NCBI GenBank assembly: GCA_017542125.1 | Contig: JAFXXU010000019.1 | Location: forward strand, 1 to 48,515 | DNA from: Ruminococcus sp. | Lineage (GTDB): Bacteria > Bacillota > Clostridia > Oscillospirales > Ruminococcaceae | DNA length: 48,515 nucleotides | Reading direction: 5' to 3' | Shown here: piece after piece, positions 1 through 48,515 of the stretch | How positions within the stretch are numbered: the stretch's first letter is position 1 | Layout: every line of letters starts with the position of its first letter | Position numbers and translations under genes: made by a program | The notes under the pieces: generated by a model | Told to the model about the DNA's origin: nothing | Seen by the model: only the letters and a program-made list of their open reading frames with translations | Databases searched by the model: none

Positions 1-140
1 GCACGTCATCTGCTTGCAGATTTTCCGTCATAGCACACAAATTTTCCTTGCCGGGCGTCAGCCCGCCTGCGTCAAATTTATGCACTCTGACGAAAAATCT
101 GACTGCGCATCTGACGCACAGGGGTTGTGCGGTATTGCCT
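1..140 (+). repeat. Structured ~140-bp dispersed repeat, left copy
   Basis: This stretch matches the reverse complement of 48375-48514 at roughly 90% identity with no obvious gaps. It can fold into two hairpins. The large imperfect one has arms 19-44 and 74-99 (outer stem with CGTCA 26-30 against TGACG 88-92, inner AAATTT 39-44 against AAATTT 74-79) and an inner CGGGC/GCCCG stem at 52-65. The small one is CGCACA 115-120 against TGTGCG 126-131. No credible protein is encoded. It looks like a REP/MITE-like intergenic repeat. Because the window starts exactly inside it, the contig probably ends at an unresolved repeat. Confidence 0.75.
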
Positions 141-190
141 ATAATAAAGTATACCCCATAAGGCGGCATATGTCAACCGCCAATAATACA

Positions 191-226
191 AAGCGCCCCG
201 CAGTCATTCCGTGCTGCGGAGCGCTT
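191..226. terminator. Intrinsic terminator after spoVFB (bidirectional)
   Basis: AAGCGCCCCGCAG at 191-203 pairs with CTGCGGAGCGCTT at 214-226. A T-rich tract follows on the plus side and a weaker one on the minus side. It sits a few bases beyond the spoVFB stop codon and ends that operon. Confidence 0.7.
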
Positions 227-231
227 CTTTT

Positions 232-819
232 TCAGAGCGGAGCCAGGAGCACAGGCTCCAGCTGCTCTCCTTTCAGGGCTGCCTCCAGAGTTTTCGGAAG
301 CAGGCTGAGATCCGCCACGGCTGACGAGGGCTTTGCAGCAAAGTTGTCCTGTCGGTATGGCACGAAGTAGTAATTCTTGCTGTTCTGCAAAGCTCCTATA
401 TTCTTTGCCGCAGCCGCCAGGGCGTCATTTGTCGAGACAGCTAAAGCTACGGGTCTCAGGTTCCTTATATGCGACTTGACCGCCATAGTGGCGGGGGTAT
501 CGGTGATCCCCGTGGCGAGCTTGGCAAGAGTGTTCGCCGTGCAGGGGACTATCGCTATGATATCAAAGAGCTTTTTGGGGCCTATGGGCTCCGCATCCTC
601 TATCGTTCTGATGACCTTTCGCCCGGTTATGCTCTCTATGCGTGATATATGCTCCTCGGCTGTGCCGAAGCGGCTCGAGACCCCGGCTGCATTGAAGCTC
701 ATCACGGGAGTCAGCTCCGCTCCCAGCCGCACCAGCTCCTCGGCGGCTTCAAACGCTTTGGAGAAGGTGCAGAACGAGCCGGTCATCACAAAACCTATTC
801 TTTTTCCTTCAAGTGACAT
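232..819 (-). CDS. spoVFB: Dipicolinate synthase subunit B
   Basis: The 195-residue protein is the flavoprotein-fold subunit of dipicolinate synthase, which oxidises dihydrodipicolinate to dipicolinic acid in the mother cell for loading into the spore core. The N-terminus (GKRIGFVMTGSFCTF) is the typical nucleotide-binding flavoprotein start, and IAIVPCTANTLAKLATGITD around residues 113-132 is highly typical of the family. A longer frame runs up to 915, but ATG 817-819 has a good site (GGGGAG, 6-7 nt upstream) and gives the family length. The start overlaps the end of spoVFA by 11 bp, which implies translational coupling. Transcription should come from the sigma-K promoter ahead of spoVFA. 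Confidence 0.93.
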   Translation of the reverse strand: MSLEGKRIGFVMTGSFCTFSKAFEAAEELVRLGAELTPVMSFNAAGVSSRFGTAEEHISRIESITGRKVIRTIEDAEPIGPKKLFDIIAIVPCTANTLAKLATGITDTPATMAVKSHIRNLRPVALAVSTNDALAAAAKNIGALQNSKNYYFVPYRQDNFAAKPSSAVADLSLLPKTLEAALKGEQLEPVLLAPL

Positions 820-1690
820 TTCCCACTCCCCTTTCGGATAAGATGATCTCTGCCGTCTCGGCGATATATCTGCCTGCGGCAGCGGGAGCGACCTTTCCCG
901 GGAGGGCAAGCGCATGAACAGTCCTTATACCCAGCTCCTTGGCTGCGGAAAAGTCAACGCCGCCGGGCAGAGATGCCAGGTCGATGACAAGGCATCCGGA
1001 GCCTGCACATTCCAGTTCCTCCCGCCCGATGACCCGGGCAGGAACGGTGTTCACTATGATATCAAAGCTGCCGATATGCTCACAAAGCTCCGAAAGCATT
1101 ATGCTACTGTACCCCGAACACTCCGCTTCGGCTGCTGCGTCAGATCGTCTTACTGCGCAGCAGACCTCCGCGCCTGCCGCCGAAAGCAGCCTTGCCGCAG
1201 CTTTGGCGACGTTCCCGAAGCCTGTTATCAGCACCCGGCTGCCGAAGACTGTCTCGCTGCGTTCCTCGATCGCTATCTTCAAGGCCCCCTCAGCCGTTGG
1301 TATGCAGTTGCGGAGGATAAGCTCCCGGCGCTTGAAATAGTCCTCAAACTCAAAGCCCCGGGAGGTAAACAGCTCACGGGTCTCCTTATCGGCTGCTCCG
1401 CCGAGGACGAGCGCTCCCGGCTTCAAGGTCGGCATAAGAGTGTCAAGGATGAGCTTCTCCGTCCCTGCCGGGATAAATGAGCCCTCCTCAGTGTGCCTTA
1501 CCGCCGTCAGAAGAGGCAGTATCAGCACATCGACCCTGCCTTGCAGCTTTGAGAGCTCAGAAACTGTCTCCGCTCCCGCTGGGGCGGTTTTGGTCATATA
1601 AGCATAAACTCTGTAACGCGGGGAAAGCTCCGAGCAGACATATACCTGCCTTGCATCACCGCCGGCTGCGAGGATTGTGATGTTTTTCAT
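809..1690 (-). CDS. spoVFA: Dipicolinate synthase subunit A
   Basis: The 293-residue protein is the catalytic, NAD(P)-dependent subunit of dipicolinate synthase. It shows an N-terminal family domain, a Rossmann glycine motif (VLITGFGNVAKAAA, about residues 153-166) and the C-terminal family signature HALALPGKVAP. ATG 1688-1690 follows GGAGGG by 8 nt. It is the first gene of a two-gene operon with spoVFB. A sigma-K-type promoter lies about 35 bp upstream, matching known late mother-cell expression of this operon. The presence of the pair argues that the organism makes true dipicolinate-containing endospores. Confidence 0.94.
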   Translation of the reverse strand: MKNITILAAGGDARQVYVCSELSPRYRVYAYMTKTAPAGAETVSELSKLQGRVDVLILPLLTAVRHTEEGSFIPAGTEKLILDTLMPTLKPGALVLGGAADKETRELFTSRGFEFEDYFKRRELILRNCIPTAEGALKIAIEERSETVFGSRVLITGFGNVAKAAARLLSAAGAEVCCAVRRSDAAAEAECSGYSSIMLSELCEHIGSFDIIVNTVPARVIGREELECAGSGCLVIDLASLPGGVDFSAAKELGIRTVHALALPGKVAPAAAGRYIAETAEIILSERGVGNVT

Positions 1691-1727
1691 TACGATGCCC
1701 TCCGTTTCGGAAAAAGCTGCTACGCTT

Positions 1728-1755
1728 TATACTATGCATAGCCGCGGCAAAGCGT
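1728..1755 (-). promoter_or_regulatory. Sigma-K promoter of spoVFAB
   Basis: On the minus strand the -10 box is CATAGTATA (1728-1736), a perfect match to the known sigma-K consensus CATAnnnTA. The -35 dinucleotide AC (1754-1755) lies 17 bp upstream, the usual spacing. The predicted start is about 30 nt before the spoVFA ATG. Confidence 0.7.
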
Positions 1756-1761
1756 GAGAGC

Positions 1762-1792
1762 AAAAAAGCCGGCACCCGCTGGGGCACCGGCT
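1762..1792 (-). terminator. Terminator of the ABC exporter operon
   Basis: On the minus strand, AGCCGG (1787-1792) pairs with CCGGCT (1767-1772), with an inner GC-rich extension, followed by six T residues. It lies just past the end of the exporter gene. Confidence 0.8.
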
Positions 1793-1802
1793 TAAGTTTT
1801 TA

Positions 1803-3644
1803 TCAAGTTTTGCTGCCTGCGAACTGAGTCTGATAGAGCTCGTAATATCTGCCCTCGGCGGCGATGAGCTCCTCGTGGCTGCCCTGCTCGGCAACTACTC
1901 CCTTGTCGATAACGACTATCTTGTCTGCATCCCGAATCGTGGAGAGTCGGTGGGCTATGATAAGGGATGTCCTGTCCTTCATCAGGGCTACCATAGCCGA
2001 CTGGATGTGCATTTCCGTTCTCGTATCAACGGATGATGTAGCCTCGTCGAGAATGAGTATCTTGGGATCTGCCAGAACGGCTCTGGCTATGGACAGCAGC
2101 TGACGCTGACCCTGGGAGAGATTTGAGCCGCCCTCGGAGAGGGGGGTATCGTATCTGTCGGGCAGACGGTCGATGAACTCATCTGCGTAGGCCTTGTTGG
2201 CGGCTGCCGCCACCTCTTCATCGGTGGCACCAGGCTTACCGCAGCGGATGTTATCGCCGATAGTCCCCGAGAACAGCACCGTATCCTGCAGAACTATGGC
2301 TATTGAGCGCCGAAGCTCATCAATGGGGATATCGCAGATGTTCTTGCCGTCAATAGTTATCTCTCCTGCATCGGCATCGTAGAAGCGGGTCAGCAGGTTT
2401 ACGACTGTGGTCTTGCCGGAGCCCGTGGCGCCGACTATGGCTATCTTCTGACCCTGCTTGACTCGCAGGTCGAGGCCGTCAAGCACAGGCTTGCTGCCAT
2501 CGTAGCCGAATATGATATCGCGGAAGTCGATATTGCCCTTCACCTCTTCGCTGTTGAAAGGCAGCAGCCCGCCCTTGGGCTCGGGCTCTGCTTCCATGAC
2601 CTCGAAGATACGCTCTGCACCGGCGATAGCCGTCTGGATGTTGGCGTACTGGTTGGCGATCTCGTTTATTGGGCGGGAGAACTGCTTGGAATAGAGGATG
2701 AAGGCCTGTATCGTTCCGACGGTTATCCAGCCCTCGATCGAGAACCAGCCGCCGAAGGCTGCGATCAGCACAAAGCCGAAATTTGAGATACAGTTCATCA
2801 GGGGACCCATCATACCGCCGCAGATCTGCGCCTTGATGCCGGTCTTTCTCAGTTCGTCGCTCATTGACTTGAACTGCTCAACCGAGTCGTTCTCCTTGGT
2901 GTAGGCAACGACGGTGCGGTAGCCGGTCACCTGCTCCTCAACATGGCCGTTGAGCCTGCCGAGGATGATCTGCTGCTCGATGAAGAACTTCTTCATATAC
3001 TTGGTCATCTTTGCAGAGACGAATACGGTCAGGAATATGGTGGAAATGGATATGAGGGTCAGCAGGGGCGAATAGGTCAGCATTATCACGAATGTGCCGA
3101 TAACTGTCAGAACGCCCGAGATCAGCGAGCCTATGGACTGAGAAACGGTGGTGGAGATATTCTCAACGTCGTTGGTCATACGGCTCATCAGGTCGCCGTG
3201 GCGGTGGGTGTCGATGTACTTTATCGGCAGATGTACAAGGCTCTCAAAGAGATCGTGGCGCATCGTTCTCACCGTGTACTGTGAGAGCTTTGCGGAGAAC
3301 AAACCCTGCAGATAGCTCGCCAGCGCCATAACTCCGTAGACAACAGCAAGCAGGATCAGCGTTTCTATGAGCTTATCCTTGTCGATGCCGGTGCGGTTCT
3401 CGTTGGGGGTGATACAGTCTATGGCTATCTGCTGTATCATAGGAGCCAGCAGGTTCATAACGGTGATGAGCAGCATAACTCCCAGCAATGCGAAAAACAA
3501 GTATTTGCTTCGGCCTATATAGCGAAGCAGCTTTGAAAGCGTCCTTCGGGCGTTCTTGGGCTTCTCGGCTGTGATACGCGCCGAGTGGGGACCTGCGGGA
3601 CCTCTGCCCTTACCGCCGGGACCCATTGGAGGCATAGGAGGCAT
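1803..3644 (-). CDS. Heterodimeric ABC exporter, catalytically competent subunit
   Basis: The 613-residue protein has a Gly/Pro/Met-rich N-terminus, six predicted membrane segments (about residues 45-330) and a C-terminal ATPase domain with Walker A GATGSGKT, signature LSQGQ, Walker B ILILDEATS with the catalytic Glu, and H-loop IIAHR. It belongs to the multidrug/lipid exporter family of BmrD/LmrD/TM288. The start ATG overlaps the upstream subunit's stop by one base (TAATG) and is preceded by GGAGGTGA. The non-canonical LSQGQ signature fits a partner that completes a degenerate site in the other subunit. The substrate is not evident; MarR control suggests a drug or toxic compound. Confidence 0.93.
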   Translation of the reverse strand: MPPMPPMGPGGKGRGPAGPHSARITAEKPKNARRTLSKLLRYIGRSKYLFFALLGVMLLITVMNLLAPMIQQIAIDCITPNENRTGIDKDKLIETLILLAVVYGVMALASYLQGLFSAKLSQYTVRTMRHDLFESLVHLPIKYIDTHRHGDLMSRMTNDVENISTTVSQSIGSLISGVLTVIGTFVIMLTYSPLLTLISISTIFLTVFVSAKMTKYMKKFFIEQQIILGRLNGHVEEQVTGYRTVVAYTKENDSVEQFKSMSDELRKTGIKAQICGGMMGPLMNCISNFGFVLIAAFGGWFSIEGWITVGTIQAFILYSKQFSRPINEIANQYANIQTAIAGAERIFEVMEAEPEPKGGLLPFNSEEVKGNIDFRDIIFGYDGSKPVLDGLDLRVKQGQKIAIVGATGSGKTTVVNLLTRFYDADAGEITIDGKNICDIPIDELRRSIAIVLQDTVLFSGTIGDNIRCGKPGATDEEVAAAANKAYADEFIDRLPDRYDTPLSEGGSNLSQGQRQLLSIARAVLADPKILILDEATSSVDTRTEMHIQSAMVALMKDRTSLIIAHRLSTIRDADKIVVIDKGVVAEQGSHEELIAAEGRYYELYQTQFAGSKT

Positions 3645-5365
3645 TACTCGTCACCTCCCGAAGCTGCCTGTGAGCGGCAGATATCTTTATAGACCTCGCA
3701 GCTCTTCATAAGCTCGCTGTGAGGTGCGCAGGCTACCAGCCTGCCGTGGTCTATGACCGCGATCCTGTCGCAGTCCTTAACTGAGGCGATACGCTGGGCT
3801 ATGGTGATGACCGTAGTCCCTGCCAGGGATTCACGGAGGCGCTGCCTCAGGCTTGCTTCCGTTCTCAGGTCAAGAGCGGAGGTGGAGTCGTCGAATATGA
3901 GAATCTCAGGCTTTTTCAGCACTGCTCTGGCGATGGAGAGCCTCTGCTTCTGACCGCCCGAGAGGGATGCGCCCTTTTCGGCGATCATTGAATCGTAGCC
4001 CTCGGGCATTTTGGAGACGAACTCGTCCGCCTGAGCGATCTCTGCGGCGGTGCGGATCTCCTCATCGGTGGCTTCACCGTTGCCCCAGAGGATATTCTCT
4101 CTGACGCTTGCCGAGAACAGCTCGCTCTTCTGTAGAACTATGCCTATCCGGCTGCGGAGGTCTTCCAGGCCGTAATCGCGGACGTTGGCGCCGTCCACCA
4201 GCACCTCGCCCTCAACGGCGTCGTAGAAGCGGGGGATGAGGTTTACAAGAGAGCTTTTGCCGGAACCCGTTGAGCCCAGCACGGCGATGTTCTCGCCCTG
4301 ACGGATCTTAAGATCAATGCCGCTGAGCACGGGTCTGCCGTTGGACGTGGGGTAGGCAAAGGATACGTTTCTGAATTCAACTGTACCTTTTTCTGTACTG
4401 TTAGCTCCCTCGCCGTCGGAGATTACCGGCTCGGTGGCGAGGACTTCGTTGAGCCTCTGCGCCGAAGCCGCAGCACGGGAAATGCTCTGTGACATCATCG
4501 AGAGCATCATAATGCCGTGGAGGATCTGCGTTACATAGGTAACGGCAGCCATTACCTCACCGACCTTAAGAGCCTGTGCTTCAACCTGCAAGCCGCCTAT
4601 GTAGATAACAGCCAGCACGGCGGCGTTCATCATTATCATAAGCAAGGGCGAGAGCAGAGCCATCAGCTTCATTACCTTGAGGTTTGACTCCATAAGGGCG
4701 CCGTTGGCGTTGTCGAAGCGCTGTGTTTCGGCATCCTCACGGACATAGGCCTTGACAACTCTTGCACCGGTAACGTTCTCCTGCATTACGGTATTGACCG
4801 AGTCAAGTCTGCGGACAACTATCGAGTAAAGGGGGTTGGCGAATTTCATTATCAGCACTACCACGATGACCTCAAGGGGCAGGGAGATGGCCACAACGAT
4901 ACCGAACCGGACGTTGAGCTGCATCATCATAAAAATGCCGCCGATGAGCATCATTATATTGCGGACGAACATCCTCAGCGCGAAATCCACGAGCTGCTGG
5001 ATGGCGGTGATATCCGTGGTAAGGCGGGTAACGAGAGAGCCGGTGGTGAATTTATCCGTCTGCTGGAAGGATAGGTGCATTACTCTGCTGTAAACATCGT
5101 TTCTCAGGTCTCTGGCAAAGCCCTGAGAGGCCATACCGCTGAACCCTGAGGATGCAACTCCGCAGCTTCCGCCCAGCAATATGGTGATCATCATTATTAT
5201 GCCCGTGGTTACGATTACGGTCATATTCTGGAGCAGGACGCCGTCATCTACGATCTTCGAGAGCAGTTTCGGCTGGAGCAGATCGGCGGCGACCTCGCCT
5301 ATCATCATCAGCGGAGCCAGCAGAGCGAAGACCCAATATGGCTTAAGGTATCTTATCAGTTTCAA
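3644..5365 (-). CDS. Heterodimeric ABC exporter, degenerate-site subunit
   Basis: This 573-residue half-transporter has six predicted membrane helices and an ATPase domain with Walker A GSTGSGKSS and signature LSGGQ. Walker B is ILIFDDSTS, with Asp where the catalytic Glu is normal, and the H-loop His is Gln (ITIAQR). This is the known degenerate-site pattern of BmrC/LmrC/TM287-like subunits, which pair with a canonical partner, here the next gene. The frame is open up to 5476, but the likely start is TTG 5363-5365: it overlaps the marR stop (TTGA) and has GGAGGAGGG 7 nt upstream. Together these imply tight translational coupling in a marR-exporter operon. Confidence 0.9.
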   Translation of the reverse strand: MKLIRYLKPYWVFALLAPLMMIGEVAADLLQPKLLSKIVDDGVLLQNMTVIVTTGIIMMITILLGGSCGVASSGFSGMASQGFARDLRNDVYSRVMHLSFQQTDKFTTGSLVTRLTTDITAIQQLVDFALRMFVRNIMMLIGGIFMMMQLNVRFGIVVAISLPLEVIVVVLIMKFANPLYSIVVRRLDSVNTVMQENVTGARVVKAYVREDAETQRFDNANGALMESNLKVMKLMALLSPLLMIMMNAAVLAVIYIGGLQVEAQALKVGEVMAAVTYVTQILHGIMMLSMMSQSISRAAASAQRLNEVLATEPVISDGEGANSTEKGTVEFRNVSFAYPTSNGRPVLSGIDLKIRQGENIAVLGSTGSGKSSLVNLIPRFYDAVEGEVLVDGANVRDYGLEDLRSRIGIVLQKSELFSASVRENILWGNGEATDEEIRTAAEIAQADEFVSKMPEGYDSMIAEKGASLSGGQKQRLSIARAVLKKPEILIFDDSTSALDLRTEASLRQRLRESLAGTTVITIAQRIASVKDCDRIAVIDHGRLVACAPHSELMKSCEVYKDICRSQAASGGDE

Positions 5366-5841
5366 GCGTCTCCCTCCTCCAGCATATTGCGCAGCATCTT
5401 TTTGAGGATCGAGATAAGTGCTGCACGTTCTTCCTCGGTCACTCCGCGCATCATCACTTGTTCTATCTCCCGGCACTGTGAGCGGATGTATTCATCCTGT
5501 GCTCTGCCCTTCTCGGTGATGTAGACATATGCCTTGCGCTTGTCGGTCTTGTCAAACTCACGCCGAACCAGGCCGAGGGTCTCCATTTTATTCAGGGCAT
5601 TGGATACCGTGGGTGCTGAAAGGTTCGCGGCCTTTGCCAGCTCGATCTGCGTGATGCCGTCACGGAAGCAGAGGATGCCGAACATCCTGCGGTAGCCGTG
5701 GGAAAGTCCTTCCTCCGATTCGTGAGATATCATCTTGCCGAAGAGTTTGGCGATATCATTGATGAACATTGACGGCTCGGCGTTTTCGCGGTCCAGCAGC
5801 TCACGGGGACGCTGCTTGTATTCTTCGGGTAACGGTCTCAT
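5362..5841 (-). CDS. MarR-family repressor of the exporter operon
   Basis: The 159-residue protein has a winged helix-turn-helix typical of MarR: a recognition region QIELAKAANLSAPTVSNALNKM (about residues 78-99) followed by a wing with DKTDKRKAYVYITEKGR. These regulators bind short palindromes as dimers and release on ligand binding. The gene is first in the exporter operon. A strong sigma-A promoter lies upstream, with a TTAG-N4-CTAA element immediately downstream of its -10, so autorepression is likely. The ATG follows AGGAGG by 8 nt. The ligand is unknown. Confidence 0.92.
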   Translation of the reverse strand: MRPLPEEYKQRPRELLDRENAEPSMFINDIAKLFGKMISHESEEGLSHGYRRMFGILCFRDGITQIELAKAANLSAPTVSNALNKMETLGLVRREFDKTDKRKAYVYITEKGRAQDEYIRSQCREIEQVMMRGVTEEERAALISILKKMLRNMLEEGDA

Positions 5842-5869
5842 AACGTAAGCCTCCTAATAATAAGTTGAC

Positions 5870-5915
5870 TAATTAGCTTCCTAACTATTATATCACAAAC
5901 TGTTTATATTGTCAA
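5870..5915 (-). promoter_or_regulatory. Promoter and likely MarR operator
   Basis: On the minus strand, TTGACA (5910-5915), 17 bp, TATAAT (5887-5892) form a perfect vegetative promoter. Just downstream lie TTAGGAAGCTAA (5873-5884) and TAATTA (5870-5875), overlapping dyads placed where a bound MarR dimer would block initiation. The promoter is directly visible; its use as an operator is inference. Confidence 0.7.
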
Positions 5916-5937
5916 TAGGCATTTTTAACCTTTTTGC

Positions 5938-5966
5938 TTGCAGAAAAGGGCATACTGTGTTATAAT
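5938..5966 (+). promoter_or_regulatory. Promoter of the reverse transcriptase gene
   Basis: TTGCAG (5938-5943) and TATAAT (5961-5966) are separated by 17 bp. The expected start at about 5973 leaves a leader of only about 30 nt before the GTG codon, too short for a retron-type msr/msd RNA upstream of the gene. Confidence 0.6.
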
Positions 5967-6003
5967 GTTCAACAGGAATACTGTTTTGAAAGGAGGCTGC
6001 GCC

Positions 6004-7212
6004 GTGTCTCTGCTTGATAAGCTTTCAGACCCGAACTGCTGGGAGCGCTTTTACGAATACAAGACCTCGCTGGTGAGCAAGAAGAGCTTTACCGCGGAGC
6101 TCCGCAGTTTTATTGACGGGAAAGGTTATCTCCCCGTCTGCGGGAGGATAAGCAGCGGCGAATCCTTTCCCCTGCCGAGACGTTCAGAGATAAGCAAGCA
6201 GGAAACGGGCAAGAAGCGGGTCATTTACATCTACCCTCCCGCGGAGAATACGGTCTTGAAGCTGCTGACGCATCTGATGCTCCGAAAGTACGACGGCTGC
6301 TTTGCAGGCGGGCTATACTCCTTCCGCCCGAACCACACGGCACAGATGGCTGTCCGGAAGCTGACCCGCACCCCCGGCATAGGCAGTATGTGGGCTTACA
6401 AGGCGGATATCAGCAACTATTTCAACTCTGTGGATATCTCTCTGCTGATGCCTATGCTTGAGAAGACTCTGGGTAATGACAGGGAGCTTTACGGCTTTCT
6501 CAGTTCGCTGCTGACAGAGCCTTGCGTTCTGGACGACGGGCGGCGCATCACCGAGCAAAAGGGCATTATGGCGGGGACTCCCATTTCGGCATTCTGTGCC
6601 AACCTGTATCTCTCGGAGCTTGACCGCCGCTTTGAGGCGCTTGGCGTCCCCTACGCGAGATACTCCGATGATATCATTGTTTTCTCTGAGGACAGGGATA
6701 AGCTTGATGAGTATAAAGAGCTTGTCCACAGCTTCCTGCGGGAAAAGGGGCTTACCGTAAACCCCGACAAGGAACTGCTCTCAGCCCCCGGTGAGGGGTG
6801 GGTGTTCCTGGGGCTTTCATATAAGGACGGCATTATCGACATAGCGCCGGCATCTGTCGTCAAGCTCAAAGCCAAGATGCGCCGCAAGACCAGAGCTCTT
6901 ATGCGCTGGCAGCAGCGCAGCGGCATATCTCCCGAGAAGGCTGCGAAAGCCTTTATCCGTATATTCGAGCGAAAGCTCTTCGGCGGGAATGAGGACAACG
7001 ACCTCACCTGGTCCTACTGGTATTTCCCGGTGATAAACACCGACCGCAGCCTGCGGGTCATCGACCGCTATGCACAGGACTGCATCCGCTATCTTATCAG
7101 CGGGAAGCGGACGGCCTCCCGCTTCAATGTCAGATATGAGGATATGAAGCAGCTGGGATTGCGAAGCCTCGTCCACGAATACTACTCCCGCCTGGAAACA
7201 GAAGACCCGTGA
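6004..7212 (+). CDS. Stand-alone reverse transcriptase, class unassigned
   Basis: The 402-residue protein carries recognisable reverse-transcriptase blocks: a finger motif YSFRPNHTAQMAVRKL (105-120) like group II intron enzymes, motif A KADISNYF with Asp135, motif B KGIMAGTPISAFCANLYL (186-203) in place of the usual PQG-type block, catalytic YSDD (220-223), and FLGLSY (268-273). A helical C-terminal region of about 120 residues follows (SYWYFPVINTDRSL; LGLRSLVHEYY) and resembles a thumb. No endonuclease or clear maturase domain is seen. The GTG start at 6004 is chosen because AGGAGG lies 7 nt upstream and the promoter -10 lies inside the longer open frame. No intron RNA, msr/msd or template repeat was found next to it. 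Role unknown: it could be domesticated or defensive. Confidence 0.88.
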   Translation: MSLLDKLSDPNCWERFYEYKTSLVSKKSFTAELRSFIDGKGYLPVCGRISSGESFPLPRRSEISKQETGKKRVIYIYPPAENTVLKLLTHLMLRKYDGCFAGGLYSFRPNHTAQMAVRKLTRTPGIGSMWAYKADISNYFNSVDISLLMPMLEKTLGNDRELYGFLSSLLTEPCVLDDGRRITEQKGIMAGTPISAFCANLYLSELDRRFEALGVPYARYSDDIIVFSEDRDKLDEYKELVHSFLREKGLTVNPDKELLSAPGEGWVFLGLSYKDGIIDIAPASVVKLKAKMRRKTRALMRWQQRSGISPEKAAKAFIRIFERKLFGGNEDNDLTWSYWYFPVINTDRSLRVIDRYAQDCIRYLISGKRTASRFNVRYEDMKQLGLRSLVHEYYSRLETEDP

Positions 7213-7243
7213 GCAGTTGAATGACCGCTCACGGGTGTTTTTT
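7205..7243. terminator. Shared terminator between RT and GH39 genes
   Basis: ACCCGTGAGC (7205-7214) pairs with GCTCACGGGT (7227-7236), followed by a T-run on the plus strand. The stem includes the stop codon of the reverse transcriptase. It lies between two convergent genes. Confidence 0.85.
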
Positions 7244-8735
7244 ATCTGTATGTTACGGCTCTCTGATAATCGTAGCCTCTGTCGGGGGTGAAGGTACGGG
7301 CGGTAAGCTCAAAATAGAGGATGCCGTTCTTTTTCAGTGAGAGCGGCAGCTCTGCGCTCCCCTCGGCGGCAGTTATCACATCGCTCTTTACGCTGGGCAG
7401 CGCCGCTGACCTGATAAGATCGGTCTGGTCGGGGGTGGGGTTGGCAGGCTCGCCCAGGTCGTGCCAGAGCTTCAAGGGGTTGCAGCATTCCTCATCCACC
7501 GTTTTGGTGATAAGGGTGTACTCCGATACGTCTGCGGGGAGGGAGAAAAGCCTCTCCAGGGTCTCAGCACCCGTATTCCAGAGGACGCCGGCATAGCCCT
7601 TTTCATTCTTGACTATAACAGCCGTTCTGTCCTTGAGGACACATTGGGAGCCGAAGTCCTTGAGCTGCTTATAGAAGGAGAAGGTGTAGAAGGTGGGCTT
7701 AGGTATGCATCCCGCAGCCACAAGGCCGAAGCCGCCGTGGAAAGGCGTGAAAGGAACGCCCTGCTCCTCGAACACGTCGCCGAAGGTCCAGTAGGAATAG
7801 CTCTCGTTCATATCGCCAAGGCGGGAGAGCTGCTCGGCGATATAGGCGGCGTTGAGGTTGGTATCGTGGATAACGCCCTTGGGGGTATATGAGGTGCTGA
7901 ACTCGGTGATATGGATAGGTGTACCCTTGAATTCCTCATAGCTGTCGATTATATCCCGGGTCTTTTGAAGAGTGCCGATGCGCTCGTCGGGATCCTGGAG
8001 GGTGGAGTAATCGTAATGCCCCACTTTCTCGGGAAAATCAACGGTATAGTGGTGCCTTGTGACATTATCCGGCTTTATGCCCTCTGCGCGGCAGAAATCC
8101 ATAAAGGCTGCGATCCACTTCTCATCGAACACTCCGCAGATAGCGGGGCCGCCGATCTTAAAGCGGCTGTCGAGAGCCTTTATCGCAAGGAAGGTCTCCT
8201 TGAAAAGCTTGAAATACTCCTCCATATCGGCCTTGTACCAGAAGCCGGGGAGGTTAGGCTCGTTCCAGACCTCTATGGGCCAATCGAGGACCTCGTCGCC
8301 GTAGCGGGAGAGCAGATGCTTTAACAGAGCCACCACCATATCCGTCCAGAGCTTGTAATCCTTGGGCGGGGTGGTGTTGCCCTTCCAATAGAATATGGTC
8401 TGGGTGCCGCTGGCCAGCTTTTCTGGCATGAAGCCCAGCTCCAGATAGGGGCGGATGTCCAGCTCAAGATAGCTGTCGAAGATGCGGTCGATGTAGGTGT
8501 AGTTATACTCCACCTTGGTAACACCGTCCTCCTCATATTCATGATAGATGGAAACATCGTCGGTAAAGAGGCCGTGACCTCTGATGTGCTTGAAGCCGAT
8601 CTCGCTCTGCACGAAAGCCAGCTCGTCGAGATACTCGGCGGTCAGCGCCAATCCCAGGCGCCCCGTCCCGACGCAGTGATCCACATTGTTGAAAAAGCTT
8701 ACACTGTCATTTCTGCCTATAACGGTCTTGTCCAT
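7242..8735 (-). CDS. GH39 beta-xylosidase, cytoplasmic
   Basis: The 497-residue enzyme belongs to glycoside hydrolase family 39. The acid/base Glu159 lies in EVWNEPN and the nucleophile Glu278 in HITEFS, close to the positions known in Thermoanaerobacterium XynB (160 and 277). It should release xylose from the non-reducing end of xylo-oligosaccharides with retention. There is no signal peptide, so it acts on imported oligomers. A C-terminal beta-sandwich region follows the barrel. ATG 8733-8735 has AAGGAG upstream. It is monocistronic; a TATAAT lies at 8771-8776 on the minus strand without a well-placed -35. It complements the GH8 enzyme at 41-42 kb. Confidence 0.92.
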   Translation of the reverse strand: MDKTVIGRNDSVSFFNNVDHCVGTGRLGLALTAEYLDELAFVQSEIGFKHIRGHGLFTDDVSIYHEYEEDGVTKVEYNYTYIDRIFDSYLELDIRPYLELGFMPEKLASGTQTIFYWKGNTTPPKDYKLWTDMVVALLKHLLSRYGDEVLDWPIEVWNEPNLPGFWYKADMEEYFKLFKETFLAIKALDSRFKIGGPAICGVFDEKWIAAFMDFCRAEGIKPDNVTRHHYTVDFPEKVGHYDYSTLQDPDERIGTLQKTRDIIDSYEEFKGTPIHITEFSTSYTPKGVIHDTNLNAAYIAEQLSRLGDMNESYSYWTFGDVFEEQGVPFTPFHGGFGLVAAGCIPKPTFYTFSFYKQLKDFGSQCVLKDRTAVIVKNEKGYAGVLWNTGAETLERLFSLPADVSEYTLITKTVDEECCNPLKLWHDLGEPANPTPDQTDLIRSAALPSVKSDVITAAEGSAELPLSLKKNGILYFELTARTFTPDRGYDYQRAVTYR

Positions 8736-8869
8736 AGCTTACACTCCTTTTGGGGTTATATTTATCCGATATTATAGTAACATATCCGGGCGGGAAAAGT
8801 CAAAAGCTTTATTGCGCTTTGATTTCAACACGTTGACAGATATTGCCCTCGTTTTCACAAGCTTTTCAT

Positions 8870-8898
8870 TTGACATTGAGGGCGAAGTGTGGTATAAT
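8870..8898 (+). promoter_or_regulatory. Perfect vegetative promoter of the repeat protein
   Basis: TTGACA (8870-8875), 17-bp spacer, TATAAT (8893-8898). It drives the cell-wall-binding repeat gene that begins about 30 bp downstream. Confidence 0.85.
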
Positions 8899-8925
8899 AT
8901 GAAATTGTAAACAAAAGCAAGGGAG

Positions 8926-11145
8926 GTGTCCGCCATCAGTCTTAATGATAAACAGCCGCGTTCACGGTCGGCAAGGCGCTTTGAGCGCAGAACGAGAGCC
9001 AAGGCAACAGCCGGAGCTATCATCTGCACCGCTGCCATAGGGCTGTTCGCGGGTGCCTGGCTTTTCTATGATTCCTACTACTCCGCGGGGTGGCACACCC
9101 ATTCGGGGGAGACCTATTATATCCTCCCGGAGAACGGTGCCCGCGCCACGGGTATGCAGATGATAAACAATACCTCCTATCTGTTCAGCGATGAGGGCGT
9201 GCTGCTCTCGGGCTGGCAGGAATACGAGGGCGGCAAATACTATGTCGATGCCTCTGGAGTGGTACAGAAGGGGCGCGTGACAATCGACGGTGAGGAATAC
9301 TACCTCTCTGACGATTCCGGGCTTTTCCGCACCGGTTTGCAGGACTTCAACGGAGCGGAATACTTCTTTGACGATCACGGCTTCCCCGGCAACGGCTTTG
9401 ACCCCTCCTCTGCCGTGGGCGACCACTATTACGACGAAGAGGGCAAGATGATAACCGGCTGGGCGGATATCAAAGGTGCACGCTACTACTTCAAGGAAAA
9501 CGGCGATATGGCTAAGGGTCTGCTGGAGATCGACGGCGTGACCTACGGCTTCGGTCCCGACGGGCATATGCTCACAGGTATACAGCACATTGAGGGCAGA
9601 GAGTACGACTTCGGCACCGACGGCGCGGCCTACAAGGGCTGGCGTGAGGCGGACGGCAAGTTCCGATATTCCGATGAGGAGACCGGCGGCTTCGTCACCG
9701 GCTTCCGCACAATTGACGACAAGACCTATTACTTCGATGTGGATTTCAATATGGTCACAGGCAAGCAGGAGATAGGCGGCAAGTACTTCCTCTTCGGCAA
9801 TGACGGCGTTCTCATCGAGGGCTGGTATCTGGACGATGACGGCAACAAGTATTACTACACCCGGGACGGTGCCGCCACAGGGCTTACGCTGATAGAGGGT
9901 CTATACTATATGTTCGGCAAGAACGGCGTGCTGCTCACCGAATGGTACACCGATGAAGAGACCGGCGACCTTTATTACTGCGGAAAGAACGGAGTTGTCC
10001 ACGACGGGTTCGTATCTATCGAGGACGATGTTTACTATATGGATCCTGTGACCCATAAGGCAGTGACCGGCTGGCTGGCGGTCTACGACTACCCTGCCGA
10101 CTACAAGGAAGAGGCTGAGCTCTACAAGGAGGAAATGCTCCTGCTGGATAAATACGAGAAGTCTCTGAAGGACGATAAGGTCAAGCTCACCAAGGAAGAA
10201 CAGGGCAAGATTGGCAGCGTTATCAACGGGTACAGCGCCGGCAACGGCATTACCGCAAGGCAGGCATATCTCGATATAGGCAAGGATTTCTTCAAGCTCC
10301 AGTATTTTAAAGAGGATCACACCATGGCTCAGGGGCCTACCCTGATCAACGGCTACCTCATATACTTTGACGAGGTGACGGGTATCAAGTCCATGGGCTG
10401 GCACGATTTCAGAGGCAAGAGGTACTACTCAAACTACGCCGGCATCGTGCTGACGGGTGCTAACACCATTGACGGCAAGTATTACCTCCTCGGTGCCGAC
10501 GGTGCTTTGCAGAATGGTCTTATCGAGGAAGGCGGCAAGCTCCGCTACGGCATGAGCGACGGCGGCAGAGTGGATGTCTGGAAGAAGAACGAGTTCTACA
10601 AGGACGAAAAGGAAAACATCTACTACTTTGACAAGAACGGCTATGCTGTCAAGGGCTTACAGATGATAGACAACAAGGTCTACATCTTCGGCGACGACTA
10701 CAAGCTCAAAAAGGAATTCTGCGAGGTCGGAAAGGATATATACTATATGACCCCCGACGGCGCTCTGATGAGCAAGTGGGTGAGCACATCGGATACTGAC
10801 ACCTTCTATTTCGGCGAGGACGGCAAGGCCGTGACCGGCTGGCAGAGGATCGGCGGCGTGGATTATTACTTCAACAAGGATCACAAGATGGTCAGAGACT
10901 GGCAGACCATCGACGGTAAGAAATACTATTTCAAGAACGGCGGTCTGGTGCGGGGTCTGCAGCGTATCAAGGATCAGGACTACCTTTTCAGCGCCGACGG
11001 CTCTATGGTCAAGGGCTGGGTAGAGTGGAACAACTGTAAGTATTACTGCGAGACCGAGGGCATCCCCCTCCAGCTCGTTACCAAGGAGATCGACGGCAAG
11101 ACTTACAGGTTCTCAGCCTACGGCGTAGCCGCTGAGGAACAATAG
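8926..11145 (+). CDS. Membrane-anchored protein of cell-wall-binding repeats
   Basis: The 739-residue protein has a basic cytoplasmic N-terminus, one membrane anchor (about residues 29-49) and then about 27 tandem repeats of about 20 residues of the choline-binding/CW-binding type, with the pattern GW-x4-G-x-YYF-x2-G-x3-G. A helical, lysine/glutamate-rich insertion (about residues 393-462) interrupts the array. No enzymatic domain is visible. Such repeats bind choline-decorated or other wall polymers or polysaccharides, so a surface adhesin or scaffold is likely. The start is uncertain: GTG 8926 overlaps the only ribosome site (GGGAGG 8921-8926), while the codon at proper spacing is ATC 8935. 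A convergent terminator follows. Confidence 0.85.
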   Translation: MSAISLNDKQPRSRSARRFERRTRAKATAGAIICTAAIGLFAGAWLFYDSYYSAGWHTHSGETYYILPENGARATGMQMINNTSYLFSDEGVLLSGWQEYEGGKYYVDASGVVQKGRVTIDGEEYYLSDDSGLFRTGLQDFNGAEYFFDDHGFPGNGFDPSSAVGDHYYDEEGKMITGWADIKGARYYFKENGDMAKGLLEIDGVTYGFGPDGHMLTGIQHIEGREYDFGTDGAAYKGWREADGKFRYSDEETGGFVTGFRTIDDKTYYFDVDFNMVTGKQEIGGKYFLFGNDGVLIEGWYLDDDGNKYYYTRDGAATGLTLIEGLYYMFGKNGVLLTEWYTDEETGDLYYCGKNGVVHDGFVSIEDDVYYMDPVTHKAVTGWLAVYDYPADYKEEAELYKEEMLLLDKYEKSLKDDKVKLTKEEQGKIGSVINGYSAGNGITARQAYLDIGKDFFKLQYFKEDHTMAQGPTLINGYLIYFDEVTGIKSMGWHDFRGKRYYSNYAGIVLTGANTIDGKYYLLGADGALQNGLIEEGGKLRYGMSDGGRVDVWKKNEFYKDEKENIYYFDKNGYAVKGLQMIDNKVYIFGDDYKLKKEFCEVGKDIYYMTPDGALMSKWVSTSDTDTFYFGEDGKAVTGWQRIGGVDYYFNKDHKMVRDWQTIDGKKYYFKNGGLVRGLQRIKDQDYLFSADGSMVKGWVEWNNCKYYCETEGIPLQLVTKEIDGKTYRFSAYGVAAEEQ

Positions 11146-11155
11146 AACAACAAAC

Positions 11156-11186
11156 AAGCCCGTGAGCTGTGATGCTCACGGGCTTT
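11156..11186. terminator. Bidirectional terminator
   Basis: AAGCCCGTGAGC (11156-11167) pairs with GCTCACGGGCTT (11174-11185), with T residues following on both strands. It separates the repeat protein from the convergent degV gene. Confidence 0.85.
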
Positions 11187-11195
11187 ATCGTTTAG

Positions 11196-12068
11196 TTACG
11201 GTTTTGAGGATTTGAAGATCGCTCCGACTACCAGCGGGCCGGCGTTGATGCTTATGGCGGCGCCGATCTGGAAGAACTCCTCGGGGGGATAACCCAGCTT
11301 CTTGGTCATTGCCTTGGCAAGCTCGTCACGAACCGCTTCATCCTTGCCGTAGACGATACAGTAAGGAGTCTTCGGGATGATCTCATCCGAGGTCAGGTCG
11401 ATGATCTTCGGGATAACGGCCTTATCGCCCCTGACCTTGGTATGGGTCTTGATCTCGTGGTCGTGGATGCGCATGATGGGTCTCAGTCCCATTACCTCGC
11501 CGACGAATGCGGCAGCAGAGGGTATCCTGCCCGACTTCCTGGCATATTTAAGGGTATACATAGCAAAGTAGATAACGCAGTTCTTGACATAATCCTGGAT
11601 AAATGCTGCGATCTCAGCGGCGGGGACGCCCTTTTTGATCTTTCCCGCAGCCTTGATCAGGGGATAGCCGTAGGAACCGGTATAGCTCTCGCTGTCGATA
11701 TTATAGATGGTAAGCTTGCCCTTGGCTTCGGGGTTGTTCTCATAGAAGCTCTCGGCAGCCATGACCGCATTGTTGTATGTAGCGCTGCCCTCGCGGTTGA
11801 TGGTGACGTTGATTATATCGGTATAGCCCTCGTCGTAGATCTCCTTGAAGATCTCCTCATACTCAAAGGCTGTGATCTGCGAGGTGACGGGGACGCCGTC
11901 ATAAGCATCGAGCATCTGATAGAACTTCTCGTTATCAAAATCTATTCCGCTGGTATATGTCTCATCGCCCATTGTGACCTTGAAGGGTATCACCCTTATT
12001 CCGAGCTCACGCTCGCACTCGGGCGAGATATCGGATGCAGCGTCGGTAAGCAGTTTGATCTTTGCCAT
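11196..12068 (-). CDS. DegV family fatty-acid-binding protein
   Basis: This 290-residue protein is of the DegV/FakB type. The N-terminus (KIKLLTDAASDIS) and the block PVTSQITAFEYEEIF (about residues 60-74) are family signatures, as is the ARKSGRIP region (about 177-184). FakB proteins bind a fatty acid and present it to the kinase FakA for incorporation into phospholipid; no fakA is in this window. ATG follows AAGGAGA. It is the last gene of the operon pdxK-trmL-degV, 28 bp after trmL. The particular fatty acid bound cannot be told from sequence. Confidence 0.9.
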   Translation of the reverse strand: MAKIKLLTDAASDISPECERELGIRVIPFKVTMGDETYTSGIDFDNEKFYQMLDAYDGVPVTSQITAFEYEEIFKEIYDEGYTDIINVTINREGSATYNNAVMAAESFYENNPEAKGKLTIYNIDSESYTGSYGYPLIKAAGKIKKGVPAAEIAAFIQDYVKNCVIYFAMYTLKYARKSGRIPSAAAFVGEVMGLRPIMRIHDHEIKTHTKVRGDKAVIPKIIDLTSDEIIPKTPYCIVYGKDEAVRDELAKAMTKKLGYPPEEFFQIGAAISINAGPLVVGAIFKSSKP

Positions 12069-12096
12069 AGCGTTTCTCCTTGCTTGGTTACTTGAT

Positions 12097-12597
12097 TCAC
12101 CAGGTATATTTTGTCAGCCTGCCCTCGCGCCCGAGATCGGGGTAATCCCACTGGCGCAGCACCTCATACACCGCTATCGCAACGGAGTTGGAGAGGTTCA
12201 GGCTCCTTAATTCATTTCTCATAGGTATGCGCACGCAGCGCTCTTTATTCTGATACAGCAGCTCCTCGGGGAGACCCTTGTCCTCCCTGCCGAAGATGAC
12301 GTACACGCTCCCATCCGCGGGATAGCTGACTTCACTGTGGACGTTCAGCCCTTTTGTGGTGAAGAAATAGAAATGCCCGTCGTTCTGCTCTGCAAAACTG
12401 TCCCAATTTTCGTACTCGTAGATATCGAGCTTATCCCAGTAGTCGAGGCCGGCACGTTTCAGCTGCTTATCGGTGATCGTAAACCCGTAGGGCTTGATAA
12501 GGTGCAGCGCAGCGCCCGTCACGGCACAGGTGCGGGAGATATTCCCCGTATTCTGAGGTATCTGCGGCTCCAGCAGGACTATATTCAGCTTGTGCAT
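12097..12597 (-). CDS. trmL: tRNA (cytidine/uridine-34-2'-O)-methyltransferase
   Basis: The 166-residue enzyme is a small SPOUT methyltransferase. Motif 1 is PQNTGNISRTC (about residues 13-23), the SAM-knot motif is VIFGREDKGLPEEL (about 99-112), and motif 3 is IPMRNELRSLNLSNSVAIAVYE. TrmL methylates the ribose at the wobble base of tRNA-Leu isoacceptors. The ATG begins one base after the stop of the upstream kinase gene (TGAgATG), so the two are coupled. Confidence 0.93.
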   Translation of the reverse strand: MHKLNIVLLEPQIPQNTGNISRTCAVTGAALHLIKPYGFTITDKQLKRAGLDYWDKLDIYEYENWDSFAEQNDGHFYFFTTKGLNVHSEVSYPADGSVYVIFGREDKGLPEELLYQNKERCVRIPMRNELRSLNLSNSVAIAVYEVLRQWDYPDLGREGRLTKYTW

Positions 12598-12598
12598 C

Positions 12599-13456
12599 TC
12601 AGAGCACCGTATAATCGCTGAGCTCCCGGTCGGAGCGGAGCCTCATAAGCATAGGCTCAAACATTATTCCGTCAGTCCAGGGAGTACCGTAGCTGTAGGT
12701 ATTCTTTATCGCCGACTGAGTAAATACGGTAGCGCGGTTCATTGCTATCGGCAGGCTGTCGCCCCCCAGGATGCCGCCTATCAGTATGCTGGTGAACATA
12801 TCACCGCTGCCCGAATAGCTTATGGGCACATACTCGTTGACTATCTTCCAGAAGCTGTTCTTCTGCTTATCGTAGCCCACGGTGCAGATACCGCCAGCCC
12901 TCATAGGGACGCTGGTGATGACCACGATCCTGGGCCCCAGCTGCGAGAGCCTTACCAGCCAGGAGCGCATCTCGTGGGATTCGAGGGTCCCATCGGGGAA
13001 GGGCTCGCCCAGCAGTATGGCTGCCTCGGTAAGGTTCGGGGTGATGATATCCGCCACAGCTGCGAGCTCGCTCATTCTGCCGCAGAGCTCGGGGGTATAT
13101 GTGGGATAGCTCTTGCCGTTGTCACCCATAACGGGGTCAACGACCTTCAATGCCTTCGGGTAGCTCTCAAAGAAGGCCAGGCAATGGTCGATCTGCTCGC
13201 TGGAGGCGAGGAAGCCGCTGTAAACGCAGTCGAACTCGCTGCCCATACGCTTGTAGTGGTCGAGGGCAGAGGGTATGAAATCGGTAAGGTCGCGCATTAC
13301 GAACTCACCGTAGCCCGTATGAGCCGAAAGCACGGCTGTCGGTACCGGGCAGACCTGAATGCCCATAGCCGAGAGTACGGGTATTATTACGGTTAGAGAG
13401 CATCTCCCGAGACCCGATATATCATGGATAGCTGCGACCCTTTTCGGTCCTGTCAC
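12599..13456 (-). CDS. Pyridoxal/pyridoxine kinase
   Basis: The 285-residue protein belongs to the PfkB-like ribokinase superfamily, pyridoxal kinase branch (PdxY/PdxK-like). The start KRVAAIHDISGLGRCSLTV is characteristic, VVDPVMGDNGKSY (about residues 109-121) is the family signature, and SGSGDMFTS holds the catalytic Asp with the anion hole. It salvages B6 vitamers to their phosphates. The frame is open to TTG 13483, but GTG 13454-13456 is a better start: AAAGGCAGG lies 8 nt upstream and the protein then begins as in homologues. It is first in an operon with trmL and degV. Which vitamer is preferred is not clear. Confidence 0.9.
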   Translation of the reverse strand: MTGPKRVAAIHDISGLGRCSLTVIIPVLSAMGIQVCPVPTAVLSAHTGYGEFVMRDLTDFIPSALDHYKRMGSEFDCVYSGFLASSEQIDHCLAFFESYPKALKVVDPVMGDNGKSYPTYTPELCGRMSELAAVADIITPNLTEAAILLGEPFPDGTLESHEMRSWLVRLSQLGPRIVVITSVPMRAGGICTVGYDKQKNSFWKIVNEYVPISYSGSGDMFTSILIGGILGGDSLPIAMNRATVFTQSAIKNTYSYGTPWTDGIMFEPMLMRLRSDRELSDYTVL

Positions 13457-13597
13457 ACAAAACGCCTGCCTTTTTTGACCCAAATCAACATATTACTCAA
13501 TACATTATACCACATTCAAGCCGCAAATACAATAGCTAAGCCCAAAAAATTTTCCGGACAGTTTCAATTATCTGTAATAACGGTTGATTCTTTTTGT

Positions 13598-13627
13598 GCA
13601 TTATACAAGCACTTTTTCGCATAGCAT
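13598..13627 (+). promoter_or_regulatory. Candidate sigma-E promoter of sigK
   Basis: GCATTATA (13598-13605) and CATAGCAT (13620-13627) are 14 bp apart, resembling the sigma-E pattern (ATA-type -35, CATACAnT-type -10). In Bacillus, sigK is transcribed by sigma-E RNA polymerase. The match is partial, so this is a suggestion. Confidence 0.35.
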
Positions 13628-13651
13628 AGCAGTACAAAGGAGGAAGCTGCC

Positions 13652-14008
13652 ATGCTTGAACTGTTATTTACTCTGCTGTGCGATCATTTTCTGTTTTTTG
13701 CGCTGCATTTCGACAACAAGACCGTGTTTCCAAAGCCCCTCTCGGCTAAGGAGGAGAGAGCCTGCTTTGAACGACTGGCGGAGGGCGACCGCTCTGCCCG
13801 GGACGAACTGATCGAGCACAATCTCCGGCTCGTGGCCCACATCATCAAGAAATACTACGCCCAGGCTCAGGATCAGGACGATCTGATCTCAATAGGCACC
13901 GTGGGGCTGATAAAGGCGGTGAACACCTTCCAGAGCGCCAAGGGCAGCCGCTTCGCCACCTATGCCTCCCGGTGCATAGAAAAAGCTATGCTGCCGCAGG
14001 GCACATAA
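13652..14008 (+). CDS. sigK: Sporulation sigma factor SigK, 5' part
   Basis: This frame encodes pro-SigK up to its interruption. Residues 1-20 (MLELLFTLLCDHFLFFALHF) form a hydrophobic pro-sequence like that of Bacillus SigK, so proteolytic activation is expected. Then come FPKPLS and region 2: LIEHNLRLVAHIIKKYY, DLISIGTVGLIKAV, FATYASRCIE. After Glu110 homology stops and only nine unrelated residues (KAMLPQGT plus stop) follow, because 13984 begins the inserted element. The rest of the gene is at 19018-19375 on the same strand. Joining at the A-tract gives a 229-residue protein reading CIE-NEILMHFRSL, as in Bacillus (CIENEILMHLRAL). AGGAGG precedes the ATG. Vegetative cells would make only the fragment. 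Confidence 0.95.
   Translation: MLELLFTLLCDHFLFFALHFDNKTVFPKPLSAKEERACFERLAEGDRSARDELIEHNLRLVAHIIKKYYAQAQDQDDLISIGTVGLIKAVNTFQSAKGSRFATYASRCIEKAMLPQGT
13980..13998 (+). repeat. Left recombination site (attL) of the sigK element
   Basis: Five A residues (13980-13984) are followed by GCTATGCTGCCGCA (13985-13998), the exact reverse complement of 19001-19014 at the other end. The A-tract is shared with the right junction, and the reading frame of sigK fixes the exchange within it. Confidence 0.8.
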
Positions 14009-14012
14009 CAGC

Positions 14013-14045
14013 AAAACGGAAGCAGCGCGATACTGCTTCCGTTTT
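14013..14045. terminator. Terminator after the EAL gene
   Basis: AAAACGGAAGCAG (14013-14025) pairs with CTGCTTCCGTTTT (14033-14045), with T-rich flanks on both strands. It ends the cyclase-phosphodiesterase operon only 15 bp from the left att repeat, and would also stop sigK fragment transcripts entering from the left. Confidence 0.85.
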
Positions 14046-14049
14046 TGTT

Positions 14050-15660
14050 TTACTTATCCTCCCCGTCGACCACAAGGGTGGCGGAGCCGAAGGCTTTAAG
14101 GGGCTTGCCGTTCTCGTCCCGCTCAAGAGTATAGCGGACGTGGAAAGGTATCCTGCCCACGGTCAGGGGAATGATGCCTTCGATCTGATCCACCTCGCCG
14201 TGCTCGATCTTTCTCATCCACTCCCGGTACATATCCGCATAATCGGGCGGGAAAACGCCGCTCTCGATAAGGGGCTCCGGGTAATTATGCACAATCGGCG
14301 GGACATTCAGGTCGCGCATACATCTGAAGCAGGGGCGCATATCCCGTGTGGCGATATCCACCTCCCAGGCATAGACATTGGCGTGCTCAAAGCCGTAGCG
14401 CAGACGGCGCTCGCTTTCAAAGAGCTCGTCATAGCGCTTCTTTTCGGCGGTGATATTCTGTACCATAGCATAGAACAGATACTGCTCCTCGGTTCTGCCG
14501 ATGAGCCTGATAAAGCTGCGTATGCAGATCATATCCTCGCCGCAGATCTTCGAGCAGATCGTCCGCCAGGTCTCACAGACCTCCTCATCGCCGGAGTCAA
14601 TGGCGCGGAGAAGAGTTTCTTCGTACTTCTTACGGTTCTCGTCGTCCATACCCACCCATGGGTCGGAATCAAGGATCTCCTGCTCGATCATGTTCATACC
14701 GAGCTCCTTGACATACTTCTTGTTGACCCTGAGTATCTCAGCCTTGCCGCTCTGATATGTGAAGATGACCGCGCCGCCCACGAAGTTGTTGAAGATCAGA
14801 GTCTCCATAGAGGTGGGGTCCCAGAACTTGCCTGCGTCCATCTTGCCCAAAAGATCCATGGCGGCCTTCATAGGCTCGTGCTCCAGCTGCTCCATCTTGA
14901 CCCTGAATTCATCGGCCGGTACGGGCTTGGAGTAGAGATAGCCCTGAACGTACCGGCAGCCTATGCTCTTCATATAATCTGCCTGCTCCATGGTCTCGAC
15001 GCCCTCGGCGATGACCGGGGTACCGAGCCATTTTGCCATCTGGACAATGGCGCTGATGATAGTGCCGCCTCGCCCGCCGATATTTCCGCTGAGAAAACGC
15101 ATATCCAGCTTTATGACATCGACCGCCAGATCTTTAAGAACGTTCAGCGAGGAATAACCGCTGCCGAAATCGTCCATCTCAACAACATAGCCGAACTCGT
15201 GGAGCCTTTTCAGCACGCTTGAAACCAGCTCCATACCTCCGATAGCAGAGGTCTCGGTGACCTCAACGTGAAGGTACTTGACGGGTATATCGTACTTGAT
15301 ACGGAGCTTTTCGATCTCGTCTACATAGTTCTTCCTGTAGATATCGTACCGGGACATATTTACCGAGATAGGCACGGGCTTCAGGCCCTCGTCCAGACTC
15401 TTTCTCAGGAAGCTGCAGACCGACTCGAAAACAGCCAGGTCGGCGCGGTAGATAAGGTCGTTCTTTTCCAGAACAGGGATAAAGTCTGCGGGATACTGCA
15501 TCCCGTAGACGGGGTGGGTCCATCTCATCAGAGCCTCGGCACCGATCATCCTGCCGGTAGAGTGGTTGATCTTAGGCTGATAGGTCACAAAGATATGCCC
15601 GAAAGCTATAGCATCGTCAAAGCAGGCAAGAAGCTCCTGCTCGCTCATAACCTTACCCAT
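14050..15660 (-). CDS. EAL-domain c-di-GMP phosphodiesterase with PAS-like C-terminus
   Basis: The 536-residue soluble protein begins with an EAL domain (about residues 20-260) that looks active: EALMRW (42-47), ISVNMSR, EVTETSA, MDDFGSGYSSL, VIKLDMRFL, VIAEGVET and GYLYSKP are all present. It should hydrolyse c-di-GMP to pGpG. The C-terminal half (about 290-536) looks like two PAS-like sensory domains, an order opposite to the usual sensor-first layout. A longer frame exists up to 15708, but ATG 15658-15660 has a GGGGGG site 7 nt upstream. It is 22 nt downstream of the cyclase gene, in one operon inside the sigK element. Confidence 0.93.
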   Translation of the reverse strand: MGKVMSEQELLACFDDAIAFGHIFVTYQPKINHSTGRMIGAEALMRWTHPVYGMQYPADFIPVLEKNDLIYRADLAVFESVCSFLRKSLDEGLKPVPISVNMSRYDIYRKNYVDEIEKLRIKYDIPVKYLHVEVTETSAIGGMELVSSVLKRLHEFGYVVEMDDFGSGYSSLNVLKDLAVDVIKLDMRFLSGNIGGRGGTIISAIVQMAKWLGTPVIAEGVETMEQADYMKSIGCRYVQGYLYSKPVPADEFRVKMEQLEHEPMKAAMDLLGKMDAGKFWDPTSMETLIFNNFVGGAVIFTYQSGKAEILRVNKKYVKELGMNMIEQEILDSDPWVGMDDENRKKYEETLLRAIDSGDEEVCETWRTICSKICGEDMICIRSFIRLIGRTEEQYLFYAMVQNITAEKKRYDELFESERRLRYGFEHANVYAWEVDIATRDMRPCFRCMRDLNVPPIVHNYPEPLIESGVFPPDYADMYREWMRKIEHGEVDQIEGIIPLTVGRIPFHVRYTLERDENGKPLKAFGSATLVVDGEDK

Positions 15661-15682
15661 ATTAAGCCCCCCCTTATCAGAC

Positions 15683-17797
15683 CTACTTGAAGGTCTTTTT
15701 ATTCTCATACATCAGAGCATCAGCTCTCTCAAATACGTCCTGAACTCTCATATCGTTCTCGATATTGAAATCGGAGATACCGCAGGCTACGGTCACCAGG
15801 CCGGAAGCCTTCTGCTTTTCCTGGATCGCATAGAAGCGCTCCATCAGCTTGCCGCGCTGCTCATAGTCTCTGCCCCGGACTATGACAGCGAACTCGTCGC
15901 CGCCGATACGGAAAACGGGGCTGTGGTCAAACACCTCACAGATTATGCTGCATCCGCTCTTGATATAGGCATCGCCGGCGTTGTGTCCCTGGGTATCGTT
16001 AACCTTCTTCAACCCGTTAAGATCGCAGATGACCACGGCGAACTCCTGCTGAGTGCCCTGGGAGATCTGCTCGTCTATCTCCATTTCGGTCTGAGCATAG
16101 GCTCTCTTGTTCTTGACGGAGGTGAGTGCGTCACGGTTCGCAAGATCCACGGCACTCTGATACTCCAGCTCCATACGCTTTGCTGCATCCACATTAGCCA
16201 CAGCCACGATGATATGGTCGGAATCCTCCTTTGCACGGACGGCGTAGAGGGAAACATACTGAGGCCTGCCGTCAAGGATGAGGCGGTAATTGATAAGGGT
16301 CTTTCCGTCCTCGCTGAGGCGTTTCAGCAGGTTCTCCTTCTTCATCGCCGCAAGCATCATGGGCAGATCGTCGGGATAGATATCAGTTACCATATTCCTT
16401 GCGGTATCGGCGAAGAAATCCTTGCCGACGGTGCCGATCTCCAGACGTGAATATTTTTCGCTGGCGCTGTACTCGGAATAAGCGTTGGTCTTGAGGTCAA
16501 CGTGGTATATGACCTCATACTGCAAAGCCAGAGCCATGGACATATCGGCAAAGGTGCGGTTCTCCTTTTCCATGGTCTGTTCGCGTTTCATCTGGGCATC
16601 TATGTTCTGCACGCCCATAATAATATGCTTGTTGTCGTTCTTCGGCTTGACTATGACCATATTCATATAGCAGTAGCCGGTGCCCAGCAGCTGCCTGTAT
16701 ATCAGGGAAATGGTGCCTTTATTTGCAAGCTCGGCGAGGAGGTGTTCCTTTTGCAGCTCGCCCAGCAGCTTCTCGGCATCGTGCCTGTGGATATATTTCT
16801 TTATATCCTCGGCAGAGGTCTTGAAGAAATCCGAGCCCTGCTTGGTGGTTCCCAGCTTGGCGTAATCGGCGCTGGAGCTGTACTGTGTATATTCGTTGGT
16901 CTCGGTATCTATGTAGTAGATGACCTCATACCGGCTTGAAAGGGCTGCTGCAATATGGCTGTAGGTCGCGATCTCATTTTCCTGACGTATCTGATCGTCG
17001 ATATTGCGAACACCCATAACTATCTTGTCCGAGTCGCCCTGCTTGAAGAAGGCTATGAGGTTCACATACTGGGTCCTGCCGTCGAGTATCTGGCGGTAGA
17101 CAATAGAAACGGTGCCGTTCTTGCGCAGCTCGGCAACAAGGGAATCCCTGTCGATCCTGTTAAGCAATGCTACGCGGTCATCGGGGTGGATGATCTTTTC
17201 AATATCGCGGCGGGACTTGCTGAAGAAGTCCTCACCGCCGTGGGGCAGCCCGAGCCTGTCATAGGTCTCGCTGGAGCTGTACTGGATATAATGGCCTGTC
17301 TCGATATCTATATGGTAGATGACCTCAAAAAGGCTTGCGAGAGATTCGGCGATCTCGGCGTAGATACGCCTTTCCTTTTCGTTCTCCAGCTCGCGGCGCT
17401 TCTGCTCGTCTATATTCTGCACGCCTATGATGATGCTCCTGTCACTTGCTCGGATAGTCTTTAAGAAGTGATAGCGGGGCTCGCCGCCGATATTCAGGCG
17501 GTAGGTCAGCGAGAAGGAGCTGCCGCCGTTAAGGGCGCGGGTAACCGCTTCCTTCCGGAACGCATTCAGGAAGTATTCCTGATCCTCCTCCCACACCTGC
17601 TCGCGGCAGTCACGGTGGACATCGCTGAAGAAATCCTCACCCGAAGACACCCGAACGAGCTCCTTGCTGTCCTTATCCGGGGAATACTCGGCGTAGCTGT
17701 CATCATCAGCGTTAATGACGAAAAGCCTGTTATAATCGCTGGCAAGAGCCAATGCAAAATTGACAAAGGAAACCGGGCTCCTGTTGTTTTCGGACAT
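15683..17797 (-). CDS. Diguanylate cyclase with four tandem PAS-like domains
   Basis: The 704-residue soluble protein has four successive related units of about 130 residues (about 1-130, 140-275, 280-410, 412-545). Each has a core like YHIDIETGHYIQYSSSETY, a DFF motif and an end like GVQNID, typical of PAS_3-like sensor folds. A GGDEF domain (about 555-704) follows with an intact signature RIGGDEFAVIV, so it should make c-di-GMP. No RxxD inhibitory site is seen five residues before GGDEF. No membrane segment is evident. The four units look like internal duplications. GGGAG precedes the ATG by 8 nt; a sigma-A promoter and a leader hairpin lie upstream. The ligand is unknown. Confidence 0.93.
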   Translation of the reverse strand: MSENNRSPVSFVNFALALASDYNRLFVINADDDSYAEYSPDKDSKELVRVSSGEDFFSDVHRDCREQVWEEDQEYFLNAFRKEAVTRALNGGSSFSLTYRLNIGGEPRYHFLKTIRASDRSIIIGVQNIDEQKRRELENEKERRIYAEIAESLASLFEVIYHIDIETGHYIQYSSSETYDRLGLPHGGEDFFSKSRRDIEKIIHPDDRVALLNRIDRDSLVAELRKNGTVSIVYRQILDGRTQYVNLIAFFKQGDSDKIVMGVRNIDDQIRQENEIATYSHIAAALSSRYEVIYYIDTETNEYTQYSSSADYAKLGTTKQGSDFFKTSAEDIKKYIHRHDAEKLLGELQKEHLLAELANKGTISLIYRQLLGTGYCYMNMVIVKPKNDNKHIIMGVQNIDAQMKREQTMEKENRTFADMSMALALQYEVIYHVDLKTNAYSEYSASEKYSRLEIGTVGKDFFADTARNMVTDIYPDDLPMMLAAMKKENLLKRLSEDGKTLINYRLILDGRPQYVSLYAVRAKEDSDHIIVAVANVDAAKRMELEYQSAVDLANRDALTSVKNKRAYAQTEMEIDEQISQGTQQEFAVVICDLNGLKKVNDTQGHNAGDAYIKSGCSIICEVFDHSPVFRIGGDEFAVIVRGRDYEQRGKLMERFYAIQEKQKASGLVTVACGISDFNIENDMRVQDVFERADALMYENKKTFK

Positions 17798-17815
17798 TTT
17801 ATCAACTCCCGACTG

Positions 17816-17836
17816 TCGGTCTTAAATAAAGACCGA
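17816..17836 (-). promoter_or_regulatory. Leader hairpin of the cyclase operon
   Basis: TCGGTCTT (17816-17823) and AAGACCGA (17829-17836) form an 8-bp stem with a 5-nt loop in the 5' leader. It ends about 8 nt before the ribosome site, so it could affect mRNA stability or translation. It does not resemble a c-di-GMP riboswitch. Confidence 0.4.
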
Positions 17837-17865
17837 TACATTTAGGCATAATAATACTTATATCA

Positions 17866-17894
17866 ATTATAACACATACAATACAACTATTCAA
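17866..17894 (-). promoter_or_regulatory. Sigma-A promoter of the c-di-GMP operon
   Basis: On the minus strand TTGAAT (17889-17894), 17 bp, TATAAT (17866-17871). This vegetative-type promoter predicts that the cyclase and phosphodiesterase are made in growing cells, before excision. Confidence 0.7.
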
Positions 17895-17975
17895 TGAAAT
17901 ATTGTAAGTTTTTATATAATTTTATAAAAAATATAACATATACCAACATATTTCTCTCGGCACTTCCCTTCCTCT

Positions 17976-18004
17976 GTCTATACTATGCCTTGCCCGCATA
18001 AAAT
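17976..18004 (+). promoter_or_regulatory. Candidate sigma-E promoter of the recombinase
   Basis: GTCTATA (17976-17982) and CATAAAAT (17997-18004) are 14 bp apart, resembling a sigma-E promoter. The skin recombinase gene spoIVCA of Bacillus is sigma-E dependent. The match is partial and remains a suggestion. Confidence 0.35.
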
Positions 18005-18033
18005 ATAGCAACACATCCGAAAGGGGCAGGAGT

Positions 18034-19020
18034 ATGCCAAACAGAAGGATAGCCATATACTCTCGAAAGTCAAAGTTCACCGGCAAGGGGGAGAGCATCG
18101 GCAACCAGGTAGAGATATGCCGCCGGGCAGCGGTCTCGCAGTACGGCGGCAGAGATGAGGATATAGTCGTCTTTGAGGACGAGGGCTTCTCCGGAGGCAG
18201 CACCAACCGCCCCCGCTTCCGGGAGATGCTGGAACGGTGCAGGGAGGGTGAATTCCGGCTGGTAATCTGCTACCGTCTCGACCGCATAAGCCGCAACACC
18301 GCCGACTTTGTCAGGACCTATGAGAGCCTGCGGGAGTGCGGGGTCTGCTTCCGCTCCGTGAGCGACAACATCGACGACACCACCCCTATGGGCAAGGCTA
18401 TGATGATGATATCCTCGGTGTTCGCACAGCTGGAGCGGGATATAATCGCTGAGCGGATAACAGATAATATGCTTGAGCTGGCCAAGCTGGGCCGCTGGCT
18501 GGGAGGACGCACTCCCGCCGGATACCGCAGCATTGCCACAGTGGGCAGCATAGCCTCCGACGGCAGAGAGCGCAAAGCCGTCAAGCTGGAGCTCATCGAA
18601 AGCGAGGCTGAGGATATCCGGCTGATATTCCGCAAATACATAGAGCTCCGCTCTCTGACGGCGCTCGCAGATCATCTTAAAGGCATGGGCATCAAAAGCA
18701 GGCTCGGGCGGGAGCACACCCGCGCCTCCCTCCGAGGTATACTTTCAAACCCGGTATATGTGATAAATGACATCCAAGCCTATGAGTGGTTCTCCCGGAG
18801 CGGGATGCAGCTCTACGCCGATGAGAGTGAGTTTGACGGTGAAAAGGGTATGCTCGCCTACAACAAGACCCGCCAGACCTCCGGTAAGGCGGTTAAGCAC
18901 AAGGCGCTCTCGGAATGGGTGGTAGCCGTGGGCAGGCACAGGGGGATAATCCCCGGAAACGAGTGGGCAGAGGTGCAGGAGCTGCTGGAACAGAACCGTT
19001 TGCGGCAGCATAGCAAATGA
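18034..19020 (+). CDS. Serine site-specific recombinase of the sigK element
   Basis: The 328-residue protein has a resolvase catalytic domain: IAIYSRKS with the nucleophilic Ser10, CYRLDRISRN, and FAQLERDIIAERITDNM. A recombinase domain follows (about residues 165-310; GGRTPAGYRS, RGILSNPVY). This is the SpoIVCA/XisF class that excises sporulation intervening elements. It is unusually short: large serine recombinases usually reach about 500 residues with a zinc ribbon and coiled coil, whereas this one ends after HRGIIPGNEW where the zinc ribbon would begin. The last codons lie in the right att repeat and the TGA (19018-19020) belongs to the sigK side, so excision would remove the stop. It is adjacent to sigK-3', the usual position for spoIVCA. 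Confidence 0.93.
   Translation: MPNRRIAIYSRKSKFTGKGESIGNQVEICRRAAVSQYGGRDEDIVVFEDEGFSGGSTNRPRFREMLERCREGEFRLVICYRLDRISRNTADFVRTYESLRECGVCFRSVSDNIDDTTPMGKAMMMISSVFAQLERDIIAERITDNMLELAKLGRWLGGRTPAGYRSIATVGSIASDGRERKAVKLELIESEAEDIRLIFRKYIELRSLTALADHLKGMGIKSRLGREHTRASLRGILSNPVYVINDIQAYEWFSRSGMQLYADESEFDGEKGMLAYNKTRQTSGKAVKHKALSEWVVAVGRHRGIIPGNEWAEVQELLEQNRLRQHSK
19001..19017 (+). repeat. Right recombination site (attR) of the sigK element
   Basis: TGCGGCAGCATAGC (19001-19014) is the exact reverse complement of the left inner repeat, followed by AAA (19015-19017), the tract shared with the left junction. It overlaps the final codons of the recombinase gene. Confidence 0.8.
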
Positions 19021-19375
19021 GATACTGATGCACTTCCGCTCCCTGCGGAAGACACAGAACGACGTCCACTTCGATGAGCCGATAGATACCGACAAGAACG
19101 GCAACAAGCTGACCCTCATCGACCTTATCGCAGACGATTGCTGCATAGACGATGAGGTAGAGCTGAGCGTATCCTCAAAGAAGCTCTATGAGCTTATAGA
19201 GACCCGCCTTCCGGATAGGGAGCGTGAGGTGATGATCCTGCGCTTCGGGCTCTACGGGCGCAGACCCTTGACACAAAGAGAGACCGCCCAGAAGCTGGGC
19301 ATCTCCCGCTCCTATGTTTCAAGAATAGAAAAAACCGCACTGGAAACGCTCAGGGAGCATTTCCGGTGCGGGTAG
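19018..19375 (+). CDS. sigK: Sporulation sigma factor SigK, 3' part
   Basis: The frame continues SigK from the codon completed at the junction: NEILMHFRSLRKTQNDVHF, then PIDTDKNGNKLTLIDLI, and region 4 with LPDREREVMILRFGLYG and the recognition helix QKLGISRSYVSRIEK. It lacks its own start signal; an internal ATG at 19028 has no ribosome site. With 13652-13983 it forms an intact 229-residue gene, near the 241 of Bacillus SigK. After excision in the mother cell it would direct late sporulation genes such as spoVFAB in this window. Its stop is one base from the convergent DUF1653 gene. Confidence 0.94.
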
Positions 19376-19376
19376 A

Positions 19377-19604
19377 TCATATCTTTTCAAAGCGTTTGAC
19401 GCTGCCGTCAAGCACGGGCTCGTTCCACATCTCCGCGGGGCGGACCCACAAAGCCTGCTCGCCGTAAAAAGCCCGGTAGACCACCATAGGCTCCAGCGTT
19501 TCGGAATGCCTTGCTATCCCGACGACCTCGTATTCGTTGCCCTTGTAATGGCGGTAGCGCCCGGGCTGTATCTCGTTGAGTGCCTGCTCGTAGGTCACGG
19601 TCAT
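19377..19604 (-). CDS. DUF1653 family protein
   Basis: The 75-residue protein fits DUF1653, small beta-rich proteins beginning with a PGRYRHYKGNEYEVVGIARHSE-like segment and containing VVYRAFYG and WVRPAEMW. Its function is not established. GAGGAGGA precedes the ATG, which overlaps the ybaK stop (ATGA), so it is the last gene of the radA-DUF4317-ybaK operon. Confidence 0.85.
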   Translation of the reverse strand: MTVTYEQALNEIQPGRYRHYKGNEYEVVGIARHSETLEPMVVYRAFYGEQALWVRPAEMWNEPVLDGSVKRFEKI

Positions 19605-20098
19605 TCCTCCTCGGCGGATACTATATCCGCAGACTTTATGCTGACGACCTTGCGGAGATCGTCAAGGGCTATCTCGATCTGCAGCCCCACTCTCCCGCCG
19701 CTGCAGAAGATGCTCCCGCAGCCCTCGGCGGAGCTGTCGATAAATGTGGGGTAGGACTTTTTCATCCCTATGGGGGAGCATCCACCGTGGACATAGCCTG
19801 TCAGCGGGAGCAGCTCCTTTGACTTTATCATCTCAACGGACTTCTCCCCTGCCGCCTTTGCTGCTTTTTTGAGATCCAGCTCCCTGGCGACAGGCACCAT
19901 AAAGACGTAATACTTCCCCGACCGCGGCGCCACTGTCACAAGGGTCTTGAATACCTTCTCCACAGGCTGACCCATAGCCCTGGCGATCTCCGCTCCCGAC
20001 ATCTCGGCGGGGAGGCCGTGGGCGTACTCGGTAAAGGGTATCTTCTTCTGTGCCAGCAGGCGCAGAGCATTCGTCCTATCGGACGCCTGGGCGCTCAC
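19601..20098 (-). CDS. Cys-tRNA(Pro)/Cys-tRNA(Cys) deacylase YbaK-like
   Basis: The 165-residue protein is of the YbaK/EbsC family. KVFKTLVT with the conserved Lys (about residues 49-56) and GGCSPIGMKK (about 104-113) are typical. It removes mischarged amino acids from tRNA. The start is GTG, overlapping the DUF4317 stop (GTGA) and lacking a good ribosome site of its own, so translation is probably coupled to the gene before it. Confidence 0.9.
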   Translation of the reverse strand: MSAQASDRTNALRLLAQKKIPFTEYAHGLPAEMSGAEIARAMGQPVEKVFKTLVTVAPRSGKYYVFMVPVARELDLKKAAKAAGEKSVEMIKSKELLPLTGYVHGGCSPIGMKKSYPTFIDSSAEGCGSIFCSGGRVGLQIEIALDDLRKVVSIKSADIVSAEEE

Positions 20099-21228
20099 TT
20101 GATATTTGTCGGCATACCGTTCACCGACACCTCCGGGTCATCCAGGGCGATGATAAGGCATTTGCGCCCCTCTATCGTTTCACAGCGCACCTTGTCCTGT
20201 GCGTCCTTGCCGATGTTTACGGTTATCGAGGGTGCGGTGAGCACTGTTTTTCTCTCGATGAGGTTCACGGCGGTCAGGGGCTTTTCACCCATTGCAGACT
20301 CGAACACCTTGGGCAGATGCTCCAGCTTTTCCTGGGTGATACCCGACTCCCAGAGTATATTTGAGAGCTCCTGCTTGCCGATGGTGGCGGGCTCGGTCTC
20401 GTGGGCTGTTCTGTCCACCAGCTCCGAGATCTTGTCATTGACGGTGGTGATAAGATCGTAGTCAAGCTCGTCGCCCACAACGTTCCCGAGGATAGCGTGG
20501 AAGGTCTCCTTCTCGTTCTTATAGGAGAGGACGAACTCACAGCCCAGCAGGTCATCCACCACGGAGGTGTTGGGCTTGTTGGCGTTCTTGGAGTAGACAA
20601 GCACGCCGTTTATATCTCCTCTTCTGTCGGAGAACAGGGGGAAGAGGAAGCCGTCAGAGGGCATACCGATAATGCGGTCGGCGGTGGTCTTCTTAACGAT
20701 GGAATTGGTCTCATCCGAGAAGATAAGGCCGTCGTATCTTATATCCACGGGGCATATGGCTGTAATGATGAAATTATAGTCATACTCCGATTCGGCATCG
20801 TCGGTCAGCTCGTCGTTTTTTGTCTTGTTGAGGACGCTGTAGGTGCAGTGAGCAGCAAAGATCGTGTAGGTGGAGACATATGCCACCTTCTCAACGATAT
20901 TTGAAAGGTAACTGTCCACCTTCTCCTGATCGGTGAGCTTGCTTTTGAGCAGGTCGTAGAGGTAGGGCTGCATACCGCCCTCCAGGTAAGCGTCCTTCGG
21001 GAAGGCGTATTCCTTCAGGTTGCGCCCGAAGGAGCCGGAGAGGGTCTTTTTGAGTATAGCCATTATCTGCTCGCTCTCGTCCTGGGGGAGAGCAGCGAAG
21101 AGGTCGTTTGACTTGTATTTGATGTTCTTCTCGCTGTCCACCAGCGCCGAGACCACCTGGCCTACGGTAAAGAAGCCGCTGCTCTCGGAAAAGTTCTTTT
21201 TGATCTCATTGATTTCTTTCTTGTTCAT
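20095..21228 (-). CDS. DUF4317 family protein
   Basis: This 377-residue protein matches DUF4317, found in gut Clostridia and of unknown function. The N-terminus (NKKEINEIKKNFSE) and CTYSVLNKTK region are typical. There is no signal peptide, membrane segment or obvious catalytic motif. The ATG follows GGAGG. It lies between radA (27 bp gap) and ybaK (overlap) in one transcription unit. Confidence 0.85.
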   Translation of the reverse strand: MNKKEINEIKKNFSESSGFFTVGQVVSALVDSEKNIKYKSNDLFAALPQDESEQIMAILKKTLSGSFGRNLKEYAFPKDAYLEGGMQPYLYDLLKSKLTDQEKVDSYLSNIVEKVAYVSTYTIFAAHCTYSVLNKTKNDELTDDAESEYDYNFIITAICPVDIRYDGLIFSDETNSIVKKTTADRIIGMPSDGFLFPLFSDRRGDINGVLVYSKNANKPNTSVVDDLLGCEFVLSYKNEKETFHAILGNVVGDELDYDLITTVNDKISELVDRTAHETEPATIGKQELSNILWESGITQEKLEHLPKVFESAMGEKPLTAVNLIERKTVLTAPSITVNIGKDAQDKVRCETIEGRKCLIIALDDPEVSVNGMPTNIK

Positions 21229-21255
21229 TGGTATCCTCCGGTGATAGAATTGCTG

Positions 21256-22629
21256 TTATTTTTCAAGGGCGTCAAAGGCCTTGCGCAGGCTGCTGACGCC
21301 TATGAGCTTTATTGAGTACCGGCTGCTGTCGATGCCCCGCAGGGACTGGACAGGCAGTATGCAGCGCTCAAAGCCCATTCTCTCCGCCTCGCGGATACGC
21401 TGCTCGGCATAGCTGATCGCTCTAAGCTCGCCGCCGAGGCCCAGCTCTCCGAAGGCTATGGTCTTCTCGTCAACGGGCTTGTCCCTGATGGCTGAATAGA
21501 GGGCTGCGGCAATGGAAAGATCCGCAGCGGGCTCATCCAGCTTGATGCCGCCCACGGCGTTGAGGTAGACATCCAGCCCACCGAAATAAAACCCGAGGCG
21601 CTTTTCAAGCACCGCGATTATAAGATAGAGGCGGTTGTAATCGAAGCCGTCGGAGGTGCGCCTGGGAGCCGAAAAGCTGCTCTTTGAAACAAGCGCCTGC
21701 ACCTCGGCAAGTATGGGACGGGAGCCCTCCATTATACAGGCGACGCATATGCCGGGAACATCCGTGGGCCTGCCCGAAAGCAGCAGCTGTGAGGGGTTCT
21801 CGATCTCTGCAAGTCCCCTGTCACGCATCTCAAAGACTCCTATCTCGTTGGTGGAGCCGAAACGGTTTTTAACGGCGCGGAGTATTCTGTAGGAGAGATT
21901 TCTCTGCCCCTCGAAATAGAGCACTGCGTCAACGATATGCTCCATTACTTTGGGTCCCGCGATAGCACCGTCCTTGTTGACGTGCCCGACGATGAAGAAA
22001 GGTATCTCCTCGGATTTGGCGGTGTGCATAAAGAGATTGGTACATTCCCTCACCTGGGTCACAGACCCTGCCGAGGAGGACAGCCCCTGTATCGTCATTG
22101 TCTGGATAGAGTCGATGATGACCACCTCGGGCTTTTCCTTTATGACTGCATCGCATACAGCCTCGCAGTCATTCTCGGCAAGCAGGTAGAGGTTCTCGGA
22201 ATCGACACCCAGGCGGGAGGCACGCAGCTTTATCTGGCGGCTGCTTTCCTCTCCCGACACATAGAGGATGGTATGGTCCTCACCGAGAAACTGGCATATT
22301 TGCAAAAGAATGGTGGACTTGCCGATGCCCGGCTCGCCGCCCAGCAGCACCAGGCTGCCCTTGACCAGCCCTCCGCCGAGGACTCGGTCAAGCTCACCGA
22401 GGCCTGTCTTGTATCTGACCTCATCCGCAGCGGCATCCACCGAAGCTATGCCTACTATCGAATCGGAAACATCCCTGACCGATCTTGCCTTCGGCTTGCC
22501 CGAGACCGAGACCGTGGGCATTGTCTCTTCAAATGTATTCCATTCGCCGCAGTCGGGACAGCGCCCGTTCCATTTTGAGGACTCATACCCGCACTGGCTG
22601 CACACATATATGGTTTTGCTCTTAGCCAA
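21256..22629 (-). CDS. radA: DNA repair protein RadA
   Basis: The 457-residue protein shows the full RadA layout: a four-Cys zinc finger (YVCSQCGYES and RCPDCGEW, residues 9-32), a RecA-like ATPase with Walker A GGEPGIGKST (about 97-106), the RadA signature KNRFGSTNE (about 256-264) and a Lon-like C-terminal domain. It promotes branch migration during recombinational repair. The start is TTG with AGGTGAT upstream. A consensus-like sigma-A promoter lies upstream and the gene heads a four-gene operon. Confidence 0.95.
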   Translation of the reverse strand: MAKSKTIYVCSQCGYESSKWNGRCPDCGEWNTFEETMPTVSVSGKPKARSVRDVSDSIVGIASVDAAADEVRYKTGLGELDRVLGGGLVKGSLVLLGGEPGIGKSTILLQICQFLGEDHTILYVSGEESSRQIKLRASRLGVDSENLYLLAENDCEAVCDAVIKEKPEVVIIDSIQTMTIQGLSSSAGSVTQVRECTNLFMHTAKSEEIPFFIVGHVNKDGAIAGPKVMEHIVDAVLYFEGQRNLSYRILRAVKNRFGSTNEIGVFEMRDRGLAEIENPSQLLLSGRPTDVPGICVACIMEGSRPILAEVQALVSKSSFSAPRRTSDGFDYNRLYLIIAVLEKRLGFYFGGLDVYLNAVGGIKLDEPAADLSIAAALYSAIRDKPVDEKTIAFGELGLGGELRAISYAEQRIREAERMGFERCILPVQSLRGIDSSRYSIKLIGVSSLRKAFDALEK

Positions 22630-22663
22630 GCTATCACCTGTTTCATAGTTTAATGACTATAAT

Positions 22664-22692
22664 ATTATATCACACCGCTGCGATTTTTTCAA
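22664..22692 (-). promoter_or_regulatory. Sigma-A promoter of the radA operon
   Basis: On the minus strand TTGAAA (22687-22692), 17 bp, TATAAT (22664-22669), about 35 bp before the radA start. Confidence 0.75.
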
Positions 22693-22695
22693 GCA

Positions 22696-22724
22696 GAATT
22701 TTCTCCCCGCAAATGTGCATAATA
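22696..22724 (+). promoter_or_regulatory. Possible forespore (sigma-F/G) promoter of the PBP gene
   Basis: GAATT (22696-22700) and CATAATA (22718-22724) are 17 bp apart. The -10 fits the known sigma-G consensus CATWHTA; the -35 misses one base and the spacing is one short. No vegetative promoter is evident. A weak hint only. Confidence 0.25.
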
Positions 22725-22740
22725 CAGGTGAGGTGATATT

Positions 22741-24144
22741 ATGACAGGAACTCGCAGCAGCCTTTCGGTGATCGTCATAGGCTTTTCGGCTCTGCTATGC
22801 CTGGCGGTGCTGACGGGCATCCGCTTTGCAGCCTCGGAGGAGCCCTCAAAAACAGAGTTATACACAAAAACTCCCGCCGTACCTGTGCGCGGCGGGATAT
22901 TTGACCGAAACGGAACTCCCCTTGCGGTAAGCAACGGGGATGGCAGGAGCTATCCGGAGCCACTCTGCCCCCATCTGCTGGGGTCACTCTCGGCAGACGG
23001 CTCGGCTTTAGGAGGGATAGAGCTTGCATTTGACGACACCCTCCGGGGAGTTAGGGGGCAGCGTCAGGGTGAGGACATATATCTCACCATAGACGCGGAG
23101 CTGCAGTGCACCGCAGAAAGCATCCTGCGGACGGCAGCGAAGCGCTATTCCGAAGGTGTGGATCACGATACGGCTGCACCCTACTGCGGAAAGGCAGGAG
23201 CTGCGGTGGTCATCGACTGCTCCGACGGGGAGGTGCTGGCGCTTGCCTCCTACCCCGATCATAAGCTTGAAAGCTTCTCAGAGGACTATGAAAGCCTGCT
23301 GAACGATGAAAGCTCTCCCCTGCTCGACCGAGCCTTGCAAGGGCTCTACCGTCCGGGCTCCACCTTCAAGACCGTGACCGCAGCGGCAGCTCTTATCGAG
23401 GGGGCTGTCTCACCCACGACCTGTTTCTGGTGCGGTTCATCGGTGAATATAGCCGGCAGCAGGTTTTCCTGTATGAAGCAGCACGGCTACACCGATATCT
23501 CAAAGGCTCTGGAGCTGTCCTGCAATATCTATTTCTATCGGGCGGCACTAAGGCTCGGGACGGAGCCGCTGATAAGCTATGCCTCTTTATTCGGCTACGG
23601 TGAAGCGCCGGCGCTGGAGCTGCCTACTCTGTCGGGACAGACAGCCGCCCCCGACAACACAGGCTATTGGGGCGACGGTCAGCTTATTCAGGCGGCTATC
23701 GGGCAGTCCACAACGCTGTGCACCCCCTTGCAGATGTGCCTTTCGGCGGTGATGCTGGCTAACAAGGGCATACGCCCGCAGCCGCGGATCGTCCGCAGCA
23801 TCGGGAACTCCATCCCGCCAGATGCCAGGCTGACCCCCGTTATCGCAGCAGAGCTGAAAGCCGACAGCGTCTTTGAACTGATAACCGATGCTATGACCGC
23901 CTCCACAGCCTACACCTACGGGGAATACGCTCTCTCGCAGCTGCCCTCCCCCTGTGCGATCAAGACGGGCACGCCCCAATCCCCCAGGGGTTACGACAGC
24001 GCAGTTATCGGCTTCTACCCCGCGGACAAGCCTGAGATAGCCTTTGCGGTTATGCTGGAGGGCGGCGCCAACGCTAAGCACACGGTCTATGAGCTGTGCG
24101 CAGCATATGAGAGGGTCAGAGCATCCCTCGGCAGAAGGAGATGA
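22741..24144 (+). CDS. Class B penicillin-binding protein (transpeptidase)
   Basis: The 467-residue protein has an N-terminal membrane anchor (about residues 10-30), a short dimerisation part (PVRGGIFDRNGTPLA, about 48-62) and a transpeptidase domain with all three motifs: SxxK in RPGSTFKTV, SxN in LSCNIYF and KTG in AIKTGTPQS. It cross-links peptidoglycan. It is smaller than FtsI or SpoVD and lacks PASTA domains, resembling the PbpA group. AGGTGAT lies upstream of the ATG. The gene overlaps the convergent flavoprotein gene by 29 bp. A role in sporulation is possible but not shown. Confidence 0.9.
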   Translation: MTGTRSSLSVIVIGFSALLCLAVLTGIRFAASEEPSKTELYTKTPAVPVRGGIFDRNGTPLAVSNGDGRSYPEPLCPHLLGSLSADGSALGGIELAFDDTLRGVRGQRQGEDIYLTIDAELQCTAESILRTAAKRYSEGVDHDTAAPYCGKAGAAVVIDCSDGEVLALASYPDHKLESFSEDYESLLNDESSPLLDRALQGLYRPGSTFKTVTAAAALIEGAVSPTTCFWCGSSVNIAGSRFSCMKQHGYTDISKALELSCNIYFYRAALRLGTEPLISYASLFGYGEAPALELPTLSGQTAAPDNTGYWGDGQLIQAAIGQSTTLCTPLQMCLSAVMLANKGIRPQPRIVRSIGNSIPPDARLTPVIAAELKADSVFELITDAMTASTAYTYGEYALSQLPSPCAIKTGTPQSPRGYDSAVIGFYPADKPEIAFAVMLEGGANAKHTVYELCAAYERVRASLGRRR

Positions 24145-24658
24145 TCTCTTCACTGCGGGCTTCCGCAGCAGCTTTGCCGTCAACGGAGCAGAGGGCAAGG
24201 CTCCCTGAGGGGGTGATCTCCAGATGCCCGCAGTAATGCTCTATCGTGGAGATCAGGCGCTCACACTCCTTCATCCCCCCGCCCGTCCGCAGAACTATGG
24301 AATAAGAGAGCTTCCCGCCCCGGAGGGAGGCGTGGGGCTCATGAGTGTTGCTCCAGGGGGTGCAGCGGTCGATGAAGGCCTTGAACTGCCCCGGAACATC
24401 AGCCCAGTATGAGGGGGAGACGAACAGTATCCTGTCGGCTTCGTCAAGCTCTGCCATCAGTTTATCAACGCCGTCGCTCATCACGCATTTGCCTGTCAGA
24501 TGGCAGCTGCGGCAGCCCCTGCAGAATGAAAAGCTGTAATCGTTTATGCAGACAGAGCGCACCTCGCCCCTCTCCGACATCACCTCGGCCGCCAGAGCGC
24601 AGATAAAGGCGGTGGCGCCGTCCCTTACGGGGCTGCAATTAAGTATAAGTGTTTTCAA
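24116..24658 (-). CDS. Iron-sulfur flavoprotein (FMN reductase family)
   Basis: The 180-residue protein has the flavodoxin-like FMN-binding start TLILNCSPVRDGAT and the block VSPSYWADVPGQFKAFIDR. The segment CRGCRSCHLTGKC (about residues 46-58) has C-x2-C-x2-C-x5-C spacing, as known for the 4Fe-4S cluster of archaeal and clostridial iron-sulfur flavoproteins. It is probably an electron-transfer or oxidative-stress protein. The start is TTG 24656-24658, with AAAGGAG 8 nt upstream. Confidence 0.85.
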   Translation of the reverse strand: MKTLILNCSPVRDGATAFICALAAEVMSERGEVRSVCINDYSFSFCRGCRSCHLTGKCVMSDGVDKLMAELDEADRILFVSPSYWADVPGQFKAFIDRCTPWSNTHEPHASLRGGKLSYSIVLRTGGGMKECERLISTIEHYCGHLEITPSGSLALCSVDGKAAAEARSEEIISFCRGML

Positions 24659-24679
24659 AGACCTCGCTCCTTTCTATGC

Positions 24680-24706
24680 AAAAAGACCCGCCATTTCTGA
24701 CGGGTC
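24680..24706 (-). terminator. Terminator of guaB
   Basis: On the minus strand GACCCG (24701-24706) pairs with CGGGTC (24685-24690), followed by five T residues. Confidence 0.8.
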
Positions 24707-24713
24707 ATTATTA

Positions 24714-26387
<1,674 letters not shown>

Positions 26388-26510
26388 TTACCGGCTGCGG
26401 CTTTCAACCGAAAATGTGTTGGCTTTTTTCACATATTTTGTTTCGTAAAGTTGTCTAAATCGCACAATGCACAAAAATTCCGTAAAATATCCCATATTTT
26501 TGTATAATAG

Positions 26511-26584
26511 GTTACATTTCGATTACGTTGTTTACAAAATAGTTACAGCTTAATTACACAACGTTACTATTCCTGGGGTATAAT
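26511..26584 (+). promoter_or_regulatory. WalR-like box array and promoter of the NlpC/P60 gene
   Basis: Read on the minus strand, TGTAAT (26553-26558), TGTAAC (26542-26547) and TGTAAA (26531-26536) follow one another with exact 5-bp gaps. This is the known WalR motif TGTWAH-N5-TGTWAH. A second pair, CGTAAT (26522-26527) and TGTAAC (26511-26516), also has a 5-bp gap, and a weak half-site lies at 26563-26568. A TATAAT -10 is at 26579-26584 with no good -35, as expected for an activated promoter. WalR of low-GC Gram-positives controls NlpC/P60 wall hydrolases, the very kind of gene that follows. Confidence 0.6.
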
Positions 26585-26605
26585 AGTTAGCATAGGAGGT
26601 ACTGT

Positions 26606-28033
26606 ATGAATAGTTACATTGTAAAAGCAGCGATCGGTGCTCTGGGAGCAGCGGGTATAGCGCTTATCTCCGGTTCTATAGGAGCCGAGGCCAGCACAGC
26701 CCTCTCGACCACCTGCATCGGGACAAGTTTTATGAATGGCTTATCCGCACAGCACATTATTACAACAGACTCGGATGTCAACCCCACAGCTCAGCTGCCG
26801 GACGCAGTGAAGCAGCTCATCGAAAGCTTCGATGAGGTCACTCCCGCAGAGCCGCAGCTTTCCTCGGACTTCGTTACGTCCGACGCTATATCGGTCTCGG
26901 TAAAGAACCTTTCCGATTACAGCAAGGGTACGATATTCAACGTCTACGTTAACGGTATTCTTAACAAGACCGTTACCCTCGAGGAGCTTCAGAAAGATAA
27001 TATAATATCTGTTTACAACTCCTCGAATGAGTATTTTCAACCGGATACTGCTTACAGAGTAGCAGTTGAACCCCAGCTGGGGCTTCTGAAAAACCGCTCA
27101 CAGCTCCCTGTGACCACAGGCTCGGATACATATTTCCGTGTTGACAGCGGAACGCTTGTCTACGCCAAGGCGGGCGACAATTTCTATGCAGCACGCTATA
27201 CCGAGTACGTCTGCGGCTCAAAGGGCGAGCTCTCCGATACTGAGGGCGATGCGGTAGCGGGTCAGTCCGCTGATACCGATGCCGAGTACATCAAGCTCAC
27301 CGAGGGCGAGTACAGCGGTCTCTATGTCAGGAGCGAGAACTTAGAGAGAGTTACCGAGTCCGACTCCGCCGAGCTCACCGAGCAGGGCGAGAAGGATAAG
27401 GAAAAAGCTATCGCGGAGGCCAAGAAGGCCGCCGAGGAGCAGGCAAAGAAGGAAGCAGAGGCAAAGAAGAAGGCCGAGGAGGCAAGAAAGGCTGCAGAAG
27501 CCAAGCTCGCCGAGGAAGCCAAGAAGGTGGAAGAAAACAGAAAGGCTGCCGAGGAGACCGGTAACACTAACACCGGTACGACTGCCAAAACCGACAACAG
27601 CCAGTCAACTGCCACCCAGCCCAAGACCAAAACGGATGACAGCTCATCGGCAAGCACCGCTCAGACTGACAGAGCCGCGCTGATCAAGAAGCTCTGCGAT
27701 TACGCAAGAACATTTGACGGCGGCGTCTATATAAGCTGCGGTACCGGTTACCGCGCCTGCGACTGCTGCGGTCTCACGATGCTGGCCTATAAGTACATCG
27801 GCGTTACACTTCCCCACTCTGTCGGAGGACAGGCATCAATGGGCAAGCGCGTTTCGGTAAGCGAGATGCAGCCCGGCGATATCATCATCGCAAACGGCTA
27901 CGGCCACGCGATGCTCTATCTCGGCGACGGATACCTCATCCACGCCATGAACCCCAGACAGGGAATAAAGATACAGAAGGCATCGACCGCTATGTACTAC
28001 AATCCCGTAAACTGTGTTGTAAGAATCATATAA
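26606..28033 (+). CDS. Secreted NlpC/P60 peptidoglycan hydrolase
   Basis: The 475-residue protein has a signal peptide (about residues 1-30), a region with an SH3b-like strand (about 165-250), a long Ala/Glu/Lys coiled coil (about 255-320), a Thr/Ser-rich linker and a C-terminal NlpC/P60 domain (about 355-475). The catalytic Cys387 lies in CDCCGL, where DCSG is usual, and the His in NGYGHAMLYLGDG. Such enzymes cut D-Glu-DAP type peptide bonds in the wall. AGGAGG precedes the ATG. WalR-like boxes upstream suggest control by cell-wall status. Confidence 0.92.
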   Translation: MNSYIVKAAIGALGAAGIALISGSIGAEASTALSTTCIGTSFMNGLSAQHIITTDSDVNPTAQLPDAVKQLIESFDEVTPAEPQLSSDFVTSDAISVSVKNLSDYSKGTIFNVYVNGILNKTVTLEELQKDNIISVYNSSNEYFQPDTAYRVAVEPQLGLLKNRSQLPVTTGSDTYFRVDSGTLVYAKAGDNFYAARYTEYVCGSKGELSDTEGDAVAGQSADTDAEYIKLTEGEYSGLYVRSENLERVTESDSAELTEQGEKDKEKAIAEAKKAAEEQAKKEAEAKKKAEEARKAAEAKLAEEAKKVEENRKAAEETGNTNTGTTAKTDNSQSTATQPKTKTDDSSSASTAQTDRAALIKKLCDYARTFDGGVYISCGTGYRACDCCGLTMLAYKYIGVTLPHSVGGQASMGKRVSVSEMQPGDIIIANGYGHAMLYLGDGYLIHAMNPRQGIKIQKASTAMYYNPVNCVVRII

Positions 28034-28090
28034 GTCATATCGGCGCGGTTACAATGTGCGACCCGCTCCGAACGCTGCAAAAAGACAAAG

Positions 28091-28125
28091 ACCTGCACTC
28101 ACCTTTCGGTGAGCGCAGGTTTTTT
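28091..28125. terminator. Bidirectional terminator
   Basis: ACCTGC-A-CTCACC (28091-28103) pairs with GGTGAG-C-GCAGGT (28108-28120), followed by a T-run on the plus strand. It lies between the hydrolase and the convergent receptor gene. Confidence 0.85.
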
Positions 28126-28131
28126 CTTTGC

Positions 28132-30759
28132 TTATTTGAGGGGTATCTCAGCTGTGCCGATCCTGATCGCTGCCATATTGTCTTCGGGAACACTGTCCGA
28201 AAGGATCGTAGTGAGCGTCAGCGCATTCTTTTTGAGATGCTGCTCGGAGAGTATCCTGGTCTCGGTGGGGATAACCTTGCCGTCCTTGGTAATGATCGAG
28301 ATGAACTCACCGCCGTCAGCGGTCTTGAAATAAGGCAGATAGAAGGCTGCGGACTGTCTGTCCTTGTCGATGCCGTCCTCACCGTCCAGATACTTGCAGC
28401 TGTCATCAAGGAGATCTATCACAAGCTCCAGCTTGCCTTTGTTGAGCGAGAAGGAGGCTATCTCAAAGGAGGCCTTTGTATCTTCCTTCTTATACTGGGT
28501 GAACCATTCGCTCTTTACGGGGAGCTCTGCGGCAGCCTCAAAGGTGGCATTGCTGCGGTTGCTGTCGTCAACTACGATGTAGCCGTCGGCATCCTTGGAG
28601 CCGGGCTGAACAGAAGTCCCTGCCGGAGAGGTCAGCGAAGCCATTGTGAGCTCGGTGCCGTCGGAGAATACGAGTTTCTCGATATCATCTGCGTTGATGG
28701 GCTGATCGGTCATATTCTCGTAGAGCATAAAGGAGGTGGCGCCGTTCTCAAGGGTCTCGGCAGCGCTTATGGTGCTGTAGCAGAGCATGATGCGGGTGCC
28801 GTTCTTGAATACAACGGTGCAGAAGGTGTCCTCAGAACCGCTGAATGCGGGAGGGATCTCGGAGATGTTGAACATACCGTCAAGAGCTTCGCTTCCGGGA
28901 TATACCAGCACACCAATGCCTACGCCGCCGTTGCCCACTGTGATCTTATCCACCTGGCAGGTGGCATCCTTGCCGTTATAGGTGTGTGCTATAGTTAGCT
29001 TGCCGTCGAGCTTGTAGGTCTGCTCGCCGCGCTTGCAGGCATATCTTGCAGGGAGGGCAACTCCAAATCTGCCTTCATACCAAGAATCCACACTTTCATT
29101 GTTATTGAACCCTATGCGCACAGTGTTGGAGTAGGTGCTGTAATCCTTCGGTACGGTGAACTCAACTGTCATAATGGCTATCTTATCGTAATTGAAGGTA
29201 TCGGCTCTGATTATATCGACCCTGCCCACATAATTGCTCCCGTCGGGGGCGGTCAGGGTGATGAACGGATCCATGAACCAACTGTCATCTTGTGCGTAAC
29301 CGCATACCAGAACATCCACCTTAAGGATATCGCCGAAGCGCCTTGTTCCGATGACCTCTACGGAATGCTCGCCGTCACTGCTCCTGTCAGAGGCTGCCTC
29401 TTGGTCACTGGCACCTACGATATTCATGTAGCTGCCGGCAAGCTCAAGATCGGAGTCGGAGAATTTGAACAGATCCTTATAGAGTCCTTTGTTAGCCGTA
29501 TAGACCGCATCTCCGGACGGGTCGGGCTGTATCTCCTGAGGATCATCCTGAGCTGTGCCGTTACCGACTTCGATGTCCATGATACCGAAGCGGAAGCCGG
29601 TGATCTTGGAGGCGTCGATGGGGTGGTCAGCGAAATCGCAGGCTACAACGATCCTGCCGTTCTCGTCGTCCATAACATCCCAGGGGCCGTAATTGAAGCC
29701 CTCGCCGAAGAGGATAGGTCTGAGGGTATCGCCGATGCGAGCAGCGATCAGGCTGGTGGTCTCGGAGTCGGTGAGGTCGAGGTAGCTTATCATACCGTCA
29801 GCGCCGGATCTGAGCCATACGGAGTCCAGCTTCTCGCCGCCCCACTCGGAGTCTAATACAGCTCTGAGGGACTGATCGGAATAGCTGAGCTCTTCGAGGG
29901 TGATCTCTGCTCCGGGATATGCAGCCTCATCCGAAAGCTTTACCTTCACATCGGGATTGAGAGTATAGTCATAGCCGTGCTTTCTGATCCTGAAGGTGAG
30001 AGGTGAGATCTCATAGAAGGTGGGGTCTCCTGCTCTGCTGTTCTTGTAGTAATCAAGCTCAAGGTCGAGCTGGAATTCGGCATCGTCGGTGATCTCGCTG
30101 ATCTTATTGTATACGGCAAAGGCAATGCTGAAAACTGTCTTTTTGCCGTCCTCTGAGTATACCTGATTCCAGAGGGTGCCTGTCCTGACAAGATCGTCCG
30201 GCGTACCGTCGTCACCGATGAGCTCTCTCAGTCTGACATTTCTGACATCGAAGCAGAACTCATTGTCAATATGACTGCTTTCGTCGATGTCGCCCTCGAT
30301 ATCCACTCTCAGGATATCGCCGGAGCATCTGGTGCCGATAACTCTGAACTCGCCGTCAACGCCGTCAAGCCTGAAGGTGCAGCCCTCGGCTGTATCCAGG
30401 ACGTCAACCTTCTTCATAAGGGTATCGAAATCTGCGCCATTATTGATCTCATCGCGGTAGAGCATCCTATAATACTCGTAGTTCTCCTTATGGGTCTCGG
30501 TCTCAATGACATCCTTGGTAGCGATATCGGTGGCGCTCACGCCGCTGTCCTTATCAGGCTTAGAGAGGTGCTTATAGGCTGCCACCCCGCCCAGAGCTGC
30601 TATCGCACAGGCTGCTGCTGCCACGAGGGCACCTGTTCTCTTTACTGCTGCCGCATTCTTGGTGCTGCTTGATACTGTGATATTATTTCTTTCCTTCATG
30701 TCTACATCTCCCGTTAATTCGTCGAGAGGGATCTGCTTCATTATTTCTGTAAGTTTCAT
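28132..30759 (-). CDS. Large membrane receptor/anti-sigma partner of the ECF sigma factor
   Basis: The 875-residue protein has a short cytoplasmic N-terminus (about 40 residues), one membrane helix (about 42-62) and an 800-residue extracellular part. The outer part contains at least two copies of a larger module: RVIGTRCSGDILRVDI and EVIGTRRFGDILKVDV mark the repeat starts, and FADHPIDASKITGF and MTDQPINADDIEKL mark later equivalent positions. ATG 30757-30759 overlaps the sigma-factor stop (ATGA), so the two are coupled, which is the classic arrangement of a sigma factor and its membrane anti-sigma. It may belong near the DUF4179/DUF5643 proteins, but I do not recognise it securely. Its stimulus is unknown. 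Confidence 0.75.
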   Translation of the reverse strand: MKLTEIMKQIPLDELTGDVDMKERNNITVSSSTKNAAAVKRTGALVAAAACAIAALGGVAAYKHLSKPDKDSGVSATDIATKDVIETETHKENYEYYRMLYRDEINNGADFDTLMKKVDVLDTAEGCTFRLDGVDGEFRVIGTRCSGDILRVDIEGDIDESSHIDNEFCFDVRNVRLRELIGDDGTPDDLVRTGTLWNQVYSEDGKKTVFSIAFAVYNKISEITDDAEFQLDLELDYYKNSRAGDPTFYEISPLTFRIRKHGYDYTLNPDVKVKLSDEAAYPGAEITLEELSYSDQSLRAVLDSEWGGEKLDSVWLRSGADGMISYLDLTDSETTSLIAARIGDTLRPILFGEGFNYGPWDVMDDENGRIVVACDFADHPIDASKITGFRFGIMDIEVGNGTAQDDPQEIQPDPSGDAVYTANKGLYKDLFKFSDSDLELAGSYMNIVGASDQEAASDRSSDGEHSVEVIGTRRFGDILKVDVLVCGYAQDDSWFMDPFITLTAPDGSNYVGRVDIIRADTFNYDKIAIMTVEFTVPKDYSTYSNTVRIGFNNNESVDSWYEGRFGVALPARYACKRGEQTYKLDGKLTIAHTYNGKDATCQVDKITVGNGGVGIGVLVYPGSEALDGMFNISEIPPAFSGSEDTFCTVVFKNGTRIMLCYSTISAAETLENGATSFMLYENMTDQPINADDIEKLVFSDGTELTMASLTSPAGTSVQPGSKDADGYIVVDDSNRSNATFEAAAELPVKSEWFTQYKKEDTKASFEIASFSLNKGKLELVIDLLDDSCKYLDGEDGIDKDRQSAAFYLPYFKTADGGEFISIITKDGKVIPTETRILSEQHLKKNALTLTTILSDSVPEDNMAAIRIGTAEIPLK

Positions 30760-31298
30760 AGAATTATCCCTCCTTTGATCAAAGCCTTCCTGAGCTCGTT
30801 CTTTCTTCTCGCAAGTATATTCCAGACTTTTTTCTCTTTTACGCCTGTTCTTCTCGCTATTTCTTTTACATCGAGCTCGTAATAGTATCTTCCGATGAAT
30901 ATTTCTCTGTCGGGCTGGGGCATTTCCGAGACGCACTTTTTGATTATCCCGAGATTGACGCTCCTTGCCGCCTCGTCCTCCAGGTCGAGATCCAGCTCGA
31001 GGTCGTCCTCGATGGGATCGACAGGCTGGCCGGAGGTGATCTTCCGCAGCTTATCCACCGTACAGGACGATGCGGTCATTGAAACATAACTTTTGAGGCT
31101 CATTCTCGAGAGGTCTATACGGTCTCTTGCTGCCCAGACCTTATAAAAAGTATCCATTACTGTCTCCTCTCTGTCCGAGGGGTCGTTCAGCATTTTTCCT
31201 GCTATATACTCCGCCAGGGACTTATACTTTTTCATTACCGCTTCCAGCGCAGACTCATCGCCTGTACGCATCAGCCGGAGAAGCTCCTCGTCTGTCAT
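30756..31298 (-). CDS. ECF-type RNA polymerase sigma factor
   Basis: The 180-residue protein has sigma region 2 (about residues 20-85, with EETVMDTFYKVWAARDRI and SLKSYVSMTASSCTVDKLRK) and region 4 (about 125-175, with MPQPDREIFIGRYYYELDVKEIA and a helix-turn-helix GVKEKKVWNILARRK). An acidic linker joins them. ATG 31296-31298 is preferred because GGTGA lies 5 nt upstream; GTG 31307 or ATG 31304 in the same frame remain possible. It is cotranscribed with the membrane protein, its likely anti-sigma factor. Confidence 0.88.
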   Translation of the reverse strand: MTDEELLRLMRTGDESALEAVMKKYKSLAEYIAGKMLNDPSDREETVMDTFYKVWAARDRIDLSRMSLKSYVSMTASSCTVDKLRKITSGQPVDPIEDDLELDLDLEDEAARSVNLGIIKKCVSEMPQPDREIFIGRYYYELDVKEIARRTGVKEKKVWNILARRKNELRKALIKGGIIL

Positions 31299-31384
31299 AT
31301 TCATCACCGCTTTTCTTTGAAAGGCCTTTCACTTATATATTCGTAATGGGAGACGGTTTTCACTCACTTTTTTGAAAAAAAATT

Positions 31385-31525
31385 TTTGGGGGATCAGTTT
31401 CCCCTCATAGCTTGGAGAGCTTAGGGACGAAAAATCGCTTGCGAGCGGGGCTCACTCGCCCCTGGACCTCGCATCTTTTGGCTTTGTGCCTTGACTTTAG
31501 CTTTGCGCGGGGGGATCTGATCGTG
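31385..31525. other. Non-coding stretch with hairpins
   Basis: No convincing gene lies between the ECF sigma gene and the PFL terminator. GCGAG (31441-31445) with CTCGC (31468-31472) encloses GGGGC/GCCCC (31447-31451, 31458-31462). GATCAG near 31392 and CTGATC near 31516 are complementary. This may be a structured RNA or remnant of a repeat. I cannot assign it. Confidence 0.3.
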
Positions 31526-31537
31526 CATTGTGAATTG

Positions 31538-31570
31538 AAAAAAGCCCCCGCATTTACGAAGGCTTTTTTT
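31538..31570 (-). terminator. Terminator of the PFL operon
   Basis: On the minus strand AAAAAAAGCC (31561-31570) faces GGCTTTTTT (31538-31546), giving a stem that ends in a T-run just after the last PFL gene. Confidence 0.7.
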
Positions 31571-31576
31571 GTGTTG

Positions 31577-31828
31577 TCAGATCTTCTCGTGGAATGTCCT
31601 CGAGATAACATCATCCTGCTGCTCTTTCGTCAGCTTTACAAAGTTTACTGCATATCCCGATACTCTCACCGTAAGCTGAGGGTATTTCTCAGGATGCGCC
31701 TGTGCGTCCAGCAGGGTCTCTCTCGTGAATACGTTCACGTTCAGATGGTGCCCGCCCTTTTCAACATAACCGTCAAGCAGCTCTACAAGGTTGTCTACCT
31801 GCCTGTCGTTGGGTATTACGTTTGCCAT
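31577..31828 (-). CDS. Separate glycyl-radical domain of pyruvate formate-lyase
   Basis: The 83-residue protein equals the C-terminal domain of [39 protein letters not shown] and [16 protein letters not shown]. The radical-bearing glycine is Gly58 in RVSGYA. It resembles the spare-part proteins GrcA/YfiD of Escherichia coli. Here, however, the large PFL subunit next to it lacks this domain, so the small protein is probably an obligate subunit. AAGGAG precedes the ATG. It is the last of three genes, 12 bp after the middle one. Confidence 0.92.
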
Positions 31829-31840
31829 ATGCTCAGCTCC

Positions 31841-32056
31841 TTATTCTTCATCTTCAGCAGGCTCGTTCGGCTGACAGCAGGCTGCCGGCTTCCCGCCGCA
31901 TTCGGTGGTGCGGTATCTGTTTACCCTGACCCCGTTGCCGTCCTCGTCAACGTCTATGGTCAGATGACCGCTCCCCTGCTCCATAAGCAGGTCTATCATC
32001 TCAACGAGCTCATCCAGCTCGCCGTTTTCGTTATCCTTAGTGACAAGCATTCCCAT
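31841..32056 (-). CDS. Small Cys-rich protein related to the glycyl-radical domain start
   Basis: The 71-residue protein has a first half LDELVEMIDLLMEQGSGHLTIDVDED that resembles the start of the glycyl-radical domain ([20 protein letters not shown]) in the next gene. The RVSGYA motif is absent. In its place is a short tail with one Cys and a Cys pair (TECGGKPAACCQPN) and an acidic end. It may be a diverged copy that now binds PFL or a metal. The ATG overlaps the large-subunit stop by one base (TGATG). Confidence 0.75.
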   Translation of the reverse strand: MGMLVTKDNENGELDELVEMIDLLMEQGSGHLTIDVDEDGNGVRVNRYRTTECGGKPAACCQPNEPAEDEE

Positions 32057-34125
32057 CAGTCGTTCATCTCCTCTGCAATGCGGTCGATGTCAAGATCACC
32101 CATAAAGATTCGGTCGTCCTTGCCGAGGGCATCGGGAATGATCGAGAAGGTGTTCGAGATGCCGTCCTGTGCGTTCCTCCACGGGAGCTTGGCAACTGAC
32201 GAAAGGGATGCCACCGCGCCGTGGGTATCTCTTCCGTGCATGGGGTTTGCACCGGGAGCCAGAGGCACGCCCATCTTTCTGCCGTCGGGGGTATTGCCCG
32301 TCTTCTTGCCGTAGACCACGTTTGAGGTTATGGTCAGTATGGACATTGTGGGAACGCTGTCGCGGTAGGTGTGGTGCTTCCTTATCTTATTTATAAAGCG
32401 GGTGACTATATCCACCGCAATGCTGTCAACTCTGTCATCGTTATTGCCGTACTTGGGGAAATCGCCCTCGGTCTCGTAATCAACGACTACGCCGTCCTCA
32501 TCCCTGATACATCTTACCTTAGCATACTTGATCGCCGAGAGGGAGTCTGCGACTACCGAGAGCCCGGCGATGCCGGTAGCGAAGTATCTCTTGATATCCC
32601 TGTCGTGGAGAGCCATCTGGAGGCGCTCATATGAATACTTATCGTGCATATAGTGGATGATGTTGAGTGTATTGACATAGAGCTTGGCCAGCCACTCCAT
32701 CATATCGTCGTACTTCTCCATAACGTCGTCGAAGTCGAGATACTCGCCCTTGACAGGACGGTACTTGGGGCCTACCTGGACTTTAAGTCTTTCGTCAACG
32801 CCGCCGTTGATGGCGTAGAGCAGGCACTTGGCAAGGTTGGCTCTTGCGCCGAAGAACTGCATCTCCTTGCCGACGCGCATGGAGGATACGCAGCAGGCAA
32901 CGGTGTAGTCGTCGCCGTGGGTCTCTCTCATAAGGTCGTCGTTCTCGTACTGTATCGAAGAGGTCTTGATGGACATCTTGGCACAGTAGCGCTTGAAGTC
33001 CTGAGGCAGCTTGGTGCTCCAGAGGACGGTAAGGTTCGGCTCGGGGGCGGTGCCCAGGTTATCCAGGGTATGCAGGTAACGGAAGGAGTTCTTTGTAACG
33101 AGGGGGGTACCGTCTATGGTAACGCCGCCTATGGACTCTGTTACCCAGGTGGGGTCGCCGGAGAAGAGTTGGTTATACTCGGGAGTTCTGGCGAACTTCA
33201 CCAGCCTGAGCTTCATAATGAAGTGGTCGATGAACTCCTGGGCTTCCTTTTCGGTGATGATGCCCTTATCCAGGTCGCGCTGGATGTAGATATCCAGGAA
33301 GGTGGAGGTGCGTCCCAGGGACATAGCAGCGCCGTTCTGCTCCTTGACAGCGGCAAGATAGCCGAAGTAGAGCCACTGAACAGCCTCCTGAGCATTCCTG
33401 GCGGGGCGGGAGATGTCAATGCCGTAGATATTGCCCAGCTCCTTGAGCTGCTCCAAGGCTCTCACCTGCTCGGCAAGCTCCTCACGGATCTGGATATTCT
33501 TGGCGTTCATTCTTACGGGGGCGGTGGCCAGCTGATGCTTCTTATCCTCGATAAGGATGTCAACGCCGTAGAGGGCTACTCTTCTGTAATCGCCGACGAT
33601 ACGGCCTCTGCCGTAGGCATCGGGCAGGCCGGTGATGATGGCGGACTTTCTCGCAAGCCTCATCTCGGGGGTATATGCGTCAAAGACGCCCTGATTGTGA
33701 GTCTTTCTGTATTCGGTGAATATCTTTACTATCTCGGGGTCTACCTCATAGCCGTTCTGGGTGCAGGCATTCTGAGCCATTCTTATACCGCCGAAGGGCT
33801 GGAGTGATCTCTTGAAGGGCTTGTCCGTCTGGAAGCCTACGATCTTCTCCAGGTCTTTATTAAGGTATCCGGGGCCGTGGGAGGTTATGGTGGAGACTAT
33901 CTTGGTATCCATATCCAGGACGCCGCCAGCCTCTCTCTCCTGCCTTGCCAGATCCATTACCTGCTCCCAGAGCTTCTTGGTAGCCTCTGTGGGGCCTTCG
34001 AGGAAACTCTCGTCGCCGTAATAGGGAGTATAGTTTTTCAGAATGAAATCGCGGACATTGACGGAGGTATCGCTCCATCTTCCCGCGGTAAAGCCCTCCC
34101 ACTCGGGCATGAATTCACCGAACAT
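32056..34125 (-). CDS. Pyruvate formate-lyase large part, lacking the glycyl-radical domain
   Basis: The 689-residue protein is the catalytic body of pyruvate formate-lyase, which converts pyruvate and CoA to acetyl-CoA and formate. The active-site cysteine pair is Cys411-Cys412 in VACCVSSM. It ends shortly after [12 protein letters not shown], where full-length enzymes (about 750 residues) continue into the radical domain. That domain is encoded two genes downstream. All three frames have normal starts and AGGAG-like sites, so this is a gene split rather than an obvious sequencing error. AAAGGATGAG precedes the ATG. No activating enzyme gene is in the window. Confidence 0.92.
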
Positions 34126-34205
34126 TATAATCTCATCCTTTCAAGCATCATCAATATATTGTGTTCAGAGGAAAACTCAGGCACAACATATTTTGAGTCA
34201 ATTCT

Positions 34206-34234
34206 ATGATAACACACATTTTTCATTACGTCAA
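34206..34234 (-). promoter_or_regulatory. Sigma-A promoter of the PFL operon
   Basis: On the minus strand TTGACG (34229-34234), 17 bp, TATCAT (34206-34211). The leader of about 75 nt is AT-rich. Confidence 0.65.
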
Positions 34235-34430
34235 TATCCGATAAAGATAAATTATCCGAATAGTTCAGGGGCAAATTGGACAGATTAACCATTCCCTTGT
34301 GATACTGTAAATTTTTTCTTTACCGCCTGTGAATATTCTGCCCGATGTGTGCAATAATATGCCTGTAAGACATTCACGCTTACTGACCCAGAACCGCGCC
34401 CGAAGAGGCGCCTGAAAGGAGAAGATAGGA

Positions 34431-34640
34431 ATGCTTGATAAGATAGCGCTTTTTCTGCTCATCGTCGGAGGAGTGAACTGGGGTCTCGTCGGGCTCTTTG
34501 AGTTCGACCTTGTAGCCTTCCTGTTCGGCGGCTCCACGGCTGCGCTCAGCAGGATAGTCTATGTGCTCGTCGCAGTATCGGCGATCTGGTGCATCTCCCT
34601 GTTCTTCAAGGACAGCGAGCTTGTGGAAGCACACGACTGA
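34431..34640 (+). CDS. DUF378 membrane protein (YuzA-like)
   Basis: The 69-residue protein has two membrane helices. The first carries the family signature LLIVGGVNWGLVGLFEFDLV (about residues 9-28); the second is about 41-61. Function is unknown; homologues are common in Firmicutes. AAAGGAGA lies upstream of the ATG, and a GCGCC/GGCGC hairpin (34396-34411) lies just before it in the leader. Confidence 0.9.
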   Translation: MLDKIALFLLIVGGVNWGLVGLFEFDLVAFLFGGSTAALSRIVYVLVAVSAIWCISLFFKDSELVEAHD

Positions 34641-34658
34641 CCCTTTCCCCCACTCTCT

Positions 34659-34820
34659 CCCCGGCATAATATAAGGGAGCTGACCGCGCCCGGGCTGCAC
34701 AGGCTCAGGGTTTGCAGGCAGCCCGCGGCGTAACGGTGCCCCTTGGATGTGATGCTTTGCACCTTCTCACAGGGAGCCGCTCAGGCTCGGCTCCCTTATA
34801 TTCTGCCGGGGAGTCTTTTT
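34659..34820 (+). ncRNA. Long structured RNA element, unassigned
   Basis: A 22-bp closing stem with one mismatch joins 34659-34680 (starting CCCCGGCATAATATAAGG) to 34790-34811. It encloses about 109 nt with CGGGCTGC/GCAGCCCG and GGTGC/GCACC hairpins. AGGGAGCC (34771-34778) can alternatively pair with GGCTCCCT (34789-34796), which competes with the closing stem. Five T residues follow at 34816-34820. It lies 18 bp after the DUF378 stop, so it may be an elaborate 3' end or an independent RNA. Hallmark motifs of tmRNA, RNase P and common riboswitches were not found. Confidence 0.5.
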
Positions 34821-34894
34821 GCATAAAGTGCGCAATATTCTTGCATTTGCAGGATCCCGGCTCCGGGATTACGAAAAGATTTTCGTTTTATGCA
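34820..34894. other. Three-way-junction palindrome cluster
   Basis: TGCATAAA (34820-34827) pairs with TTTATGCA (34887-34894) and encloses two perfect hairpins: ATCCCGG/CCGGGAT (34854-34869) and ACGAAAA/TTTTCGT (34871-34886). The arrangement suggests a structured RNA or a recombination/repeat remnant. Function unknown. Confidence 0.4.
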
Positions 34895-35022
34895 TCACCA
34901 CCGGTTTTTCACAGTATTACCACACTAAAAGCTGAATTATGTGATAATGTCTATATTGTGATGTTAATATTTGTGAAATGCGCCGAAATTTTAGTAGCTG
35001 CTGTTTTTTACCTGAAACTTTA

Positions 35023-35051
35023 TTGACAATTTTCGCGATTGTGATTATAAT
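35023..35051 (+). promoter_or_regulatory. Perfect promoter of a small RNA
   Basis: TTGACA (35023-35028), 17-bp spacer, TATAAT (35046-35051). The only thing between it and a strong terminator is about 120 nt without an evident reading frame. Confidence 0.75.
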
Positions 35052-35057
35052 TATAAA

Positions 35058-35180
35058 TGATGTTAAACTGCAAATATGGATTTGTAATTAACATCCGTTT
35101 TGTTGTCTCCTTTCTTTTGTTCTACACATAGTTTTTTTTCATTTTGCTTTCGCAGGACACCGTTGTCCTGCCTTTTTTTT
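35058..35180 (+). ncRNA. Candidate small regulatory RNA with an anti-Shine-Dalgarno patch
   Basis: The predicted ~123-nt transcript starts just after a perfect promoter and ends at the intrinsic terminator GCAGGACA-ccgt-TGTCCTGC (35152-35171) with eight T residues. Its 5' end folds as GATGTTAA/TTAACATC (35059-35066, 35088-35095). Between the hairpins is a C/U-rich single-stranded region with TCTCCTTTC (35106-35114), complementary to GAAAGGAGA-type ribosome sites used by genes here. It could be a trans-acting sRNA, or an attenuated leader of the operon starting at 35347, although that operon has its own promoter. Confidence 0.6.
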
Positions 35181-35216
35181 GCTCAAATAAACAAATAACA
35201 CCTCCCCGCAGGGGGT

Positions 35217-35230
35217 AATACTGCAGTATT
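35217..35230. promoter_or_regulatory. 14-bp perfect palindrome upstream of the cellobiose operon
   Basis: AATACTGCAGTATT is a perfect dyad about 30 bp before the -35 box, a plausible activator or repressor site. The protein is unknown. Confidence 0.35.
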
Positions 35231-35261
35231 CGTAAACTTTGAAAAAAATATATAAAACTGC

Positions 35262-35309
35262 TTGAAATCCTGTTATCTGTATGGTATAATATATACATCA
35301 AAAACGTTT
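35262..35309 (+). promoter_or_regulatory. Promoter and likely LacI-type operator of the cellobiose operon
   Basis: TTGAAA (35262-35267), 17 bp, TATAAT (35285-35290). AAACGTTT (35302-35309), a dyad with the CG centre typical of LacI-family operators, covers the transcription start region. Sugar-responsive repression is inferred; no LacI gene is in the window. Confidence 0.55.
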
Positions 35310-35346
35310 GCGTAAATTTATCTTTTGTTAAAAAGGGGTAATTGGT

Positions 35347-36360
35347 TTGGAAATATCGGTCGATAAGGCTTATAAATGCAAGGGCCTGACCTGCGTCAAG
35401 CTGACGGCGGGCCGCTATTTTGCTGTCATTTCGCCGCTCACGGGCAGCAGCGTGCTGCGCCTCTGCGATACGGAAAACAACATCGAGGTGTTCAGATACA
35501 GCGAGGACTGCACTCTTGAGCAGTATAACTCCGCCAGAGAGATCTGGGGTCTGCCCACCCTCTATCTGCCCAACCGCTTCGATGCGGGAGTGGTAAAGAC
35601 CTCCGACGGTGAGTATCAGCTCCCTGTCAATGAGAAGATGTTCGGCAACCACATCCACGGCTGGGCTCACAAAAGAGAGCACAAGCTGGAATCCGCCGAG
35701 GTAAAGGGTGCCGGCGCTGTATGCGTCACCTCCTACACCTTTGACGAGAGCGATGAGATGTTTGCCTGCTTCCCTCTCAGATTCAAGCTCACCTATACAT
35801 ATGAGCTCTCTGAGGATGAGGGCCTGAAGCAGACTGTAAAGCTTGAGAACCTGTCGGACAGGCAGCTGCCTGTTTCCATATGCACCCACACCTGCATCAG
35901 CTCACCTATCAAGGTCGGCGGCAGCGAGGAAGGCCTCCTGCTGGCTGTTCCCGTTGAGGAAAAATGCGAGCTCAATGACCGCTGCCTCCCCACCGAGAAG
36001 CTGCTGCCTCTCAACGACTATGACAAGTCCTACAAGGAGGGCACGATGAAGCCCGTCCTGCACGATATTTCAAACGATATGTATACGGCTGCTATGGGCG
36101 AGCTGGACGGCAAACCCTTCTACGGCGCCGTAGTCACCGATACCGAGAGCGGGCTCAGGGTCTGCAACGAGGTCTCGGAGGAATATAGATTCTGGAATAT
36201 GTGGAACGACCGCGGCTTCAACGGGTATTTCTGCCCCGAGCCCATGACCGCGATGATAAATGCCTGCAATCTCAGCCTGGACCGTGAAGTCAGCGGTTAC
36301 ACCGAGCTCGCCCGCGGCGAAGCCTTCGAGTGCCGGCAGAGATTCTTCACGATAGCATAA
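35347..36360 (+). CDS. Aldose 1-epimerase-like protein
   Basis: The 337-residue protein looks like a galactose-mutarotase-fold (aldose 1-epimerase) family member: a beta-rich protein with GNHIHGWAHK (about residues 100-109), which corresponds to the conserved Asn/His site, and a conserved WNMWNDRGF segment near the end. It may interconvert sugar anomers, which would suit its place before cellobiose phosphorylase. The start is TTG with AAGGGG about 9 nt upstream. Family placement is fairly sure; the substrate is not. Confidence 0.75.
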   Translation: MEISVDKAYKCKGLTCVKLTAGRYFAVISPLTGSSVLRLCDTENNIEVFRYSEDCTLEQYNSAREIWGLPTLYLPNRFDAGVVKTSDGEYQLPVNEKMFGNHIHGWAHKREHKLESAEVKGAGAVCVTSYTFDESDEMFACFPLRFKLTYTYELSEDEGLKQTVKLENLSDRQLPVSICTHTCISSPIKVGGSEEGLLLAVPVEEKCELNDRCLPTEKLLPLNDYDKSYKEGTMKPVLHDISNDMYTAAMGELDGKPFYGAVVTDTESGLRVCNEVSEEYRFWNMWNDRGFNGYFCPEPMTAMINACNLSLDREVSGYTELARGEAFECRQRFFTIA

Positions 36361-37046
36361 TGGGCGTCTTTGAACACATCGTCTCCGAAGCCGCCACCGA
36401 TGCGGCGTACAAGTTCTCGGGCCGGAGCGAGGAGAGACGTGAATCAAAAAAATGGTCCGCTATATTCTCTGTTTTCGCCTTGATGGGTATGATTGCATTC
36501 TATATCCAGAAGCATTCCATGGACGGAGCTGACCTTCTCGGCGGAAGAAAGACCATCGAACGCTTTATGCGCTCGAATGTGATCGCTATGGTCATACTGC
36601 TGCTGTCGATAGTTGGCTTCATCATCCTGGTGTTCAGGACCTGGAAGAAAGAACGCTCGCTGGCACAGTTCGCATTTACGATTTGCAGCGGAGTGATACT
36701 GCTGTTATGCAGCTTTTCCATCTTCCGCTCGATACACAATATCCAGAAGGATCTGGACTCGCCCAAGACCGTGACGGTGGAGAGCTTCGTGACCTGCAAG
36801 GGAGGCTCCAACGAGTATTACGCCGTATTTGATCAGGAGGGCACCATTGATTCGATCCTGCTGAGGATCCCCCAGGACAAGTACGAGCTGCTCACACAGA
36901 CTCCGGTGGAGACCCGCACCCATATGTCCCGCAGCTACCGCCTTGCGGATGAGGACGGCGGGTTTACAAATGTACAGCTGCACAGCCAGAAAATAGAAAT
37001 CGTGTATTACGCTCACTCAGTGATCTATGAGGATATAATCCTCTGA
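36360..37046 (+). CDS. Membrane protein of unknown function
   Basis: The 228-residue protein has three predicted membrane helices (about residues 33-51, 72-94, 101-122) and a C-terminal soluble domain of about 100 residues. I do not recognise a family. ATG 36360-36362 overlaps the epimerase stop by one base (TAATG), so the two are coupled, and cellobiose phosphorylase follows 52 bp later. No motif points to transport or catalysis. Confidence 0.75.
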   Translation: MGVFEHIVSEAATDAAYKFSGRSEERRESKKWSAIFSVFALMGMIAFYIQKHSMDGADLLGGRKTIERFMRSNVIAMVILLLSIVGFIILVFRTWKKERSLAQFAFTICSGVILLLCSFSIFRSIHNIQKDLDSPKTVTVESFVTCKGGSNEYYAVFDQEGTIDSILLRIPQDKYELLTQTPVETRTHMSRSYRLADEDGGFTNVQLHSQKIEIVYYAHSVIYEDIIL

Positions 37047-37098
37047 GTCAATATATCCTAAGACGACCTAACACAATACAACGAAAGGTGGATTTACT

Positions 37099-39552
37099 AT
37101 GAAATTCGGATTCTTCGATGACGCCAACAAGGAATACGTCATCACCAACCCGAGAACTCCCTACCCCTGGATCAACTATCTGGGAACTCAGGAGTTTTTC
37201 TCACTCATCTCCAACACCGCAGGCGGCTACAGCTTCTTCAAGGATGCCCGTCTGAGGAGGATCACCCGTTACCGCTACAACAACGTCCCCGTTGATATGG
37301 GCGGAAGATATTTCTACATCAACGACGGCGAGTGCGTATGGTCCCCCGGCTGGAGCCCTGTAAAGACCGAGCTTGACAGCTATTCCTGCCGCCACGGTAT
37401 CGGCTACACCGTTATCAAGGGCGAGAAGAACGGCGTTTCCGCAGAGGTGACCTTCTTCGTTCCTCAGAACTTCAACGGTGAGGTCCAGAAGATGGTGCTC
37501 AAGAACACCTCCGACAAGGCCAAGAGCTTCAAGCTGTTCTCCTTCCTGGAGTGGTGCCTCTGGAACGCCTCCGACGACGGCGAAAACTTCCAGAGAAATT
37601 TCAACACCGGTGAGGTTGAGATCGAGGGCTCGACTATCTTCCACAAGACCGAGTACAAGGAGCGCCGCGATCACTTTGCATTCTACACCGTAAATGCCGA
37701 TATCTGCGGCTACGATACCGACAGAGAGACCTTTATGGGCAGCATCTACAACGGCTTCGCCAACCCCGGCACCGTATTCTCAGGCAAGCCCGCAAACTCC
37801 AAGGCTGACGGCTGGAGCCCCGTTGCTTCCCACTGCCTTGACATCACTCTCGCAGCAGGCGAGGAGAAGAGCCTCGTGTTCCTGCTGGGCTATGTTGAGA
37901 ACGGCACCGATAAGTGGAACGCCGACGGCTCTATGAACAAGAGCAAGGCTTACGCTATGATCGAGGCTATGAACACCGCCGAGAAGGCTGACAAGGCTCT
38001 CGCAGAGCTGAAGGCTTACTGGGATGTTCTCCTTTCCCAGTACCATGTTGAGACCAACGATGACAAGCTCAACAGAATGGTTAACATCTGGAACCAGTAT
38101 CAGTGCATGGTAACCTTCAATATGTCCAGATCCGCTTCCTACTTCGAGAGCGGCATCGGCAGAGGCATGGGCTTCCGTGACTCCAACCAGGATCTTCTGG
38201 GCTTCGTTCACCAGATCCCCGACAGAGCAAGAGAGCGTATCCTCGACCTGGCTGCTACTCAGTTTGAGGACGGCGGCTGCTATCACCAGTATCAGCCCCT
38301 TACCAAGAAGGGTAACGATGCCATCGGCGGCGACTTCTCCGATGACCCGCTGTGGATGATCCTCTCCACCGCTCAGTACATCAAGGAGACCGGCGATTAC
38401 TCCATCCTGGACGAGAGCGTTCCTTACGACAACGACGAGAGCAAGGCTCAGTCCATGATGCACCACCTGAAGATGAGCTTCTGGCACGTTGCCAAGTTCG
38501 TTGGTCCTCACGGCCTGCCTCTGGCTATGAGAGCTGACTGGAACGACTGCCTCAACCTCTCCTGCCATTCCGATACTCCCGGTGAGAGCTTCCAGACCTA
38601 TACCTCTCCCAAGTACGGCGAGGCTAAGTTCAGCCGCGTGGCAGAATCCGTAATGGTAGCTGCTATGATGAGCTTCATCGGCCCCGAGTATGTTGCACTC
38701 TGCAAGTACAAGGGTCTTGACGACGAGGCTAAGGCTGCTCAGGATGAGATCGACAAGATGAACAAGGCTACCCTTGATTACGGCTGGGACGGCGAGTGGT
38801 TCATCCGTGCATACGACGACTTCGGCAAGAAGGTCGGCTCCAAGGAGTGCGAGGAGGGCAAGATCTTCATCGAACCCCAGGGCTTCGCAGTTATGGGCGG
38901 CCTCGGCAAGGAGAGCGGCAAGGATATCATAACTCTCAACTCCGTTAAGAAGTATCTCGATACCAAGTACGGTCTTGTGCTGAACAACCCCGCATTCACA
39001 AGATACTACAAGGAGTACGGCGAGATCTCGACATATCCGGGCGGCTACAAGGAGAATGCAGGTATCTTCTGCCACAACAATGCGTGGATCATCTGCGCTG
39101 AGGCATTCGCAGGCAGAGGCGATCAGGCATTTGAGTACTACTCCAAGATCGCTCCCGCATATCTTGAGGATATCTCCGACCTCCACCGCACCGAGCCCTA
39201 TGTTTACGCTCAGATGATCGCAGGCAAGGATGCAGGCAGACACGGTGAGGCCAAGAACAGCTGGCTGACCGGTACAGCTTCCTGGAACTTCGTGGCTATC
39301 TCCCAGTACATACTCGGTATCATCCCCGACTATGACGGCCTTAAGGTAGATCCCTCTATCCCCGAGGCCTGGGACGGCTACAAGCTCACCAGAAAGTTCC
39401 GCGGCAACACCTACAACATCACCTTCAAGAACCCCGACCACATCAGCAAGGGTGTTAAGAGCGTGGTAGTTGACGGCGTTAAGATCAACGGCAATATCCT
39501 CCCCGTATTCGATGAGGGTACCGTTCACGAGGTCGAGGTAGTTCTCGGCTGA
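37099..39552 (+). CDS. Cellobiose phosphorylase (GH94)
   Basis: The 817-residue enzyme splits cellobiose with phosphate into glucose 1-phosphate and glucose in the cytoplasm, saving ATP. Length, the start [21 protein letters not shown] and the motif [14 protein letters not shown] are typical of Ruminococcus/Clostridium cellobiose phosphorylases. The catalytic acid is Asp483 in [16 protein letters not shown] lies upstream. It is the third gene of an operon with the epimerase-like and membrane proteins. Codon choice appears strongly biased towards C-ending codons, consistent with high expression. Confidence 0.96.
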
Positions 39553-39573
39553 TAAGCCAAAGATAACACATTT

Positions 39574-39606
39574 AAGGCGTGCTCCGGAAGGAGTACGCCT
39601 TTTGTT
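39574..39606 (+). terminator. Terminator of the cellobiose operon
   Basis: AAGGCGT-G-CTCC (39574-39585) pairs with GGAG-T-ACGCCTT, followed by TTTTG. Confidence 0.85.
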
Positions 39607-39726
39607 ATACTGCACAATACCGTGGCGAAAATTTTGTGCAGTAAAAACATACGTCAAGGTCTTTTGCTTTGTATAAATTCACCATTAAAGTTAATAGAAA
39701 GCCGTTAAATTCTCCAAAAATCTTAA

Positions 39727-39755
39727 TTGACGTTTAAATTGACGTGTGATATAAT
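39727..39755 (+). promoter_or_regulatory. Sigma-A promoter of the surface protein
   Basis: TTGACG (39727-39732), 17 bp, TATAAT (39750-39755), about 60 bp before the ATG. Confidence 0.75.
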
Positions 39756-39814
39756 AATAACTGTCAGGATATGTATTATTATAATAAGTATTGAATATGA
39801 AAAGGAGAAGGATC

Positions 39815-40987
39815 ATGAAAAAGGCATTTGCTATGCTCGTGACTGCTGCGGCAGCATTGGTTATCGGTGCTTTTTCGGCAGCTGCTGCCGACGTAAACCT
39901 CGATACCAAAACCGCCTATAAGGACGATAACGCGGTTTCCTTCAACATCAACTCCAACAAGCTCTCGGCTTCCCGTTTTACCGACAGCACCTCTATCGAG
40001 GTAGGCTGCACCGGCTTTGAGGGCGACACCTGCCCCGCAAAGCTCAAGCTGAGCTACTGGAAGGCCTCTGAAGCTAATGACAACTACGGCGAGCCTGCTT
40101 CCGTTGAGGTGGAAATGAAGGAATACAAGGACGGCAAGGCTGTCTTTGCTTATGAGGATATCAAGAACGCCCTCGGTGAGACCGATCCCACTTTAGTATA
40201 TTCCATGGACGTTGTTGTGGCTGACAAGAATGCTTCTATCGGCAGCTTTGATGCAAAGAACGTTCTCTCAAACAACGAGGCTGCCGATCAGGGCATTCTC
40301 CATACAGTATGGGTTCACGCCAAGAGCCCTCAGGAGAGCTCCAACTGGGGCCAGAGCATGACCATTGAGGTAGATCAGTTCGATGTAAGCTATATGACCC
40401 CTGAGTCCAAGGCTTTGGTGCTTTTCACCTCTGATGCTGCGGAAGATGTTTCTGCTTCACCTGTTGAATTCATCCTCCAGAGCATCGACGACAACGTATC
40501 TCCCAAGGCCAAGAACAGCACCGTATGGGCAAAGGTAAGACCTATCACCTACGGCAACACCTTTGCGGTTTTCGCATATGACGATATGGTAAACTCCTAC
40601 GGCACCGACGATTTCACCTGTGTATCCACAGTTCACGTGGGCGACACCGGCAAGAATACCATCGCCGCTTCCGACCTCTTCGTGTTCAACTGCAAGAACC
40701 TCCACGTTGACGAGCCCAAGCCCGTTGAGGAGAGCTCCGCAGCTCCCGATGAGTCCCAGGCTGCTGTTACGACCGCAGCTCCCACCGAGTCTGCTCCCGC
40801 CACCGTGACCGAGGCTGCCGCCGCCACCGAGGCTGACAAGAGCTCCACCGGCAACAGCATCATCTTCATCATCATCGGCGTCGTTGCAGGCGTGGGTATC
40901 GCGGTAGCTGCTCTGTTCATCATCCTGGGCAGAAAGAGCAAGGAGACCTACGATATCAGCAAGCACAGATATGTAAAGAAGAAATAA
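39815..40987 (+). CDS. Membrane-anchored surface protein with two related beta domains
   Basis: The 390-residue protein has a signal peptide (about residues 1-25, cleavage near AAAAD), two related domains of about 130 residues, a Thr/Ala/Ser/Pro linker (about 307-345), a membrane helix (about 348-370) and a basic tail (KHRYVKKK). The domain relationship is seen from VFAYEDIKNALGETDPTLVYSMDV in the first and VFAYDDMVNSYGTDDFTCVSTVHV in the second. The family is not recognised. Its form suggests a cell-surface binding protein, possibly for carbohydrate. ATG 39815 is chosen because AAAGGAGA lies 8-10 nt upstream. Confidence 0.85.
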   Translation: MKKAFAMLVTAAAALVIGAFSAAAADVNLDTKTAYKDDNAVSFNINSNKLSASRFTDSTSIEVGCTGFEGDTCPAKLKLSYWKASEANDNYGEPASVEVEMKEYKDGKAVFAYEDIKNALGETDPTLVYSMDVVVADKNASIGSFDAKNVLSNNEAADQGILHTVWVHAKSPQESSNWGQSMTIEVDQFDVSYMTPESKALVLFTSDAAEDVSASPVEFILQSIDDNVSPKAKNSTVWAKVRPITYGNTFAVFAYDDMVNSYGTDDFTCVSTVHVGDTGKNTIAASDLFVFNCKNLHVDEPKPVEESSAAPDESQAAVTTAAPTESAPATVTEAAAATEADKSSTGNSIIFIIIGVVAGVGIAVAALFIILGRKSKETYDISKHRYVKKK

Positions 40988-41003
40988 TAAAGTGCATACA
41001 GAA

Positions 41004-41039
41004 ACACCCGGAAAGTTTGAGCCTTCCGGGTGTTTTTTT
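41004..41039. terminator. Bidirectional terminator
   Basis: ACACCCGGAA (41004-41013) pairs with TTCCGGGTGT (41024-41033), followed by a T-run on the plus strand. It ends both the surface-protein gene and the convergent glucuronate operon. Confidence 0.88.
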
Positions 41040-41045
41040 GCTGTA

Positions 41046-42200
41046 TCAGTACATCCTGTATCTTCCGCTGAGAGCCAGGAAAGCGAACAGGTAGAGACAG
41101 TTGTCGTAATACCGCCTGTCGCCCTTTCGCATGGGCTCGTTCCATAAGCGCTCGACCCACTGGGCGGCAAGCGCCTTTTCGGGTTCGGGGCTTTCAAGAG
41201 AGAGGGGACCCTCTACGGCAAGAGATGCCTGGGCAGTAGTGGCCAGAATGGCAACGGGGTGCAAAGCGGGCTGACCCGTCCTCTCGCCCTTGACGGTGTA
41301 GGTAACAAAGGGATCGGCGGCATTCACCACTCCGAGGGTATATTGAAGCCTGCCGGCAGCGGCGGTCTGGCCAATGTCCTTGTGACACCACTCATAGTCA
41401 AGACCGATATTGGCAGCGGTGCGGTAGGCATCGCTGTAGAACTGATCGTGGCGGTCGGTAGTCCAGGTCAGGGGTCTGGACATTGGCGAGCCGTCAAACT
41501 CGCCATACTCGGGGTTCATACCTGTAACAGGGTCGCAGGCCTTGATCAGATATTCCCTGCTGGCCTGAGCTGCCTCTGCGAAGAAAGCTCTGTCCTCCTC
41601 ATAGGCATAGCGGGCAAAGAGCTCATAGAAATGGGGCAGGTGATAGGATGGGTCGCTGTGGTCGCTTCCGGGAACGAAGAGGATCAGCTTGTTTTCCCTG
41701 TTCCACATTGGGGCGCCCTTTCTGCCGTTCTCGCCTTTATGGAGGCAGGCGCGGAGTATCTCCCTTGCCTCGTGAGAATAGTTGAAGATGCCCTCGCCGT
41801 CCCCCCAGCGGGATGAGGCAAAGAAGAGCGCCATTGCATAGAATTCCTCGCCGTCGGGGGCGGGGCCGTAGGAGTTCTTCTCGCCGTTTGTCTTACAGGA
41901 CCAGGCAAAGTAGCCCTCGTTATCCCCCTCGGACATATACATATAGGTCTTTGACCATTTCCAGAGGCGGTCGAATTCCTCCTTCATATCAAGCTGGACG
42001 CACATCATCATCCCGTAGGACATTCCCTCGGTGCGGGCATCGTGATTGCCGGTATCCTCGATGTAAGCCATATCATCCCCTACGGGGTGATAGACCTTGT
42101 CCTCTCCGAAGAAGAACTCGTCCACGATCTCACTGAGCCTTTTTTCGATCTGCTCCTCTGTCTTACCCAGCTCGGCAAAGACATTTCTGTACTGCTTCAT
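41046..42200 (-). CDS. GH8 reducing-end xylose-releasing exo-oligoxylanase
   Basis: The 384-residue (alpha/alpha)6-barrel enzyme belongs to GH8. The general acid Glu lies in DARTEGMSYGMMM and the base Asp in FYSDAYRTAANIGLDY. The absence of a signal peptide and the size point to the Rex type (EC 3.2.1.156), which removes xylose from the reducing end of xylo-oligosaccharides, rather than a secreted endoglucanase. AAGGAGGAAG precedes the ATG. It is the last gene of the uxuA operon, linking xylo-oligomer trimming with release and use of glucuronate side groups. Confidence 0.88.
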   Translation of the reverse strand: MKQYRNVFAELGKTEEQIEKRLSEIVDEFFFGEDKVYHPVGDDMAYIEDTGNHDARTEGMSYGMMMCVQLDMKEEFDRLWKWSKTYMYMSEGDNEGYFAWSCKTNGEKNSYGPAPDGEEFYAMALFFASSRWGDGEGIFNYSHEAREILRACLHKGENGRKGAPMWNRENKLILFVPGSDHSDPSYHLPHFYELFARYAYEEDRAFFAEAAQASREYLIKACDPVTGMNPEYGEFDGSPMSRPLTWTTDRHDQFYSDAYRTAANIGLDYEWCHKDIGQTAAAGRLQYTLGVVNAADPFVTYTVKGERTGQPALHPVAILATTAQASLAVEGPLSLESPEPEKALAAQWVERLWNEPMRKGDRRYYDNCLYLFAFLALSGRYRMY

Positions 42201-42221
42201 TTTACTCTTCCTCCTTACTGT

Positions 42222-43841
42222 TTACTTCAAAAGCGCCTCCTTCAGGGTGTTCCTTACTGCACCCTCGGACGCTGTGAGCTTCTCAAAATAAGAGAGTATC
42301 TTTTCCGAAAGCCCGGCCGAGACTAGGTCGGTGCCGAAGAGCTCGCTGTTTGAGAGCACGGCGAGAAGGGCTTCTCTGTCACTGTCGGTATAGGGCTCCG
42401 AACCCTTGAACCAGCCGGAGCGGATGGTCTTTTGCAGCTGGGGGATCATTGGATCGGGGGAGAGCTCCATAGCTTTGCCCTCGTCGTCAAGAGCCATAAG
42501 ATAACGCAGCCAGGCGGCGATCACCAAGGGGATGAGCTCCAGACTTCCCGCCCCGCCCTTTGCAGCATATGCCTTGACCGTCCCGCCGAAGCGGATGGGT
42601 ATCTTCTGGGAGGTATCGCAGGCGATGCGCTGGGGAGTATCCGGCAGAGCTGCGTTGGGCAGGCGCTCGGTGAGGACTTCCTTCAAGAAATCCTCCGGGC
42701 GGATGATGCCGGGATCGACCACAACAGGCAGGCCCTCCTTACAGCCAAGGCGGTACACCAGCTCTTTAAGGTCGGGGTCATTCATCTCGTCGGAGATCTT
42801 CTTATATCCGAGCAGGCAGCCGAAAACTGCAAGTGCTGTATGGAGAGGGTTCAGGCAGGTCATTACCTTCATCTTCTCGGTCTTGCCCACGGTCTCACGG
42901 TCGGTGAGGTATACTCCCGCTTCATCAAGGGGCGGTCTGCCGTTGGGGAAGCTGTCCTCGATGACTAGATACTGGGGCAGCTCGGCATTCACAAAGGGTG
43001 CCAGGAACGTCCCGCGCTTGGTAATGACTGGCTCCATATCCTCGATGCCCATAGCTTCAAGCTCTTTGCCGATGGCCGGGTCGGGGCGGGGGGTGATCTT
43101 GTCGATCATGCTCCAGGGGAAGGACACGCCCTCGGGGTCATTGATATAGGAAAGGAACTCTCCCCCGATGAAGCCGTTTTTCACCCAGCCCTGGGCGACA
43201 GTTCTTATCCCTTGGCAGAGCTTATCGCCGTTTTGGCTGCAGTTATCCATACTTACCAGCGCCACGGGCATAGCTCCCGCCGTAAAGCGCTCAAGGAGCA
43301 GAGCGCAGACCTTCCCCAGCGCCGAGGACAGCTCGCCCCGGGGGCCGGCGCTGATATCAGCAGCAACAGCCGGGAGCATATCGCCGTTCAGATCGGTGAC
43401 GGCGTAGCCCTTTTCGGTTATGGTGAAGGAGATCATTTTCAGAGAATTGCAGCGGGCAGCGGACTTGAGCCGCTCAAAGCCCTCGCCAACAGCGGCGCAG
43501 GCCTCTGCAACAGAGCCTATGACCCGCAGATATCTGCCGCCGTCAGCTTTGAGTCCTACCAGAAGAGCCAGATCGTCAAAGGGGTCGAATATCTTCTCGA
43601 TGGGCTCTGTATTGAACACGTCAACGGCGATAATGCCGCTCTTCATAAGACCCTTGCCGAGGAGATCGTCCGCAAGGCAGGCGATGTATCCGCGGAAGAT
43701 GTTGCCTGCGCCGAAATGTATCCATTCGGGGGCTGCGGCGGTCTCAAGCTTCATAGCCTCTATATCGTATCCGGGGAGGATGAAGCCCTTATCGAGCCAC
43801 TCCTGCCTGTTGTCGGTTATTCCCATTAAGGTGAGTTTCAC
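42222..43841 (-). CDS. uxuB: Fructuronate reductase (mannitol dehydrogenase family)
   Basis: The 539-residue protein belongs to the long-chain mannitol dehydrogenase family: HFGAGNIFRGYIA is the NAD-binding start, SMDNCSQNGD the catalytic-region signature, and KVMTCLNPLHTALAVFG the substrate-domain motif. In this operon it is best read as UxuB, reducing fructuronate to mannonate. The start is GTG, with AGGAGG 8 nt upstream overlapping the kdgK stop. A tagaturonate reductase role is less likely because no altronate genes are present. Confidence 0.88.
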   Translation of the reverse strand: MKLTLMGITDNRQEWLDKGFILPGYDIEAMKLETAAAPEWIHFGAGNIFRGYIACLADDLLGKGLMKSGIIAVDVFNTEPIEKIFDPFDDLALLVGLKADGGRYLRVIGSVAEACAAVGEGFERLKSAARCNSLKMISFTITEKGYAVTDLNGDMLPAVAADISAGPRGELSSALGKVCALLLERFTAGAMPVALVSMDNCSQNGDKLCQGIRTVAQGWVKNGFIGGEFLSYINDPEGVSFPWSMIDKITPRPDPAIGKELEAMGIEDMEPVITKRGTFLAPFVNAELPQYLVIEDSFPNGRPPLDEAGVYLTDRETVGKTEKMKVMTCLNPLHTALAVFGCLLGYKKISDEMNDPDLKELVYRLGCKEGLPVVVDPGIIRPEDFLKEVLTERLPNAALPDTPQRIACDTSQKIPIRFGGTVKAYAAKGGAGSLELIPLVIAAWLRYLMALDDEGKAMELSPDPMIPQLQKTIRSGWFKGSEPYTDSDREALLAVLSNSELFGTDLVSAGLSEKILSYFEKLTASEGAVRNTLKEALLK

Positions 43842-43852
43842 GGGATTACCTC

Positions 43853-44863
43853 CTATCTTTTTATCTGAGCCGAGCCGCTCTTAACAAGCTGCATCACCTC
43901 ATCGGCGGTGACGACATTCTGATCGCCCTCCACCGTCAGCTTCAGGCAGGAGGCTGCTGCAGCAAAATCCACCGTATCCTGCCGGGACATACCCGAAAGC
44001 GAGGCATAGATCAGCCCTGCGGCAAAGCTGTCACCGCCGCCCACGCGGTCAACGATATCAATTTCGTATTCACGGCTGTATGAGAAGCTGCTGCCGTCGC
44101 AGAGCAGCGCCGCCCACTTGTTTACGTTTGAGGAAACGGTGGTGCGCAGAGTCATTGCTGCCTGCTTGAAGCCGAAGCGGCGGCAGAGCTCTTTGACCGC
44201 GGGCTCGTAGGCGGAGTAGTCGTCCTCGGAGCGAAGCTCGGTATGGATCCCGAAAAGCTCATCCTCCTGACCCCTGCCGCCGATATAGATATCCACATAT
44301 GGGAGCAGCTCGCTCATTACCCTGCCCGCTGTCTCCTTATCCCAGAGCTTTGAGCGGTAGTTTATATCGCAGCTGACAGTGAGGCCAAGCCTCTTGGCTG
44401 CCTTGACGGCTTCAAGGCTTGCTGCGGACAGCTCCTCACCCAGGGCGGGGGTTATGCCCGTCAGGTGGAACCAGGAGGCTCCGGCAAAGAGCTTCTCCCA
44501 ATCGTATTCCGTCCGCTTGGACATGGCAAAGGAAGAACCCGCCCGGTCATAGATGACCTTTGAGGGGCGCTGGGAGGCTCCACGCTCCAGGTAGTAGATG
44601 CCTACCCTGTCCCCGCCCCGGAGGATGCAGGAGGTATCCACTCCCCATCTTCTCAGGGAATTGACCGCCGCCTGACCGATATCGTGATCCGGCAGCTTGC
44701 TGACGAATGCGGCGTCGATGCCGAACTGTGCAAGCGAGACCGCTACATTTGCCTCTCCACCGCCGTAGACGGCTCCGAAGCTGTCAGCCTGCAAAAACCT
44801 GTAATAGCCCTCGGGAGCCAGCCTGAGCATTATCTCTCCGAAGGTAACGACTCTGTTTGACAT
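43853..44863 (-). CDS. kdgK: 2-keto-3-deoxygluconate kinase
   Basis: The 336-residue PfkB-family kinase phosphorylates 2-keto-3-deoxygluconate at C6. It shows VVTFGEIMLRLAP at the start, a glycine-rich GGGEANVAVSLAQFG substrate loop and the catalytic GGGDSFAAGL near the end. A GGGGGA ribosome site precedes the ATG. It lies 14 bp after eda and before uxuB. Context fixes the substrate better than sequence does. Confidence 0.9.
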   Translation of the reverse strand: MSNRVVTFGEIMLRLAPEGYYRFLQADSFGAVYGGGEANVAVSLAQFGIDAAFVSKLPDHDIGQAAVNSLRRWGVDTSCILRGGDRVGIYYLERGASQRPSKVIYDRAGSSFAMSKRTEYDWEKLFAGASWFHLTGITPALGEELSAASLEAVKAAKRLGLTVSCDINYRSKLWDKETAGRVMSELLPYVDIYIGGRGQEDELFGIHTELRSEDDYSAYEPAVKELCRRFGFKQAAMTLRTTVSSNVNKWAALLCDGSSFSYSREYEIDIVDRVGGGDSFAAGLIYASLSGMSRQDTVDFAAAASCLKLTVEGDQNVVTADEVMQLVKSGSAQIKR

Positions 44864-44877
44864 AGACTATCCCCCGA

Positions 44878-45675
44878 TCATAAAGCTGTGAGAATGAAGG
44901 TCTCGGCCTCAAATGAATTACCTTTTGAGGGTGACTCGGTTTCACTGTCAAAGAATCCTGCTCCCCGCCGGCGCATATGGAAGGCCGTTCTTTCGGGGTT
45001 CGAGGAAGCCAGAATGCTCCTGCCCTTTTCATCGAGACCCTTAAAGGTCACTCTGAGCATTATATCCTCAGCCTGACGGGTATGGGCGGCGATCTTATCA
45101 AAATCACCCTTGGCGATAAGCTCCTTGGGCACCATAAAGCTGCCTCCGCAGCAGATGATACGGGGATCGTCAAGGTAAGCTCCGATGTTGGCGGCATTGA
45201 GGCCGCCAGTGGGCATAAACCGGACGTTTGTATAAGGTGCGGCGAGGGCCTTTATCATTTTAAGCCCTCCGAGGGGCTCCGCAGGGAAGAATTTCACCTC
45301 AGTGAGACCCAGGGACAGTGCCGCTTCTATATCGGAGGCGTTGGCGCAGCCGGGGATCATCGGTACTCCCCTGCTGATAACGTGCTTCACCACCTCGGGG
45401 TTCAGGCCGGGGCTGACAATGAATTTTGCTCCCGCTTCGACAGCGGCATCCGCCTGCTCACAGGTGAGGACGGTACCCGCACCTACTGCGAGGTCGGGGA
45501 AGCTCTTGCTGATAGCTGCAATAGCGTCCTTGGCGGCGGGAGTTCTGAAGGTTATCTCCGCAGCGGGAAGGCCTCCTTTGATAAGCGCCTCCGCGAGGGG
45601 GACTGCGTCCTTAGCGTCATCTATCACCACAACGGGAACTATGCCCGTAAGCTCAAACTGTTTGATTATGCTCAT
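44878..45675 (-). CDS. eda: KDPG aldolase with a C-terminal extension
   Basis: The 265-residue protein cleaves 2-keto-3-deoxy-6-phosphogluconate to pyruvate and glyceraldehyde-3-phosphate. The class I aldolase core (about residues 1-208) shows AEITFRTPAA, VGAGTVLT, VSPGLN, KFFPAEPLGG with the Schiff-base Lys, and MPTGGLN. An extra tail of about 50 residues (GRSILASSNPERTAFHMRRR onward) resembles half of a glyoxalase/VOC-like domain seen fused to some clostridial homologues. ATG 45673-45675 with AAGGAGG overlaps the uxaC stop (ATGA); the longer frame to 45726 is not used. Confidence 0.9.
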   Translation of the reverse strand: MSIIKQFELTGIVPVVVIDDAKDAVPLAEALIKGGLPAAEITFRTPAAKDAIAAISKSFPDLAVGAGTVLTCEQADAAVEAGAKFIVSPGLNPEVVKHVISRGVPMIPGCANASDIEAALSLGLTEVKFFPAEPLGGLKMIKALAAPYTNVRFMPTGGLNAANIGAYLDDPRIICCGGSFMVPKELIAKGDFDKIAAHTRQAEDIMLRVTFKGLDEKGRSILASSNPERTAFHMRRRGAGFFDSETESPSKGNSFEAETFILTAL

Positions 45676-47090
45676 AAATCCTCCTTGCTGCCGAGAGAGA
45701 AGAAGCTCTCGGCATTGTAATAGCATACATCGGCGACCAGCTGACCCAACAGCTGCTCGTCCCAGACCAGCTCACCGTCGGCGCAGAGCCTGCCGATAAA
45801 GGCGCAGAGAATACGCCTGAAATACTCGTGCCTTGTATAGGAAAGCATACACCGGGAATCGGTGAGCATACCTATAAACGTCCCGAGGACGCCCTGCTCG
45901 CACATAGAGCGCAGGTGATCTCTCATCCCGCCGAGATTGTCGTTGAACCACCAGGCAGCGCCGTGCTGAACCTTGCCCTTTACGCCCTCCTGAGAGAAGC
46001 AGCGGGCAAGGACATCGAGAGGCGTATTCATTGATGGGTCGAGGCTGTAAAGGACGGTCTTCGGCAGTTCGCCGGTCTTGTCAAGCTCGTCCAGGAAGCA
46101 GGCAAGGGTCTCAATAGGGGCATTGCTGTGGATGCGGTCAAAGCCAGTGTCCTTGCCCACAAGGGCGAACATCCTGCTGTTTGAGTTGCGGACAACTCCG
46201 AAATGCAGCTGCATCACCCAACCGAGCCTTGCGTACTCTCTGCCGAGAAAAAGCATTATGCTGGTCATAAAGCCCAGGCGCTCATCCTCGGAGATGCTTT
46301 CGCCTGACAGAGCTTTTTTGAGTATCGCATCCGCTTTGCTGTCGGAGATAAGTGTGCAGGGGAAATAGGCTGCGCTCTGATCGCTGCTGCGGCAGCCGAG
46401 GGAGTTGAAATGCTCCATTCTCCCGGTAAGAACGGCTTTGAGGGAGTCGAGGTCGGTTATCTCTCTTCCCCCTGCCTTGCCGAGCCTTTCGATATATGCG
46501 GGGAAGCTCTCCCCTCCGATAAGGAGCAGCTGGTCGGGGCGGAATGTGGGTATCACCCTGCACCCGAGGGAGCTGTCCGCGGCGAGGAGCTTATGGTATT
46601 CAAGGCTGTCGCAGGGGTCATCGGTGGTGCCGATGACCTTTACCTTAGAGCTCTTGATTATGCTTCTCGGTTTAAGGCTCTGGCCCTTGAGGGCTTCATT
46701 GCAGATATCGTATATCCTGTCGGCATTACTCTCGTTCACAGGGAGGGTGCAGCCGAAATACCTTTGCAGCTCTAAGTGGCTCCAATGATAGAGGGGGCTG
46801 CCCACCGCCTGAGAAAGGGTCCTGCACCAGGCTCTGAACTTCTCCTTGGGGTCGGCGGAGCCGGTTATGAGCTCCTCGGGGTAACCCATCTGCCTCATAG
46901 CGCGCCATTTGTAATGGTCGCCCCCCAGCCATAGAGCGGTGATGCTCTCATAGTTCTTATTCTCGTATATCTCCCGCGGGTCGATGTGGCAATGGTAGTC
47001 GATTATGGGGAGGCCCTCGGCATAGGTATGGAAGAGGGTCTTGGCCTCATCGGTGTCCAGCAGGAAATCTGCATCCATAAAGGGTTTCAT
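45672..47090 (-). CDS. uxaC: Glucuronate isomerase
   Basis: The 472-residue enzyme isomerises glucuronate to fructuronate. It belongs to the amidohydrolase-like uronate isomerase family, with the metal-binding IIDYHCHIDPREI near the N-terminus, WVMQLHFGVVRN (about residue 290) and KVQHGAAWWFND. ATG 47088-47090 is preferred over GTG/ATG further up because it starts 4 nt after the uxuA stop, with GGTGAG just upstream. It is second in the operon. Confidence 0.94.
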   Translation of the reverse strand: MKPFMDADFLLDTDEAKTLFHTYAEGLPIIDYHCHIDPREIYENKNYESITALWLGGDHYKWRAMRQMGYPEELITGSADPKEKFRAWCRTLSQAVGSPLYHWSHLELQRYFGCTLPVNESNADRIYDICNEALKGQSLKPRSIIKSSKVKVIGTTDDPCDSLEYHKLLAADSSLGCRVIPTFRPDQLLLIGGESFPAYIERLGKAGGREITDLDSLKAVLTGRMEHFNSLGCRSSDQSAAYFPCTLISDSKADAILKKALSGESISEDERLGFMTSIMLFLGREYARLGWVMQLHFGVVRNSNSRMFALVGKDTGFDRIHSNAPIETLACFLDELDKTGELPKTVLYSLDPSMNTPLDVLARCFSQEGVKGKVQHGAAWWFNDNLGGMRDHLRSMCEQGVLGTFIGMLTDSRCMLSYTRHEYFRRILCAFIGRLCADGELVWDEQLLGQLVADVCYYNAESFFSLGSKEDL

Positions 47091-47094
47091 ATTC

Positions 47095-48162
47095 TCACCT
47101 TCCCGAAAGTTTGTCAAGCATATCCCAGGCTCCCAGGATATACATTATACCCAGGGCTCTGTCGTAGAGGCCGTAGCCGGGGCGGCATTTTTCATCCCAG
47201 ATATGCCTGCCGTGGTCTGGACGGATATAGCCCTCAAAGCCGCCGTCGTGGTATGCCCTGATGATATCAAGGATACCCACATCACCGTCGCAGTCGCGGT
47301 GAGAGGTCTCGGAGAAATCCCCGTTATCGAAATGCTTGACGTTTCTGATATGAGCGAATGCAATGCGGCCGCAATGCTTTCTGACGATCTCCGCCACGTT
47401 GTTACCGGGGTTAGAGCCCAGGGAGCCGGAGCAGAGGGTCAGGCAGTTATAGGGATCATCCACCATAGAGAGGAATCTGTCCACAGCCGCCGCGTCAACG
47501 AGCAGCCTGGGAAGCCCGAAGATATCCCAGGGGGGGTCATCCGGGTGGATAGCCATTTTGATGCCGCACTCGTGACAGGTGGGCATAAGGGCTTCAAGGA
47601 AGTATTTCAGATTATCCCAAAGGGCTTCCTTATCCACGTTCTTGTATAGCTCAAAGAGGCGGTTAAGGTCAGCCAGCCTTTCGGGCTCCCAGCCGGGCAT
47701 GGTGTAGCCCTTGGTCTCTGAGAGGATATACTCGGCCATTTCCGAGGGATCCTGTTTTATCTTGCTCTTTTCGTAGTAGAGGGCAGTGGAACCGTCGGGC
47801 AGGGGGTGGAAAAGGTCTGTTCTCGTCCAGTCAAAGACGGGCATAAAGTTATAGCAAACCACCTTTACCCCGAACTCGCTGAGGTTGCGGAGCGTCTGCT
47901 TATAGTTCTCGATATAGAGGTCGCGGTCAGCTCCGGCGGTCTTGATATCGTCGTGGACGTTCACCGACTCCACCACCGACATCCCGAAGCCGTAGCGATC
48001 AAGCTCGTCCTTGACGGCCTGTATCTCATCCTTTTCCCAGACCTCGCCGGGCTGCTTGTGGTGAAGCGCCCAGACTATTTCTTCAACGCCTGGTATCTGA
48101 CGGATCTGCGAGAGCGTGATGCTGTCGTTTCCCGTCCCGTACCAGCGGAATGACATTTTCAT
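47095..48162 (-). CDS. uxuA: Mannonate dehydratase
   Basis: The 355-residue TIM-barrel enzyme dehydrates mannonate to 2-keto-3-deoxygluconate. Typical segments are FRWYGTGND at the start, VCYNFMPVFDWTRTD (about residues 100-114), MAIHPDDPPWDIFGLPR (metal-site His) and HDGGFEGYIRPDHGR near the end. GGGAGGAA lies 8 nt before ATG. It is the first gene of the operon uxuA-uxaC-eda-kdgK-uxuB-GH8 and has a vegetative promoter upstream. Confidence 0.95.
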   Translation of the reverse strand: MKMSFRWYGTGNDSITLSQIRQIPGVEEIVWALHHKQPGEVWEKDEIQAVKDELDRYGFGMSVVESVNVHDDIKTAGADRDLYIENYKQTLRNLSEFGVKVVCYNFMPVFDWTRTDLFHPLPDGSTALYYEKSKIKQDPSEMAEYILSETKGYTMPGWEPERLADLNRLFELYKNVDKEALWDNLKYFLEALMPTCHECGIKMAIHPDDPPWDIFGLPRLLVDAAAVDRFLSMVDDPYNCLTLCSGSLGSNPGNNVAEIVRKHCGRIAFAHIRNVKHFDNGDFSETSHRDCDGDVGILDIIRAYHDGGFEGYIRPDHGRHIWDEKCRPGYGLYDRALGIMYILGAWDMLDKLSGR

Positions 48163-48240
48163 ATATGACGTTCCTCCCTGTTCATATTTTTATATTCCAT
48201 CACAGGCCTGCATACCGAAATATACATTGCCTCAATTATG

Positions 48241-48269
48241 ATTATATCACAAAGCTCAGTTTATTTCAA
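48241..48269 (-). promoter_or_regulatory. Sigma-A promoter of the uxuA operon
   Basis: On the minus strand TTGAAA (48264-48269), 17 bp, TATAAT (48241-48246). Downstream, TGTATA and TATGCA six bases apart form an imperfect dyad around 48205-48225 that might bind a GntR-type uronate regulator. The dyad is only suggestive. Confidence 0.7.
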
Positions 48270-48346
48270 GCAGGGAGAGCTAATATCGCAACATTTGCTG
48301 CACTTTTCGCTTATCCGCAATAATTGCCCGTGGGCAGACAGCAAAT

Positions 48347-48373
48347 AAGCGCCCGGAGCCTGTCCGGACGCTT
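48347..48373. terminator. Hairpin at the edge of the right repeat
   Basis: AAGCG-C-CCGGA (48347-48357) pairs with TCCGG-A-CGCTT (48363-48373). No strong T-run follows on either strand, so it may be a weak terminator or part of the repeat flank. Confidence 0.4.
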
Positions 48374-48374
48374 A

Positions 48375-48514
48375 AGGCAATACCGCACAACCCCTGTGCG
48401 TCAGATACGCAGTCAATTTTTCCGTCAGAGTGCATAAATTCGACGCAGGCGGGCTAGCGCCCGGCAAGGAGAATTTGTGTGCTATGACGGAAAAAGTGCA
48501 AGCAGATGACGTGC
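48375..48514 (-). repeat. Structured ~140-bp dispersed repeat, right copy (inverted)
   Basis: This is the reverse complement of 1-140 with scattered substitutions. Relative to the left copy, the large hairpin gains a C-G pair where the left copy has a C/A mismatch, and the last pair of the inner AAATTT stem changes from T-A to C-G on both sides, so structure is kept. The right end of the window coincides with the repeat edge, as on the left. Confidence 0.75.
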
Positions 48515-48515
48515 A

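Follow-up and report, generated by a model that had tools for sequence, protein, structure and literature searches.

The window analysed in this work is the whole contig JAFXXU010000019.1 of NCBI GenBank assembly GCA_017542125.1 (Ruminococcus sp., 48,515 nucleotides), in which an insert of 5034 bp separates codon 110 of the sporulation gene sigK from codon 111. Both parts of sigK lie on the forward strand of this one contig (C14) of a draft genome (G000; 2.9 Mb, 91 contigs, 90.5% complete), and the N-terminal stretch of the 5′ part is typical of pro-SigK. The intervening DNA holds genes for an EAL-domain protein, a GGDEF protein and a serine recombinase, and is bounded by two att-like sites (Table 1).

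Table 1. Features of the interrupted sigK locus (positions in the window)
Feature	Position	Strand	Evidence and remarks
5′ part of sigK	13652..13984	+	TIGR02846 positions 1-114, E 6e-43; last base of codon 110 at 13981, A-run continuing to 13984
Putative attL	13980..13998	+	A-run with presumed AA core, then left element arm GCTATGCTGCCGCA
Cargo: EAL-domain protein, c-di-GMP phosphodiesterase type, 552 aa	14050..15708	-	PF00563, E 9.4e-60
Cargo: GGDEF protein, diguanylate cyclase type, 704 aa	15683..17797	-	PF00990, E 2.3e-22
Shortened large-serine-recombinase gene, 328 aa	18034..19020	+	PF00239 and PF07508; stop codon inside attR
Putative attR	19001..19017	+	right element arm TGCGGCAGCATAGC, then AAA
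3′ part of sigK	19016..19375	+	TIGR02846 positions 112-226, E 1.4e-34; NEILMHF to stop codon

The interrupted gene and its junctions

Joining the two halves yields a frame of 690 nt and 229 amino acids with zero internal stops, which bears out an earlier reading of the sequence alone (the sequence-only reading) that had placed them on the same strand, 5034 bp apart, with a restored frame on joining. In profile searches the joined product scores 289.5 bits against NF004471, above the cut-off of 252, and 283.6 bits against TIGR02846, slightly below the cut-off of 298.65. Removal of the insert thus restores the frame of a single sporulation gene, as in elements of the skin and gin kind. The junctions overlap in a run of A, five at 13980-13984 and three at 19015-19017, and CIE-NEIL is obtained only from joints that leave four A, that is, with 5034 bp removed; a joint at a shared AAA giving CIE-NEILMHFRSL, as first proposed, is right in its coordinates to within the A-run, for these four-A joints. 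The sequence places the crossover no more exactly than within the A-runs.

Immediately inside both A-runs lies a perfect 14-bp inverted repeat (13985-13998 and 19001-19014). Set in the register arm-A-AA-A-arm, the window's two arms are symmetric at 14 of 18 positions, as good a value being reached by 0 of 20,000 shuffles that preserve composition only. Related elements are not independent of one another; the attP arms reach p < 0.05 in 11 of the 12 loci with both ends and p < 0.01 in 8 of the 12, against p < 0.05 in 2 of the 12 for the attB arms. These 12 were scored out of 17 loci, L066 and L071 having one end unmatched by the pattern, and G004, L055 and L056 providing the right end only. A short shared core with inverted arms that give a symmetric attP is what skin- and gin-kind elements have, and the symmetry of the ends is as expected of the attP of a serine recombinase. 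The arm consensus was derived from the loci other than G000, L060 and L071 on the left, and other than G000 and L060 on the right. Many relatives carry a CGGCTC-like motif farther out on their arms, which was not seen in the window; our guess is that the zinc ribbon of the recombinase contacts it.

Within the draft genome, a SigK query matched the two parts of sigK and one full-length gene (48%) on contig C67, presumably sigE; no further sigK was found, and with a draft 90.5% complete a second copy could be missing from the assembly. One extra full-length match of this type is found in most genomes of the genus, and the C67 gene was rejected as a second sigK; the check for an intact second copy suggested by the sequence-only reading accordingly returned only the two parts and the 48% gene. 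The same genome yielded 29 matches to sigma region 2. The joined form of sigK is absent from the draft genome, and the joint of an excised circle was found in 0 viral contigs.

Distribution in the genus and the family

The proposed check of related genomes for an intact sigK came out positive: the gene is uninterrupted in 13 of the 16 genomes of the genus, comprising 12 with a single uninterrupted match (that of G015 spanning residues 1-213) and G013, whose halves lie at overlapping contig ends and which was rejected as split and counted as intact. In G003 the order degV, SpoU, PdxK, sigK, YbaK and the next gene is that of the window minus the element. Relatives have an uninterrupted ENEIL at this position, and where sigK is split elsewhere in the family the break falls at the window's codon, with a similar arm layout. 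The interruption is thus more than a place where SigK homology stops. The uninterrupted relatives and the shared break codon led us to reject chance or artefact as the origin of the split.

Besides G000, sigK is split in G004, in which only the C-half lies on the contig, and in G005, with the halves on two contigs. On the number of insertions the trees differ: the sigK tree pairs G000 with the intact G006, and G004 with G005; the recombinase tree pairs G000 with G004. The G005 element is spread over two contigs (L072, L073) and measures at least some 17 kb, with an AAA-domain protein inside and transposase-like genes, named by eye, at its contig end. In G004 the gene directly downstream of the C-half, and so not within the element, encodes a 711-aa protein with an EAL-like stretch (L041, G004:C116, 246-2381).

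Across the family, both sigK halves are present in 36 of 53 selected genomes, a lower bound since the 53 re-searched were those with a weak best match among 396 family genomes and the other 343 were searched once. The halves stand on one contig in normal order in 20 genomes, across a contig end in one (G066), in reversed order in two (G108 and G380) and on different contigs in 13; seven further genomes have the N-half only and ten are without a clear half. Between match ends, the gaps in the 20 normal-order loci range from 3.4 to 59 kb, and those of G114, G082 and G070 are smaller than the window's. The element had been described as unusually small next to known, much larger prophage-like elements; its size is not unique, given these three loci. 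Small, phage-free sigK inserts recur, and that of the window is small without being the smallest.

Of the 20 same-contig loci 12 were read, and in 10 of these a recombinase gene on the strand of the C-half directly adjoins it; one is also found next to the C-half in L054, L055 and L056, all from Ruminococcus. In L071 a more distant recombinase lies beside the N-half on the other strand, and in L060 none was found. The L060 halves (G070:C114, 1978-6434) enclose 3.7 kb, in which Pfam identifies a pyruvate formate-lyase-like enzyme and a radical-SAM protein. In the two reversed loci (G108:C2, L082 and L083; G380:C1, L084 and L085) both halves are on one strand with the C-half first and the N-half about 47.5 and 58 kb later; a full recombinase follows the N-half, and the loci also hold genes of BioB-, BioY- and BirA-like proteins. 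Recombination at these two loci would put the joined sigK on a circle of 47-58 kb and split the chromosome, or else the order reflects a later rearrangement. Among the titles and abstract beginnings listed by searches of the open PMC library, in which subscription papers are mostly absent, none dealt with split sigK in Ruminococcus or Oscillospirales.

Gene content of the element

The two cargo translations contain the EAL and GGDEF motifs that are the signatures of these domains, and the GGDEF protein has in addition a weak PAS_3 match below the cut-off. The GC content of the element (53.1%) compares with 53.9% for the window. Against PHROGs, the recombinase matches integrase/integration, invertase and transposase families, and the cargo domains match families of unknown function; Pfam and PHROGs revealed no phage structural or lysis genes in the element, only EAL, GGDEF and recombinase. 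The description of an insert free of phage genes and reduced to a recombinase and a two-gene cargo therefore stands, with the cargo now named, and we do not file the element as a prophage-like skin.

G005 has an EAL-GGDEF pair in the same order outside sigK, between ABC transporter genes (named by eye), with 77% and 71% identity to the window's pair, and its EAL protein is the only relative spanning nearly the whole EAL protein among the matches listed for the 16 genomes. To judge by these matches, the pair was likely captured from host DNA, and it is probably not part of the sigK switch.

The shortened recombinase

The recombinase gene adjoins the right junction, within which its stop codon sits, so that this part of the sequence-only reading holds; what it missed is the truncation of the protein, of which the catalytic and recombinase domains remain. 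These two are well matched (PF00239, E 2.1e-35; PF07508, E 4.1e-18, positions 2-102 of 102), and the zinc ribbon (PF13408) and coiled coil of large serine recombinases are lacking. Judging from domains and alignment, the protein is a truncated derivative of this class. It is 236 residues shorter in alignment than the recombinase of G004, whose zinc ribbon lies at 336-399, and the missing stretch is internal, with both of its ends matching relatives; the C-terminus reads LRQHSK, where endings such as PQREDSK are seen in many relatives. In a survey of 396 family genomes (E up to 1e-75, at most five candidates scored per genome; 57 matches in 55 genomes), the window's open frame has 366 codons between stops and the open frames of the other 56 of the 57 matches have at least 494. 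The second shortest recombinase, that of L061 (G082:C69, 4228-5688; 486 aa), has lost most of its coiled-coil stretch and kept its zinc ribbon.

In the predicted structure (mean pLDDT 79, pTM 0.53) the recombinase domain is modelled with confidence and the chain closes with a helix at 308-327, which puts the truncation at a domain edge. The best Foldseek matches are serine integrases, at low whole-chain TM-scores (0.3-0.44).

We regard it as improbable that the truncation reflects misassembly or a minority variant, with a full-length enzyme in what would then be an ordinary small skin element. In favour of this are the draft state of the genome (91 contigs), the greater length of all 56 other matches and a missing stretch that is internal with matching ends; against it, the joint is in frame and at a domain edge, and no sign of an assembly break was seen at the spot. 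It is more improbable still that another serine recombinase of G000 excises the element in trans and that the 328-aa protein is inert. The genome does contain a second relative (G000:C67:121662-122249, open frame of 599 aa, 41% identity over part, E 8.8e-38), but this is distant, falls short of the 1e-75 survey limit and lies on a contig other than that of sigK.

No small upstream or overlapping open reading frame with a ribosome site, as a directionality factor (RDF) might have, was found near the G000 recombinase, and since RDFs share no sequence pattern one could be missed. The sigma-E-like sequences CATACAAT and CATAAAAT were noted as promoter candidates, yet 22 of 100 shuffles scored as high as the best sigma-E site in the window and 42 of 100 as high as the best sigma-A site, so that neither kind of promoter is claimed there. 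Sigma-A-like sites before the recombinases of L055, L056 and L068 were reached by 0 of 100 shuffles.

Selection and the state of the locus

Codon models were fitted to sigK in 15 of the 16 genus genomes (G015 left out; 226 codons), testing 10 of the 15 tips and one pair. On the G000 branch, which may include time before the insertion, omega is 0.029 against 0.060 overall and omega = 1 is rejected (2dlnL 88), a result that argues against long decay. The split gene of G005 (0.087) does not differ from the rest, and the one raised value, 0.25, belongs to the intact gene of G012. For the recombinase (317 codons, 15 sequences, with branch estimates for L061, L063, L062 and L068 very long or diverging), omega on the G000 branch is 0.18 against 0.066 (2dlnL 7.85) and still below 1 (2dlnL 19.5); it is also raised in L055 (0.12) and L056 (0.33). 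SpoIVA and SpoIIID are each present in 15 of the 16 genus genomes, and G000 has both.

These results bear on whether the element is frozen, the in-frame deletion of zinc ribbon and coiled coil having ended excision and left sigK permanently broken, with late sporulation arrest, or with a loss too recent for decay. Such a short recombinase is unique (1 of 57), its gene shows relaxed omega, the window shows no sign of the distal arm motif of many relatives, and phiC31 integrase loses its activity when the coiled coil is removed (PMC10754689). Set against this are two sigK parts that are in frame and constrained, perfect 14-bp symmetric arms, an open recombinase frame and the retention of SpoIVA and SpoIIID; we judge a frozen element unlikely, while taking it seriously. 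In the same published account, a Listeria LI integrase without coiled coil carries out attL x attR recombination at 2.2% without a factor (PMC10754689). Both cases concern loss of the coiled coil with the zinc ribbon retained, whereas the window's recombinase is without both.

The short recombinase may work as a minimal enzyme with no need of a factor, or it may be broken. It is conceivable, if somewhat doubtful, that losing zinc ribbon and coiled coil in frame was adaptive and no sign of decay: freed of the coiled-coil lock, the catalytic and recombinase domains would act on fully symmetric short arms with no directionality factor and with timing set by transcription of the recombinase alone. 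The truncation makes present-day excision uncertain. The apparent preservation of SigK and of the symmetric arms inclines us towards a locus that still works; against this stand the recombinase's outlier length and its relaxed omega.

Discussion

The skin element is about 48 kb in size, and the codon at which it breaks sigK in Bacillus subtilis is probably the same as or nearly the same as the one broken here. The insert of the window differs from skin in its 5 kb, in having no phage structural family, in that no Skr-like open reading frame was seen and in a recombinase without zinc ribbon and coiled coil. The likeness between the two lies in a split sigK, a serine recombinase gene of the element's own beside a junction and inverted-repeat att sites; in skin (with SpoIVCA and Skr) excision rebuilds sigK (PMC6957869, PMC5025042), as it would here. 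Skin is described as a defective prophage, and its RDF gene skr overlaps spoIVCA (PMC6957869).

The skinCd element of Clostridioides difficile likewise intervenes in sigK, is excised by a large serine recombinase and has attL and attR inverted-repeat half-sites; that recombinase, CD1231, requires the RDF CD1234, and the insertion site is unlike that of B. subtilis (PMC5025042). CD1231 differs from the window's protein in having catalytic, recombinase, zinc-ribbon and coiled-coil parts. The gin element in gerE of Bacillus cereus ATCC10987 is alike in being phage-free, in splitting a sporulation gene and in an attP symmetric about a predicted AA cut; it is excised during sporulation, as proposed for the window's element, and differs in its 28.6 kb, three recombinase genes, RDF GirX and target gene (PMC5595907). 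Similar in layout are small family loci such as G082/L061 and G114/L062, with the same break codon, similar att arms and a related recombinase reading into attR; they differ in recombinases of 486 and 543 aa and in a cargo of an ABC ATPase and an SNF-type symporter.

Taken together, we consider it reasonably probable that the window contains a compact, phage-free, skin-type sigK-intervening element whose excision restores the gene. If it behaves as skin and gin do, recombination of attL with attR at the AA core would release a 5034-bp circle and leave sigK uninterrupted, during sporulation and most likely in no cell but the terminal mother cell. We infer that excision occurs, that this is its timing and that the shortened recombinase is its agent.

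Beyond the sequence-only reading, the comparison establishes that split sigK recurs in the family and that the window's recombinase is an outlier. Among clostridia, a skin element was described in 2016 as exceptional (PMC5025042); the present survey counts at least 36 genomes with a split sigK in a single anaerobe family, some of them from rumen Ruminococcus. Several of these elements are small and carry ordinary metabolic or signalling genes, so that the question of why sigK is split becomes testable in very small elements. The element of the window is a natural test of the minimal large-serine-recombinase content needed for excision and, if the loss of zinc ribbon and coiled coil were indeed an adaptation, it would be a near-minimal sigK DNA switch.
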